Origin: Planctomycetaceae bacterium
GTDB taxonomy: Bacteria > Planctomycetota > Planctomycetia > Pirellulales > Pirellulaceae
NCBI GenBank assembly: GCA_007121535.1
Contig: SKKK01000453.1
Span: 1 to 50,407 of the forward strand
Direction of reading: 5' to 3'
Length of the DNA stretch: 50,407 nt
The notes under the pieces: generated by a model
Database searches by the model: none
Seen by the model: only the letters and a program-made list of their open reading frames with translations
What the model was told of the DNA's origin: nothing
Shown here: positions 1 to 50,407 of the stretch, in pieces
Position numbering within the stretch: position 1 is the stretch's first letter
Layout: the number at the start of each line of letters is the position of its first letter
Translations under genes and position numbers: made by a program

Positions 1-95
1 CACGGCGCTAGCCGCCGGTTCTGGACGCCACCGGCGGCTAGCGCCGTGCCGCTCACTCATCGCGACCCCAAGATTTCGCCTGGACAACGCACTAG
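1..95. repeat. REPIN-like palindrome, left part cut by window edge
   Basis: Perfect 18-bp arms at 1-18 and 31-48 form a hairpin around GCGCTAGC. They are followed by CCGCTCA and, at 74-95, a tail ending in ACAACGCACTAG. The whole stretch matches the right half of the complete element at 34432-34566; the left half would lie before base 1. The arms are seen directly; calling it a REPIN (paired inverted REP) is inference from its organisation. Confidence 0.75.
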
Positions 96-107
96 CCTGG
101 ATTATTC

Positions 108-182
108 ATCAGCCGCAGGGCGCTAGCCCCGGTTACCGTAACGGCTGCACCAACCGGACGCTAACGCATCTCGGCTGATCTG
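108..182. repeat. second, imperfect REP-type palindrome
   Basis: The left arm near 110-136 (TCAGCCGCAGGGCGCTAGCC, then CGGTT) pairs imperfectly with the right arm near 153-181 (AACCGGACGCTAACGC ... CGGCTGATC). It shares the GCGCTAGC core with the element before it but has different flanks, so it is a related or second subfamily. It lies just upstream of the ThuA-DUF1080 gene and may contribute to its leader. Confidence 0.5.
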
Positions 183-264
183 CGCGGCCCCGCGATCACC
201 GCAAACAAGAACAGCAACGTTGTTTCTTCTCGTGTCCCAAAGCAAAGAAGGAGAGACCCAAAAA

Positions 265-1896
265 ATGACCCATCGAAAATCAACGCCGATCATGCTGTCG
301 ACCCTGCTAATCCTGATACCAAGCGTCACGATGGCGCAAGTCGAACAGATCGCGCCGCATCGCCAGAAGCAGATCTGGGAGGCCGCTCCGGCCAAAGCAC
401 GCGTCGCGCCCAAAACCGAGAGAACCGTACTGGTCTTCAATACCCCGGACCACTTGTATCCGAAGGATCCTCACAAAGGCTACTGCGTACCCTACGGCAG
501 CTACGCGATGCAAGCGTTGGGCGAAAAGAGCGGTGCCTACAAGCCGGTGGTCAGCGCCGACTTGGCGATGTTTCTGCCCGAGAACATCAAGCAGTTCGAT
601 GCCATCGTGTTGAACAACACGGCCGGGGCATGGATCATCCCCTCGGACGCCGACATGGAACGGCCCGAATTCCGCAAGCATGGCGATGACAAGGAAGCGG
701 TCGAGCGCGTATTGCGTCGTAGCCTGTTGGACTGGGTCGCAGACGGTGGCGGGATCATGGCTTTCCATTTCGCCACCGGAGGGAACCAGCACTGGCCCGA
801 GTTCCTCGAGTTGCTGGGTGGACGATTCGTCGGCCATCCGTGGAACGAAGAGGTCGGGATCCGAGTCGATGAGCCGGATCACCCGCTGGTAGCTGCCTTC
901 GATGGCAAAGACTTCCGGTTGGCCGACGAAATCTACGAATTCAGCGATCCACACGACCGTCGCAAGCCCCAGGATCTTACGAAGCTACGTGTGCTGCTGT
1001 CGTTGGACAAAGCTCGCACCAACATGGACGTCAAGTGGATCAATTTTCCCGAAGAGGAATTCGCCCAGGCCTGGGTCAAGCCGCATGGAAAGGGCCGCGT
1101 GTTCTATACCGGATTCGGACATCGAACCGAATTGTATTGGAACCCGACGATCCTGCAGTTCTATCTGGACGCCATCCAATTCGCCTGCGGCGACCTCGAA
1201 GCACCGATCGAGCCGCGCGCGGCCGACCCGGAAACAGAAACCACCGGAATGGCACCGCCTGGCGCCTGTCACCCACCCGAAGGATTCATCTCGCTGTTCG
1301 ACGGTCAGACCCTCGACGGTTGGCGTGGCGACCCGGAACTGTGGTCCGTCCGCGATGGCGCGATCACCGGTGTCACGACCGCAGAGACCAAGTTGACCGA
1401 GAACAAGTTTTTGGTCTGGAACGAGCACGTGGAAGACTTCGAACTGCGGTTGAAATTCCGTCTGCAAGGAGGCAACTCGGGCATCTATTTCCGAGCCAAA
1501 GAGCGTGCTGAGGGCGAGCAACTCCGAGATCCGGTCGTAGGCATGCAGGCCGACTTCGACCACTCGGGCCGTTGGACCGGCGTCTTGATGGAGTACCTGA
1601 TGCGTGGCGTCCTGGCCGAACGCGGCGAGCGCGTCGTGATCGACTCGGACGGCACCCGCCGAGTGATCGGATCGGTCGGCGACCCGGAAGAACTGCTCGC
1701 AGCGATCGATGTGAGCCAATGGAACGACTACACCATCATCGCCCGAGGCGGCCGGATCATCTTGAAGATCAACGACGTCACAATGTGCGACATCGAAGAC
1801 CACGACCCAAGGCGCCTGCAAAGCGGCGTCCTAGCCCTGCAAATCCACACCGGCCCCCCGATGACCGTCCAGTTCAAAGACATCTACTTCCGCTGA
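265..1896 (+). CDS. secreted ThuA-like / DUF1080 two-domain protein
   Basis: This is a 543-residue exported protein. The ATG at 265 is chosen because AAGGAGAG lies at 249-256 and a signal peptide follows (MTHRKSTPIMLSTLL ... TMAQ). Residues about 53-320 look like a ThuA (trehalose utilisation) class-I-glutamine-amidotransferase-like fold. Residues about 340-543 are a DUF1080 / 3-keto-disaccharide hydrolase-type concanavalin-like domain, starting FISLFDGQTLDGW and containing GGNSGIYFRA. Both domains are abundant in Planctomycetota, where they are linked to secreted carbohydrate turnover. The fusion suggests periplasmic processing of oxidised or modified sugars, but the substrate cannot be read from the sequence. 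A smaller stand-alone DUF1080 protein is at 9104-9850. Confidence 0.9.
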   Translation: MTHRKSTPIMLSTLLILIPSVTMAQVEQIAPHRQKQIWEAAPAKARVAPKTERTVLVFNTPDHLYPKDPHKGYCVPYGSYAMQALGEKSGAYKPVVSADLAMFLPENIKQFDAIVLNNTAGAWIIPSDADMERPEFRKHGDDKEAVERVLRRSLLDWVADGGGIMAFHFATGGNQHWPEFLELLGGRFVGHPWNEEVGIRVDEPDHPLVAAFDGKDFRLADEIYEFSDPHDRRKPQDLTKLRVLLSLDKARTNMDVKWINFPEEEFAQAWVKPHGKGRVFYTGFGHRTELYWNPTILQFYLDAIQFACGDLEAPIEPRAADPETETTGMAPPGACHPPEGFISLFDGQTLDGWRGDPELWSVRDGAITGVTTAETKLTENKFLVWNEHVEDFELRLKFRLQGGNSGIYFRAKERAEGEQLRDPVVGMQADFDHSGRWTGVLMEYLMRGVLAERGERVVIDSDGTRRVIGSVGDPEELLAAIDVSQWNDYTIIARGGRIILKINDVTMCDIEDHDPRRLQSGVLALQIHTGPPMTVQFKDIYFR

Positions 1897-2025
1897 GAAG
1901 TCGAAGCGAGGTGATCCCGAAAAGAATTCTGCAATTGCTCCGTGAAAAGCAGAAAATTTCTGTTCTTGGGGTGTTACCAAAAAGTCTTTCTACACATATT
2001 ACGGCTATCCCGCAGGGAATCGAAA

Positions 2026-2658
2026 ATGGCTACTGAAACAACAATACCAACTTACTGGTGTGCAAATTTCGACAACTATTCCGCGCTAACTCACGGGATT
2101 GAGAACGATTCCTGGTTGGTTCAGTATCAATACGAACACGCCGGTTTCGACTACCAAGGACACAGGAACCAACGGGGCATGGTTAAGAGAGCTTGGAAGG
2201 GTTTTTCCGATGTCCAGATCGGTGATTGGCTGGTCGCCTATCTCAAGAGTAATACGTTCTTTGCCATCGGTCAGGTTCGACAGCCGAGAATCTTCTCTAA
2301 TCCTGACGTTCAAATTAACGACGATACGGTCGAACGCACACTCCACGAGAAGTCCCACAAACACTTGGCTGGTGTTGTTCGATATCGAGACGCCCCAGCA
2401 TACTACGAAGATTACACTGATTCTTGGCGATACAATTTGGACGAACCAGGCGAAGGTGTGCCGCCGTATTTCTCGTATCCGCAGAGACTTGACGTCGATT
2501 CTTGGCTGCACTATGTCGATGGCGGCGTATATCTCGGCGGATTGGGGCCAATTGTTCCAATTTACCAATTGCGCGAACCATTATTCCGAATACCACAAGA
2601 ATTCTTTGACAAAATCGTCGATGGCTTACGAGAGTTCGCACCAAATGCGGCGGGATAA
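2026..2658 (+). CDS. orphan protein with an EVE/PUA-like look; probable cassette gene
   Basis: This is a 210-residue protein with no signal peptide or membrane segment. The ATG at 2026 follows a weak AGGGA. The sequence is visibly more AT-rich than its neighbours. The middle part (about residues 40-90) has a pattern of a conserved Trp, then GDWLVAYLK and FFAIGQV, which recalls EVE/PUA-like small-molecule or modified-base reader domains. That resemblance is weak and I do not assign a function. The stop codon TAA is embedded in TAACAAAGGGGGATGCA, the left edge of an attC-like palindrome, and there are more such sites downstream. This makes an integron-type cassette gene likely. Both neighbouring genes belong to the ordinary high-GC backbone. 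Confidence 0.7.
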   Translation: MATETTIPTYWCANFDNYSALTHGIENDSWLVQYQYEHAGFDYQGHRNQRGMVKRAWKGFSDVQIGDWLVAYLKSNTFFAIGQVRQPRIFSNPDVQINDDTVERTLHEKSHKHLAGVVRYRDAPAYYEDYTDSWRYNLDEPGEGVPPYFSYPQRLDVDSWLHYVDGGVYLGGLGPIVPIYQLREPLFRIPQEFFDKIVDGLREFAPNAAG

Positions 2659-2736
2659 CAAAGGGGGATGCATGGGAACCATGATAAGGTCGCGCGTGAT
2701 TGAAAATCGTTTGGCGTCGTCCAGTGATCACGAGCC
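2655..2736 (+). other. degenerate attC-like site behind the orphan gene
   Basis: The left arm GGATGCATGG (from 2669) faces CCAGTGATCACG (2721-2732). The arms pair as GAT[G]CA-TGG against GATCACTGG, with one unpaired G after GAT, the arrangement of an attC extrahelical base. The expected right core site (GTT...) is missing: the sequence passes directly into AAAGGGGTCAGGAGC at 2741, a motif resembling the palindromic element at 8813-8885, which may have replaced it. Confidence 0.4.
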
Positions 2737-2804
2737 GAATAAAGGGGTCAGGAGCATATACTGGGTGATCCAGGCAACGGAGACAAGAAGGCATGCAGGG
2801 TACG

Positions 2805-2895
2805 GCCGAACCAATCGGATGCACGCGAGGCGACGGCGACGACGGCGCAGATGGTTGAATCACGCGCGCCGCCCGCGTGATCGGGAACGTTACGA
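2805..2895 (+). other. attC-like recombination site
   Basis: The left core is GCCGAAC at 2805. The left arm GATGCACGCGAGGCGACGGCG spans 2818-2838, but only its first part needs reading: GATGCACGCG. The right arm CGCCGCCCGCGTGATC ends at 2882, and a GTTACGA core is at 2889. Folded, the arms pair GAT[G]CACGCG against GATCACGCG, with an extrahelical G after GAT and small bulges further in. This is the hallmark of single-stranded integron attC sites. No gene is visible between this site and the previous one. Confidence 0.6.
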
Positions 2896-3072
2896 TCTAG
2901 ACCCGACCACCACGTAGAAAATCGAACGCTCGTCGACGGGGCTGAAACCGAACGACCTCGGACGGGGCGACGAACGGGATTAACCCATCGCTTCTGGGCC
3001 TCACCGCCCACCCCGCCTCGGCGGAAGGGTGATTGGCCGGCTAGAACGTGCGTCCCCCGGAACAACCTTTTT

Positions 3073-3110
3073 CCCCTCGCCGTCCGCCGTAGGCGGCGGA
3101 CGGCGAGGGG
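3073..3110. repeat. 38-bp perfect hairpin
   Basis: CCCCTCGCCGTCCGCC is followed by a GTAGGC loop and its exact complement, giving a 16-bp GC-rich stem. It sits in a gene-free stretch (2896-3336) between attC-like sites. It could be a mobile hairpin element or a strong RNA structure. There is no U-tract after it, so it is not a classical terminator. Confidence 0.75.
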
Positions 3111-3235
3111 AAGGGCGGGAGGGGCGGGCGCGGCGTCTAGCCCTCGAGTCGTCGCTCGGCCGACGCGGGGTCGGCGGCGGCGGGAGATGTGAAGACTGCA
3201 AACAAAGGACCGCTTCCTGCCCGAATTCAACGCTC

Positions 3236-3311
3236 AATCTATCCCGCCTGTTCCCGTGGTCAACTCGTCCTGACGCCAACCCCCATTCCACGGGAACAGG
3301 CAGGATAGATC
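3236..3311. repeat. inverted repeat, 24-bp arms
   Basis: The arms at 3236-3259 and 3288-3311 are near-perfect inverted copies (shared core CTGTTCCCGTGG), separated by 28 bp. The element ends 26 bp before the stop codon of the minus-strand antitoxin-like gene, so it could be read as a large 3' hairpin of that transcript, or it could be a small non-autonomous palindromic element. Apart from this and the 3073-3110 hairpin I see nothing in 2896-3336. Confidence 0.6.
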
Positions 3312-3336
3312 GCAATACGTTTCTTTTCTGCAGAAA

Positions 3337-3594
3337 CTAGCTTGGAATCGCTTCGCGTTCCACCTCGATCCTGGAGACGCGATATCCCGCACACTCGATA
3401 TCGAAAACGGCCGAAGAAAGCGCCGAGTCGAATGAGTTGGCATAGCGCTCGAACAGCAACGCCATCCCTTCGCTATGCCCGCGGATGGACGCATCGGTGC
3501 AGCCCGCGTTTCCCAGCGCGTCCGTAGCGTCTAGTATCTCGTCTTGCGAAATCTGCGGCATGGGAACAATTACGCTGAATCGATAACTGGACAT
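3337..3594 (-). CDS. small antitoxin-like protein
   Basis: This is an 85-residue protein beginning MSSYRFSVIVP. The start at 3594 is fixed by a perfect AGGAGGG eight bases upstream. The pattern is a beta-strand N-terminus, then a GCTDASIRGHSEGMALLFER-type segment, then a C-terminal helix with a hydrophobic tail. It matches a widespread small family usually encoded just after a toxin-like partner of about 75-80 residues, which I recognise only from sequence memory. The upstream gene here is that partner in broken form (3570-3719), and the two overlap. This copy is therefore probably an orphaned antitoxin that has kept its reading frame and ribosome-binding site. Confidence 0.6.
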   Translation of the reverse strand: MSSYRFSVIVPMPQISQDEILDATDALGNAGCTDASIRGHSEGMALLFERYANSFDSALSSAVFDIECAGYRVSRIEVEREAIPS

Positions 3595-3719
3595 GATCGC
3601 AGCCCTCCTACGATTCGCCGGGACAACGATCCGCGGATCGTCCAACCTTGCTCTTCGGCGTACTTCAAGGCTTCGCGGATGTGCTTGTTGGGATGGTCTG
3701 CCACTTCACTGACTTGCAT
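3570..3719 (-). pseudogene. internally deleted toxin-like partner gene
   Basis: The reading frame starts MQVSEVADHPNKHIREALKY at 3719 and continues AEEQGWTIR. This is the typical N-terminus of the small HicA-like/mRNA-interferase-type partner of the antitoxin-like family next door. After TIR the family normally continues for about 40-45 residues with an aromatic/His/Trp-rich catalytic half. Here the frame runs straight into the leader of the downstream gene and stops after 49 codons. The second half seems to have been lost by a clean deletion that kept the downstream ribosome-binding site. It is unlikely to be an active toxin. Confidence 0.55.
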
Positions 3720-3799
3720 GTTGTGTTACACGTACTTGTTCGATCACGAGAGCGTGAACCAAGTCATCGTCGAACCGGAGGGTACGAAAGTTTAGTCAC

Positions 3800-3894
3800 G
3801 CCGAATCATCGGATGAACGAGAGCGACGGATACGATCGGTTGTCGGTGGTTGGCGTCTTGGCCGCCGCCTCGTTATCCGTCTCGTTCGTTGAAA
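3800..3894. other. possible degenerate attC-like site
   Basis: GCCGAATCATCGGATGAACG (3800-3819) resembles the left end of the better site at 2805 (GCCGAACCAATCGGATGCACG). GAACGAG and ACGGATA on the left pair with TATCCGT and CTCGTTC on the right (3873-3886), followed by GTTGAAA. The stem carries a four-base bulge. The pairing is weaker than in the other sites, so this is tentative. In the rest of 3720-4063 I see no gene. Confidence 0.35.
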
Positions 3895-4063
3895 CGACTC
3901 GTGTACCGCTGAGCTTCCACTTCAGCCACCTCGTTCCGCTTGACTGGCGCCCAAGTGCGTGCTTTCCGAGATCTACCGGATTGCAAGAATCGGCTTGGGC
4001 GTTTAGTCTTGGAGATCGTCAGCAGACAGATTTCGGCGGAATGATAAAGGAACGAACCAGCGG

Positions 4064-5740
4064 ATGAGCAGACAGTACATTTTCACGATCGAACGATTGA
4101 CCAAGAAGCATGGCCCGCGCGAGGTCTTGAAGGATATTTGGTTGGCCTTTTATCCGGGGGCAAAGATCGGCGTGCTGGGGCGCAACGGCTCGGGAAAGAG
4201 CACCCTGCTGCGGATCATGGCGGGGGTCGACCAGGATTTCGACGGCGAAGCTCGTTTGACGGCCGGGTTCACGCGGGGCTACCTGCCGCAGGAGCCGCAG
4301 TTGAATCCCGACAAGGATGTCTGGGGCAATGTCGAGGAAGCGGTGGCGCCGCGCCGCGCGCTGTTGGACCGCTACAACCAGATCAGCGCGGAATTGGCCG
4401 AGCCGATGGACGATGCGCGGATGCAGAAGCTGTGCGACGAAATGGCCCGGTTGCAGGACCAGATCGAAGCGTCGCATACGTGGGAGCTGGACCGCGAGAT
4501 CGAAATCGCCTTCGATGTCATGAACCTGCCGCCTCGCGATGCCGAAGTTTCGACCTTGTCGGGCGGCGAGCGGCGGCGAGTGGCCTTGTGCAAGCTGCTG
4601 CTGCAACGACCCGATCTGCTGCTGTTGGATGAACCGACGAATCATCTGGACGCCGAGGCGATCCATTGGCTGGAGCGGCATCTGTCCGAATACCCGGGCA
4701 CGGTGGTGGCGGTGACTCACGACCGGTACTTCCTGGACAATGTCGCGGGTTGGATCCTGGAACTGGACCGCGGTCGAGGAATCCCCTGGGAAGGCAATTA
4801 CAGTTCCTGGCTGGACCAAAAGCAAGAGAGGTTGGCGCGGGAGGAAAAGTCCAGCCAGGCTCGACAAAAGTCCTTGCAACGCGAATTGGACTGGGTCCGC
4901 ATGGCGCCGCGGGCTCGCCAAGCCAAGAGCAAGGCGCGTTTGAAGGCCTACGAACAACTGGCTGCCCAGCAATATGAAGAGCGACTGGACGAATTCGAAA
5001 TCCAGATCCCGCCAGGCAATCACCTGGGTAATCTGGTGATCGAAGCGCGAGGCCTGACCAAAGGTTTCGGCGATACCGTGTTGATCGAAAACTTGGATTT
5101 CAACCTGCCGCCGGGTGGGATCGTGGGGATCATCGGCCCCAACGGCGCGGGAAAAACGACCCTTTTCCGCATGATCACCGGCGAACAGCAACCGGATGCG
5201 GGCCAGTTGCGAGTGGGCGACACGGTGGAGCTGGGTTACGTGGACCAGAACCGGGACGCTTTGCAGGCGAACAACACCGTCTATCAGGAGATTTCCGGCG
5301 GTCACGAAACCTTGGAGATGGGCGGCCGGAAAATCAACTCACGAGCCTACGTATCGCGATTCAATTTTCGAGGCCCGGACCAGGAGAAGCGGGTCGGTGA
5401 TCTCTCGGGCGGCGAGCGGAATCGCGTCCATCTGGCCAAGCTCTTGCGCCGAGGATCGAATCTGTTGTTGCTGGATGAGCCGACCAACGATCTGGACGTG
5501 GACACGCTGCGAGCGCTGGAGGAGGCCATCCTGAACTACGCCGGATGCGTCGTGATGATCACCCACGACCGCTGGTTCCTGGACCGGTTGGCAACTCATA
5601 TCCTGGCCTTCGAAGGCGATGGATACGTGCATTGGTGTGAAGGCAATTTCCAGACTTACGAACAGCAGCGTCGTGAACGGCTGGGAATCCGTGAGGACCA
5701 ACCGCAGCGATTTCGCTACAAGCGGCTGAAGAGCGGCTGA
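4064..5740 (+). CDS. ettA: energy-dependent translational throttle ABC-F protein EttA
   Basis: This is a 558-residue duplicated ABC ATPase without membrane segments, the length expected for EttA. Site 1 has Walker [10 protein letters not shown] at residues 39-47, signature [11 protein letters not shown] near 163, and Walker [13 protein letters not shown] near 186. Site 2 has GPNGAGKTT near 357, [11 protein letters not shown] near 446 and [10 protein letters not shown] near 466. The linker at about 240-320 is rich in Arg/Lys/Gln, as in the P-site tRNA interaction motif of ABC-F proteins. EttA binds the ribosomal E site and gates the first elongation step according to the ATP/ADP ratio. An AAGGAAC lies about 11 bases before the ATG. 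The gene is monocistronic here. Confidence 0.93.
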
Positions 5741-5914
5741 AGAGGGGTGGCGTTACAGTTTTTGGATGTAAGATGTGCACGCGGCGCCCGCATCGTAAAC
5801 GGAGGTCGGTTCAGTACGCTCTGGGAGCGTCAATGGTGACGTTCGTCTCGAATGCGAATACGAATTCGAACGTTTTTTGGGTTGCGGGCGTCCGCCCGCG
5901 TTAGGAGAAGGAAC

Positions 5915-6877
5915 ATGTACGCACGCCAAGTCGGTTTGATCGCTTTGATGATCATCGCGGTATTCAACAGTGCTGCGGGGGCTCAGCAGACACCTGCGGA
6001 ATCCGTGTATCTGTTCAGCTATTTCCGTGGCAATGGCGAAACGGGACTGCATCTTGCCTACAGCCATGACGGTTTGAAATGGACGGCGCTGAAGAACAAC
6101 CAATCGTTTCTCACGCCGAAGATCGGCAGCAAGCTGATGCGGGATCCGAGTATCGTGCAAGGCCCGGACGGCACGTTCCATATGGTCTGGACCACGGGGT
6201 GGTGGGACAACGGTATCGGCGTGGCCCATTCCGACGATTTGATCAACTGGTCGGAGCAGACCTTTCTGCCGGTGATGGAGCACGAACCGACGGCCAAGAA
6301 CTGCTGGGCGCCGGAAATCTATTACGATGCGCCGACGGAGACCTATCTGATTTGTTGGGCAACGACCATTCCGGGACGTTTTCCCGAGACCGAGCATCCT
6401 GACGACGACCACAACCACCGGATGTATTACGTCGCCACGAAGGACTTCGAAACCTATACGGACTCGGCCTTGTTCTACGAACCGGGTTTCAACGTGATCG
6501 ACACGTTCATCATTCACGATGCAAAGAACGATCGTTACGCGATGTTCTTGAAGAATGAAACCAAGGCGCCCCAAGCCGAAAAGAATATCCGCGTCGCTTT
6601 TGCCCAGCAGGCCGCCGGCCCTTATGGCCCGGCATCCGAGCCGATCACCGGCGACTATTGGGCCGAAGGACCGGCCGCCCTGAAGATCGGCCAACGATGG
6701 ATCGTCTATTTCGACAAGTACACCCAAGGCAGGTATGGCGCGGTGGCCTCGTACGATCTGGAAACGTGGCGCGATATCTCCGATCAGGTGCATTTCCCGC
6801 GTGGAACCCGTCATGGAACGGCGTTCGAAGTGGCGCCGTCGGTGCTGGAAAAACTCAAAACGGTTCAACCGGATTGA
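5915..6877 (+). CDS. secreted GH43-like beta-propeller glycosidase
   Basis: This is a 320-residue protein with signal peptide MYARQVGLIALMIIAVFNSA. The ATG at 5915 is chosen over upstream in-frame codons because of AGGAGAAGG just before it and because the signal peptide starts there. RDPSIVQGPDGTFHMVWTTG, CWAPEIYYDAPTETYLICWA and YWAEGPAALKIGQRW are typical blade motifs of GH43/GH117-like five-bladed propellers. The Asp in RDPSI and the acids in APEI and AEGP are the likely active-site candidates. It probably trims arabinose-, xylose- or galactose-type side chains outside the cytoplasm; the substrate is unknown. It converges on purK with only about 30 bases between. Confidence 0.85.
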   Translation: MYARQVGLIALMIIAVFNSAAGAQQTPAESVYLFSYFRGNGETGLHLAYSHDGLKWTALKNNQSFLTPKIGSKLMRDPSIVQGPDGTFHMVWTTGWWDNGIGVAHSDDLINWSEQTFLPVMEHEPTAKNCWAPEIYYDAPTETYLICWATTIPGRFPETEHPDDDHNHRMYYVATKDFETYTDSALFYEPGFNVIDTFIIHDAKNDRYAMFLKNETKAPQAEKNIRVAFAQQAAGPYGPASEPITGDYWAEGPAALKIGQRWIVYFDKYTQGRYGAVASYDLETWRDISDQVHFPRGTRHGTAFEVAPSVLEKLKTVQPD

Positions 6878-6879
6878 GG

Positions 6880-6920
6880 CTCAACGCGAGACTCTCAACG
6901 CGAGACTCTCAACGCGAATT
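6880..6920. repeat. 14-bp direct repeat between convergent genes
   Basis: The unit CTCAACGCGAGACT occurs at 6880-6893 and 6894-6907, and a third partial copy at 6908-6917 supplies the purK stop codon (TGA on the minus strand). It looks like a short slippage-type duplication at the end of purK. Confidence 0.7.
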
Positions 6921-8051
6921 TCGCAACTGGCGGCGGGCTTCCAGCGCGAGCTTGGCGGCGGCTTCGGCGGTCGAGGCCAGCGCCGTCAGGTGTCCCATCT
7001 TGCGACCGGGACGAGCTTCGCGTTTTCCGTAGAGGTGCAGTTTGATATCCGGCATCGAACAGGCTCGTTCCCAGGCCGGCTCACCATCGCTCCAAAGGTC
7101 GCCCAGCAGATTGACCATCGCCGCAGGCTGCAATTGCTTGGTCGACCCGAGCGGCAATCCGCACACCGCACGAACCTGCTGTTCGAATTGGCAGGCCACG
7201 TGAGCGTCGATGGTCAAATGTCCCGAGTTGTGCGGGCGGGGCGCCAATTCGTTGATCAGCAGTTGCCCTTGCCGGGTTAAAAAGAACTCGACGCACAACA
7301 CGCCTACCACATCCAGTTGGATCATCACCGATTGCGTCAGTTCCATGGCTTCCATGGCGACTTGCGGCTGCACCCCTGCCGGCGACAGGGATACATCCAG
7401 GATATGATTGCGATGGATGTTCGTGATGGGATCGAAACAAGCCAGTTCGCCGTTCATGCCCCGCGCGCCGACGACGGACAATTCGGAAGCAAAATCGATC
7501 CATCGTTCCAAGACGACGTCGCCGCCGCCCAGCGTGTCCCAAGCTTGTCCCACCTGCTCGCGCGACTCGACCCGACACTGCCCTTTGCCGTCGTAGCCCC
7601 ATGAAGCGGTCTTCATGACGGCCGGCAATCCCATGGCGGCGATCGCTTCGTCGATGTCGCTTCGCGATCGCACCGCAGCGAAAGGCGTCACGGGCAAGCC
7701 GGCGTCACGCAGGAACGTCTTCTCACGCAGACGATTCTGAGTCGTATGCAACACTCGGCCGGCTGGCCGGACCGGGGCGAAGCGAGCCGCCATCTCGGCC
7801 GTTGCGAAGGGCACGTTCTCGAATTCGAACGTGACCGCCGCCACGCTGCGCGCGAATTGACCGACGGCATCCAGATCGTCATAGCTGCATCGGATCTCGG
7901 CATCGGCCACCTGTCCCGTCGGCGTGTCGTCGTCCGGGGACAAAACATGCACGCGGTAGCCCATCCGCCGCGCGGCGATGGCAAACATGCGGCCCAATTG
8001 GCCGCTGCCCAGAACACCGATCACCGAGCCTGGAAGAATCACGCGGTTCAT
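6909..8051 (-). CDS. purK: 5-(carboxyamino)imidazole ribonucleotide synthase PurK
   Basis: This is a 380-residue ATP-grasp enzyme of normal PurK length. It converts AIR, ATP and bicarbonate to N5-CAIR in purine synthesis. The N-terminus [20 protein letters not shown] is the PurK dinucleotide-like loop. [14 protein letters not shown] is the ATP-grasp glycine loop, and VLCVEFFLT followed by [12 protein letters not shown] is the metal/ATP site. The ATG at 8051 overlaps the purE stop as ATGA, so the two genes are translationally coupled. The C-terminal tail ends inside a 14-bp direct repeat. Confidence 0.95.
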
Positions 8052-8563
8052 AGATGGGAATTCTCCAGGACCTGCCGGGTCTGATCCGCATGGAACCGAT
8101 GAAGTTCAGCTTGCAGACGTGGATCGGCGTTGGCCAGAATTCGCACCGCAAGCAAGGCGGCATTCTTTGCGCCGGCGTCGCCGATCGCCAACGTTCCCAC
8201 AGGAACGCCGCCCGGCATTTGGACGATCGACAACAGGGAATCCAGCCCCTGCAACGCTCGGCTCTTTACCGGCACGCCCAGGACGGGCACGATGGTTTGA
8301 GCAGCGATCATGCCGGGCAGATGCGCGGCGCCACCCGCACCGGCGATGATCACCTGCAAGCCGCGTTCTTCGGCCGACGCGGCGTATTCGCTCATCCAGG
8401 CCGGCGTGCGATGAGCCGACACAACGCGGCATTCGTGAGCAACCTGGAACTGGTCCAACATCTCCGAGGCGTGTCGCATGGTTTCCCAATCCGATTGGCT
8501 GCCCATCACCACGCCAACCAACGGATGGACGTCTTTCTCTGCCGGAGAACGTTTTTCATTCAT
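8048..8563 (-). CDS. purE: N5-CAIR mutase PurE
   Basis: This is the class I PurE, which rearranges N5-CAIR to CAIR. It has the conserved [21 protein letters not shown] and [16 protein letters not shown] stretches, followed by [21 protein letters not shown] take the ATG at 8563 ([17 protein letters not shown]). An in-frame TTG nine bases upstream would also work, and neither has a clear Shine-Dalgarno. With the ATG the protein has 171 residues. It forms a two-gene operon with purK through a 4-base overlap. Confidence 0.94.
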
Positions 8564-8812
8564 CGAATTCAACCATGCGAAAACTAGAAAAATTGATCTT
8601 GCCGAACCTCATGGTCGTTCCTACACAGCCGCGGCAATCATCCTAAGCCTTCAAGTAGAATCCGCAAGTGGTCGGTACACTCAGTAGTAGATCTTCACAG
8701 CGTACCATCCATCGGCGCCGCGAACGACCGCAGAACCGGCGACCGGGCGCTGGCCTGTGGCAGCCACAGGTTAAGCACCCGTCCGGATATTCTTTGCTGG
8801 AATCGGGCGAAA

Positions 8813-8885
8813 GGGGTCGGGAGTCGTTTTCGGGTGACCCGCTTCCCATATGGTAGATCGTTGGCCGAAAACGACTCCCGACCCC
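8813..8885. repeat. palindromic element, REP/RAYT-type ends
   Basis: Perfect 21-bp inverted arms lie at 8813-8833 and 8865-8885 (core GGTCGGGAGTCGTTTTCGG), separated by 31 bp. Similar single ends (GGGGTCAGGAGC, GGGGTCAGGCCC) occur at 2743 and, reversed, around 43191-43204. Elements with this sequence are common in Pirellulales genomes and may be mobilised by REP-associated tyrosine transposases. No such transposase is in this window. Confidence 0.7.
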
Positions 8886-8941
8886 GTTGCGTTTCCATGC
8901 AAGGCTACCTCAATTGGCAAGAAACTTCTGGCCGGGTGCTT

Positions 8942-9042
8942 AGCACCGTTCGAGAAATAACTGACGCACTTTCTGCCCCCTCACCCTGCCCTCTCCCACG
9001 AGGGGCGAGGGAACGTCGGACAGTTATTTCTCGAACGGTGCT
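8942..9042. repeat. inverted repeat, 22-bp perfect arms
   Basis: The arms at 8942-8963 and 9021-9042 (core ACCGTTCGAGAAATAACTG) enclose a C-rich middle containing a second small hairpin (CCCTC ... GAGGG). A single copy of the arm core TTAGCACCGTTCGAGAAA recurs at 48704-48721, upstream of the ceramidase-like gene. Around it, TAAGCACCCG at 8772 and CGGGTGCTTA at 8934 form a further inverted pair enclosing the element at 8813-8885. The 8588-9103 region is therefore a nest of palindromes, with no gene seen. Confidence 0.7.
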
Positions 9043-9103
9043 TAGGCAGGCAGTTTATCCTGCCTAATCGTCAGGGTCTACCAGGGTGCCGATCAGCGAA
9101 TCC

Positions 9104-9850
9104 TCAGGGTAATTCTCGCAAGCGGATTTTGCGGTACCATACCTTTGCCTTCAGCGGGCTGACGCTGGCATGCTGCAGGGCAATGTGCCCTCGTCTGGCC
9201 TTGGCGAAATCCGGCATCTTCACGAAGTGGCTTTCGCTGACTGCCGTTCGAAACTCGTCGCCAAAGAAATCGACGTCCAGGATCTTGACGCCGTTGAGCC
9301 AATGCCGAAGGCGACCACCCTTCACTTGAAAACGGGCGTGGTTCCATTGCCCCGGGGGCTGAAGCTTTTTTGCTTGGGCGGGGGCAACCAGGGCGTAGAT
9401 CGAACCCGCCGAAGTCTTTGGATCCTTGGCGTCGGGGTGGCCCGTATCGTCGAGGATCTGAACCTCCGGTCCCGTATACCATACCTCGGGATGCTGTTCC
9501 GTTACCATGAAGAAGATGCCTGCATTTCCGCCCGGATCAACGCGCCATTGGAGTTCGAGTTCGAAGTTTTCATACGTTTCCCGAGTGACCAAGTCAAGCA
9601 CGGTGCCTTCCACCAGCGGCTTGAGCGTGCCGTCTTGCACCGTCCATGCGTCTTGGGGAAAACCATCGCGCCGAAAACCTCGCCAGTGTTCGGTGCTTTG
9701 ACCGTCGAACAGCACCGTCCATGACTCCTGATTGTCATGCGCCGCGTAGGCATTGGAGAGTGGAAACACCACGAGGGACCCTGCCAGCAGGACGCTGAGC
9801 GTCCAATGGTTGGGAAGAGGCGTCCGTACGTTGCGATCGTTCGTCTGCAT
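9104..9850 (-). CDS. secreted DUF1080 (3-keto-disaccharide hydrolase-like) protein
   Basis: This is a 248-residue protein. The ATG at 9850 is preceded by AGGATGA. An N-terminal hydrophobic stretch (about residues 17-37, WTLSVLLAGSLVVFPLSNAYA) is a signal peptide. The rest is one concanavalin-like DUF1080 domain: WTVLFDGQSTEHWRGF, then GGNAGIFFMV and GPEVQILDD, and a C-terminal ALQHASVSPLKAKVWYRKI. These are the same landmarks as in the C-terminal half of the protein at 265-1896. It is probably a periplasmic enzyme acting on oxidised disaccharides. It is the last gene of a minus-strand series beginning at 13584. Confidence 0.88.
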   Translation of the reverse strand: MQTNDRNVRTPLPNHWTLSVLLAGSLVVFPLSNAYAAHDNQESWTVLFDGQSTEHWRGFRRDGFPQDAWTVQDGTLKPLVEGTVLDLVTRETYENFELELQWRVDPGGNAGIFFMVTEQHPEVWYTGPEVQILDDTGHPDAKDPKTSAGSIYALVAPAQAKKLQPPGQWNHARFQVKGGRLRHWLNGVKILDVDFFGDEFRTAVSESHFVKMPDFAKARRGHIALQHASVSPLKAKVWYRKIRLRELP

Positions 9851-9910
9851 GGCTCATCCTTTCTTGTTACAAACGCGGCCGCCAGCCGCAACCAAGTCCG
9901 AGTACAGAGC

Positions 9911-11041
9911 CTATCCCCAGGAGGGATACAACGGATTGGCCCAACCGGTGCGATTCTGCTGGGCATCCAAGTCGGGGTCGTTGTGCGAGTTGGTAGGCGA
10001 GTCCCAGACGCGAAGGCCTTGAGGACTCAGATGGATCGGGATGCTTTGAGTGCCCGGCACTTCGGCGGTGATGGCACGAAGCATTTCGCGGTTTGCTGCG
10101 GATTGAGGGCTGCCCAGGATGGTCACCGAGCCGCCGTCACCGCCGGCACCATTGACTTTCCAGCCGAGTGCATCGAAGCGTTTGGCGACCTCGATCACCG
10201 CAGCGTGGGAAGCACTGACCAAATCCGGATGCAGGCCGTGCTGGGCCTCGGTGTTGTCGATCATGGCCTGCCCCAACGCCACGAAGTCGCCGGCGTACAA
10301 CGCATCTCGCGCTCGCAACGGGGTGCGCCGGAGTGGACGGAGTTGTTTGGCGTCGGGACCGGCGTCTTGCAGGTCGGCGATAACTCGTTCGTGAACCTTC
10401 GACGAGCTGTGTGATTGACCCAAGAAGACCAGCGACAGCCGCGATTCCAGTTCCCACGCGATCGGCTCGGGCAACCGCAGCGGGCTGACGATCGCGTTCG
10501 GGTAATTGACGATGTCGATGAAATTGATCCCGCCGAAAGCCGAGGCCAATTGATCTTGGACGCCGCACTGCTGGTGGAGACGTTCGGTTTCGATCCGGTG
10601 TGCGGCTTGAGCCACTTCATGAGGTGACAAGCGCCCGGGACTCAGCAGATCCAACGCGCCGATCAACGCGACGCTGACCGCGGCGCTGGTACCCGTCGAA
10701 GCCCCGGCGGGCGCCTCGCTGAAGATGTCGATTTCCAGGGCCAGATCGGGAGGCGTCCCCATAAAATCGATGGCGGCCTCCAACAAGGGGTGGCGATCGT
10801 AGGTTCCGCCGACACTGTCCAGCGTGTAACGCTCGCCGTAATTTTCGGCAAAAATGGTCAATGGCGGTCGATCGACATGACCGCGATAAACGCGCATCTG
10901 CACCTGGGCCATCGGATAGACGGCGATATTCAACACGCGTCCGAACTTTGCAAACCAAGTATCGGTCCAGCCTCCCAGGTCCGCGATCCGAATCGGCGCC
11001 ATGCTGGAAATCACGCGTAAAGGCTTGTCTTCTCGTTTCAT
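9911..11041 (-). CDS. GHMP-family sugar kinase
   Basis: This is a 376-residue cytoplasmic kinase. The ATG at 11041 (MKREDKPLRVISSMAPIRI) follows GGAG; an in-frame TTG 18 bases upstream is less likely. Motif 1 is RIADLGGWTDT, motif 2 is the ATP loop EAPAGASTGTSAAVSVAL, and motif 3 is VNGAGGDGGSVTIL. The GGWTDT signature puts it near the heptose-7-phosphate / fucose / galactose kinase branch rather than with mevalonate kinases. The exact sugar is unknown. It lies 170 bases downstream of the BshC-like gene on the same strand and may share an envelope-glycan function with the GT2 enzyme further upstream. Confidence 0.85.
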   Translation of the reverse strand: MKREDKPLRVISSMAPIRIADLGGWTDTWFAKFGRVLNIAVYPMAQVQMRVYRGHVDRPPLTIFAENYGERYTLDSVGGTYDRHPLLEAAIDFMGTPPDLALEIDIFSEAPAGASTGTSAAVSVALIGALDLLSPGRLSPHEVAQAAHRIETERLHQQCGVQDQLASAFGGINFIDIVNYPNAIVSPLRLPEPIAWELESRLSLVFLGQSHSSSKVHERVIADLQDAGPDAKQLRPLRRTPLRARDALYAGDFVALGQAMIDNTEAQHGLHPDLVSASHAAVIEVAKRFDALGWKVNGAGGDGGSVTILGSPQSAANREMLRAITAEVPGTQSIPIHLSPQGLRVWDSPTNSHNDPDLDAQQNRTGWANPLYPSWG

Positions 11042-11211
11042 CGGAACTCCGCTGTTCAAGCCACAGATGATAACAACCGTCTGATCGGTGGGGGCGGTCT
11101 ACCGCACGAGACCACCATGCCGGAAATAGCTCATGATTCCCAAATTCTACCACATTTTTTCGGTTTCCTTGATGTGTACCTTCCCATCCGTATTCTGGGT
11201 CGAACGATCGG

Positions 11212-12831
11212 TCAGACAGCCGACTGGGCTAGCTCCATCAGCAGCGGGCAAAGCGTCCGTTCGGGGAACAAGCAAAACGAGAATTCGCGCGAAGCCAAAG
11301 CGGACTGGTGCCGCAGATCGGTCGAGCAACGTTCCAATTCGAAGAGAACTTGCTGAGGGGAAATGCGCAAATGTGCCTGCAACGCAGCGTTGACTCGTTC
11401 GATCGCCAAGTGTCGAACTCGGCCTTGCCCATCGGAGCCCGAAGCGCCGACGTGGTCAAACTTGTCTCGGGTCAAACGAGTGACGTCACTTGAAGGGATC
11501 GCATGCTTCTCCGGATGATAGCGCAGTTCGCGCAAGCACTGACGCAAGTCCTGAATTCGATCCCGAAGTCCGGCCGTGTGGTCCTCGAACAACAGGGCGG
11601 TGGCGGAGATCATCAGATAATGGGTAGGCTGCAATTCGAAGAAGCGGCGGATGATCAGGTCGGTCAACTGATCGTACTTCCCGCCGCCGATCCCGTGCAG
11701 GAACAGGTCTCCCAATACCAGCCGCGCGTACATCGTGGTGATCAGTGCTCGTGGACGCAATCGCACACCTCGCGCCGTCTGGCTCAACCATTGCTCGACA
11801 GCGCGGTCCGCCGACCGGTCCGCCGAAACGTCCAACCAGAAGCTGACGTGACGCAGGTCGCTGATTTCCAGACCATCGTCATAAGCCCGCACGAACATGC
11901 GCTGGCGATGGGGGGCGTCGACCGTCCAAATCCAGAATGGGGCCTCCAGCCATCGACCGTCCGAGACCAGGTCAGGCACCGGATGCGAGCGGCTACGGAC
12001 CCGATTCACGCTGCGGTATTCGGCCAAGGACGTGTTGTAGACATCCTGCAATCGGGGAAGATGCGCCAATAAATGAGTGGCAAACTGGGCGAACCACGGC
12101 GTATCGCAAATCTGGTTGAGGGGTAGTTCCAACGTCTGTTGATTGTAGCGAGCTTCCAGCGCATGGCGAGCTTCGGCCAGACACCGTCCCAAATGGTTCG
12201 AGCGTCGCGCAGCCTGACGGGCCAGAGGCCACAGCTTTCGAATCAACGGATCCGGAACCAAACCGTTCAGCGATTGTTCGACTCGATCCCCGAAGGTCGC
12301 GTAGGCCGATCGATCCAGGATTTGACGCTCCTCGTAGGGGATGGCTTCGGCCGCACGATCGAATAACAACGTCTGGATGCGCAGGCCCACGGAAGTGTTG
12401 CTGGGGACGCGAATGGACGAAATGCGATGGATGTCGTTGTCGATCAGCAGGTTTACCGCATGGGCGCGGTGACGTTCCGCCAACTGGCTGATCGCAAAAT
12501 TCTTGAACCAGACTCCGGCGTGGAACAACTGCGGTTGGTGACCGGCCAGGAAGATCGGACTCTGCCCGTCGGCATCCGTTTGAACATCCCGGTAAGCCGA
12601 GGTGTAATTGCGAGCATCCTGTAGCAGATCGCACCGTGCCCGATGACGCAATTCGTCCAGCGAACAGCCCTGAACATCGTAGTCGCCGGAGTGATGCCCG
12701 AGTTCCAGGTTTTCGGCCAAAAGCCCTGCGATCCGATCCTTGGAAGGATGAACCAATGCCTGACCATGACCGCGAGGCACCCTTGCCGAGCGGCTTTCAG
12801 CTTCCAGTGTCATGGTCCGGGGAACGATCAC
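11212..12831 (-). CDS. conserved hypothetical protein, distantly BshC-like
   Basis: This is a 539-residue soluble protein. I use the GTG at 12831 because GAGGAAG lies 10 bases upstream, overlapping the end of the GT2 gene; the ATG at 12813 has no Shine-Dalgarno. The segment IFLAGHQPQLFHAGVWFKNF, then NLLIDNDIHR about 30 residues later, parallels the GQQAGLFTGP ... SEDHD layout of BshC, the cysteine-adding enzyme of bacillithiol synthesis. Another conserved-looking stretch is LFLHGIGGGKYDQLTD. The similarity is remote and I do not claim bacillithiol synthesis. The 15-base gap to the glycosyltransferase suggests cotranscription. Confidence 0.75.
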   Translation of the reverse strand: MIVPRTMTLEAESRSARVPRGHGQALVHPSKDRIAGLLAENLELGHHSGDYDVQGCSLDELRHRARCDLLQDARNYTSAYRDVQTDADGQSPIFLAGHQPQLFHAGVWFKNFAISQLAERHRAHAVNLLIDNDIHRISSIRVPSNTSVGLRIQTLLFDRAAEAIPYEERQILDRSAYATFGDRVEQSLNGLVPDPLIRKLWPLARQAARRSNHLGRCLAEARHALEARYNQQTLELPLNQICDTPWFAQFATHLLAHLPRLQDVYNTSLAEYRSVNRVRSRSHPVPDLVSDGRWLEAPFWIWTVDAPHRQRMFVRAYDDGLEISDLRHVSFWLDVSADRSADRAVEQWLSQTARGVRLRPRALITTMYARLVLGDLFLHGIGGGKYDQLTDLIIRRFFELQPTHYLMISATALLFEDHTAGLRDRIQDLRQCLRELRYHPEKHAIPSSDVTRLTRDKFDHVGASGSDGQGRVRHLAIERVNAALQAHLRISPQQVLFELERCSTDLRHQSALASREFSFCLFPERTLCPLLMELAQSAV

Positions 12832-12846
12832 AGGCGTGGTACTTCC

Positions 12847-13584
12847 TCAAAAACTGGCCGCAAACACAGGCTGCACCACGGTCGGGTCGCCGATTTCGAA
12901 GGCGCGCATGGACCGTTCGATCACCTGGTAATAGTGCCGCAACCGCGTTTGTGCATCGTCCAACGATCCGCCAAACGAACGCGATTCGTCCAAGTAGATC
13001 CGAGGCACCGGCAGTTCGATGATGCTCAAACCGGCGGCAACCGCTTGAACCCATAATTCCAAAGGCATCGCGTAGCCCGGCTCGGACAAATCCAGCTTTC
13101 GCAATGCTTCCACGCGATACGCCTTGAAACCGCAAAAAACATCGGTCAATGAAAGACCCAAACGCTGGTTCAAGTCGTGGGTAATCTGCCGGTTGATCCG
13201 CCATCTGGCTTCGGGCGGCGCCGAGTCGCCGGCGAAATCTTCCAGGTAACGGCTGCCCGATACGATGTCAAAGCGGTCGCATTTTCGAACGAACTCCGGG
13301 ATCCGCTGCGGTTCGTGTTGCCCATCGCAATCGATGGTCACCAGCACATCGTAGCCTTGCTGCTGGGCGAAACGAAAGGCCGATTGCAATGCGGCGCCAT
13401 ATCCAAGGTTGTGCCGATGACGGACTTGCAAAACGTCGGAACGAGCATCAAGCAAATCGGCCGTCCCATCCGTCGACCCGTCGTCCACCACAAGCACCTC
13501 GCGACTGAATCGAGTCACTTGATCCAACACGGCATCGACGTAACGCACCTCATTAAATACGGGCAAGGCGGTTAAGCTTCGCAA
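12847..13584 (-). CDS. family 2 glycosyltransferase (dolichyl-phosphate mannose synthase type)
   Basis: This is a 245-residue GT-A enzyme without membrane segments. ALPVFNEVRYVDAVLDQV and VVDDGSTDGTADLL are the nucleotide-sugar site, TIDCDGQHEP is the DxD region and VSGSRYL follows. The start is TTG at 13584: the conserved N-terminus begins directly there and AGGGAGGA ends six bases upstream. The only nearby ATG (13589) is out of frame. It probably transfers a sugar from a nucleotide donor to a lipid carrier or glycan. It is the first gene of the minus-strand series down to 9104. Confidence 0.88.
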   Translation of the reverse strand: MRSLTALPVFNEVRYVDAVLDQVTRFSREVLVVDDGSTDGTADLLDARSDVLQVRHRHNLGYGAALQSAFRFAQQQGYDVLVTIDCDGQHEPQRIPEFVRKCDRFDIVSGSRYLEDFAGDSAPPEARWRINRQITHDLNQRLGLSLTDVFCGFKAYRVEALRKLDLSEPGYAMPLELWVQAVAAGLSIIELPVPRIYLDESRSFGGSLDDAQTRLRHYYQVIERSMRAFEIGDPTVVQPVFAASF

Positions 13585-13590
13585 CGAGCA

Positions 13591-13598
13591 TCCTCCCT
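13591..13598 (-). promoter_or_regulatory. Shine-Dalgarno that fixes a TTG start
   Basis: On the minus strand AGGGAGGA is followed by six bases and TTG CGA AGC, the first codons of the GT2 gene. The strength and spacing decide the non-ATG start. Confidence 0.75.
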
Positions 13599-13740
13599 AG
13601 CTTGAATCAGGCAACCGAGTTTCGTTCCAATCTCACATTGTAGAGATCGTCCAGGGCTCGTCAACGAGCGTCAATCAACATCCCCGTTGGTGGTGTTTTT
13701 CGCGAGTGTGGAAGAATGCCCGCTCGGCGAGTTGGCTCGG

Positions 13741-14874
13741 TTACAGACTGGCCAAAGCGGCAGCAGACTTGGTTCGACGTTGGCGCACCTGTTGGGCCAG
13801 TTGGTCCATCACCGTGGCGGAATCTGCCCACCCCAAGCAGGCGTCTGTAATGCTTTGACCGTAAACCAACGCTTGGCCGGGTATCAAATTTTGACGCCCG
13901 GCTTCCAAATGCGATTCGAGCATCACCCCGATGATCCGATTGTCGCCTGCTGCGATCTGTTGTCCGACACATTCGGCGACATCCATCTGGCGAAGGAACT
14001 GTTTGCAACTGTTGGAATGCGAGCAATCCACCATCAAACGCTCGGGCAGACCGGCCGCTGCCAACGCGGCCGATGCCGTCGCCACGCATGGCGCATCGTA
14101 GTTCGGCGTCGTCCCCCCTCGAAGAATGAGGTGGCAATCAGTATTCCCGCGCGTCCGGACAATAGCGACCTGACCGTTCTTATGGACGGACAGGAAGTTG
14201 TGTCGATGGGCGGCCGCGACGATCGCATCGATTGCCGTCTGAATGTCCCCGTTGGTGCCATTCTTGAATCCCATGGGCGCGGACAACCCGGAGGCAAGCT
14301 CGCGATGAACCTGCGACTCGACCGTCCGGGCACCGATGGCTCCCCAACTGATCATGTCGGCGATGTACTGTGGCGAGATGGTATCCAGGAATTCGGAACC
14401 CGCTGGAACGCCCAATCGATGGATCCGCAGCAACAGATCTCGCGCGATTCGCAAACCTTCGTTGATGCGGAACGTACCATCCAAGTAGGGGTCGTTGATC
14501 AGCCCCTTCCAACCGACCGTGGTGCGAGGCTTCTCGAAGTAGACTCGCATGATAATTTCCAGCTCTTCGTGGTGCTTGACCCTGACTTCAGCCAAACGAG
14601 CGGCATATTCTTCTGCCGCGACCGGATCGTGGATCGAACAGGGGCCCATCACGACCAGCAAACGGTCCGACTTGCCTCGCACGATCTGCTGGACTCGATG
14701 GCGCGTTTGTTCGATCAATTCTTCGATCGGAGTTCCCTGGATGGGGAAGAAGCGAATCAGATTCGATGGTGGTGGAAGCGGGACGATCTCTGCGATGCGC
14801 TCGTCGTCGATCCGCGAGGTTCGGTCGGATGGAACTTGGTGCAGGTAATCGTCTACAGGGAAGTTGGCGCTCAT
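13741..14874 (-). CDS. 3-deoxy-7-phosphoheptulonate (DAHP) synthase, class I alpha
   Basis: This is the first enzyme of the shikimate pathway, condensing PEP and erythrose-4-phosphate. Landmarks are LLVVMGPCSIHDP, MRVYFEKPRTTVGWKGL, GFKNGTNGDIQ and CHLILRGG, all as in the AroF/AroG/AroH family. The start MSANFPVDDYLHQVP at 14874 gives 377 residues, a little longer than E. coli AroG. Another ATG at 14925 is possible, and neither has a good Shine-Dalgarno. The N-terminal extension DDERIAEIVPLPPPSNLIRF matches the regulatory N-terminal arm. Which aromatic amino acid inhibits it cannot be told by eye. Confidence 0.94.
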   Translation of the reverse strand: MSANFPVDDYLHQVPSDRTSRIDDERIAEIVPLPPPSNLIRFFPIQGTPIEELIEQTRHRVQQIVRGKSDRLLVVMGPCSIHDPVAAEEYAARLAEVRVKHHEELEIIMRVYFEKPRTTVGWKGLINDPYLDGTFRINEGLRIARDLLLRIHRLGVPAGSEFLDTISPQYIADMISWGAIGARTVESQVHRELASGLSAPMGFKNGTNGDIQTAIDAIVAAAHRHNFLSVHKNGQVAIVRTRGNTDCHLILRGGTTPNYDAPCVATASAALAAAGLPERLMVDCSHSNSCKQFLRQMDVAECVGQQIAAGDNRIIGVMLESHLEAGRQNLIPGQALVYGQSITDACLGWADSATVMDQLAQQVRQRRTKSAAALASL

Positions 14875-15116
14875 GCGTGGGAGTCCGATCGGGCAGGATG
14901 TAGGGGAACGTCGACGGTCGTCCATCGGTGATGGGTTCGGGTTCGCCAATGGTCGAATCCGACGCCTTGCGGTGCGTCAGCGTCATCTTCCCGAATTCTG
15001 GCCTAAACGTCGGCTTTCGGCAAGGTCCTGCAAGGCAACGCGGCTGCGCCATGCTTCGCGCAGAACATCTGTGGCGATCGGGCGAAAGCGAGACGAGGGA
15101 TCCGCGATGGGGCGCC

Positions 15117-15488
15117 TTACAAATTGATCCCGTATCTTGCCGCGCGCAGCCTCAACGCAAATTCGAAATAGGGAAACGGGTAAGGGCGTTTGTGCCGAGC
15201 CCAGTGGAAGGTGCTGAGTACCAATTCGAGGGGCAGATCGCCCGCTTCGACTTTTTTCACGACGGATGCGATAAACGCATGTTCCCGAGGTAAACGGGCT
15301 CGCAGCCCAAACGTCAATTGCTCCTTGAGATTCGCAATTTGGATGCCCCCGTCCCTGTCAGATGAGGTTGCCAATCCATGGATTGGAGCATTGCTGACAA
15401 CGGCGGCTTCAGCCATAACACCGCTGAACAGGATGCAAAGCACGCAAAGAGCACCAATTCGAGGGGGGCTTGGCGTTTTCTTGTTCAT
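15117..15488 (-). CDS. small secreted planctomycetal protein
   Basis: This is a 123-residue protein. The ATG at 15488 (MNKKTPSPPRIGALCVLCI) begins a signal peptide cleaved near AEA, with GAGGGA and AAGGGA just upstream. The mature part ends in a conserved-looking module, ERAxLP-type basic text followed by FIASVVKKVEAGDLPLELV and STFHWARHKRPYPFPYFEFA. I recognise similar C-terminal modules in other Planctomycetota proteins but know no function. It lies upstream of the DAHP synthase on the same strand, 242 bases away, so cotranscription is uncertain. Confidence 0.65.
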   Translation of the reverse strand: MNKKTPSPPRIGALCVLCILFSGVMAEAAVVSNAPIHGLATSSDRDGGIQIANLKEQLTFGLRARLPREHAFIASVVKKVEAGDLPLELVLSTFHWARHKRPYPFPYFEFALRLRAARYGINL

Positions 15489-15773
15489 TCCCTCATTTCC
15501 CTTGAAAATCGAGCATAATCGGTTGAGTCCGTCATCGGGAGACAACTCGACGGGGGCTTTTACTGAATGTGGCTTGGCACGGCAAGAGGAAACGGTCAGA
15601 TTCCCCCTTTGCTGGCTGCAAAGAAGAACTTGTCTTGACACGAAGGGCCATCGACACCAGACTTGCTGGCAGTGCTAGCGGCGTTTTTCGTTGATATGGC
15701 GGGTTTGGAGTCGCGACCGGTTTCCTCGAACCATGATCGACATCCCAAGAGCCCTGCAAAAAGGGGGTAGCTC

Positions 15774-17114
15774 ATGTTCCATCGATTCCTAAGTTTTCAT
15801 CCTGGTCGGGTCCTCACGGCACTTGCAATGTTTGGGGTTGGTTTCGTGGCGGTGTACTGTCAAGCCGAAGGCCCGGAAGCGCGTTTTGCGGCCATGACGA
15901 AGCAGGAGATTCAAGAATATGAAGCCGAAGTACGCGAGGCGTATCTGTCGGGCGATCGTTCGCGGGAAACGATGCGACGGATTGTCGATTTGGCGCTCGT
16001 TCCGCCTCGCCTGAATACTTCGCCATTGCCAGAATACGATTACGACCAACTGGATTACGGGATGACGATCGGTATCGAACGGACTCCGAAAGGCCGATTG
16101 TGGGCCGCTTGGGTCGGGGGCGAGGACGGCCCGAAGGCCTTCATGGTCGCGGCGACCAGTGACGACAACGGCGAGACGTGGTCCAAACCGCGTTTGGTCA
16201 TCGACAGCCAATCGCCGACTCTGCCCCTCCCGCGCAGCGTGATCGTCGGCGCGTTGTGGACCGACCCGCTTGGGCGGTTGTGGTTCTTCTTCGACCAGGT
16301 GATGAATCATTGGGATGGCCGAGATGGCTTGTGGGCGTCGATCTGCGAAGATCCGGATGCCGAGGACCCGACCTGGTCTGAACCTCGACGGATCTGGCAT
16401 GGCCGGGTCTTGAACAAACCGACGGTCCTGTCGACGGGCGAATGGTTGTTGCCGGCCTATCTCTTGCAGCGCAACGGACGGGATCCGCTGTCGGACCATC
16501 TTTTTCCCGAATTGGATCCATACCGAGGGGTCAATGTGTTTGTGTCGACGGACCAGGGGGCCTCCTGGCAGCGGCGGGGACTGCGGCCTTTCCCAGATCC
16601 CTGTTGGCACGAGGCGATGATCGTCGAGCGGAAGGACCAAACGCTTTGGATGCTGGCGCGAACTCGCAAGGGCATCATGCAGAGTTTTTCGGAGGACCGA
16701 GGCGCGACCTGGTCCGAACCAACGATGCCCCCGGGGATCGTGCACCCCGTGGCTCGATTTCACATTCGACGAATGGCCTCAGGACGGATTCTGATGGTCA
16801 AGCACGGCGAGACGATGGATGCGCATCAGGGTCGTAGCCAGTTGACCGCTTGGCTGTCGGAAGACGAAGGGGCAACCTGGTTGGGCGGTCTGATGCTGGA
16901 CCCGCGTACCGGTATTTCGTATCCCGATGGCACGCAGGCCCCCGACGGCACGATCTATATTTCGTACGATCGTGAACGATCGCGACTGGGCGAAATCCTG
17001 ATGGCGCGAATCACGGAAGAGGACATTTTGGCAGGCGAACTGGTGCATCCTGATTCGCGGCTGAAGATGCTGATCAGTCGTCCACTGAAGCTCGGCAACT
17101 CGCCCCCGCCCTGA
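15774..17114 (+). CDS. secreted sialidase-like (BNR/Asp-box) propeller protein
   Basis: This is a 446-residue exported protein (hydrophobic stretch [17 protein letters not shown]). Four Asp-box motifs, [33 protein letters not shown] and [11 protein letters not shown], mark the six-bladed sialidase propeller. The conserved N-terminal blade has [20 protein letters not shown]. Such proteins are common in Planctomycetota and often act on sugars other than sialic acid. I could not confirm the full Arg triad. A preceding helical segment (about residues 38-65, [20 protein letters not shown]) is not part of the propeller. Confidence 0.85.
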
Positions 17115-17167
17115 GTCGCCGTTAAGCACCCGTCCGTTGCGCGAACACTCGATCAACAATAGCCCCT

Positions 17168-17231
17168 TGAGCGGCATGGCACTGGTCGGCGGTTTTCGGT
17201 CAACATCGGCGGCTAGCGCCGTGCCGCTCAG
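17168..17231. repeat. partly decayed copy of the GCGCTAGC palindrome
   Basis: The right arm CGGCGGCTAGCGCCGTGCCG is intact and ends CTCA at 17231. The left arm TGAGCGGCATGGCACTGG at 17168 has diverged. The minus-strand stop TGA of the PfpI gene (17228-17230) is the first triplet of the repeat. Upstream, TTAAGCACCCGTCCG at 17122 repeats the sequence at 8771. Confidence 0.65.
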
Positions 17232-17761
17232 GTTTCGCCTTGGAGTACTCGCAGGATGCCGCGACAGAAATCGGGCAGATCGTCCGGCTTGCGACTGCTG
17301 ACAAAGTGGCGATCGACCACGACGGGCGCATCTTCCCAAAGCGCGCCGGCGTTGATCAAATCATCTTTGATCCCGGGCGAACCGGTAACGCGGACGCCGT
17401 GGTAGACACCGGCCGAAATCGGGATCCATCCCCCGTGGCAGATCGCAGCGATCAGCTTGCCCGATGCATCGAAGTCTCGCACCAGCTTAAGAACCCGGGG
17501 ATCGCGCCGCAGCTTGTCCGGCATGAAGCCACCGGGGACGATCAAACCATCGAAAGCCTCGGGGTCCACGTCGCTGAGCGAAGTGTCACTTTGACAGGGG
17601 TAGCCATTCTTACCCATATAGGTCACCCGAGCTTCGGGGCCCGCGACGACCACCTGAGCCCCGGCCTCGATCATCCGCAGTTTCGGGTACCAAAGTTCCA
17701 GATCTTCGTACACGTCGCCGACGAACATCAGGATGCGTTTCCCCGTCAATGGTGATGGCAT
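17228..17761 (-). CDS. DJ-1/PfpI family protein
   Basis: This is a 177-residue soluble protein. KRILMFVGDVYEDLELWYP is the family N-terminus, with the conserved Glu, and LIAAICHGGWIPI carries the nucleophile-elbow Cys-His. LIVPGGFMPDKLR and the C-terminal DLPDFCRGILRVL are also typical. Members of this branch act as glyoxalase/deglycase-like or general stress proteins; proteolysis in the old name is doubtful. The 36-base gap to the upstream SNF2 helicase suggests the two are cotranscribed. Confidence 0.88.
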   Translation of the reverse strand: MPSPLTGKRILMFVGDVYEDLELWYPKLRMIEAGAQVVVAGPEARVTYMGKNGYPCQSDTSLSDVDPEAFDGLIVPGGFMPDKLRRDPRVLKLVRDFDASGKLIAAICHGGWIPISAGVYHGVRVTGSPGIKDDLINAGALWEDAPVVVDRHFVSSRKPDDLPDFCRGILRVLQGET

Positions 17762-17797
17762 CGAGTCAAATCCTTCAAGGCTATTTCAATACGGTTC

Positions 17798-20482
17798 TCA
17801 GTTACCATTGCCTGCGGCCAGCAGCCGAGCCAACGATCGGGAAAGCCCTTCCAAGGCGTCGGCACTTGGCAGGGTGACGGTCAGCCGCTGTCGACCCTGT
17901 TCGTCCTGATCGACACATTCGCCCAGCCGAAGGCGCAGATCGCTCGCCAATCGGTCGGTCGCTTCGGTCGCCGGCTGGTCGGCCATCAGTTCGCCCAAGA
18001 ATTGGAACGCGGCCCCCAGCAACTCGCCACCCGCCGCAGCCACCCGATCCCGCCGCGCCAACAATTCCGCCTCGCGCTGCTTTTCGATTCGCTGCGATTC
18101 GTCGATTCCCGCTTCGGGTTTCGCACCGAGCAAAACCTCCAGACGACGCTTCAAGGCATCCATGCCGGCCGTCAATTCGACTTCGTCAATGTCCGAATCC
18201 TGATTCAACGCGGCCATGGCCAACTCGTGTTTTCCGCTCAGCGTGTTCAACAGCCGCTCTTCGATCGTGTCTTCGGTGATCAGCACGTAGACTTGCACCG
18301 AACGCTTTTGACCCATGCGATGCGCTCGCGAGATCCGTTGCTCCAGCACGGCCGGGTTCCACGGCAGATCGACGTTGATCACCGTGTTGGCGGCCTGCAG
18401 GTTCAAGCCGGTCGAGCCCGCATTGGTGGTCAAAAAGACCTGACAACGCGAATCCTGCTGGAACTGATTCACCAACAACTGCCGCTTCCGCTGAGGCACC
18501 TTGCCATCCAAACGCACGTACGGCACGCGGCGTTGGTCCAGCATCGGCTGAATCAGATCCAGCATGGTGGTCCATTCGGAAAAGAGCACGACCTTGCGGT
18601 TCTCTTCCGCGAACAACGAATCAAACAATTCCGCGATCCGATCCAGCTTGCTGGAATACCCCGGCTCTTGCTTGTCGGCCAGAAACGTCGAGTTGGCGCA
18701 CAGACGGCACATCAACAGATACTTCTGCAACCGCAGCAAATCCATCTCGGTCAGAAACTTCTTGTTGATGATCGCCGACAAATTCTGCATATACGCCCCG
18801 TGCATTCCCAATTGTTCGTCGGTCGGCGCGATACGGACGATTTCAGTCGTGCGCGAGGGTAGCTGTTGCATCACCGATTGACGGGTTCGGCGCAACAGGA
18901 TCGGCTGCAGATTCTCCCGCAGAACGTCCAGATTCTTGTATCCCACAACCTTGCCGTGATCGTCCACCACGCGATGCCGATGAAAGAATCGGAAAGCGGG
19001 GGCCAAGCGCCGATCGTCGATAAACTGGACGACGGAGTACAATTCATCCAACCGGTTCTCCAGGGGCGTGCCCGACAGGACCAGGGCGAACGGAGATTTC
19101 AGGCTCTTGATCACCGCACTGGTCTTGGCTTCCCAGTTCTTGATCCGTTGGCCCTCGTCCAGGATGATCAAATCCCACTTGATCCGCTCGATCGTGGTCA
19201 CGTCCCGCAGCACTTGTTCGTAATTGCAGATCGTGAAAAAGCACGAATTGTCGTACTGGTCCGCACGTTGCGCCGCAGTGCCGACAACCATCTGACAATC
19301 CCGATCGCTGAACCGATGGATTTCGTTCCGCCACTGACTCTTCAGCGACGTGGGACAGATGACCAGCACGCGTTGGATGTCGGCGTGTTCCGCCAGCAGT
19401 TCGGCAACGCCCAAGCCCTGAATGGTCTTTCCCAACCCCATGTCATCTGCCAGGATCGCACGGCCCGCGCCGACGGCAAAGGCGATGCCGTCCATTTGAT
19501 AAGGCAGTAGTTCGGCCTTCAGCAGCGTTGTCCGCAGCGGATGGTTCGCAGGGTCGCGGCGGATCTCGGCCACTTGATCCGCAATCCGCTGCTGGAACAA
19601 CGACTGCTGAATATACTCTTCGGCGTCCGGTGTGATGATCACCGTCTGATCGTGCCGCTGCAACTGGCGGATGCGTTTCATCAAATCGGCCAGATCGGTG
19701 ATCGGGTGCTTCACCAGCGGTGCGACGATCCGAGTCACTTCCGGCGAAAGTTCGGTCGGGCATTCCAGCTCTAAACAGACCTGCTCGCCGTACCGCAAGT
19801 GCAACAAGAGCTGGTCGACCTGGTAGGGCGTGCGGCGTTGTCGAGCCGGAAATCGGCGTTTGACTTTCTCCAGGGCGTGCAGGATGTGCTTGCAGGTGCC
19901 CAACGTATTGCAGCGAAAGTCAGGGCAACTGCACATCGATTCGCCTCGTTCTTCGCCGCGCAACGTCAAGCGATACGACTTTCCCGATTCTTCGCTGGTC
20001 ACCGTGTACTCGGTCCACGGGCGGCTGGGATCGGCCGAACGCAACGTCATGCGTTCCTTGCGAGCCCGCTCTTTGCGTTCGCGCAGCGCGCGTCGAATCA
20101 ACTGCTCTTCGGTCAAACACTCCAGAGGCAGTTCCTCCTCGGGAGGTTCGGCCAGCCCCAGCTCCATCTTATGCTCGAGGATCACCGAAAACGCCGCACC
20201 GACCTCTTCACACGGCATGTTGCCGCGGTCGCACTCCCACCGCAGTCGTTGCCGGGCGCCGTCTTCCAGCCAGATCGAGACCACCGCCGGGTGGGGCTCA
20301 CCGAACCGCAACTCGAATCGGTGACGATTCAATCGCACCTGCCGAGCCAAATCGATTTCGAACTTGGACCCTGCCATGATCAACCACTTGCCATCCTCGC
20401 CGATCAGTCGACAAGCTTGATCGAAGGTCAAGCGAGATAATTTGTCATGCAGTGTCAGTTGGTTGCGTTTTCTTGTGACCAT
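17798..20482 (-). CDS. SWIM zinc-finger SNF2-family helicase
   Basis: This is an 894-residue DNA-dependent ATPase. The ATG at 20482 (MVTRKRNQLTLHDK) has GGGAGG four bases upstream; the frame is open further upstream but without family-like sequence. A SWIM zinc finger, CSCPDFRCNTLGTCKHIL, lies at about 184-201. The helicase core has LADDMGLGKT (344-353), ILDEGQRIKN, LSGTPLENRLDELYSVVQF, LFSEWTTMLDL, TNAGSTGLNLQAANTVINV and ISRAHRMGQ, the last being motif VI. SWIM-SNF2 proteins are widespread in bacteria but little studied. They probably remodel DNA-protein or DNA-RNA complexes in transcription or repair. Confidence 0.93.
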   Translation of the reverse strand: MVTRKRNQLTLHDKLSRLTFDQACRLIGEDGKWLIMAGSKFEIDLARQVRLNRHRFELRFGEPHPAVVSIWLEDGARQRLRWECDRGNMPCEEVGAAFSVILEHKMELGLAEPPEEELPLECLTEEQLIRRALRERKERARKERMTLRSADPSRPWTEYTVTSEESGKSYRLTLRGEERGESMCSCPDFRCNTLGTCKHILHALEKVKRRFPARQRRTPYQVDQLLLHLRYGEQVCLELECPTELSPEVTRIVAPLVKHPITDLADLMKRIRQLQRHDQTVIITPDAEEYIQQSLFQQRIADQVAEIRRDPANHPLRTTLLKAELLPYQMDGIAFAVGAGRAILADDMGLGKTIQGLGVAELLAEHADIQRVLVICPTSLKSQWRNEIHRFSDRDCQMVVGTAAQRADQYDNSCFFTICNYEQVLRDVTTIERIKWDLIILDEGQRIKNWEAKTSAVIKSLKSPFALVLSGTPLENRLDELYSVVQFIDDRRLAPAFRFFHRHRVVDDHGKVVGYKNLDVLRENLQPILLRRTRQSVMQQLPSRTTEIVRIAPTDEQLGMHGAYMQNLSAIINKKFLTEMDLLRLQKYLLMCRLCANSTFLADKQEPGYSSKLDRIAELFDSLFAEENRKVVLFSEWTTMLDLIQPMLDQRRVPYVRLDGKVPQRKRQLLVNQFQQDSRCQVFLTTNAGSTGLNLQAANTVINVDLPWNPAVLEQRISRAHRMGQKRSVQVYVLITEDTIEERLLNTLSGKHELAMAALNQDSDIDEVELTAGMDALKRRLEVLLGAKPEAGIDESQRIEKQREAELLARRDRVAAAGGELLGAAFQFLGELMADQPATEATDRLASDLRLRLGECVDQDEQGRQRLTVTLPSADALEGLSRSLARLLAAGNGN

Positions 20483-20670
20483 GCTGCCTCCCTGCGAACC
20501 AGGGCCATCCGAATCGGAGCTTCGAATTTCAACAAAACCAGTTCCTAAGTGTACGCAGTTTTCGCTGGGCGCCAATGGCCCGTAACGAACGAAGTACACG
20601 TTGGTAAAAAAGACAGCTTCGCGCCCCTCTCGTAAGGATCGGTAAAGAAACAACGGTCGTGTTTTCGGGT

Positions 20671-20911
20671 GAGCGGCAAGGCGCTAGCCTCCGTTCTTGC
20701 CGTCGTCTTGGAAACGGTGGCTAGCGCCATTCCGCTCAGTTAATCGTCGCCGATCCTAAGGAGCCGGTGGCTAGCGCCATTCCGCTCAGTTAATCCTCGC
20801 CGATCCTAAGGAACCGGTGGCTAGCGCCATTCCGCTCAGTTAATCGTCGCCGATCCTAAGGAGCCGGTGGCTAGCGCCATTCCGCTCAGTTATTTCTTCG
20901 CCGATCCTAAG
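20671..20911. repeat. 50-bp tandem array built on the REP core
   Basis: Four direct copies with a period of exactly 50 bp start GGTGGCTAGCGCCATTCCGC at 20716, 20766, 20816 and 20866. The last one is altered at its end (TTATTTCTTCG). A single inverted arm, GAGCGGCAAGGCGCTAGCC, stands at 20671-20689. The core is the same as in the REP palindromes elsewhere in the window. The array fills the gap between the divergent helicase and oxidoreductase genes; nothing else is seen in 20483-21018. Confidence 0.85.
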
Positions 20912-21018
20912 CGGGTCCCATGTTCCCGCCGACCGACGATTCTGCCATCATGGATGCCGATAAGCAAGCGGACGTATTCCAGAGTTCGAGTTTTCGACAG
21001 TTACGGGAGACATGAGCG

Positions 21019-22023
21019 ATGACCGTCAAGTATGGAGTGATCGGATTGGGTTGGTTCGGCGAAAAGCACTGCGAGGCCCTGGCCGGGCTTCCGGGCGTCC
21101 AACTGCATTCGTTGTGTACCCGGACGCCCGCACGGCTGGCAGAGATGGCCGATCGATTCCAACCCGGCCGCACGTTTACCGACTATCGCGAAATGCTGGA
21201 AGATCCCGAGTTGCAGGCAGTCAGTGTCGTGACGATGTGGGACCAGCACACCGAGCCGACGGTGGACGCACTGGCCGCCGGCAAACACGTGTTCCTGGAA
21301 AAACCGATGGCGTCGACCGTGGCGGATTGCCAACGCATCCTTGCAGCGTCCGAAGCATCCGAAGCCTTTCTGATGGTCGGGCACATCTGCCGGTTCAATC
21401 CCCGGTACGCGGCCGCTCGAGCCGAAATCCAGGCGGGACGTATCGGAAAGATCCTCTCGATGTACGCTCGCCGCAATATCCCGGCGCCGGTCAGCGACCA
21501 GATCCTGAATAAGATCGGACCGATCATCGGCGATGGCGTCCACGATACGGACCTGATGCTGTGGTTCAGCGGTGACAAGATCGTGTCGGCTTACGCGCAG
21601 ACGACGCGGATGCGCGATCGAAAATATCCGGATCTTGGATGGACCATGTATCGTTTCGCCAGCGGGGCAACCGGTGTCCTGGAAGATGCCTGGTGCCTGC
21701 CGGACAAGACCCCGTTCCAAATCGATGAACGGATGGAGATCATTGGCACCGAAGGCTCGATCCACATCCACGAAACGCATCCGAATTTCTCGATCTGCGA
21801 CGCCCGGGGATGGCATTCGCCGGACACGACGTACTGGCCGCTGCTGTACGGCAAACGGGTTGGCGCCCTGCGTGATGAACTGGCCTATTTCATCGGCTGC
21901 GTCCGCACGGGACGCTCGCCCGATCTGATCCACCCGCAGGAATCGCTGGAAGCCGTCCGCGCATGCCTGGCCGCCGAACAATCCGCAGCCACCGGCCAGA
22001 TCGTAACGCTCAGCGACGATTAG
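21019..22023 (+). CDS. Gfo/Idh/MocA family oxidoreductase
   Basis: This is a 334-residue NAD(P)-dependent sugar or inositol dehydrogenase-like protein without a signal peptide. The ATG at 21019 has GGGAG ten bases upstream. YGVIGLGWFGEKHCEAL is the Rossmann dinucleotide loop, VFLEKPMAS the conserved EKP motif, and GDGVHDTDLMLWF the catalytic His region with the HD pair. It oxidises or isomerises a sugar ring. The substrate is unknown, but many planctomycetal paralogues work with DUF1080 and sulfatase neighbours. A second, more diverged member lies at 25570. Confidence 0.9.
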   Translation: MTVKYGVIGLGWFGEKHCEALAGLPGVQLHSLCTRTPARLAEMADRFQPGRTFTDYREMLEDPELQAVSVVTMWDQHTEPTVDALAAGKHVFLEKPMASTVADCQRILAASEASEAFLMVGHICRFNPRYAAARAEIQAGRIGKILSMYARRNIPAPVSDQILNKIGPIIGDGVHDTDLMLWFSGDKIVSAYAQTTRMRDRKYPDLGWTMYRFASGATGVLEDAWCLPDKTPFQIDERMEIIGTEGSIHIHETHPNFSICDARGWHSPDTTYWPLLYGKRVGALRDELAYFIGCVRTGRSPDLIHPQESLEAVRACLAAEQSAATGQIVTLSDD

Positions 22024-22028
22024 GTTTG

Positions 22029-22183
22029 GCAGAAAAATGGAGAAGATGGATTGGGATTAGCAGAAAAATTGGTGGCAGAAAGATGAAGAAGATGGATTGG
22101 GATTAGCAGAAAAATTGGTGGCAGAAAGATGAAGAAGAGAAGATGTTTTGGGTTTGTCTGCCACCAGTTTTTCTGCCCCATTT
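22029..22183. repeat. upstream GCAGAAA-core repeat block of the GxxExxY gene
   Basis: Direct copies of GCAGAAA(A/G)AT start at 22029, 22060, 22075, 22106 and 22121, arranged as a 46-bp tandem unit (GCAGAAAAATTGGTGGCAGA, then AAGATGAAGAAGATGGATTG, then GGATTA). Two inverted copies follow (TCTGCCACC from 22157, then TTTTTCTGCC). The inverted copies can fold back on the direct ones just before the start codon at 22200. The same motif reappears behind the gene and at 43511. Confidence 0.85.
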
Positions 22184-22199
22184 CTTGAGGGTAATACAG

Positions 22200-22997
22200 A
22201 TGCCCATCGTTGTGCATGCCGAAATCCGCAGGCCGTCGCAGGACGAATTCGCGGCGATTTCGTACGATGTCATGCATCATCTGTTTGCGATCCACAACGA
22301 ATTTGGTCGGTTTCTACGTGAAGAGATCTACAAACGAGAATTGGCGGCGCGGCGGTCCGGTCTGCAACTGGAAGTTCCGATCGAGGTGTCTTTTGGCAGT
22401 TTCACAAAACGCTACGAAATGGACGTGCTGGCCGACCATGCGGCGGTGTTCGAATTGAAAGCCGTCGAAGCACTCGCGCCGATACACGAAGCACAGTTGC
22501 TCAATTATCTGCTGTTGGCGGAATTGCCCCATGGGAAACTGGTGAACATGCGGCCCGATGTCGTCGAACATCGGTTTGTGAACACCAGCTTGCGACTGGC
22601 CGACCGACGGCAGTTTACGGTGATCGACGACGAAGTGGATGCCATCCCAGAATTGCGTCGTATCAAGGATTTATTCCTGGAACTGATAGGTGATTGGGGC
22701 ACCGGTTTGGAATTGTCGCTGTACACCGAGGCCATGACGGAACTACTGGGAGGTGAAGAACGAGTGATCCAGGAGATCGAAATCCTGTCGGGCAGCCGCG
22801 TCACCGGCACACAAAAGGTCCATTGGGCATTGTCAGATACGCCGTTCAAGATCACTTCGTCCGACGAACAAGGCCGCCACAGATTCGCCGAACACGCACG
22901 AAGATTCCTTCAGCATACCCGTTTATCTCGTCTGCTATGGATCAACGTCACGCTGCACGAAATCCTGTTCCGGACCATTTACAAGCAGAAAAACTGA
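22200..22997 (+). CDS. GxxExxY protein, PD-(D/E)XK nuclease fold
   Basis: This is a 265-residue protein; the ATG at 22200 follows GAGG. NEFGRFLREEIYKREL is the variant GxxxxxExxY motif. KRYEMDVLADHAAVFELKAV provides the D ... ExK catalytic pattern of the PDDEXK_3 superfamily, followed by HEAQLLNYLLLAELPHGKLV. About 120 residues beyond the core (from RLADRRQFTV on) make this the long form of the family. It has no signal peptide. Family function is unknown; nuclease activity is inferred from the fold. The gene is enclosed by direct and inverted arrays of one repeat, and its last codons and stop (GCAGAAAAACTGA) are themselves a repeat copy. No partner gene is adjacent. Confidence 0.85.
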   Translation: MPIVVHAEIRRPSQDEFAAISYDVMHHLFAIHNEFGRFLREEIYKRELAARRSGLQLEVPIEVSFGSFTKRYEMDVLADHAAVFELKAVEALAPIHEAQLLNYLLLAELPHGKLVNMRPDVVEHRFVNTSLRLADRRQFTVIDDEVDAIPELRRIKDLFLELIGDWGTGLELSLYTEAMTELLGGEERVIQEIEILSGSRVTGTQKVHWALSDTPFKITSSDEQGRHRFAEHARRFLQHTRLSRLLWINVTLHEILFRTIYKQKN

Positions 22998-23135
22998 TGG
23001 CAGAAAAATAAACTGAAATTCGTTTAGATTTGGCAGAAACATTGGTGGCAGAAAAATAACAAAAAGAAGACCTTCTGAATCTTTCTGCCATCAATCTTTC
23101 TGCTACCAATTTTTCTGCTATCAATCTTCCTGCCA
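22985..23135. repeat. downstream GCAGAAA-core repeat block
   Basis: Direct copies start at 22985 (inside the GxxExxY gene end), 23000, 23032 and 23048. From about 23083 they are followed by inverted copies (TTTCTGCCATCAATC, TTTCTGCTACCAATT, TTTCTGCTATCAATC, CCTGCCATCC). Direct and inverted halves pair, so the block can form a long, imperfect hairpin just beyond the gene and before the convergent uvrD-like stop codon at 23157. Confidence 0.85.
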
Positions 23136-23156
23136 TCCTCCCCAACGATTTTCCGA

Positions 23157-25148
23157 TCACTTTTTGAAGGAACGGCGACGGTTGGCAGACGATTGTCGGA
23201 TGGCCTGCTGGCGGCGGGCGATTTGGGCCGGGTTTTCGGCTTGTCCCGTCAACTCGTACAAGAAACGGCTCGGGATCGTGTCTCGCGGTTTGCCCCACTT
23301 CATCCGAGTTCGGGGGAAGGACAAGCTCAGGCAGTCCTGAGCCCGCGTCACGCCGACGTAACACAAACGACGCTCCTCGTCCACGCCGCTTTCATTGTCA
23401 GCCAGGCTGCGGTGATGCGGCAGGATGCCTTCCTCCATGCCCACCATGTAGACGTGCGGGAATTCCAGGCCCTTGGCGCTGTGCAAGGTCATCAGGACGA
23501 CCGCGTTGCGACGTAACTGCTTTTCTTTTTCGTCATCGAAGGCGCGGTCGCCCAAGGCCACCTCGTCCAAGAAATCCAACATCTTCGGTTTGGCAGCTTG
23601 CTGCTCGTACGCGCCCAGAGCGTTGATGACCTCCTGCACCGATGCCCAACGCGATTGCTGCTCGTCGGGGTTGGAATACAGCCGATTCAACTCAGCTTCG
23701 TAGCCGACGCGATCGATCAACTGCCTGGCCACGTCCACCAACGTCGATCTGCTGTCAAGCTGCTCGCGATGACGTTCGATCATTCGCGCGAAATCGCTGG
23801 CCGCCGGTCGGCTGTTGGCCGGCAGACACGTCGGATGCTGGACGATCTGCCATAGGCTTTGTCCTGATTGGACGGCCGCCTTCATCATCGCCTCGACCGA
23901 TTTCGAACCGATCCCACGCGGCGGCGTGTTGACGATCCGCAGCAGCGAAACTTCGTCCTGCGGCACGACCAACACGCGGAGATACGCCAGGACGTCACGC
24001 ACCTCTTTGCGATCGAAGAACGACATGCCGCCCACCAGGACGTACGGTAGTTTCACCCGCCGCAGTTCGGTCTCGAATGCTCGCGTCTGCTCGTTCGTAC
24101 GAAACAGCACAGCGAACTGACTGGGTTGGAACTGGCCGCCCTCCACGTGCCGGCGGATTTCGTCGACAACGGTCCGAGCTTCGGCGTTTTCATCCGGAAA
24201 TTGCAGCACGCGGGGACGTTGGCCGCCGTGCCGCGCGGCCTGCAACACCTTGTCGTGCCGCACCTTGTTGAAGCGGATCAACCGATTGGCCACTTCCAGG
24301 ATCGCCGCCGTCGACCGGTAATTATGTTCCAGGCGAACCACGGTCGCCTCGGGCCAGTCGTCGCGAAATCGCAGGATGTGCTCGACCTCCGCCCCTCGCC
24401 AGCCGTAGATCGATTGGTCGTCGTCGCCCACCACGCACAGATTCCGGTGCCCGGATGCCAAAGCCTTGACGATGCGATATTGGCTGCCGTTGGTATCCTG
24501 GTACTCGTCGATCAACAGATGATCGAAGCGTGACGCCTCGTCCTGCAAGGCGTCCGGGTGATCTCGAAACAACTGCTCGGTACACAACAGCAGATCGTCA
24601 AAGTCCACCGCACCCGCATTCTTTAACGTCTGCTGGTACCGCCGATAGGCCATCGACGCCAGGTGCTCCCTGTCGGTGCGAGCCAGCCGCGTCGAATCGG
24701 CGGGCAACACGCTGCGCGACTTCCACGATCCGATCAGGCTTAGCAGCTCGGCGGGCCGCAACGTCTCGTTCGGCACGCGGATCTCCCGCAGCACTTGGCG
24801 AGCCAGACTCTCCTGGTCCCCCCGATCATAGATCGCGAACTGATCCGGATAGCCCAGAACACGGATGTGGCGTCGCAGGATCTTCACGCAATGCGAATGG
24901 AACGTCGACGTCGCCGGCCGTTCCTTCAACCGCTTCCCCAACAGATGCCCGATCCGCTCCTGCATCTCGGCCGCCGCCTTGTTCGTGAACGTCACGGCCA
25001 GAATACGGGTCGGTCGGATACCGTGGCGGATCAAGTTGGCGATGCGGAACGTGACTACTCGCGTCTTACCCGTACCCGCCCCAGCCAGCACCAAAAGGGG
25101 GCCTGAAAGGGTATTGACAGCCTGTTTTTGAGGTGGATTCAGTTCCAT
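23157..25148 (-). CDS. UvrD/Rep/PcrA superfamily 1 DNA helicase
   Basis: This is a 663-residue 3'-5' helicase. The ATG at 25148 (MELNPPQKQAV) is the family start, with TAAGGT seven bases upstream. Motif Ia Walker A is AGAGTGKTR at 22-30. Motif II is LIDEYQDTNGSQY, followed by GDDDQSIYGWRGAEVE, LEHNYRST, TLHSAKGLEFPHV and RRLCYVGVTRAQ (motif VI). It is somewhat shorter than typical PcrA because the C-terminus ends soon after motif VI, with a basic tail (SSANRRRSFKK). It acts in mismatch or nucleotide-excision repair or as a Rep-like accessory helicase; the subgroup cannot be decided by eye. The gene is divergent from the second oxidoreductase. Confidence 0.93.
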   Translation of the reverse strand: MELNPPQKQAVNTLSGPLLVLAGAGTGKTRVVTFRIANLIRHGIRPTRILAVTFTNKAAAEMQERIGHLLGKRLKERPATSTFHSHCVKILRRHIRVLGYPDQFAIYDRGDQESLARQVLREIRVPNETLRPAELLSLIGSWKSRSVLPADSTRLARTDREHLASMAYRRYQQTLKNAGAVDFDDLLLCTEQLFRDHPDALQDEASRFDHLLIDEYQDTNGSQYRIVKALASGHRNLCVVGDDDQSIYGWRGAEVEHILRFRDDWPEATVVRLEHNYRSTAAILEVANRLIRFNKVRHDKVLQAARHGGQRPRVLQFPDENAEARTVVDEIRRHVEGGQFQPSQFAVLFRTNEQTRAFETELRRVKLPYVLVGGMSFFDRKEVRDVLAYLRVLVVPQDEVSLLRIVNTPPRGIGSKSVEAMMKAAVQSGQSLWQIVQHPTCLPANSRPAASDFARMIERHREQLDSRSTLVDVARQLIDRVGYEAELNRLYSNPDEQQSRWASVQEVINALGAYEQQAAKPKMLDFLDEVALGDRAFDDEKEKQLRRNAVVLMTLHSAKGLEFPHVYMVGMEEGILPHHRSLADNESGVDEERRLCYVGVTRAQDCLSLSFPRTRMKWGKPRDTIPSRFLYELTGQAENPAQIARRQQAIRQSSANRRRSFKK

Positions 25149-25207
25149 AATGACCTTACGGCAACGCCAGCGGAAGCTTCGCGACGAGTACCGACGCAAA
25201 AAAACAC

Positions 25208-25278
25208 GGCGTCTTGCTGGTCCTTAGAAGATGGTACAGACCGTACCAGTACCATTCCTTCCCAGGCAGCAAGACGCC
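25208..25278. repeat. inverted repeat in the divergent promoter region
   Basis: GGCGTCTTGCTG at 25208-25219 and CAGCAAGACGCC at 25267-25278 are exact inverted copies. The inside holds a smaller palindrome, GGTACAGACCGTACC. The structure lies between the uvrD-like gene (minus) and the oxidoreductase at 25570 (plus). It could be a regulatory hairpin or a small mobile palindrome. Nothing else is recognised in 25149-25569. Confidence 0.65.
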
Positions 25279-25569
25279 ACGAAACCTGTTCGAGTTGCCA
25301 AACGATTTTTGCAGAAAGTTCGCGCAACGGATTGTAACATGTCATTCCTGTTACGACAGGATGCCGGAGCACCCACGGTTGCAACGCCGCATCCAACGCC
25401 GGATAGCCCGTTTCCGTTAGGCACAGGCTGTATTCCAAGGAAGATCGGATGGCCCGCTTGGTGCCCGACTTGCGAGACGGTATTATAGAAGAAACTTGGT
25501 GGTTTGGCACACATGCGTCTTTCGTATCGGAACTCGGGTGCGAAAGTCGGCTGGAAAAGGAGACACATC

Positions 25570-26562
25570 GTGACGCATCGCATACTGGTCGTCGGTTGCG
25601 GCAGCCACGGGCAGCGGCATCTGCGCTGTTTTCTTCGCACGGGACGCGTGGAAGCCGCGACCTGCGACCAAGATCCACGGCTGGTGGAACGCGTTAGCGC
25701 GAAGCACGACGTCGTGGGCTTCAACGATTGGCAGACCGCCCTGCTGGTCCACGGTCCCGAAGCGGTGGTCATCGCGACATCGGCAGCTCAGCACGTGCCG
25801 ATCGCGGCGTTCGTCTTGCGGCACGGAGCGGCGGTGCTGATCGAAAAGCCATTGAGCACCACATTGGATGATCTGCCTGCCATGTATCAAGCGATGGCCG
25901 GCAGCGGTGCGGCGGCGGCGGTGGCTTACGTGGACCGCTTTCTGCCCGGTTTGGCAGAGATGCGGGGGTTCCTGCAATCCGGCGTCTTCGGCGCACCGCT
26001 GCAGGTTTCCGCCTCGGCGGGCCAGCATCTGCCCACGATGCGCCCCGATTATCGGGAAACACGTGATGCGTATCACGAGAGCGGTGGAGGCGCGATTCAC
26101 AGCGAACTGACCGATCTGGTCGATGCCGTCCAATGGCTGGTCGGACCCGCGACGCGGCTGTACTGCGAGGCAGCTTGCCAATCGCTGACGGGCGTCGAAG
26201 TCGAGGATTCGGTCTGTGTGACCGCTCGCCACGGCGATCTGCTGGCCGCCTACTCGCTGAATCAGTTCCAGGCCCCGGACGAACTGACCATCCAAGTTCA
26301 TTGCCAACAAGGCAGCTTGCGCTTCGAAAGCCACCGCCAGCGGTGGAGCACGTTTCCGATGGGTGCGGATGCCTGGGAACATCACGCGGCGCCCGTCGAT
26401 CAGGACGACGACCCGTCCGTCGCTCTGGCTCATGCTTTTCTGGACTGCCTGGAAAAGAAAGTCACGCCAATCTGTACGGTGGCCGAGGCCGAACGTGCCT
26501 TGCGATTCAACCTGGCCGCCCATCGATCGGCTCGCGAGTCGATCATGGTCTCGATCGATTGA
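25570..26562 (+). CDS. Gfo/Idh/MocA family oxidoreductase (second)
   Basis: This is a 330-residue cytoplasmic protein. The start is GTG at 25570 (VTHRILVVGCGSHGQRHL), because AAGGAGA lies seven bases upstream and the Rossmann loop begins right there. VLIEKPLSTT is the EKP motif, and SGGGAIHSELTDLVDAVQW is the catalytic-loop equivalent, with H-S-E-L-T-D in place of the usual HxxD. It is followed after 21 bases by the sulfatase and the two probably form an operon, as is common for planctomycetal sulfated-glycan genes. It is only distantly similar to the protein at 21019. Confidence 0.88.
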   Translation: MTHRILVVGCGSHGQRHLRCFLRTGRVEAATCDQDPRLVERVSAKHDVVGFNDWQTALLVHGPEAVVIATSAAQHVPIAAFVLRHGAAVLIEKPLSTTLDDLPAMYQAMAGSGAAAAVAYVDRFLPGLAEMRGFLQSGVFGAPLQVSASAGQHLPTMRPDYRETRDAYHESGGGAIHSELTDLVDAVQWLVGPATRLYCEAACQSLTGVEVEDSVCVTARHGDLLAAYSLNQFQAPDELTIQVHCQQGSLRFESHRQRWSTFPMGADAWEHHAAPVDQDDDPSVALAHAFLDCLEKKVTPICTVAEAERALRFNLAAHRSARESIMVSID

Positions 26563-26583
26563 CCCTGAAGGAGCCGTTCTGTC

Positions 26584-28395
26584 ATGAAACCGTCGTTCAT
26601 CCAAATCGGAAGCCGGGCCGTGCTGATACTGTGCGGCGTCTTGATAGGGATCGAAGCGGTTGCAACGGATCCGGCGCGTCCCAATGTCGTCGTCTTCCTG
26701 GCCGATGACGCTGGCTGGGGTGATTTCAGCATCCATGGCAACTATCAAGTCGAAACGCCCCACATCGATTCGCTGGCGCGCCAAGGCGTCACCATCGACC
26801 GCTTCTACGTTTGCCCTGTGTGCTCGCCGACTCGTGCCGAGTTCCTGACCGGACGCTACCACCCGCAAACGGGGGTCTACGGTGTTTCGACGGGTCAGGA
26901 ACGCATGGAGCCCGCAGAACGAACGATCGCCGATGCGTTCCAAGCGGCCGGATACGCCACCGGCTGTTTCGGAAAATGGCACAACGGAAGCCAGTGGCCT
27001 TATCACCCGATCGCGCGCGGCTTCGACCAGTACTTCGGCCACACCTCCGGACATTGGGGAGAATACTTCGATGCCCCCTTGGAACGCAACGGTCGAATGG
27101 AACGGACCAGCGGTTATATCGTCGACGTTTGTACCGACGAGGCGTTGGCATTCATCCGACGTCACGGCGACGGGCCTTTCTTCTGCTTCATTCCCTTTAC
27201 CACGCCGCATTCCCCTTGGGCGGTGCCCGATGAGTACTGGCAGCGGTTTCGCGACAAACCCATCACGCTGCGGGCCACCCAAGCCGATCTGGAGAACGAG
27301 GATCACACTCGTTGTGCTCTGGCCATGATGGAGAACCAGGACTGGAACGTCGGACGAGTCCTGAAGCTGCTGGACCAACTGGAGGTGGCCGACAACACGA
27401 TCGTAGTCTACTTTTCCGATAACGGACCCAACAGCCACCGGTTCAACGGCGGGATGAAGGGCCGCAAAGGAAATACCGACGAAGGGGGCATTCGATCACC
27501 TTGCTTCATCCGCTGGCCCGCTCGGCTGCCCGCCGGACATACGGTCACCCAGATCGCCGGGGGGATCGATCTGCTGCCAACTCTGACCGCTCTGGCGGGT
27601 ATCCCGCGCGTGGGTGATCTGCCGCTGGACGGACGTGACCTGTCCTCCCTGTTACTGGGCGAACCGATCGATTGGCCCGATCGGAAGATCTTCACCACGT
27701 GGGCAGGTCGCACCAGCGTGCGGACTCAGCAGCACCGCATGGATCAAGCAGGCAGATTGTTCGATATGCTGGCCGACCCCGGCCAGACCAAAGACATCGC
27801 CAAAGCTGAGCCCGAAGTCGCCGTTCGTCTGCGGCAAGCCGTCCAACAATGGCAGAAGGAAATGGGGATCGGCAAGCCGTTGACACCCGAGCAGCGTCGC
27901 GCGGTCGATCCGCGCCCCTTCGACGTGGGCTATCCGGAATTCCCGATCACGATGTTGCCCGCTCGAGATGGCCAACCGCGCGGTGGCGTACAACGCAGCG
28001 CCCCGGCACCGAACAGTTCCTACTTCGTGGATTGGACCAGCCTGGACGATCGTTTGGTCTGGAACGTTCGCGTACAGACGTCGGGTGATTATCGCGTCGT
28101 GATCGACTATACCTGCCCCGTACCGGATGCCGGATCTTTGGTCGAGTTGAGCTTCGGGGACCGTCGTTTGACGGGGCGAGTGGAACCCGGTTGGGATCCT
28201 CCGTTGTACACCAACCAGGACACGCTGCCGCGGCCCCCGGCTGAATCCCAGATGAAGGAATTCCGACCGTTGGATCTTGGAACCATTCCCTTGGAATCCG
28301 GAACGGGCGAACTGACGCTGCGTGCCCTGGAGATCCCCGGGCGCTACGTGATGGACGTCCGCCGTTTGACGCTCACGTTGCAAACGGAACCCTGA
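26584..28395 (+). CDS. secreted formylglycine-dependent sulfatase with C-terminal beta domain
   Basis: This is a 603-residue exported sulfatase. The metal site starts at VVFLADDAGWGD. The modification motif is CSPTRAEFLTGR with Cys80, the residue converted to formylglycine. GKWHNGSQWPYHP and YFSDNGPNSHRFN complete the active site. Residues about 470-603 form an extra beta-sandwich-like domain, of a kind seen in some N-sulfoglucosamine sulfohydrolase relatives, probably for glycan binding. It probably removes sulfate from a polysaccharide in the periplasm. It needs a formylglycine-generating enzyme or radical-SAM maturase, neither of which is in this window. Its TGA is immediately followed by the opposing stop of thiO. 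Confidence 0.93.
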   Translation: MKPSFIQIGSRAVLILCGVLIGIEAVATDPARPNVVVFLADDAGWGDFSIHGNYQVETPHIDSLARQGVTIDRFYVCPVCSPTRAEFLTGRYHPQTGVYGVSTGQERMEPAERTIADAFQAAGYATGCFGKWHNGSQWPYHPIARGFDQYFGHTSGHWGEYFDAPLERNGRMERTSGYIVDVCTDEALAFIRRHGDGPFFCFIPFTTPHSPWAVPDEYWQRFRDKPITLRATQADLENEDHTRCALAMMENQDWNVGRVLKLLDQLEVADNTIVVYFSDNGPNSHRFNGGMKGRKGNTDEGGIRSPCFIRWPARLPAGHTVTQIAGGIDLLPTLTALAGIPRVGDLPLDGRDLSSLLLGEPIDWPDRKIFTTWAGRTSVRTQQHRMDQAGRLFDMLADPGQTKDIAKAEPEVAVRLRQAVQQWQKEMGIGKPLTPEQRRAVDPRPFDVGYPEFPITMLPARDGQPRGGVQRSAPAPNSSYFVDWTSLDDRLVWNVRVQTSGDYRVVIDYTCPVPDAGSLVELSFGDRRLTGRVEPGWDPPLYTNQDTLPRPPAESQMKEFRPLDLGTIPLESGTGELTLRALEIPGRYVMDVRRLTLTLQTEP

Positions 28396-29511
28396 TCAGC
28401 CGCGCGTGAGCCGAAACGCCGTCAAGTCGATCTCCACAGGTTGGCGACAGATCAGGTCGCTGATCACCAGAGCCGTAGCCGGGGCCAGGTGCAGCCCGCT
28501 GCGAAAGTGCCCGGCGGCCACGAAGGCGTTTTCCAACGACCCGATCCGGCCGATGTACGGCAGACCGTCGATCGAGCCGGGTCGCAAGCCTGCCCACGTT
28601 TGTTGAACCGGGGCCTGGCGCAAGGCGGGGACCAGATCGCGAGCCATCTGCTCCAGATCGTTCAACACGCCGGGCGTCGTGCTCTTGTCGAAGCCCGCAT
28701 CTTCCTCGGAAGAGCCGGCCAACACGAAGCCGTCGTCGCGTGCCACCAGATAGCGGCTGCCTTCGTTGATGATCCGCCGCAACGGACGATCGGGACATCG
28801 GAACAGCACCATCTGGCCTCGGACCGGCCGGATGCCGCTCGGAATACCGACCATCTGCAACAGCCGATCCGTCCAAGCGCCGCTGGCGATCGCAAAGTTC
28901 GCCGCGAACAGCGGCCCCGCGTCGGTTTCGACCGCGATCAGTCGACCGGAATTTCGCCGCACCCCACGGACCGGAACGCCTTCGGAAAGCCGCACGCCGC
29001 GCTGGCGGCAAGCGGCGGCCAACGCTTGCAGATGCCGTGGATTGCGCAACTGGGCTTCATCGGGTGCGAAATAGACGGCTTTCAATCGCCCGGATGCCAT
29101 CCCAAGCGTCAAGGCCGGCTCGCATTCCGCCAGTTGCGGCTGGTCCAATCGCTGGAATTCGATCTGATGCTGGCGGAAGTGGGCCGCCAGACCCGCCAGT
29201 GCGGCAGCCTCGCCTCGGCTGCGCGCCACGTAAACGCCACCGCAACGGCGATACCCATTGTCGATTCCCGTGGCTTCCAACAAGGCCCGGGACCAGACGG
29301 GGTACAGTTCGTGGCTGCGCGCTCGCAACCAGTCCCAAGGTTCAATATCCCGGTGCAACCGCGCCGGCGGCAGAATCCCGGCGCCGGCCCACGATGCTTC
29401 GCGTCCCAACACACCTCGGTCGACCACGTGCACTCGCAGCCCTCGACCGGACAATTCATACGCCAGCGATAAACCGATCACGCCTCCACCAACGACCAGG
29501 CAATCATCCAT
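28396..29511 (-). CDS. thiO: glycine oxidase ThiO
   Basis: This is a 371-residue FAD-dependent amine oxidase of the DAO family. Starting DDCLVVGGGVIGLSLAYELS, it has the GxGxxG loop, and ASWAGAGILPPARLH is the flavin-contact stretch typical of ThiO. The C-terminus has YIGRIGSLENAFVAAGHFRS followed by GLHLAPATALVISDL. ThiO makes the imine of glycine for the thiazole ring of thiamine. No thiG/thiS is nearby, so the assignment rests on sequence alone. The ATG at 29511 overlaps the end of holA by eight bases, indicating coupled translation. Confidence 0.85.
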   Translation of the reverse strand: MDDCLVVGGGVIGLSLAYELSGRGLRVHVVDRGVLGREASWAGAGILPPARLHRDIEPWDWLRARSHELYPVWSRALLEATGIDNGYRRCGGVYVARSRGEAAALAGLAAHFRQHQIEFQRLDQPQLAECEPALTLGMASGRLKAVYFAPDEAQLRNPRHLQALAAACRQRGVRLSEGVPVRGVRRNSGRLIAVETDAGPLFAANFAIASGAWTDRLLQMVGIPSGIRPVRGQMVLFRCPDRPLRRIINEGSRYLVARDDGFVLAGSSEEDAGFDKSTTPGVLNDLEQMARDLVPALRQAPVQQTWAGLRPGSIDGLPYIGRIGSLENAFVAAGHFRSGLHLAPATALVISDLICRQPVEIDLTAFRLTRG

Positions 29512-30610
29512 GGCGTTTCGGTTTTCCGGCCGAGGAGGATTCGGAACTGCGCGCCAGACGCAAGACCAGTTGTTCCAGCACCAGACGGGAGAGATCGGGA
29601 CTGGAATGCGAACCCTTCATCGCCAAGTCGGCTTCCAGCAACCAGCGGTGCAGTTTGCCCGCCCGGTCGCGCCGCAGTTGTTTCAACTGATGTTCGGCAC
29701 TGGTCAACGCGCCTCGGGGAAAATCTCGAAAACCGGCCTGCTCCAGCACCGCCCGCAGCGCCGGTCGACGCCCTTCGCGCTCCATTCGCTCGAAGATCCG
29801 CGTCGCGTTCGCAAAGCGCCGCAACGACCACGCGATCTGGCCAAACAACGAGATCGGCGGCTCGCCGGCCTGCAGTGCCAGATCCAAGTGCCGCAGCGCC
29901 TCGGCCGCGTTTCCGTCGCAAGCCGCGTCCATCAGCTCCCAGACGGTCTTGGCCTTCCAGCCACCGACCACGTCCTGAACCAGTTCCGGACGAATCGTCC
30001 CGCCAAGCCCCGCGAACAGGGCCAGTTTCGCCAGTTCCTGGTCCAATAGCCCGAACTCGATCCCCACCAAATCCAGCAGCAGCGCGGCGGCCTTCGCCTC
30101 CAGCACAGCCTCGTGCCGTTGCTTTGCCCAGCGGACCAGCCAGGCGGCGATGCGACGACGGTCGATGCTCTTGCCCGTGCCCAGCGTGGGAGCGCGGCAC
30201 GCGATCGCCAGCCCGCTCTTGTCGATCGCCTTATACAAACGAGTTGTCGCCACCCAAGTGTTCACTTCCAAGATCAACACGCCGGTGGAACGCGGCTTTT
30301 CGACGTAGGCTTCCAGTTTCTCCCGGAGCTTGGTGATAAACGCATCCGCCTGCTCGATCACCGCCAAACGCCGTTGACCGCCTCCGAACAAGGCAACCGT
30401 CGACAATTCATCCACAACGTCCCGCCACGAAGCCTCGTCGCCGTCGAACGTGGCGAACGGTGTGTCGTCATCGGAGGAAACGGCAGATCGCAGCGTCTTG
30501 ATCGCCAGACGCTTGAGGAACGGGTCATCGCCATAGACGACGTTCACCGGCGCCGGCGGATGTTTCCCGGGCGATTCCAAAAAGTCGAATACGTGCAACT
30601 GCTCAGCCAT
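29504..30610 (-). CDS. holA: DNA polymerase III delta subunit
   Basis: This is a 368-residue protein, the clamp-loader subunit that opens the beta clamp. PVNVVYGDDPFLKRLAI is the N-terminal start of the delta domain. VIEQADAFITKLREKLEAYV follows, then LILEVNTWVATTRLYKAI. The central part has a typical DLVGIEFGLLDQELAKLALF and the C-terminal helical collar ends LLEADLAMKGSHSSPDLS. I take the ATG at 30610 (MAEQLHVFDFLE); an in-frame GTG 24 bases upstream is possible. The 184-base gap to the preceding VWA gene holds only a short weak hairpin (AACCTC ... GAGGTT) near 30772. Confidence 0.9.
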   Translation of the reverse strand: MAEQLHVFDFLESPGKHPPAPVNVVYGDDPFLKRLAIKTLRSAVSSDDDTPFATFDGDEASWRDVVDELSTVALFGGGQRRLAVIEQADAFITKLREKLEAYVEKPRSTGVLILEVNTWVATTRLYKAIDKSGLAIACRAPTLGTGKSIDRRRIAAWLVRWAKQRHEAVLEAKAAALLLDLVGIEFGLLDQELAKLALFAGLGGTIRPELVQDVVGGWKAKTVWELMDAACDGNAAEALRHLDLALQAGEPPISLFGQIAWSLRRFANATRIFERMEREGRRPALRAVLEQAGFRDFPRGALTSAEHQLKQLRRDRAGKLHRWLLEADLAMKGSHSSPDLSRLVLEQLVLRLARSSESSSAGKPKRHG

Positions 30611-30794
30611 CTCGCTCGTCTTCTTATCGATCACGCAATTATTGCAGGAAGCTTCTACCCGCCACGGGACAACGTTGCCGCCGGGGGGATTGGGCGGAGA
30701 CCCTTCGCCGTGGAGCCATCTGTCAAGCAGCTTGGAATTGTAACACCGACGCTGCCCATCTGCCAGCAGCCAACCTCAGCCCTGCGAGGTTGCC

Positions 30795-33062
30795 TCACAC
30801 CATGCCCCATCGCTTGCGCAGCGTCCATTCGGTGGTCAGTAGCGCCACGAGCAGCAGCAACAGCGCCCAGGCATCGCGAGACGTGTCGCCCAACTGCCAT
30901 TTGGTTTGGATTTCGATGTCCATCTCGGGAGGCTGATCTCGCAGTTCTTCCAACACGCCGAGCAATTGTTCGGGGGCAATCAACCTTCCGCCGGCCTCGC
31001 TTGTCATGGCCGCCAGCCGCGCCAATTGATCGTGGTCGGCCGCCGGATTGCTCAGTTCCAGATCCCGGTCGAAGACCAGGAACTCGCTATCGGCCGTGCC
31101 GATCGGTTCGCCTTCCAGTTCCGCGGAAATCTCGATCGAGTAGTCGCCCGGTTGGTCGACCGCCTCGATCGCGCCGGACCATTGATCCGCCTCGCGGCGT
31201 AGTGCAAGGGGACGCCGCTGGCCGTCGGGACCGATCCAATGGGCGCTCAATTGCGCATCGGTCAACGGTGCTCCGCTCGCGGCGCTCGCGCCGGCGGTGA
31301 AAGGAACGCGCGCTCCCGGGAAGAAACGTCGTTGAGGCATACGGACCCAGACGTCCTTCTGCTGCAAGTCATCGCGTCGTACGAGCCACAAGATGGCTTG
31401 TCGCCAAAACCGCTTATGTTCCGTCTCGTGTCCCAGCATCCACCATCGCCAGGTCGAATCGCCCGCCATCGCGACGACTCGCCCCTGACCATATTGGCCC
31501 ACGACCAGCAGCGGGTCGCCCGCTTCGGATTCCGCAAGGACCAACACGCCCGTCGCATCCTTGACGGCCGCCCAGCGGTTGGCGCCGGACAACGGGGGCA
31601 GCGACTCCCAAAGTCGCCGATTATCCGCTTCGGCAGCCAGCCGGACGATCGGGTGATCTCGTTGCGGGACCATCACAATCGGACCTTCCAGATGCAGGTC
31701 CCGGCGGATGGGCGCGTCAAAGTCCTGACGCTCAAAGCGGTCCATCTCGATGGGCATCACGTCGGCCAAAGGCGTGTTCCGATAACCGCCCGCGCCGAAG
31801 CTGTGGTACCCGCCCAGCAAAAGCAGGCCTTTGCCCCGATCGATGGCTTCGGCCAGCAGCTTGAGATTCGTTTCGCCCAACGCGGTGGCGTCCAGATCGC
31901 CCAGTACAAATACATCGTAATCCGGATCGGACAACGGGTCGCTCAGATCGATGGGCCAGCGATCGCGCAGACGCGGATCGATCCAGATGAAGTCCAAGTC
32001 GATATCCGGTGACGCGGCCAGCGATCGGCGAAGAAACATCTGTTCGTTCCGCAATTGGCCCTCCAGATACAACACTCGCAGCCCACCCTCCAGCACGCGT
32101 AGATACGCGCTCAATTCGTTGTTCTTGGTCACCAACTCGCCCGGTTGTTCGGCGGCCCGTAGCGTCAGCCTGTATCGTCCGGGTTCGGGCGGCACGTAGC
32201 GCAATTCGACCGGAACTTGCTGATTGTCCTCGGTCGCCACGATTTCGATCGGGCCGATCTGCTTGACCTGGCCGTCGGGCTTCGCCACTTCCAATTCGAC
32301 GGGAATCGCCGTGTTCAAATAGCCGCTGACGCGGACCGTGGCTCGGATCGGCAATTCGTTCTTGACGAAAACCGTGTATTGGTCCTGCAGGTTCTCGACA
32401 GCCACGTCGCGCGCCTGAACGACATCCCCCACGGCGCCGAAGGGCACGGCATACAACGGATACCCCAACCGTTCCAACTCACGACCCACCTCGGCCAATT
32501 CCACGGGCGGATCGAAGGCCGTTTGGACGCCATCGCCCATCAACACAACGCCGGCCAGGCGTTTTCCCATTTCGCGCCGCAGAGCCTCGTGCAGATTGGT
32601 GCCGATATCCGTCAGGTCGCCCAACGGTTCGTCCGGCAACGCGAACTTTCGTCCTACTCGATCGATCGGGTACAGTTCCCGATCGTACGCATAGGTCCTG
32701 ATCTCGATCTTTTCGGACATTTGCTCCAGCACGGGCGCCGCCTGCTGTATCGTCGCCACCTGGGATTCCCAGCGGGATTGCCTGCTTCCGGCCTCGGGCA
32801 GTTGCATGCTGCGGCTGGAGTCCAACAGCAGGATCAGCACCGAAGTCTGAGGCCTGCGAACCGTGCTGATCAAGGTCGGCCGTAGCATCGCCAGCACGAT
32901 CAGCCCGATCACGGCCAGCCGCAATCCGGCCAACACCCGCCGCCCCCGCGCACCCAGCCGTCCATACGACGGCCGGACCCACAGCAGCGATATCAAGACC
33001 AGGGCCACGACGGCCACCAACGCATAACTGTTTCCCAAAGGCTGCAGATACCAGTACGACAT
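30795..33062 (-). CDS. membrane VWA / GATase-like protein
   Basis: This is a 755-residue inner-membrane protein. Two N-terminal membrane helices (about residues 13-28 and 47-64) are followed by a von Willebrand A-type domain with the MIDAS start LLLDSSRSMQ. A middle part, about 190-330, is Ig-like. A class-I-glutamine-amidotransferase-like domain follows around 370-490, with DYDVFVLGDLDA and GLLLLGGYHSFGAGGYRN. The last membrane helix is DAWALLLLLVALLTTEWTL near the C-terminus. The usual partners of such proteins, a MoxR ATPase and a DUF58 protein, are absent here. It is six bases downstream of the GNAT-like gene and probably cotranscribed with it. Function unknown; perhaps an envelope scaffold. 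Confidence 0.85.
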   Translation of the reverse strand: MSYWYLQPLGNSYALVAVVALVLISLLWVRPSYGRLGARGRRVLAGLRLAVIGLIVLAMLRPTLISTVRRPQTSVLILLLDSSRSMQLPEAGSRQSRWESQVATIQQAAPVLEQMSEKIEIRTYAYDRELYPIDRVGRKFALPDEPLGDLTDIGTNLHEALRREMGKRLAGVVLMGDGVQTAFDPPVELAEVGRELERLGYPLYAVPFGAVGDVVQARDVAVENLQDQYTVFVKNELPIRATVRVSGYLNTAIPVELEVAKPDGQVKQIGPIEIVATEDNQQVPVELRYVPPEPGRYRLTLRAAEQPGELVTKNNELSAYLRVLEGGLRVLYLEGQLRNEQMFLRRSLAASPDIDLDFIWIDPRLRDRWPIDLSDPLSDPDYDVFVLGDLDATALGETNLKLLAEAIDRGKGLLLLGGYHSFGAGGYRNTPLADVMPIEMDRFERQDFDAPIRRDLHLEGPIVMVPQRDHPIVRLAAEADNRRLWESLPPLSGANRWAAVKDATGVLVLAESEAGDPLLVVGQYGQGRVVAMAGDSTWRWWMLGHETEHKRFWRQAILWLVRRDDLQQKDVWVRMPQRRFFPGARVPFTAGASAASGAPLTDAQLSAHWIGPDGQRRPLALRREADQWSGAIEAVDQPGDYSIEISAELEGEPIGTADSEFLVFDRDLELSNPAADHDQLARLAAMTSEAGGRLIAPEQLLGVLEELRDQPPEMDIEIQTKWQLGDTSRDAWALLLLLVALLTTEWTLRKRWGMV

Positions 33063-33068
33063 GGCAGA

Positions 33069-34205
33069 TCATCCGGAATCCGCCAAGTCGCCATCGTACA
33101 GACGATAGGTCTTCGTGATCTTGGCGCCGCCCCGCTTCAGCGATTGATAGGACAAGTGATTGCTCTCCAACACCCAGGAGAACTCGGCCTCTTCAATCCC
33201 CCACGCCAATGCATCCGGCACCAAACGCGATAGCAAGACCAATCCAACGCCCCATTTCTGATACTCCGGGACAACGTTCGTGCTGATCAAACGGATGCGT
33301 TTGATCGCCTTCTTGTTCGCCAACAGTCGAAAGAAGCCGAAAGGAAACAATCGACCATTGATCTTCCGAATGCGAGGATGATAATCCAACAATCCAAACA
33401 CCGCCCCGATCGGCTCGCCGTCGACTTCCGCTACCGTCGTCATTTCGGGGACGATCAGATGCTTCAGACCGGCAGCCATGTGTTCCACTTCTCGCTCGGA
33501 CAACGGCACGAAACCCCAGGTGCCGACCATCGAACGATTGTAGATGTCCAGAAACATGCGGACCTCTTGACTGAACCGCGAACGATCGAGCGTCCGTAAT
33601 TTGACGTCGAAACGTCTGGTGGCTTCTGCCACAACGAAATCCAGCTTCTTGTCCAATCCTTTCAGCATATCAACGTGACCCCAAAAGGCGTACATCTCTT
33701 GGGTCTTTTGCAAGCCGACCGATTCGATCAACCGTTGATAATGGGGTGGATTATAGGTCATCATAAACGTCGGCATGCTGTCGAAACCATCGATCAGCAG
33801 GCCGCATTCATAATTCATCGAAGGGTTCACGGGTCCACGAATCGACTGCATCCCTCGTTGCTTGAGCCATTGACGCGCCGCGTCAAATAAGCCATCAGCG
33901 ACTGCCTGGTCGTCGATGCTCTCGAAAAACCCGAAAAAACCGCGTTGCTCCTCGTATCGTTGATTGTGAGCCTGGTTGACGATCGCGGCGATCCGTCCAC
34001 AGGGCTGGCCATCTCGGATCGCTACGAACGTCTGAATCTCCGAGTATTCGTAAAACGGATGCTTCTTGAAGTTCAACAGCTCTTTTTGATTCTTTCGCAA
34101 GGGCAGAACCCAGCAAGGGTCGTCTCGATACAACTGCCAGGGCAGGTCGAAGAACTGAGCTTGTTCCTTGCGACTAAGCACCGGTATGACGGCCAAATCC
34201 GACAT
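33069..34205 (-). CDS. GNAT-fold N-acetyltransferase-like protein
   Basis: This is a 378-residue soluble protein starting MSDLAVIPVLSRKEQAQFF at 34205. It has the AIRDGQPCGRIAAIVNQAHN strand pattern, a central RGPVNPSMNYECGLLIDGFD, and a C-terminal half with IGAVFGLLDYHPRIRKING and RLISTNVVPEYQKWGVG, ending in LVLLSRLVPDALAWGIEEAE, which is GNAT motif A-like. This two-lobed arrangement fits the large GNAT relatives found near lipid- or amino-acid-modifying genes. Acceptor unknown. It appears to be the first gene of the minus-strand run ending at thiO. Confidence 0.75.
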   Translation of the reverse strand: MSDLAVIPVLSRKEQAQFFDLPWQLYRDDPCWVLPLRKNQKELLNFKKHPFYEYSEIQTFVAIRDGQPCGRIAAIVNQAHNQRYEEQRGFFGFFESIDDQAVADGLFDAARQWLKQRGMQSIRGPVNPSMNYECGLLIDGFDSMPTFMMTYNPPHYQRLIESVGLQKTQEMYAFWGHVDMLKGLDKKLDFVVAEATRRFDVKLRTLDRSRFSQEVRMFLDIYNRSMVGTWGFVPLSEREVEHMAAGLKHLIVPEMTTVAEVDGEPIGAVFGLLDYHPRIRKINGRLFPFGFFRLLANKKAIKRIRLISTNVVPEYQKWGVGLVLLSRLVPDALAWGIEEAEFSWVLESNHLSYQSLKRGGAKITKTYRLYDGDLADSG

Positions 34206-34431
34206 GACTGAAACCTGTTTCGTTTGCGAAAATGACGACCGAGCCACGCAAGACATACTTTATTTGGTTTATCACAAAACCTACGAAAGTACTTAAAGCA
34301 TGTCTTCGGGGACTGCAATCCAGGTTGGACGATTTTTGCAATCTGCCAACCCAAACTGATATCGTACAAGGATTTCGCGACGATGAACACACCGTTGTTC
34401 GAGGCTACGGAGTCCTGCTTGCCGCGAGTGG

Positions 34432-34566
34432 CTAGTGCGTTGTCCAGGCGAAATCTTGGGGTCGCGATCAGTGAGCGGCACGGCGCTAGCCGCCGTTGGC
34501 ATCCAGAACCGGCGGCTAGCGCCGTGCCGCTCACAATCCGCATTTTTCGCCTGGACAACGCACTAG
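34432..34566. repeat. complete REPIN-like element with nested palindromes
   Basis: Outer arms at 34432-34453 and 34545-34566 are exact inverted copies (core TGCGTTGTCCAGGCG). Inner arms at 34472-34494 and 34511-34533 are exact inverted copies too (core GGCACGGCGCTAGCCGCC). Between outer and inner arms on the left is a stretch that also occurs, reversed, in the copy at 1-95. The remaining sequence of 34206-34843 shows no gene; it is the divergent space between the GNAT gene and the giant gene. Confidence 0.85.
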
Positions 34567-34843
34567 GTAGGTTGTCAATCGGTTCGGCATGGTTCCGACA
34601 ACGACGGGTATCATGTGTCCTACACGGTGAACTGGAAGACGGATTCTTGGTAAATCGGGCTTTTAAACCAATTTCGCGAAACGGACGACGGCCCCATCTC
34701 GTCTTTTTCTGGTAACCGCACGATCACCGTCCTGCTCAGGCGGATTGAGGCGTACAATGAAAATGTGCACCGGGCAGCGGTCGTAAGGCGTGATCGCACA
34801 GCGCCCGGGCAGCTTGGTGCCAGCTTTTTCAAGGAAATTCGAC

Positions 34844-37800
34844 ATGTTTCTCGCGCGTCGTCTGCCTCACGGCTTGGTCCTATTGGTATTGGCCAGTTGT
34901 CTGGTCGCTCGTCCGGCTCGCGGCGATGGCCAGCAGATCGGGTATCTGGAGACTTTTGCACTGGCCGAAGACCGCGAGCAGGCCTTACAGACTCTGGTCC
35001 CCGGCTCGTCGGACTATTACTACTACCATATCCTGCATTACCAGAACACGGGCCGGTTGGATAAGGCCGAACCGCTGCTCACGATGTGGGAGCAGCGGCA
35101 TCGTGGGGATAATCGGCGCTCGGTGCTGGAAAACCGCCAGATCTTGCTCAGCTATGATGCGGACCCCGAATCGGCGCTGGCCCAATTGCGGCGGCGATTG
35201 AATCTGACCTATCGACACGTGGCCGAACGGCAGGGCGCCCCAACGTCTTACCCGGTGATCCTGGATCAGGATCGGATCTCGCGCGATCGCTTTACGGATC
35301 TGGCGCGCAGACCGCAACGCGATAATGTCGAGCGATTCGAGCGGACGGCCTACGATTGGCTGATCACCCGTTCGTTGAGCAACGATGAACGGCGCGATCT
35401 GCTCTCGCGATTGGACCATCCGGACTATCCTGGGCTGGTCGACTTGATCGTTGCCGATCTGGACTACGAGCGTTCGCAAGGTTTCGGCCACCACCCGGTG
35501 CATCAGCAGTTGACGCTGGAGCAGTTGGGAGCGTTGCGCGAGCGGCGTCCAAAACTGATTCACGATTCGACCTTTATCCAAACGTGGCTGGCTCGTCTGC
35601 GACCAGGCCCCGATGTGGATGTCGAGCGCGATCTGGAGCAACGGCAGGCATACCTGGAACGCCTGGGGGTGTTCGCCGCCGATTTGGCTCCGGCACAAAA
35701 CGGAGTCAATCTGGCGATCCAGTATCATCGACTGGCCCTGGATCGCAAATTGGGCGTGTACGATTTCGAACGCTTCGACGAATACATCCGCATCCCTCGC
35801 CATGCGCCGTATGTGAACCAGAAGTGGATCGAACGGCAACGGCGTCATCCGGAGCATCGTGCCGATCCTTCGGCCGACTATCGCGAGGCCACGCTGCTGG
35901 CCCCGGTGGGCAATGACGAGCCGCTGATCCGCGAGTATCTGGCTCACTTCTTCTTGGAGGACGATTACCGCAAGGAGTTTGTCGATTACCTGCGTCAGGA
36001 ATACTTGAACACCGTGTTCGCCGAAACGCGGCTGATGGCGGGAATCGGTGATCCGGAGGAACTGTACTCGCTGCTGTCCCCGGCGCAGGTCCAGGCCTTG
36101 CGCGACCGGGTGGATATCGACTTTGCTCCGACCAATCCGACGGTTTATCAACCGGGCGACGCGGTCCGGCTGGCGGTCGATGTCAAGAACGTCGAACAAC
36201 TATTGGTACGGGTCTATCGCATCAACGAGCGAAACTATTACCAGGAGGAAGGGCAGCAGGTGGACACCACGATCGGTCTGGACGGTCTGGTGCCGAACTA
36301 CGAGCGGACGTATCGTTACGACGCCCCGCCGATCCGCCGCATCCGCCGCGAGTTCGAATTGGAAGAAATCGAAGGGCCGGGCGTTTGGGTGGTCGAGTTG
36401 ATCGGCGGAGGCCGCAGTAGCCGGGCGGTCGTTCGCAAGGGCCAGTTGCGTTACACCGTGCAGAACGGGCCCGCCGGCCACGTGTTCCGCATCTACGATG
36501 AAGCGAACCAAGCGCGGGAAGAGGCCCAATTGCTGATCGGCGGCCACAAATACCGGCCTGATTCGCAGGGTCGGATCGTCGTGCCTTATTCCACCCGGCC
36601 CGGCCGCCAGCAAATCATCCTGCTGGACGAGGACCGAGCCACTCTGGACTCGTTCGAACACCAGGCCGAAACCTATCGCTTCGATGCCGGGTTCCACCTG
36701 GAACGCGAACTGATCAACGACCAGCAGCAGGCCGAACTGATCCTTCGCCCCACCCCGCGATTGAACGGGGTTCCCCAGCCGATCGGTTTACTGGAGGACG
36801 TACGTTTGACGATCGCCGCCGAGGATCTGGACGGCGTGTCCAGTTCGCAGACGACGGTGGATTTCGAATTGGCCGAGGACGGCGAGACGACGCACCGGTT
36901 CCAGGTGCCCCCGCGAGTGCGGAAACTGGAACTGCGGCTGGAGGCGAAGATATCCAGTCTGAGTACGGACGAAGACGTGTCGTTGTCCGCCACGGAAACG
37001 CTGGAAGTGAACCAGTTGGCAACGACGGAAAAACTGGCCATTCCCTACCTGACGCGGGACGGCGACGCGTACATTTTGGAAGTGCGGGGGCGGAACGGCG
37101 AGTTGCGGGGCGGAGAACGGGTCAGTCTCCGGTTTCGGCACCGCGATGTCAAGTCGCAGCCGACGTACACCCTGCAGACCGACGCGCAGGGCCGGATCCA
37201 GTTGGGCCCGCTGGCCGAGATCGCCAGCCTGAACGCCCGCATGGCCGACGGATTGGAGCGGGATTGGACGCTGCACGAGCCGGCGTACAGCTACCTTCCC
37301 AGCCTGACCGGTGTCGCCGGGGAAACGTTGCGAGTTCCCTGGATGAGCCACGCGGAAGCGCCGATTCGCGAGGAACTCGGGCTGCTGGAACTGCGGGACG
37401 GCAAGCCGGTCGCGGATCGCTTCGAGGACTTGGAAATTCACGACGGCTACCTGCAGATCGGCCCGCTGGAGCCGGGCGATTACCAGTTGCTGTTGAAGCG
37501 GGACGACCGCCGGATCAGCCTGCACCTGACCGACGGCCCGATTCGGGATGGGCACGTGTTGGGCGGATTGCGTTATCTCCAGCGCACCGATCCGCGACCG
37601 ATGACCTTATTGCGTCCCGAGGTGGACGACGAACATATCCGTCTGCGTGTGCGGCATGCCGGGGCGGGAACGCGGGTGCACGTGATTGCCAGCCGTTATC
37701 TGGACGCCTTTCACGCTTTTCAGAGCCTGCAGATTCCGGCTCGCGAAGCGGCTTGGGTCACCACGCTGCCGGCGGCCGATTCGCTGTATGTCGCCGGGCG

Positions 37801-40800
37801 CGACATCGGCGACGAGTACCGCTACATCCTCGATCGCCGCACCGCTCGCCGCTATCCCGGCAATTTGTTGGCCCGGCCGGGTTTGCTGTTGAATCCATGG
37901 GCGCTGCGCGAAACCGAGACGGGGGAATTGCGGGCGGCTGCGGGCGAAGACTACGAACGGCTGGCTCGCGAGCGCGAGCGGGCGGAGGCGCGGCGGGCCG
38001 AGGCCGATGTCCGGAAAACGCAACGAACCGATCCCCAGGATTTGAACTTCCTGGCCCAACCCGCTCGCGTCTGGGCCAACCTCCGCCCGGATGAAGACGG
38101 CCTGATCCGGATCGACCGGGAACAGTTGGGCGATCGCCATCTGTTGTGGATCGTCGCCGCCGACGGCCTGCACACCGCTTGGCGAACGGTGGCGTTGGAC
38201 CAGACCGAACCGGTGCTGCGCGAGCGGCGATTGGTCCAGGCCTTGGATCCCGAACGGCACTTCGTCCAGCGTCGCAACGTGGACGTGCTGGCCGCCGGAC
38301 AAGCGTTGTCGTTCCCCGATCTGACCGAGGCCCAGTTGGAAGTCTACGATTCGCTGGCCGCCGTCTACCGGCTGTTCCTGACCTTGAACGAGGAAAACGG
38401 CGGCGATGACAAGCTCAGCCAATTCGCTTGGCTGCTGGAGTGGCCCCAGTTGGACCACGAGCAGCGGCTGGAGAAGTACTCGCAATTCGCCTGCCACGAA
38501 CTGAACTTCTTCCTGTATCACAAGGACCGCACGTTCTTTGACCAGGTGGTGCGCCCCTATCTGGCCAACAAGCGGGACCGCACGTTCATGGACGATTACC
38601 TGCTGGGTGGGGATCTGCGACCGTACGCCGAGCGTTGGGCGTTTTCCCGGTTGAACGCGGTCGAGCGGATCCTGCTGGGGCGCCGGCTGGAGCAGCAGGA
38701 GGCGCTGGCCCGCCATATGCAGGATCGTTTTCAATTGCTGCCGCCCGACGTCGATCGCGACAACCGGCTGTTCGAACTGGCCCTGCAGGGCAGCGTGTTG
38801 GCCACCGAAGGCGTGTTGCGCGAGTTCGACGACCAGGTGGTCCGCGAACTGCAGGACCGGGCAGCTAGCGATTTGCGGATGGCGCCGCGTGCCGCCGCCG
38901 CTCCCGAGCGCAGGATGAGGATGGAAGGCATGATGGGAGGCATTGGCGGGATGGCGATGGCGCCGGATTCGGTGGCCGAACCGGCAGCCGAGTTGGCCCC
39001 GGCCCTTCGGGAACCGGCCGAGGCGCCGCCGGTGGAAGATGCCGCGGTGGAAGAAGCGGAAATGCGAATGGAAATGATGGACTTGGACGAAGCGATCGGG
39101 CTGGAAGACGCGCGGAAGATGCGCGAGCAGGTGCGCCGTTTCTACCGCGACGTCGCCCCGACCACTGAATGGGCCGAGAACAACTACTACCACTTGCCCA
39201 TCCGGGAGCAGGTCGCCGATCTGATCTCGGTCAACGCCTTCTGGCGCGATTACGCCCGCCATGACGGGGAAACACCGTTCCTTTCCACCCGGCTGGTCGA
39301 AGCTCACGGCAATTTCGCCGAGATGATGCTGGCCCTGGCCGTGCTCGATTTGCCGTTCGAACCGGGCGAACATGAACTGACCGGATTCGACCCGGCTGCG
39401 GAAGTCGCCCAGCCCGTCACCTTGACCGCCGCCTCGCCGCTGATCGCCTTCTATCGCCAAGTGGAACCGCAGGAACCGGCCGAGGAGGAAGTGCCGATCC
39501 TGGTCAGTCAGAACTTCTTCCAATACGGCGATCGCTACCGCACCGTGGACAACGAACAGGTCGATCGGTTCATCACCGATGAATTCCTGATCCAAACCGT
39601 GTACGGGGCCCAGGTCGTGGTGACCAACCCGACCTCCAGCCGCCAGAGGCTGGACGTGCTGCTGCAGGTGCCCGCGGGCGCCCTGCCCGTGCTGGGCGAC
39701 CGCAGCTTGACCAGCCGGCATCTCGGGCTGGAACCGTTCGAGACCCGCAAGCTGGAATACCACTTCTACTTCCCCGATCCGGGCGACTATGCCCACTTCC
39801 CGGTCCACGTGGCACGCCAGGAGGATCTGGTGGCCTACGCCGAACCGGTCCGTTTCCGAGTGGTCCGCGAGCCCAGCGAAATCGATCGGGAAAGCTGGGA
39901 CTACATCTCGCAGAACGGCACGTCGGAACAGGTCTTGCAGTTCCTGGAGGATCACAATGTCGAGGCCTTGGACCTGGAGCGGATCGCCTGGCGGATGCGG
40001 GATGCGGAATTCTTCGCCACCGTGCTCGAGCTGCTGGAAGCACGCTTTGCGTACAACGATACGCTGTGGTCGTACAGCCTGATGCACAACCACGTGCCGG
40101 CCATTCAACAGTACCTGCGGCACCAGGACGCCTTTGTCAGCCGCTGTGGGAGCTACCTGGAATCGACCCTGCTGCGGATCGACCCGGTCGAGCGGCATGC
40201 CTGGCAGGTGTTGGAGTACGATCCGCTGGTCAACGCCCGCGCCCATCAATTGGGGCCACGCCGCAAGATCGTCAACCAAGCGGTGCATGCGCAGTACACG
40301 AGTCTGCTGGACATCCTGGCCCACAAGGGCCGGTTCGATGGGGACGACCGCCTGGCGATCGTCTACTACCTGCTGTTGCAGGACCGCGTGGAGGAAACAC
40401 TAAAGTGGTTCGCCCGGGTCGACCCGGAGACGTTGGATACCCGGCTGCAATACGAGTACTTCCAAGCCTATCTGGCCTTTTTCACCGCCGACCTGCAGAC
40501 GGCGCGGGAGATCGCCCAGCGGCGTGTCGAGCATTCGGTCGATCGCTGGCGCAAGCGTTTCGAAAATGTGCTGGTCCATCTGGACCAGATCGAAGGCCTG
40601 GCCGAGGGCCGGATGGTCGACGCCGACGACCGGGACCAGCAGCAGCAGCGGCTGGCCGACACCGATCCGGCCTTGGAGATCCACGTGGAAGGCGACCGGA
40701 TCGAAATCGGCTATGCCAACCTGGACCGCGTCCGCATCGACTACTACCTGATGGACATCGAACTGTTGTTTTCCAACCAGCCGTTCGTCACCGAGTACGG

Positions 40801-41239
40801 CGGGCAATTCGCCTTTATCCAGCCCAACCACAGCCAGACGGTCGAGTTGGCCGCGGACCGGCAGGAGCACACGGTCCAGTTGCCCGACGACCTGGCACGG
40901 CAGAACGTAATGATCCAGGTGGTGGGCGGACCGTTGAACCGGACGGCCACCTATTTCTCCAACAGCCTGGATGTCAGGATGATGGAGAACTACGGTCAGT
41001 TGAGCGTCCGCCAGCGTGGCGTCCAGCGAGGCTATGGCGGCGTGTACGTCAAGGTCTACGCCCGCCGCGTGGACGGTCGAGTGCGGTTCTACAAAGACGG
41101 TTACACCGATCTTCGCGGCCGTTTCGACTATGCTTCGGTCAGCGGCGACCAGCAAGCGGGTGTCACCGAGTTTGCCATTTTGATCTTGAGCGACGAACAC
41201 GGCGCCGTGGTTCGCGAAGCCCGGCCTCCGACCCGATAA
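34844..41239 (+). CDS. giant secreted alpha-2-macroglobulin-like protein
   Basis: This is a 2131-residue protein; the ATG at 34844 has AAGGAA nine bases upstream and starts a signal peptide (FLARRLPHGLVLLVLASCLV). Residues about 30-430 are helical and repeat-like. From about 435, VYQPGDAVRLAVDVKNVEQL opens a long series of beta-sandwich, macroglobulin-like domains (to about 1130). A helical middle part follows, with a Met/Ala/Pro/Glu-rich low-complexity stretch at about 1344-1425 (MRMEGMMGGIGGMAMAPDS). C-terminal helical and beta segments end with RVRFYKDGYTDLRGRFDYAS. I found no Gly-Cys-Gly-Glu-Gln thioester. It may act as an envelope scaffold or protease-trap-like protein; that is inference from the domain look. 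It is monocistronic with a terminator-like hairpin. Confidence 0.82.
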   Translation: MFLARRLPHGLVLLVLASCLVARPARGDGQQIGYLETFALAEDREQALQTLVPGSSDYYYYHILHYQNTGRLDKAEPLLTMWEQRHRGDNRRSVLENRQILLSYDADPESALAQLRRRLNLTYRHVAERQGAPTSYPVILDQDRISRDRFTDLARRPQRDNVERFERTAYDWLITRSLSNDERRDLLSRLDHPDYPGLVDLIVADLDYERSQGFGHHPVHQQLTLEQLGALRERRPKLIHDSTFIQTWLARLRPGPDVDVERDLEQRQAYLERLGVFAADLAPAQNGVNLAIQYHRLALDRKLGVYDFERFDEYIRIPRHAPYVNQKWIERQRRHPEHRADPSADYREATLLAPVGNDEPLIREYLAHFFLEDDYRKEFVDYLRQEYLNTVFAETRLMAGIGDPEELYSLLSPAQVQALRDRVDIDFAPTNPTVYQPGDAVRLAVDVKNVEQLLVRVYRINERNYYQEEGQQVDTTIGLDGLVPNYERTYRYDAPPIRRIRREFELEEIEGPGVWVVELIGGGRSSRAVVRKGQLRYTVQNGPAGHVFRIYDEANQAREEAQLLIGGHKYRPDSQGRIVVPYSTRPGRQQIILLDEDRATLDSFEHQAETYRFDAGFHLERELINDQQQAELILRPTPRLNGVPQPIGLLEDVRLTIAAEDLDGVSSSQTTVDFELAEDGETTHRFQVPPRVRKLELRLEAKISSLSTDEDVSLSATETLEVNQLATTEKLAIPYLTRDGDAYILEVRGRNGELRGGERVSLRFRHRDVKSQPTYTLQTDAQGRIQLGPLAEIASLNARMADGLERDWTLHEPAYSYLPSLTGVAGETLRVPWMSHAEAPIREELGLLELRDGKPVADRFEDLEIHDGYLQIGPLEPGDYQLLLKRDDRRISLHLTDGPIRDGHVLGGLRYLQRTDPRPMTLLRPEVDDEHIRLRVRHAGAGTRVHVIASRYLDAFHAFQSLQIPAREAAWVTTLPAADSLYVAGRDIGDEYRYILDRRTARRYPGNLLARPGLLLNPWALRETETGELRAAAGEDYERLARERERAEARRAEADVRKTQRTDPQDLNFLAQPARVWANLRPDEDGLIRIDREQLGDRHLLWIVAADGLHTAWRTVALDQTEPVLRERRLVQALDPERHFVQRRNVDVLAAGQALSFPDLTEAQLEVYDSLAAVYRLFLTLNEENGGDDKLSQFAWLLEWPQLDHEQRLEKYSQFACHELNFFLYHKDRTFFDQVVRPYLANKRDRTFMDDYLLGGDLRPYAERWAFSRLNAVERILLGRRLEQQEALARHMQDRFQLLPPDVDRDNRLFELALQGSVLATEGVLREFDDQVVRELQDRAASDLRMAPRAAAAPERRMRMEGMMGGIGGMAMAPDSVAEPAAELAPALREPAEAPPVEDAAVEEAEMRMEMMDLDEAIGLEDARKMREQVRRFYRDVAPTTEWAENNYYHLPIREQVADLISVNAFWRDYARHDGETPFLSTRLVEAHGNFAEMMLALAVLDLPFEPGEHELTGFDPAAEVAQPVTLTAASPLIAFYRQVEPQEPAEEEVPILVSQNFFQYGDRYRTVDNEQVDRFITDEFLIQTVYGAQVVVTNPTSSRQRLDVLLQVPAGALPVLGDRSLTSRHLGLEPFETRKLEYHFYFPDPGDYAHFPVHVARQEDLVAYAEPVRFRVVREPSEIDRESWDYISQNGTSEQVLQFLEDHNVEALDLERIAWRMRDAEFFATVLELLEARFAYNDTLWSYSLMHNHVPAIQQYLRHQDAFVSRCGSYLESTLLRIDPVERHAWQVLEYDPLVNARAHQLGPRRKIVNQAVHAQYTSLLDILAHKGRFDGDDRLAIVYYLLLQDRVEETLKWFARVDPETLDTRLQYEYFQAYLAFFTADLQTAREIAQRRVEHSVDRWRKRFENVLVHLDQIEGLAEGRMVDADDRDQQQQRLADTDPALEIHVEGDRIEIGYANLDRVRIDYYLMDIELLFSNQPFVTEYGGQFAFIQPNHSQTVELAADRQEHTVQLPDDLARQNVMIQVVGGPLNRTATYFSNSLDVRMMENYGQLSVRQRGVQRGYGGVYVKVYARRVDGRVRFYKDGYTDLRGRFDYASVSGDQQAGVTEFAILILSDEHGAVVREARPPTR

Positions 41240-41259
41240 GCCACAGTCTTTGTAACCCG

Positions 41260-41303
41260 AAGCGTGAGCGGGGAAAACCAGGCAAATTTCCTCGCTCACG
41301 CTT
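41260..41303 (+). terminator. terminator-like hairpin behind the giant gene
   Basis: AAGCGTGAGCGGGGAAA at 41260-41276 and TTTCCTCGCTCACGCTT at 41287-41303 form a 17-bp stem with one mismatch and a 10-base loop, 21 bases after the stop codon. No long T-tract follows. The CGTGAGCG palindrome is also a frequent planctomycetal repeat, so it may be both. Confidence 0.55.
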
Positions 41304-41429
41304 ACGAACCTGTCAAGAATACCATGAACTGCCCACGGTCAAATATCCCCGCCGAGCCCCCGCGCGTTATTCGACCCTCAGCCGCCCGAATAACCCGCCG
41401 CCCTGTCGAAGATCTCTGGCCGCAAGTCC

Positions 41430-41458
41430 TTGACACCAAACCCGTTAACTGCTCTAAT
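41430..41458 (+). promoter_or_regulatory. sigma70-type promoter of the PIN toxin module
   Basis: TTGACA at 41430-41435 is followed by exactly 17 bases and TCTAAT at 41453-41458 (five of six matches to TATAAT). It lies 94 bases before the toxin start and points the same way. A self-contained promoter is usual for toxin-antitoxin cassettes. The rest of 41304-41552 shows no gene that I can support. Confidence 0.5.
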
Positions 41459-41552
41459 GCAATCCCAGTGCCCGCGCGATATCCGGCACGCGACCCGTAA
41501 AATAACGCCATCCGGCGCGCAGGCTAAATGAATAGTTCGGACATGACGGAAC

Positions 41553-42026
41553 ATGAATAAACCGACAGTGTATGTGGAGACGACGGTGATCGGGCATATT
41601 GCCGCGCGTCAGCAAGCCGACATTCTCGTCGCGTCGCGTCAACTCACGTCACAACGATGGTGGTCTGTCCGAGACCGCTACAAATTGGTCGTGTCCCAAA
41701 TCGTCGTTGATGAAAGCTCCGCTGGCGATACTTCCGCAGCATCGGAGCGCCTTGCGTTGATCGCCAACATCCCCATTCTCGCCGTGTCCTCCGATGCCAC
41801 GAACCTTGCAGACGAACTAATGCTCCAGCATGGAATCCCGGCAACTGAGCCGCGCGATGCCCTGCATATTGCCATAGCCGCTGTGAACGGGATACAATTC
41901 CTGGTAACACTGAATTTCACGCACATTGCCAACGCGGAGACCAGATCGATTATTGAGCAGGTATGCCGGGATCAAGGCTTCGTTCCGCCCTTGATTTGTT
42001 CGCCCGATGAGCTTTTGGGAGATTGA
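41553..42026 (+). CDS. PIN-domain protein, VapC-like toxin
   Basis: This is a 157-residue PIN-fold protein. TVYVETTVIGHIAAR carries the first acidic residue (Glu instead of the usual Asp). VVSQIVVDESSAGD gives the second, RDALHIAIAAVNG the third, and VTLNFTHIANA is the typical C-terminal Asn/His stretch. Metal-dependent RNase activity is expected from the family. The downstream gene, three bases away, is the cognate antitoxin-type partner. The Shine-Dalgarno is weak (GGAA). The pair is followed by an attC-like site, so I read it as a toxin-antitoxin gene cassette. Confidence 0.85.
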   Translation: MNKPTVYVETTVIGHIAARQQADILVASRQLTSQRWWSVRDRYKLVVSQIVVDESSAGDTSAASERLALIANIPILAVSSDATNLADELMLQHGIPATEPRDALHIAIAAVNGIQFLVTLNFTHIANAETRSIIEQVCRDQGFVPPLICSPDELLGD

Positions 42027-42028
42027 CG

Positions 42029-42247
42029 ATGAGTGCTGATTCGATCAACGAGGAGATTCTGCGGATCAAACGTGAACTTGCAGCTAGATTTGACAATGAT
42101 CTGGCTCGAATTGTTGCCGACACTAAATCGCGGGAACGCAACGCAATTTCGCTGCCACCCCGGCGAACGAAGTCCGAACAAAGCGATGCAGTGGAGCGGC
42201 GGGACAGGCCGGTATCGGATGGCAAGTCAACTCCCGCCGCCCACTGA
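42029..42247 (+). CDS. small partner (antitoxin-type) of the PIN protein
   Basis: This is a 72-residue protein starting MSADSINEEILRIKRELAAR, with GGGAG ten bases upstream. Charged helical proteins with the EEILRIKREL and FDNDLARIVADTKSRER pattern and a Pro-rich PPRRTK end are the usual downstream partners of this PIN subfamily. The last 25 residues or so (from about SEQSDA) are encoded by the attC-like palindrome itself, and the TGA stop is inside its right arm. The original gene end was probably nearer PPRRTK. Confidence 0.75.
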   Translation: MSADSINEEILRIKRELAARFDNDLARIVADTKSRERNAISLPPRRTKSEQSDAVERRDRPVSDGKSTPAAH

Positions 42248-42262
42248 TCGCCGTCGTTCAGC
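42174..42262 (+). other. attC-like recombination site of the toxin-antitoxin cassette
   Basis: The left arm GCGATGCAGTGGAGCGGCGG begins at 42183 and the right arm CCGCCGCCCACTGATCGC lies at 42235-42252. Folded, GCGAT[G]CAGTGG[A]GCGGCGGGA pairs with GCGATCAGTGG then GCGGCGGGA without any other mismatch. The two extrahelical bases, G after GAT and A nearer the loop, are the attC hallmark. The cores are CCGAACA on the left and CGTTCAGC on the right. The latter differs from the canonical GTTRRRY at its fourth base. Confidence 0.72.
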
Positions 42263-42294
42263 TAGACAGCATCGCGTGGTTCGAGGGGTTTACG

Positions 42295-42603
42295 ATGAGG
42301 ATTGGTGGGTACCGCTGCTCATGGTACTTCGTTGCGTCGGGCCTGTGGGGCCTCGTTGCGGCCGCTTCGGCGGGTGTCGCTTGCATCCGTAGCGATTGCG
42401 ATCGCAGTTCGCGGCCGCCTCTGGATTCGTCAATTCACACGGACGTCGAGTCGACGAAGGCAAGGACCATGCGACCGCTTGGCAGCGACGGCTTAATGGT
42501 GGACGAGAACGGCATTATCTGGCGGGGAGACCAGCCGGTGGGTGTCTGGGGCGTCAACGGAGGTACAGGTGGCAACCCCGCCGGAACTCGCCTTCCACGA
42601 TAA
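42295..42603 (+). CDS. small hypothetical protein after the attC-like site
   Basis: This 102-codon frame begins MRIGGYRCSWYFVASGLWGL at 42295, with GAGGGG six bases before the ATG. The N-terminus is hydrophobic (WGLVAAASAGVACI) and could be a signal or lipoprotein-type leader, but the rest is not recognisable. It ends with a Gly-rich GVNGGTGGNPAG. The position directly behind an attC-like site fits a second cassette gene. Codon pattern and length are not convincing on their own. Confidence 0.35.
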   Translation: MRIGGYRCSWYFVASGLWGLVAAASAGVACIRSDCDRSSRPPLDSSIHTDVESTKARTMRPLGSDGLMVDENGIIWRGDQPVGVWGVNGGTGGNPAGTRLPR

Positions 42604-42653
42604 CCCTTGGTTGTCTCGCCCCTTCAGGTTTTTTTCGCCGCAATGATCTGCTA

Positions 42654-42702
42654 CCCAGGGCGACGGCGACGACGCGTACCACTCGCGTCGCCTTGCCCTG
42701 GG
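42654..42702. repeat. palindrome CCCAGGGCGACG ... CCTGGG
   Basis: CCCAGGGCGACG at 42654 and CGTCGCCTTGCCCTGGG ending at 42702 form an inverted repeat with a small bulge. The surrounding 42604-43022 shows no gene I can support and looks like repeat-derived sequence. Confidence 0.6.
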
Positions 42703-43022
42703 CTGGTATGTCGAGTCCCTTCAGGGCAAAGGCGACGCGAACACGAAGAACGTGCGGCTCGCTTCGCGAAACCAAGTCGTCACGGCGATGGCTGGCCCGG
42801 TTCGGATTCCCGGACGCTGGACGCGAAAAAACGCTCGCCACCGCCACCGCAGCGCGGTAGAGATAACGTTTGCTCGACACGTTCTTCCAAGGCGACCGGG
42901 ACCAGCAAACGCTTCGGCTGATGGGCCTGCCAGCCGAGTAATCTGAGCGGACCGACACGAAATTCTGTCAGAAGTTCGACGCCCCTGGCGTTAGGATACC
43001 AAGCCACCCGACCTCTGCCAAA

Positions 43023-43330
43023 TCATTCCTCATCAGGCTGGCGCAACATCGGCTCGATCTCCGACCAGCTACGGTGCATGGCGATCGCATCGGTCAGATC
43101 GTCCAGCAGTTTGTCAGGAAGCTGACGCACTCGATCCGCAGCCGGAGTGAACTCCGTAAACGACGCCGACAACTGGCGGATCAAAATATGGGCCTGACCC
43201 CGCGAAATCCCGTTGCAATTGGTCCCATAGGAAATTCCCGGTCTCCAAGCGCAACGTACGCCAGTTGAACAGCCCCTGGACTTCGTCGGGCAGGTAACCG
43301 CGAAAGAACCTGCGAGCCTGTGGCCCTCGA
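43023..43330 (-). pseudogene. C-terminal Rpn-like (recombination-promoting nuclease) remnant
   Basis: Reading on the minus strand from about 43320, one frame gives ARRFFRGYLPDEVQGLFNWR followed by TLRLETGNFLWDQLQRDF, which looks like Rpn/YhgA-type proteins. The frame then changes, and the next one gives SFTEFTPAADRVRQLPDKLL and DAIAMHRSWSEIEPML before the stop at 43023. The frame switch is at the sequence that on this strand reads GGGGTCAGGCCCATATTTTG, resembling the ends of the element at 8813-8885, so an insertion is a plausible cause. No N-terminal half remains. Confidence 0.45.
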
Positions 43331-43481
43331 TTCTACCATGCCAGTAGCCGAGCTCGGAGGTCGGTAGATCAGCGGGTCGGTAGGTCGGTGCGACGGTACG
43401 GGTAGCTCCCTCCCCTTGGATGGGGAGGGTTAGCGAAGGCTGGCCAACCAATCCCGACCGATGCCCCATGATGCGTGCCAT

Positions 43482-44435
43482 TCACCTGCCCAGAAGAGGG
43501 CAGTGAAGCTGGCAGAAAAATTGATGGCAGAAAAATGGCTGAGGCTGGGAAAATTCCAATACGGTTGGAAGATCATAGACAGGTGGGTGGCACCTATTGT
43601 TTGCACCTATTGTTTGCACTTGGTCCAATGCTTGACCGCTGCAAACAGAATGGCGGCCATTATTCGGTGTGGCGCACGCCGCTTCAAAACGCTCGGTGTC
43701 GTTCTGTACCTTGGCAAGGATGGCGGGGACGATCAGCCCGGCACTATGCCGCTGAAGCCGCTGTTGCAGGTGTGTCAGCCGAGCTGCGGCTTGGGACACC
43801 GTGCCGCCGATCAGTTCAGGCTGGTAATCAGGGTCTTCCAACCCCACATTCGCTTCCAGACCGATCCAGCCATAGCCATACAGGTAGTTGCGGTTCTGTA
43901 GCTCGCGCGGCGGCGGGATGAGCTGCCGCAGCACGTGTTCGCTGACCGGGCTGGAATGCGCCGAGAGCGAACCCGGGTCTTCGCACCAATGGCACAGTAC
44001 TCCCAGATACTTCATGGCCCGGTCCAGATGATCGGCATCGTTCCGACCTTTCCGCAGATGCTCGATGATTCGTTCGAAGTACCACTCCATCCCGGCTCGT
44101 GTGGGACCGGGCGGGTTGACGTCGTGCAGCGACAGTCGCACACCAGGCACCATGCAATAGGGGTCCAGGTGCGGCGCGTTGCCTCCGGCATGCGTGTCCT
44201 GTAACGAGGTGTACTTCTCGTGCAAGCGGGCTAGCGCTGCGGCCCCGACGAACGCGGCCTGCTGGTCGGGCAACCGCTGGACGGCCCACCGCCGGATGTA
44301 CCGGTGAGCGCCGCCCCACGCCCAACAGGGCTCGGGGATCAGCAGGGCCAGGAGGACCGCGCCGAACGATGGGCCCAGCCGGAAAAGCGTGCGTTGCCAT
44401 GCTGCGAGCGGCATCAGGGCGTGGGTTCGTTGCAT
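43482..44435 (-). CDS. phospholipase C / P1-nuclease-fold secreted protein, aberrant C-terminus
   Basis: The ATG at 44435 (MQRTHALMPLAAWQRTLF) follows AAGGGGG and starts a signal peptide ending at CWAWGG. WGGAHRYIRRW near the mature N-terminus and LCHWCEDPGSLSAHSSP are the Trp/His/Asp zinc-ligand patterns of the zinc-dependent phospholipase C/P1-nuclease fold. NRNYLYGYGWIGLEANVGLE follows. After about residue 265 (RFEAAC) the sequence loses family character, and the last residues (PFFCHQFFCQLHC) are a translation of the GCAGAAA-core repeat. The gene looks C-terminally truncated by repeat or other insertion. It overlaps the beta-helix gene by 22 bases. With its end missing, activity is doubtful. 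Confidence 0.6.
   Translation of the reverse strand: MQRTHALMPLAAWQRTLFRLGPSFGAVLLALLIPEPCWAWGGAHRYIRRWAVQRLPDQQAAFVGAAALARLHEKYTSLQDTHAGGNAPHLDPYCMVPGVRLSLHDVNPPGPTRAGMEWYFERIIEHLRKGRNDADHLDRAMKYLGVLCHWCEDPGSLSAHSSPVSEHVLRQLIPPPRELQNRNYLYGYGWIGLEANVGLEDPDYQPELIGGTVSQAAARLTHLQQRLQRHSAGLIVPAILAKVQNDTERFEAACATPNNGRHSVCSGQALDQVQTIGANNRCHPPVYDLPTVLEFSQPQPFFCHQFFCQLHCPLLGR
43511..43537. repeat. third occurrence of the GCAGAAA-core repeat
   Basis: GGCAGAAAAATTGATGGCAG followed by AAAAATGG contains two direct copies spaced as in the blocks around the GxxExxY gene (22029-23135). No GxxExxY gene is nearby. The copies are translated in reverse as the last residues of the phospholipase-like gene. Nearby, CACCTATTGTTTG is duplicated in tandem at about 43589-43616. 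Confidence 0.8.
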
Positions 44436-47161
44436 GATGAGCCCCCTTGCGATAACTGAAGGTTGTCCAAATAGAAAACCGTCTGCTCTTGAGCCAGGCT
44501 GACAAAACCCAGCCACTCGAGCTGGCGGAGTTCACGGCCGGGATACTGCAGCCCGGGAAAAGTTCGAGGCGACGCACCGGGCAGCGTCACGGTCAAATCG
44601 TAGGTGCCCGTCGCATCGTCGCCCAGCACGCTGGCGATCTCGATGCGAAACCACTGGCCCACGGGCACTTCCAGCAGCTCCCGGCCGTTGGCCACAAGCT
44701 TCCGGCCGGCAGCGATCCGCAGCGACGGTCCCGTGCGGTAGGGAGACGATGCGTCGCGCCATTCGTGGGCGAGGATCGCTCCGGGCTCCAGACGCACATC
44801 AAAGCCAAGCAACGCCCGACCCGTGCGAAAGTGCGGCGTGTAGAAGAAATGCGGGTTGAAAGCGTGTTCCAGATCAGGGGCGTCTACCACCTTCAGACTG
44901 TGCTGCCCGGAAGCGGCTTGTTCTGCGGTGATGCGAATCTGATCGCCTCGGCCTTCTTCCACCACCGTAGCCAACACGGGTAAACGGCCGGCAGGCGTCG
45001 TCTCGAAGTCATCGTCGATCGGTATCGGGTCCGGCGGGGCCGGGGGCGGCGGCAGCACCGTGGGCGGAAACTGAGCCTGCCGGGACAACGCTCGCCATTC
45101 GGTCGGCTCGACTAAACCCACGCGGCTGGTGTCGATCGGCTGGAAGCCTAACTCCAGCGCCGGACTGTCGGGTTCGAGGCGGAAATCGAACCGATCCGGG
45201 TCGACGAACCGAGGATCCGCTACCCGTGAGTTTCGATCCAGCCCCCGCGCCTGCCAATCGGCGAACGGCTGGCCGTAGAACGTCAGCGGTTGGTCGTCGG
45301 TCCGCCAATACAGATTGTGGTCCCATACGGTGCGATCGTCCGTACGTCCTGCATCGTCGTGAAACAGTTCTCCCTGGGTCAGGTAGAAGATGTTCCGCTG
45401 GACCTCCGACGGCGGCCCGTCCTGCAAACGCCAACGCCAGACGGCGTGCCGGGCGCTGAGCGCAAAGATGTTGTTGCGTACCGTGTTTCCCGGCTTGCCG
45501 GTATTCATCAACCCGCCGGTCAGCGTGTGGTACACGATATTGTTTTCCACCAGCATCCCGCGGCTGCCCTGGTCGAAATAGATTCCCCAGGCCATGGCAG
45601 GGTTGCCCATGTACGGCCAGATGTCGTGGAAGATGTTGTTCCGGATCACCGTGCCGGTCTGGACGCCCAAAGTATAGATGCCGCCTGCGTCGCTCAGTAC
45701 ACCGCGGACCACGTGATGCACGTGGTTGTACTCGATCGTGTTGTTGTGCGTGCGGTTGGGCGCCTCGCTCCAGGTCCACCCCAGCGAGATGCCCGAGTAA
45801 TCGAAGCTGTGGATTTCGTTGTGCGAGACCGTATTGTAGCTGCTCTGCGCCAGCCACAGTCCGACGCCCGCGGCGTACACGTGGCCTCCGTCGTGGATGT
45901 AGTTGTTCGTGATGACATTGCGACTGGCCTCGGCCACGTCGTGCTCGGCCATGCGATCCTCGCCGATTCGCACGCCTCCGGCCCCCAGGTCATGGATGTG
46001 GTTTCGCTGGATGCGGTTGTCCTTGCAGCCGCGCCCGAACCAGACGCCGTACGTACCCACATGAGCGATTTCGCAGTCCTCCAGCACGCAGTGCCTGGCA
46101 CCGGTGGCCATGAAGGCCGCGGGAACCGTCACGGCCGCCTGCGTGCTGCTGTTGCCCTCGGGCGCCAGCTCCCAATCGGCGTGGTGGAAGTTCAAGCCGC
46201 GCAGGGTGACGTGGTCGACAAAACGGCCTTGCTCGGCATCTCCGTCCAGTCGCACCAGTTCGGTCAGCACGGGAGCGATCACCTCCGCCTGCCGCAGGTC
46301 TTCGCCCGGCAGCGGCAGGTAGCTGAGCACACCGCTCGTGCGATCCAGGTACCACTCGCCCGGTTGGTCCAAGAACTCCAAGGCGTTCTCGACGTAGTAA
46401 CGCTGCTTGGGCTCCCAGTACCCGATGCTCCACCATTCCTTCATCGGCGCCGTGAACCGCACGATGTTTGTATCGGTATCGATCGACTGGATCGGATGGA
46501 TGGACGTCTCCCACGAGTGCATCAGGACGACGCGCACGTCGTCCAGTCGCGACCAGGGCCGAAGATCGCCGGGTGTGAACACGAACTTGTCGCGAGCGAT
46601 CGGTTTGGCACGCGGGTCGGCTGGACCCGGCAACAGTTCGGCGATGCGATAGTAGCCGGTGTTGGGCGAACGTGCCGGTCGTCTTCGCGAACCATCGACG
46701 AACAACTGCAGGAACCGCCATTCGCCTGATTGGACCTCGGGAATCTGCACGGTCCATAAGCCTCGCTCGGCCTGCCGCCAACCCGTGATGGGTCGGCCCC
46801 CGGACAGGGTCGGCCTCTGGCCGTCGTAACCCGTGAACGTCACAGGGTTTTCGGCGGTGCCGGAGTCTTCCGGCGTAATGACCAACGGTTGTGCCAGCCG
46901 GTGGGTGCCTCGGATCCGGATGGTTACCGGGGCGGGCAGCGATCCGTCGCTACGCAAGTCGCGCAGCGCCCTCTGAGCCCGGGCGATCGTGGCGAACGGA
47001 CCGTCGTTTCCGGCCGCATTCGGCTCGGCCGCAAGGCCCGACCAGGCATCATGGCCGTCGGGCGCGACGTAGAAGGTGACCGGTTCTGCCTCTGCCGCCG
47101 GGATCGAACGACCAAGGGCCAACAGGCTAAACATGACTAGCAACACGTCCCGGATTTTCAT
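44414..47161 (-). CDS. large secreted right-handed beta-helix protein
   Basis: This is a 915-residue exported protein (signal peptide MKIRDVLLVMFSLLALGRSI). VTFYVAPDGHDAWSGLAAEP followed by DGPFATIARAQRALRDLR is the typical start of pectate-lyase-like proteins that begin with a DUF1565-type segment. Residues about 300-620 carry parallel-beta-helix rungs rich in His and Asn (RNHIHDLGAGGV, THNNTIEYNHVHHV, VIRNNIFHDIW). The C-terminal 180 residues are concanavalin/LamG-like with ATVVEEGRGDQIRIT. A polysaccharide lyase or galactosidase role is likely but the substrate is unknown. It is 51 bases downstream of the ceramidase-like gene and probably cotranscribed. Confidence 0.85.
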   Translation of the reverse strand: MKIRDVLLVMFSLLALGRSIPAAEAEPVTFYVAPDGHDAWSGLAAEPNAAGNDGPFATIARAQRALRDLRSDGSLPAPVTIRIRGTHRLAQPLVITPEDSGTAENPVTFTGYDGQRPTLSGGRPITGWRQAERGLWTVQIPEVQSGEWRFLQLFVDGSRRRPARSPNTGYYRIAELLPGPADPRAKPIARDKFVFTPGDLRPWSRLDDVRVVLMHSWETSIHPIQSIDTDTNIVRFTAPMKEWWSIGYWEPKQRYYVENALEFLDQPGEWYLDRTSGVLSYLPLPGEDLRQAEVIAPVLTELVRLDGDAEQGRFVDHVTLRGLNFHHADWELAPEGNSSTQAAVTVPAAFMATGARHCVLEDCEIAHVGTYGVWFGRGCKDNRIQRNHIHDLGAGGVRIGEDRMAEHDVAEASRNVITNNYIHDGGHVYAAGVGLWLAQSSYNTVSHNEIHSFDYSGISLGWTWSEAPNRTHNNTIEYNHVHHVVRGVLSDAGGIYTLGVQTGTVIRNNIFHDIWPYMGNPAMAWGIYFDQGSRGMLVENNIVYHTLTGGLMNTGKPGNTVRNNIFALSARHAVWRWRLQDGPPSEVQRNIFYLTQGELFHDDAGRTDDRTVWDHNLYWRTDDQPLTFYGQPFADWQARGLDRNSRVADPRFVDPDRFDFRLEPDSPALELGFQPIDTSRVGLVEPTEWRALSRQAQFPPTVLPPPPAPPDPIPIDDDFETTPAGRLPVLATVVEEGRGDQIRITAEQAASGQHSLKVVDAPDLEHAFNPHFFYTPHFRTGRALLGFDVRLEPGAILAHEWRDASSPYRTGPSLRIAAGRKLVANGRELLEVPVGQWFRIEIASVLGDDATGTYDLTVTLPGASPRTFPGLQYPGRELRQLEWLGFVSLAQEQTVFYLDNLQLSQGGSSCNEPTP

Positions 47162-47212
47162 GGCGGGCCTCGCGCGGGTTGAGAGGCAAAGAAACCGTGC
47201 GTTTTCACGACA

Positions 47213-48667
47213 TCAAGGAGACGGTCGCAATGGCTCGTCGACTCGCCGGTTGGCGACGCTTTCGAGCAACTCCAGTGTCGTCGCGACAATCTTGGGCTCG
47301 GCTTGTACTTCCAGCATGCTGGTGCGAGCTCGCCAGGTAGTGTAGCCGCCTAACGCGTGCTGGTCCGGCGGCGGTACGTAACCGAAATAGCCGTTGGCCA
47401 AGCTGATGTTGAACGTGGGCGTCAGGGGACTTCTCCGCTTGATCTCCAGTCCCGTGCTGCCGAAGGCTTCGACTGGCAGCGCCGTGATGCCCAACCGGCC
47501 GATCCGGATCGCTTGCAGTTTCAACTCGTGGGACGACGGCATCTGGCTCAGCAGCACGGTCTCTCGAGCGTACGACTCGATGATGTTCCGTGGTCGGCCT
47601 TCCGGCAACTGGGCCACAACCGCCTTCGCCTCCGCGACTTCCGTATCGCTGGGCATCCGCACGTCCAGCGTCAACATCCGCTGCTCGGCCACCAACGGAA
47701 CCCAATCGTAATAGCAGATGGTCTGATACGCCTCGAACGCGGCTCGAGCTACGTCTTCGCCGACGGTGAACCGATCGAACTGACGACGTTCCGATCGCTC
47801 GAAATCGATACAGTTCGCATCGCCGCTGGTTCCGTTCGACAGCATCGCGACGAACGGTGGCGAAGCGTCCGCCGCGCCGATCATCTCGGTGATCCTGTCG
47901 CAAAAGACGGCGAAATAGTCAGCGGAGATTGCAGGGGCACCGACGTAGTGGGTCGAATAGTTGGACAACAAGGCGATCGGCTGACCGTCCCTTGTCTGAA
48001 TCGACAGCAGGGCCACATCGGTATCCACCGGGCCGGTGCGGCTGATCTTGTTCGGGTTGTTATGGCCGGGGTTCATCTGGGCGCGGTCGTCTTTCGTCCC
48101 GCCGAACGGATTGGTCGCCGCCGTACCGGGTTGCATCAGATAACGCCGGCAGAATACGTTCTTGTCGTCCTGGCCCATGGCCCATCCGATCCGAGCCGGT
48201 TGGAGATTCTTGTGAGCCCGGGTAATCCCTTTCGCGATCTGCGCGACCATGAATTCGGCGTAATCCAGGTCCGGATCGGTCGCATGCGCGGCCATCACGG
48301 CCGGCGCCGAGTGCGTATGAGTCGCCGCGATCAAGATGCGACAGGCCGGAATGCCCGTCGTCTGGCCGACCAGTTCTTTCGCTTTGTCGGCCTGTTCGCG
48401 CGACAGCAACAGGATGTCGACGATGGCGATGGCTACCTGGCCTTGCCCATCGTCCAGCACCAAGCACCGGGCGTGCAATGGGTCATGGACTTGCGAGGCG
48501 AACTGAGGCAGGATTCCGCCGCTGATCGGTACGGGCAACTGCGTCGGCGTGATATCGATCGCAAACGCGCCCGCTCGTAGAGTCCGATCCTCGTCGGCAG
48601 CTTCGCTCGAAAACGTGGTGGTGACCAGCGTTGCGACTACGATCGCCCATGCGAAAAGAGTCTTCAT
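47213..48667 (-). CDS. secreted neutral/alkaline ceramidase-like protein
   Basis: This is a 484-residue exported protein. The ATG at 48667 (MKTLFAWAIVVATLVTTTFS) has AGGAGATGG nine bases upstream and begins a signal peptide; the frame is open upstream without family sequence. AGAFAIDITPTQLPVPISGG is the characteristic N-terminus of the neutral/alkaline ceramidase family, and LIAATHTHSAPAVM carries the HxH zinc ligands. SNYSTHYVG and AMLSNGTSGDANCID are further landmarks. Many planctomycetal members have unknown amide substrates, so ceramide need not be the target. A repeat-like TTAGCACCGTTCGAGAAA lies at 48704. Confidence 0.85.
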   Translation of the reverse strand: MKTLFAWAIVVATLVTTTFSSEAADEDRTLRAGAFAIDITPTQLPVPISGGILPQFASQVHDPLHARCLVLDDGQGQVAIAIVDILLLSREQADKAKELVGQTTGIPACRILIAATHTHSAPAVMAAHATDPDLDYAEFMVAQIAKGITRAHKNLQPARIGWAMGQDDKNVFCRRYLMQPGTAATNPFGGTKDDRAQMNPGHNNPNKISRTGPVDTDVALLSIQTRDGQPIALLSNYSTHYVGAPAISADYFAVFCDRITEMIGAADASPPFVAMLSNGTSGDANCIDFERSERRQFDRFTVGEDVARAAFEAYQTICYYDWVPLVAEQRMLTLDVRMPSDTEVAEAKAVVAQLPEGRPRNIIESYARETVLLSQMPSSHELKLQAIRIGRLGITALPVEAFGSTGLEIKRRSPLTPTFNISLANGYFGYVPPPDQHALGGYTTWRARTSMLEVQAEPKIVATTLELLESVANRRVDEPLRPSP

Positions 48668-48903
48668 CGGATTCCATCTCCTGTCGTGAATGGTTGGATG
48701 GTCGTTAGCACCGTTCGAGAAACGTTCTCCAACACTTTGCCATGATAAACCAAAACGCGGCTGCAATCGATGGCATGGATTCCCGACTGATAACTGCTCC
48801 GCAAACCTTCGGTTGACGTGGGCGGTGTGCACAGACGGGGAGCGTTCCCAGCATTTTAGACCGGGGCGTAGGGGGGGGTGCAAGTCAACGTTGGCGTTTC
48901 GGG

Positions 48904-49503
48904 TTACGCGGCGCTACGCTCCGCAAGGGTCACCTCGTAGCCGAGTGATTCCAAACGTTTGACCAGGTGACGTCGGAGTCGGATCGGATCCAAGGTGTCA
49001 AAATAATTCCCTCCAAGTTCGTGATACTCCAGAGGCTTGTCCTTCGATAGCTGGTAGAACACGACCAGCAGCGAATGGGCCACCGCCACGATCGCACGCT
49101 TCTTTCCCCGGCGGCCTGTCAGGCGGCGGTATTGGGCTTGGAAATACGTGTCCTTCGATCGACCCGCCGCCCAAGCCGCCTCGCACAACGCGCGTCGCGA
49201 CCACACATTGCCTTTGGTCGTGCGACGCCGTTTCCGTTCGCCGGCAGACTCCTCGTTTCCCGGACAAAGCCCGGCCCAAGAAGCCAGATGCTCCGCCGTC
49301 GGAAACCGATCCATCTGCACACCGATTTCCGCCAACACGTTCTCAATCGTGACCCGGTTCACGCCCGGGATCGCGTCCAACCGCTGCAGTAACGGATCGT
49401 CCACAAAAGGCCGAAGTTCCTCCTCGATCCGAAACCGGAATTTCAGCCCCTCCCGACACTCGCTTCGATGGGCCGCCGACAGCGTCGCGACTCGTGGAAT
49501 CAC
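48904..49503 (-). pseudogene. IS110-family transposase, 5'-truncated
   Basis: The remaining part from about IEEELRPFVDDPLLQRLDAI to the stop is the C-terminal Transposase_20 region: AIPGVNRVTIENVLAEIG, then ASWAGLCPGNEESAGERKR, NVWSRRALCEAAWAA and RRGKKRAIVAVAHSLLVVFY. The N-terminal RuvC-like DEDD half, roughly half the protein, is missing. The first 20-odd codons from the GTG at 49503 do not look like the family. The left noncoding end that would carry a bridge RNA in this family is therefore lost as well. It is not expected to move by itself. Confidence 0.85.
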
Positions 49504-49642
49504 CCACGCTCTTTCGGCCCGTCTCAGAAGGGTAGAAATGCCGGAAATATGCTTGTCCGCCTGCGCGCCGGACGTGATTTTTTACCCAACCGCAGCCGAA
49601 CGGCGGCATCTTGCGGGTTGCCGGGGATTTTGTGAGATGCCT

Positions 49643-49706
49643 GATGGTGCGCGGCGACCGGTTGCGCAGTTGCCGATCTTCGATGAAGCGTTGGCGAAGC
49701 GGACCT
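49643..49706 (-). pseudogene. fragment of a tyrosine recombinase N-terminus
   Basis: On the minus strand GPLRQRFIEDRQLRNRSPRT is encoded in one frame. This is the usual opening of the core-binding domain of transposon/integron-type tyrosine recombinases. The following sequence does not continue the family in any frame. Together with the truncated IS110 gene it marks a junction of broken mobile elements. Nothing else is recognisable in 49504-49949. Confidence 0.45.
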
Positions 49707-49949
49707 GATGACGAAATCTCCCGAGTACAAGAGGAACTTCGGGCGGCGAGCGAGGGGCGGCAACGGGTATGGGCTTTCCCTCGAAGGGCTCCGCGAATCA
49801 TGCAATCGACACGCTCGACGATCCGGGATGCGAATCGGCAGCGGGCTTCCGAGAAACCGGTTCGCCTGAAGTGAGCCATGAGGACCCGCGCCGAGCGGTG
49901 ACCGGCAGTGGGCCGTTTTGTTGGGACCACGCAAGGGATGTGGGAACAC

Positions 49950-50407
49950 TCAGGGGGTCTGAGAACCGTCGATTTCGTCTGCCGCATCCTGCACCGCCTC
50001 GGCGCCTGCGCCGGATTCCGCTTCCAGGCGAGCCAGCAGGGGGGCGAGGTTCCAAAACCGGCCTTCGCGCCACGAAGCGCCGTAGAAGTAGTCGGAAATG
50101 TACGGCTCTTCATGGGCTCGGCGAAACGCGATCAGCTCGCGCAACGCTTCGACCGCCGGCTCGAATCGCTCCGAATCCTCGGGGATCGTCCTTTCGCCGT
50201 CAAACAGGGCGGCCAAACGGCCGGATCGGCGCGCGTGCTCCAAGCCCGCCGCCAGGAACTCGACCCGGTCCGCGTACTCCTCGTGTGGGGATTCCCGGGC
50301 TGCCTGGCGTGCACGCCGCAGTATGGCTTCGGCTGGCTCAAAACTGGCGGGGGGAAACGCCCGGTGCGCCTGCAGCAGGAACCGGCTCCAGCGATGACCA
50401 ATGTCGA
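49950..50407 (-). CDS. C-terminal part of a DUF4838-like protein (5' end beyond window)
   Basis: The frame is open from the window edge to the stop at 49950, giving at least 152 residues; the start is not in the window. Landmarks are HRWSRFLLQAHRAFPPASF, then AILRRARQAARESPHEEY, then RVEFLAAGLEHARRSG. This pattern of helical segments with the RVEFLxxGLEHxR motif is that of the C-terminus of DUF4838 proteins, which are secreted, GH-like proteins common in Planctomycetota. DYFYGASWREGRFWNLAPLL follows. The assignment is by motif memory only. Confidence 0.55.
   Translation of the reverse strand, partial: DIGHRWSRFLLQAHRAFPPASFEPAEAILRRARQAARESPHEEYADRVEFLAAGLEHARRSGRLAALFDGERTIPEDSERFEPAVEALRELIAFRRAHEEPYISDYFYGASWREGRFWNLAPLLARLEAESGAGAEAVQDAADEIDGSQTP

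What the first reader, a model, noticed from the sequence alone, without database searches (positions are those of the whole stretch)
22029..23135. GxxExxY nuclease-fold gene enclosed by direct and inverted arrays of one repeat
At least nine direct and six inverted copies of a GCAGAAA-core motif (typical spacing about 15 bp, in part a 46-bp tandem) lie on both sides of a long-form GxxExxY gene. In each flank direct copies come first and inverted ones follow, so each flank can form a long imperfect hairpin. The gene's final codons and stop are a repeat copy. This intimate arrangement suggests the repeat is part of the unit: a template for homing or copying, a structured RNA, or the target of the PDDEXK protein. 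GxxExxY proteins have no established function.
Basis: partly seen in the sequence, partly recalled or inferred. Interest (0 to 1): 0.8.

Follow-up and report, generated by a model that had tools for sequence, protein, structure and literature searches.

The report
Nuclease genes with matching hairpin repeats
Genes of a common bacterial family of unknown function (GxxExxY) sit between arrays of short hairpin-forming repeats whose sequence differs from gene to gene, and copies of the matching repeat are scattered over the same genomes, which suggests an unrecognised kind of small mobile DNA.

Summary
In detail: 9 direct and 6 inverted GCAGAAA-type copies enclose an intact long GxxExxY gene (22200-22997). 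The GCAGAAA sequence is local to this genus; the architecture is not. Repeats shared between the two flanks mark 15 of 20 long-form and 33 of 44 scored short-form loci, against 0 of 51 other ORFs and 2 of 56 distal controls. The repeat differs from gene to gene: 14-15-nt units at long forms, mostly 8-10 nt at short forms. Matching repeats are dispersed in genomes that carry such a gene and absent from most others tested. In one complete genome the gene unit and 12 gene-less elements share the same ends. A second dispersed family of the window's genome has a decayed GxxExxY gene inside its array. The long protein is an intact PD-(D/E)XK domain plus, most likely, a degenerate second copy. Best reading: GxxExxY is a nuclease that mobilises its cognate hairpins, a non-homologous counterpart of RAYT/REP. 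Coupling and presence/absence are shown; catalysis and movement are inferred. Nine searches of an open-access library found no paper linking GxxExxY to repeats.

The parts
22027..22181 (.). Left array: five direct copies, then an inverted pair (22152-22177); includes the 46-bp tandem; can form a hairpin
22200..22997 (+). Long-form GxxExxY gene, 265 aa, conserved MPI start; longer ORF reading from 22143
22236..22601 (+). N-terminal PD-(D/E)XK domain with E41, D75, E85-x-K87, Q99, Y103
   Evidence: invariant in 12 of 12 aligned long forms; Pfam PF13366; fold
22638..22994 (+). C-terminal domain, most likely a degenerate second GxxExxY domain without the catalytic residues
   Evidence: model; profile match to short forms; fold comparison
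22984..23137 (.). Right array: four direct copies, then inverted copies at 15-nt period; first copy contains the stop codon
43511..43536 (+). Solo direct pair of the same repeat, no gene

Best explanation
The window holds a gene-bearing copy of a small mobile unit: a GxxExxY PD-(D/E)XK nuclease between hairpin-forming arrays of its own cognate repeat. Shown: such arrays enclose GxxExxY genes and not other genes; the repeat differs from gene to gene, and matching copies are scattered in genomes that carry such a gene; units are present or absent between the same neighbours; gene-less elements of one genome have the same ends as its gene unit; some arrays hold copies of gene ends, and decayed genes lie in arrays of their own repeat type. 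Inferred: the nuclease recognises its own repeat (hairpin, cruciform or duplex sites), cuts or nicks there, and host repair copies the hairpin, with or without the gene, to other places. It would work like RAYT transposases with REP/REPIN repeats, with an unrelated enzyme. Guess: short forms act as dimers on about 10-nt units; the long form is a fused pair with one dead half that reads 15-nt units.
For: Flanks: 15 of 20 long, 33 of 44 short at score 16 or more, distal 1 of 17 and 1 of 39, shuffles at most 13; 0 of 51 other ORFs reach 14. Cognate dispersal with zero reversed-pattern controls. Same neighbours without the unit in G009, Parabacteroides distasonis and Sphingomonas paeninsulae. G408: 12 gene-less elements and the gene unit share inner arrays; 22 of 26 ends carry an outer AAGRCA box. 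Copies of gene ends in arrays of L039, L042, L075. Internally deleted unit L079. Decayed gene inside the second family's array in G000. Nuclease residues kept in 12 of 12.
Against: No activity, binding or movement was tested. Five of 20 long and 11 of 44 short loci miss the threshold; L043 and L081 show no repeat at all. Unit and protein distances are not significantly correlated (16 long forms, r 0.13, 886 of 5000 permutations as high). G009 has 11 own-type and 13 G039-type copies but no full long-form gene was found there. G028 has 14 copies of the G013 type. No base-exact empty site and no target duplication was obtained. Only 10 of 20 hairpin places in G000 lie outside any ORF of 90 aa or more in a crude ORF call.
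Confidence: 0.55

Rival explanations
1. GxxExxY is not the mobiliser. The hairpins are moved by another enzyme or spread by slippage and recombination, and the nuclease gene is a passenger or a controller that binds or trims hairpins, for example cutting extruded cruciforms.
For: Arrays expand as local tandems (L039, L041, L045, L075), which slippage could do; repeats occur in G009 without a full gene.
Against: Many different repeat sequences are each found around a GxxExxY gene; the apparent orphan family had a decayed GxxExxY gene. No second gene shared by the units was seen, but none was searched for systematically.
Confidence: 0.2
2. The unit works at RNA level: the arrays form hairpins in the transcript, and the protein cuts or binds them, as a repeat-RNA toxin-antitoxin or as an excised intervening sequence.
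For: Short forms mostly run in the direction of their neighbours (30 of 37 upstream, 30 of 39 downstream; crude ORF calls); arrays fold well (DNA parameters); the Coxiella 23S rRNA intervening sequence is a 428-nt selfish element with an ORF, excised by RNase III (PMC4990558, abstract).
Against: Gene-less copies scattered over the genome are not expected of an antitoxin RNA; no Rfam family reaches its gathering score; long forms show no clear direction bias (6 of 12, 10 of 15).
Confidence: 0.12
3. GxxExxY is a host or defence protein that uses the scattered repeats as regulatory or recognition sites.
For: A copy lies at the 3' end of a DNA methylase gene in G447 (PF01555); a PIN-domain gene takes the unit's place in G009.
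Against: Only weak defence-library hits (Cas4 E 0.0026 for the window protein); repeat type changes between related genera, unlike a conserved regulator site.
Confidence: 0.08

Closest known systems
RAYT transposases with REP/REPIN repeats
   Same: A nuclease gene between inverted copies of a palindromic repeat, cognate copies dispersed in the genome, gene 3' ends captured in arrays (PMC2817692, PMC3116915: passages)
   Different: Enzyme is PD-(D/E)XK, not an IS200/IS605-like tyrosine transposase; repeats are tandem 10- or 15-nt units in inverted arrays without a GT(A/G)G head
Transposons with MITEs
   Same: In G408 gene-less elements share both ends with the gene unit; internally deleted copies exist
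   Different: No known transposase domain in the gene; no target duplication seen
Cas4 / RecB-type PD-(D/E)XK nucleases
   Same: Best fold match of the N-terminal domain is SSO0001 (4ic1), Z 9.4, rmsd 2.1, 91 residues
   Different: Sequence match to Cas4 is weak (Pfam E 0.07; PADLOC E 0.0026)
Rpn (YhgA-like, Transposase_31) nucleases
   Same: Described as recombination-promoting nucleases of broad distribution (PMC5350276, PMC10327210: starts of abstracts in a listing)
   Different: No Transposase_31 match of the window protein among Pfam hits; no cognate repeat was mentioned in what I saw
23S rRNA intervening sequences with S23 ORF
   Same: Small selfish unit around one ORF (PMC4990558, abstract)
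   Different: Lies in rRNA and is cut by RNase III; here the units lie between protein genes

Membership tests
GxxExxY family (TIGR04256 / PF13366) | Profile match over the curated cut-off | tested here: met
   64.2 bits against 35; 67.5 against 22
GxxExxY family (TIGR04256 / PF13366) | PD-(D/E)XK residues kept | tested here: met
   E41, D75, E85, K87, Q99, Y103 invariant in 12 of 12 long forms
RAYT/REP system | Tyrosine (HUH, IS200/IS605-like) transposase | tested here: not met
   Only PDDEXK_3 over its cut-off; predicted PD-(D/E)XK fold
RAYT/REP system | REP with GT(A/G)G head | tested here: not met
   Window and relatives' units start GGC, GAC, CAC and the like and show no such head (read by eye; L042's GGTAG unit is the nearest)
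RAYT/REP system | Gene between inverted repeats, cognate copies dispersed | tested here: met
RAYT/REP system | Repeat and enzyme co-diverge | tested here: inconclusive
   16 long forms, r 0.13, 886 of 5000 permutations as high
Transposon with MITEs | Gene-less copies share ends with the gene-bearing copy | tested here: met
   One genome, G408, 13 elements
Transposon with MITEs | Target-site duplication or exact empty site | tested here: inconclusive
   Ends compared by eye only; L007 place not alignable; neighbours alone show absence
Cas4 nucleases | Cas4 profile match | tested here: not met
   13.6 bits against cut-off 22.7
Type III (repeat-RNA) toxin-antitoxin | RNA repeats that neutralise an endoribonuclease | not testable with these tools
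   Needs expression and RNA data; definition recalled

The most novel reading that the evidence does not exclude
GxxExxY genes are the autonomous copies of a new class of mobile DNA: each is a PD-(D/E)XK nuclease that, without any known transposase, recognises and disperses its own hairpin repeat, so that scattered CACAGAT-, CGCAAAG- and GGCAGAAA-type repeats of bacterial genomes are its non-autonomous offspring. The long form, one live and one dead nuclease domain, reads a 15-nt unit where the short form reads a 10-nt unit.
Probability: 0.5. Interest if true: 0.92.

Novelty: categorically new. Interest (0 to 1): 0.82.

Why it matters
GxxExxY is a label without a function, and short repeats of the CACAGAT kind had no stated origin in the papers found here. 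The coupling gives both a joint, testable explanation. If the nuclease moves its hairpins, it is a convergent counterpart of RAYT/REP built on a different enzyme. If it does not, why a nuclease and a hairpin are tied together in several phyla is still an open question that one protein and a few oligonucleotides can test.

Tried and rejected
Rejected: GCAGAAA as a general GxxExxY mark. Rejected: chance or generally repeat-rich flanks. Phage origin not supported: no relative of the window protein in viral contigs, no match of one short form in 50,697 phage records, no PHROG. Second repeat family as counter-evidence: weakened, since one of seven regions read holds a decayed GxxExxY gene in its array; the other six showed none, and not all 28 copies were read. 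Not confirmed: co-divergence of unit and protein. Not achieved: exact empty site at L007. A 45-nt test for gene-end copies found L075 only; a looser 30/18-nt test with controls found L039, L042 and L075. Coding remnants in the dispersed G000 hairpins: none among the 20 G000 loci searched. No solved structure matches the long-form profile by sequence. VIA rows under Z 8, including all rows for the C-terminal domain (best 6.6), are not counted as family evidence.

Dropped before the flank count: partial matches L046 and L057, L064, and own fragments L035 and L036 at contig ends. Four short loci were skipped for lack of flank (L051, L086, L093, L106; L106 looks like a broken long form). L040 (115 nt) and L083 (111 nt) were scored with one short flank; L079, L080 and L081 are broken or partial genes counted as long. 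L128, a further long form found later, is in no flank count. Genomes for the pattern searches were chosen by me with the gene's repeat type known; the 12 G408 elements were chosen from listed inverted pairs. Plasmid flanks included 15 nt of gene on each side.

Papers: searches (open-access PMC only; the GGCAGAAA-type strings were not searched). Passages seen: PMC8934634, PMC3733652, PMC2817692, PMC3116915; abstract and outline: PMC4990558; the rest listings.

Full report
Observation. The arrays are real and exceed chance (23 GCAGAAA against 6.6 expected, 0 of 100 shuffles). The working unit is a pair of 11-mers 15 nt apart, direct then inverted, so each flank can form a hairpin. The gene is an intact long-form GxxExxY with a conserved start at 22200.

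Is the repeat tied to GxxExxY? In the window's genome the pair occurs 34 times, 8 at this gene and 26 at 21 other places, 0 for the reversed pattern. The other GxxExxY hits of this genome show no cluster of it. So the sequence as such is not the family's mark. But relatives of the long form carry other repeats of the same build: GGTTATAGAT (L038), GACAGGAAGAT (L039), GGCAGAATGAT (L040, L041), GGTAGGAAGAT (L042), GGCAAGGGAAT (L044), GGCAAAGGAAT (L045), GGCAAAAAGAT (L075), GACAAAAAAT/GGCAAAAAAT (L077), CACAAAATnAT (L078). In L077 and L078 the gene stands between two hairpins that are 88% and 86% identical direct copies.

Statistics. I scored the best ungapped match, direct or inverted, between the 350 bp before and after each gene. 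Long forms: 15 of 20 at 16 or more, median 29. Short forms: 33 of 44 scored (48 tried), median 19. Distal segments of the same loci: 1 of 17 and 1 of 39. Shuffles: at most 13. Other ORFs of 120 aa or more in the window and seven loci of 8 to 13 kb: 0 of 51 reach 14. Many short forms carry tandem units such as CCACAGATGCACACAGATAAACACAGATG before the gene and the inverse after it. A clear period was found at 7 of 20 long forms (14-15 nt in 6; the seventh is a poly-G tract) and at 23 of 46 short forms (8-10 nt in 20, the rest 7, 18 and 20); shuffles 0 of 20 and 1 of 46. Eight plasmid-borne short forms from five phyla were read; 4 of 8 score 16 or more, among them Bacteroides finegoldii with 30-bp inverted ends.

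Cognate dispersal. Four long-form repeat types were searched in 20 chosen genomes (both strands, copies at the genes included). Own type: G000 31, G447 32, G009 11, G039 2, none in 16. G006 type: G006 65, G024 8, G016 4, G447 2, none in 16. G013 type: G013 22 (9 at one of its genes), G028 14, G447 1, none in 17. G039 type: G039 6 (4 at its gene), G000 28, G009 13, G447 3, none in 16. Seven genomes in which no long form was found (G001, G003, G007, G011, G018, G019, G053) have none of the four. Two short-form types were searched in 18 chosen genomes. CACAGAT type: present in 6 of 6 genomes whose gene has it (G408 78, G100 67, G333 57, G121 18, G441 7, G369 1, the last being the gene's own), 3 in G398, none in 11. 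ACAGGAT type: G211 10 and G180 11, each within about 13 kb around the gene, none in 16. Reversed-pattern controls were 0 in all six searches. The 28 G039-type copies in G000 looked like orphans. Five G000 and two G009 regions with this type were read; one, on G000 contig C548, holds a decayed long-form gene (E 6e-19) inside its array, the other six none. G009 is still an exception: repeats, but no full long form found.

Signs of a mobile unit. At the window's own place the sister genome G009 has the same neighbours (88-89% DNA identity) and, instead of the unit, a small ORF and a PIN-domain gene (Pfam E 8.6e-8). Parabacteroides distasonis has radA and the FAD gene 13 bp apart where B. finegoldii has the unit. 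Sphingomonas paeninsulae lacks GxxExxY between fabD and the fabG-like start where S. parapaucimobilis has it. These species are divergent, so they show presence and absence, not exact ends. In G408 (one 7.38-Mb contig) 12 gene-less elements with cores of 83-187 bp and the 456-bp gene unit share inner arrays, and 22 of 26 ends have an outer AAGRCA box 5-8 nt out. L079 is an internally deleted unit. Arrays of L042 (4) and L075 (2) hold extra copies of the gene's 3' end, those of L039 (2) of its 5' end; interior controls 0 of 170 and 1 of 170. The RAYT authors report 3' ends of rayt genes captured in four arrays (PMC2817692, passage).

Protein. G36, E41, Y44, D75, E85, K87, Q99 and Y103 are invariant in 12 of 12 long forms, so the nuclease centre is kept. 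The model (five sequences; pLDDT 92.0 for the best of five, 61-69 for the others) resembles Cas4 SSO0001 in its N-terminal part (Z 9.4, 91 residues). The C-terminal part modelled alone (pLDDT 92.6, 91.6, 83.5, two under 50) has the same order of helices and strands as the N-terminal domain. Its profile aligns over 106 columns with short-form GxxExxY (P 4.3e-5, probability 69%) and less well with its own N-terminal domain (P 4e-4, probability 35%), with the catalytic E and ExK lost. Fold matches are weak but again led by SSO0001 (Foldseek E 2.6e-3; Z 6.6). So the long form is most simply an intact domain fused to a dead one. That this explains the 15-nt units is a guess.

What does not fit. Unit and protein distances are not significantly correlated in 16 long forms. 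Five of 20 long and 11 of 44 short loci miss the threshold; L040, L041 and L084 still show a hairpin within a flank, L043 and L081 do not. No exact empty site or target duplication was obtained. Only 10 of 20 hairpin places in G000 lie outside any ORF of 90 aa or more (crude calls). Activity, binding and transposition are untested.

Comparison and novelty. It works like RAYT/REP and REPIN systems but fails their membership tests (enzyme, repeat head). The open-access library holds two papers with the word GxxExxY: one read at its passage (a passing mention), one only listed. Six short-form repeat strings gave two papers, on other subjects by their titles. Subscription papers and preprints were not covered. 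I rate it categorically new because no system that I know or found ties a PD-(D/E)XK gene to its own dispersed hairpin repeat, whichever mechanism proves right.

Noticed in passing
window 20715-20911: Four tandem copies of a 50-bp unit (95% matches) just before the oxidoreductase gene; similar DNA matches on at least nine other contigs of the genome.
   Followed up: no
L124 2235-2896 (G009): At the window's place the sister genome has a PIN-domain gene and a small upstream ORF, antitoxin-like by position only.
   Followed up: partly
L127 2006-2865 and 5826-5897 (G447): GGCAGAAA hairpins at the 3' end of a DNA methylase gene (PF01555) and of the neighbouring 539-aa ORF, whose last codons LAERLMAEK are repeat sequence; that ORF has no Pfam hit. 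Similar gene ends abut hairpins in L008, L018, L130.
   Followed up: partly
L079 5802-5904 and 6489-6591: A 103-bp, 91% direct repeat, the methylase gene's 3' end, flanks the decayed unit, as if gene end plus hairpin had been duplicated together.
   Followed up: no
L128 906-2050 (G447): Another full-length long form (49% identity) with a long tandem array of GATGACAAAAAGATT upstream, partly masked.
   Followed up: partly
L179 2606-3431 (G000 contig C548): Decayed long-form GxxExxY gene inside an array of the second dispersed repeat (GGCAAGCGAAT type) of the window's genome.
   Followed up: yes
L043 (G052): Long-form gene without flanking repeats, beside a poly-G stretch; possibly an assembly artefact.
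   Followed up: no
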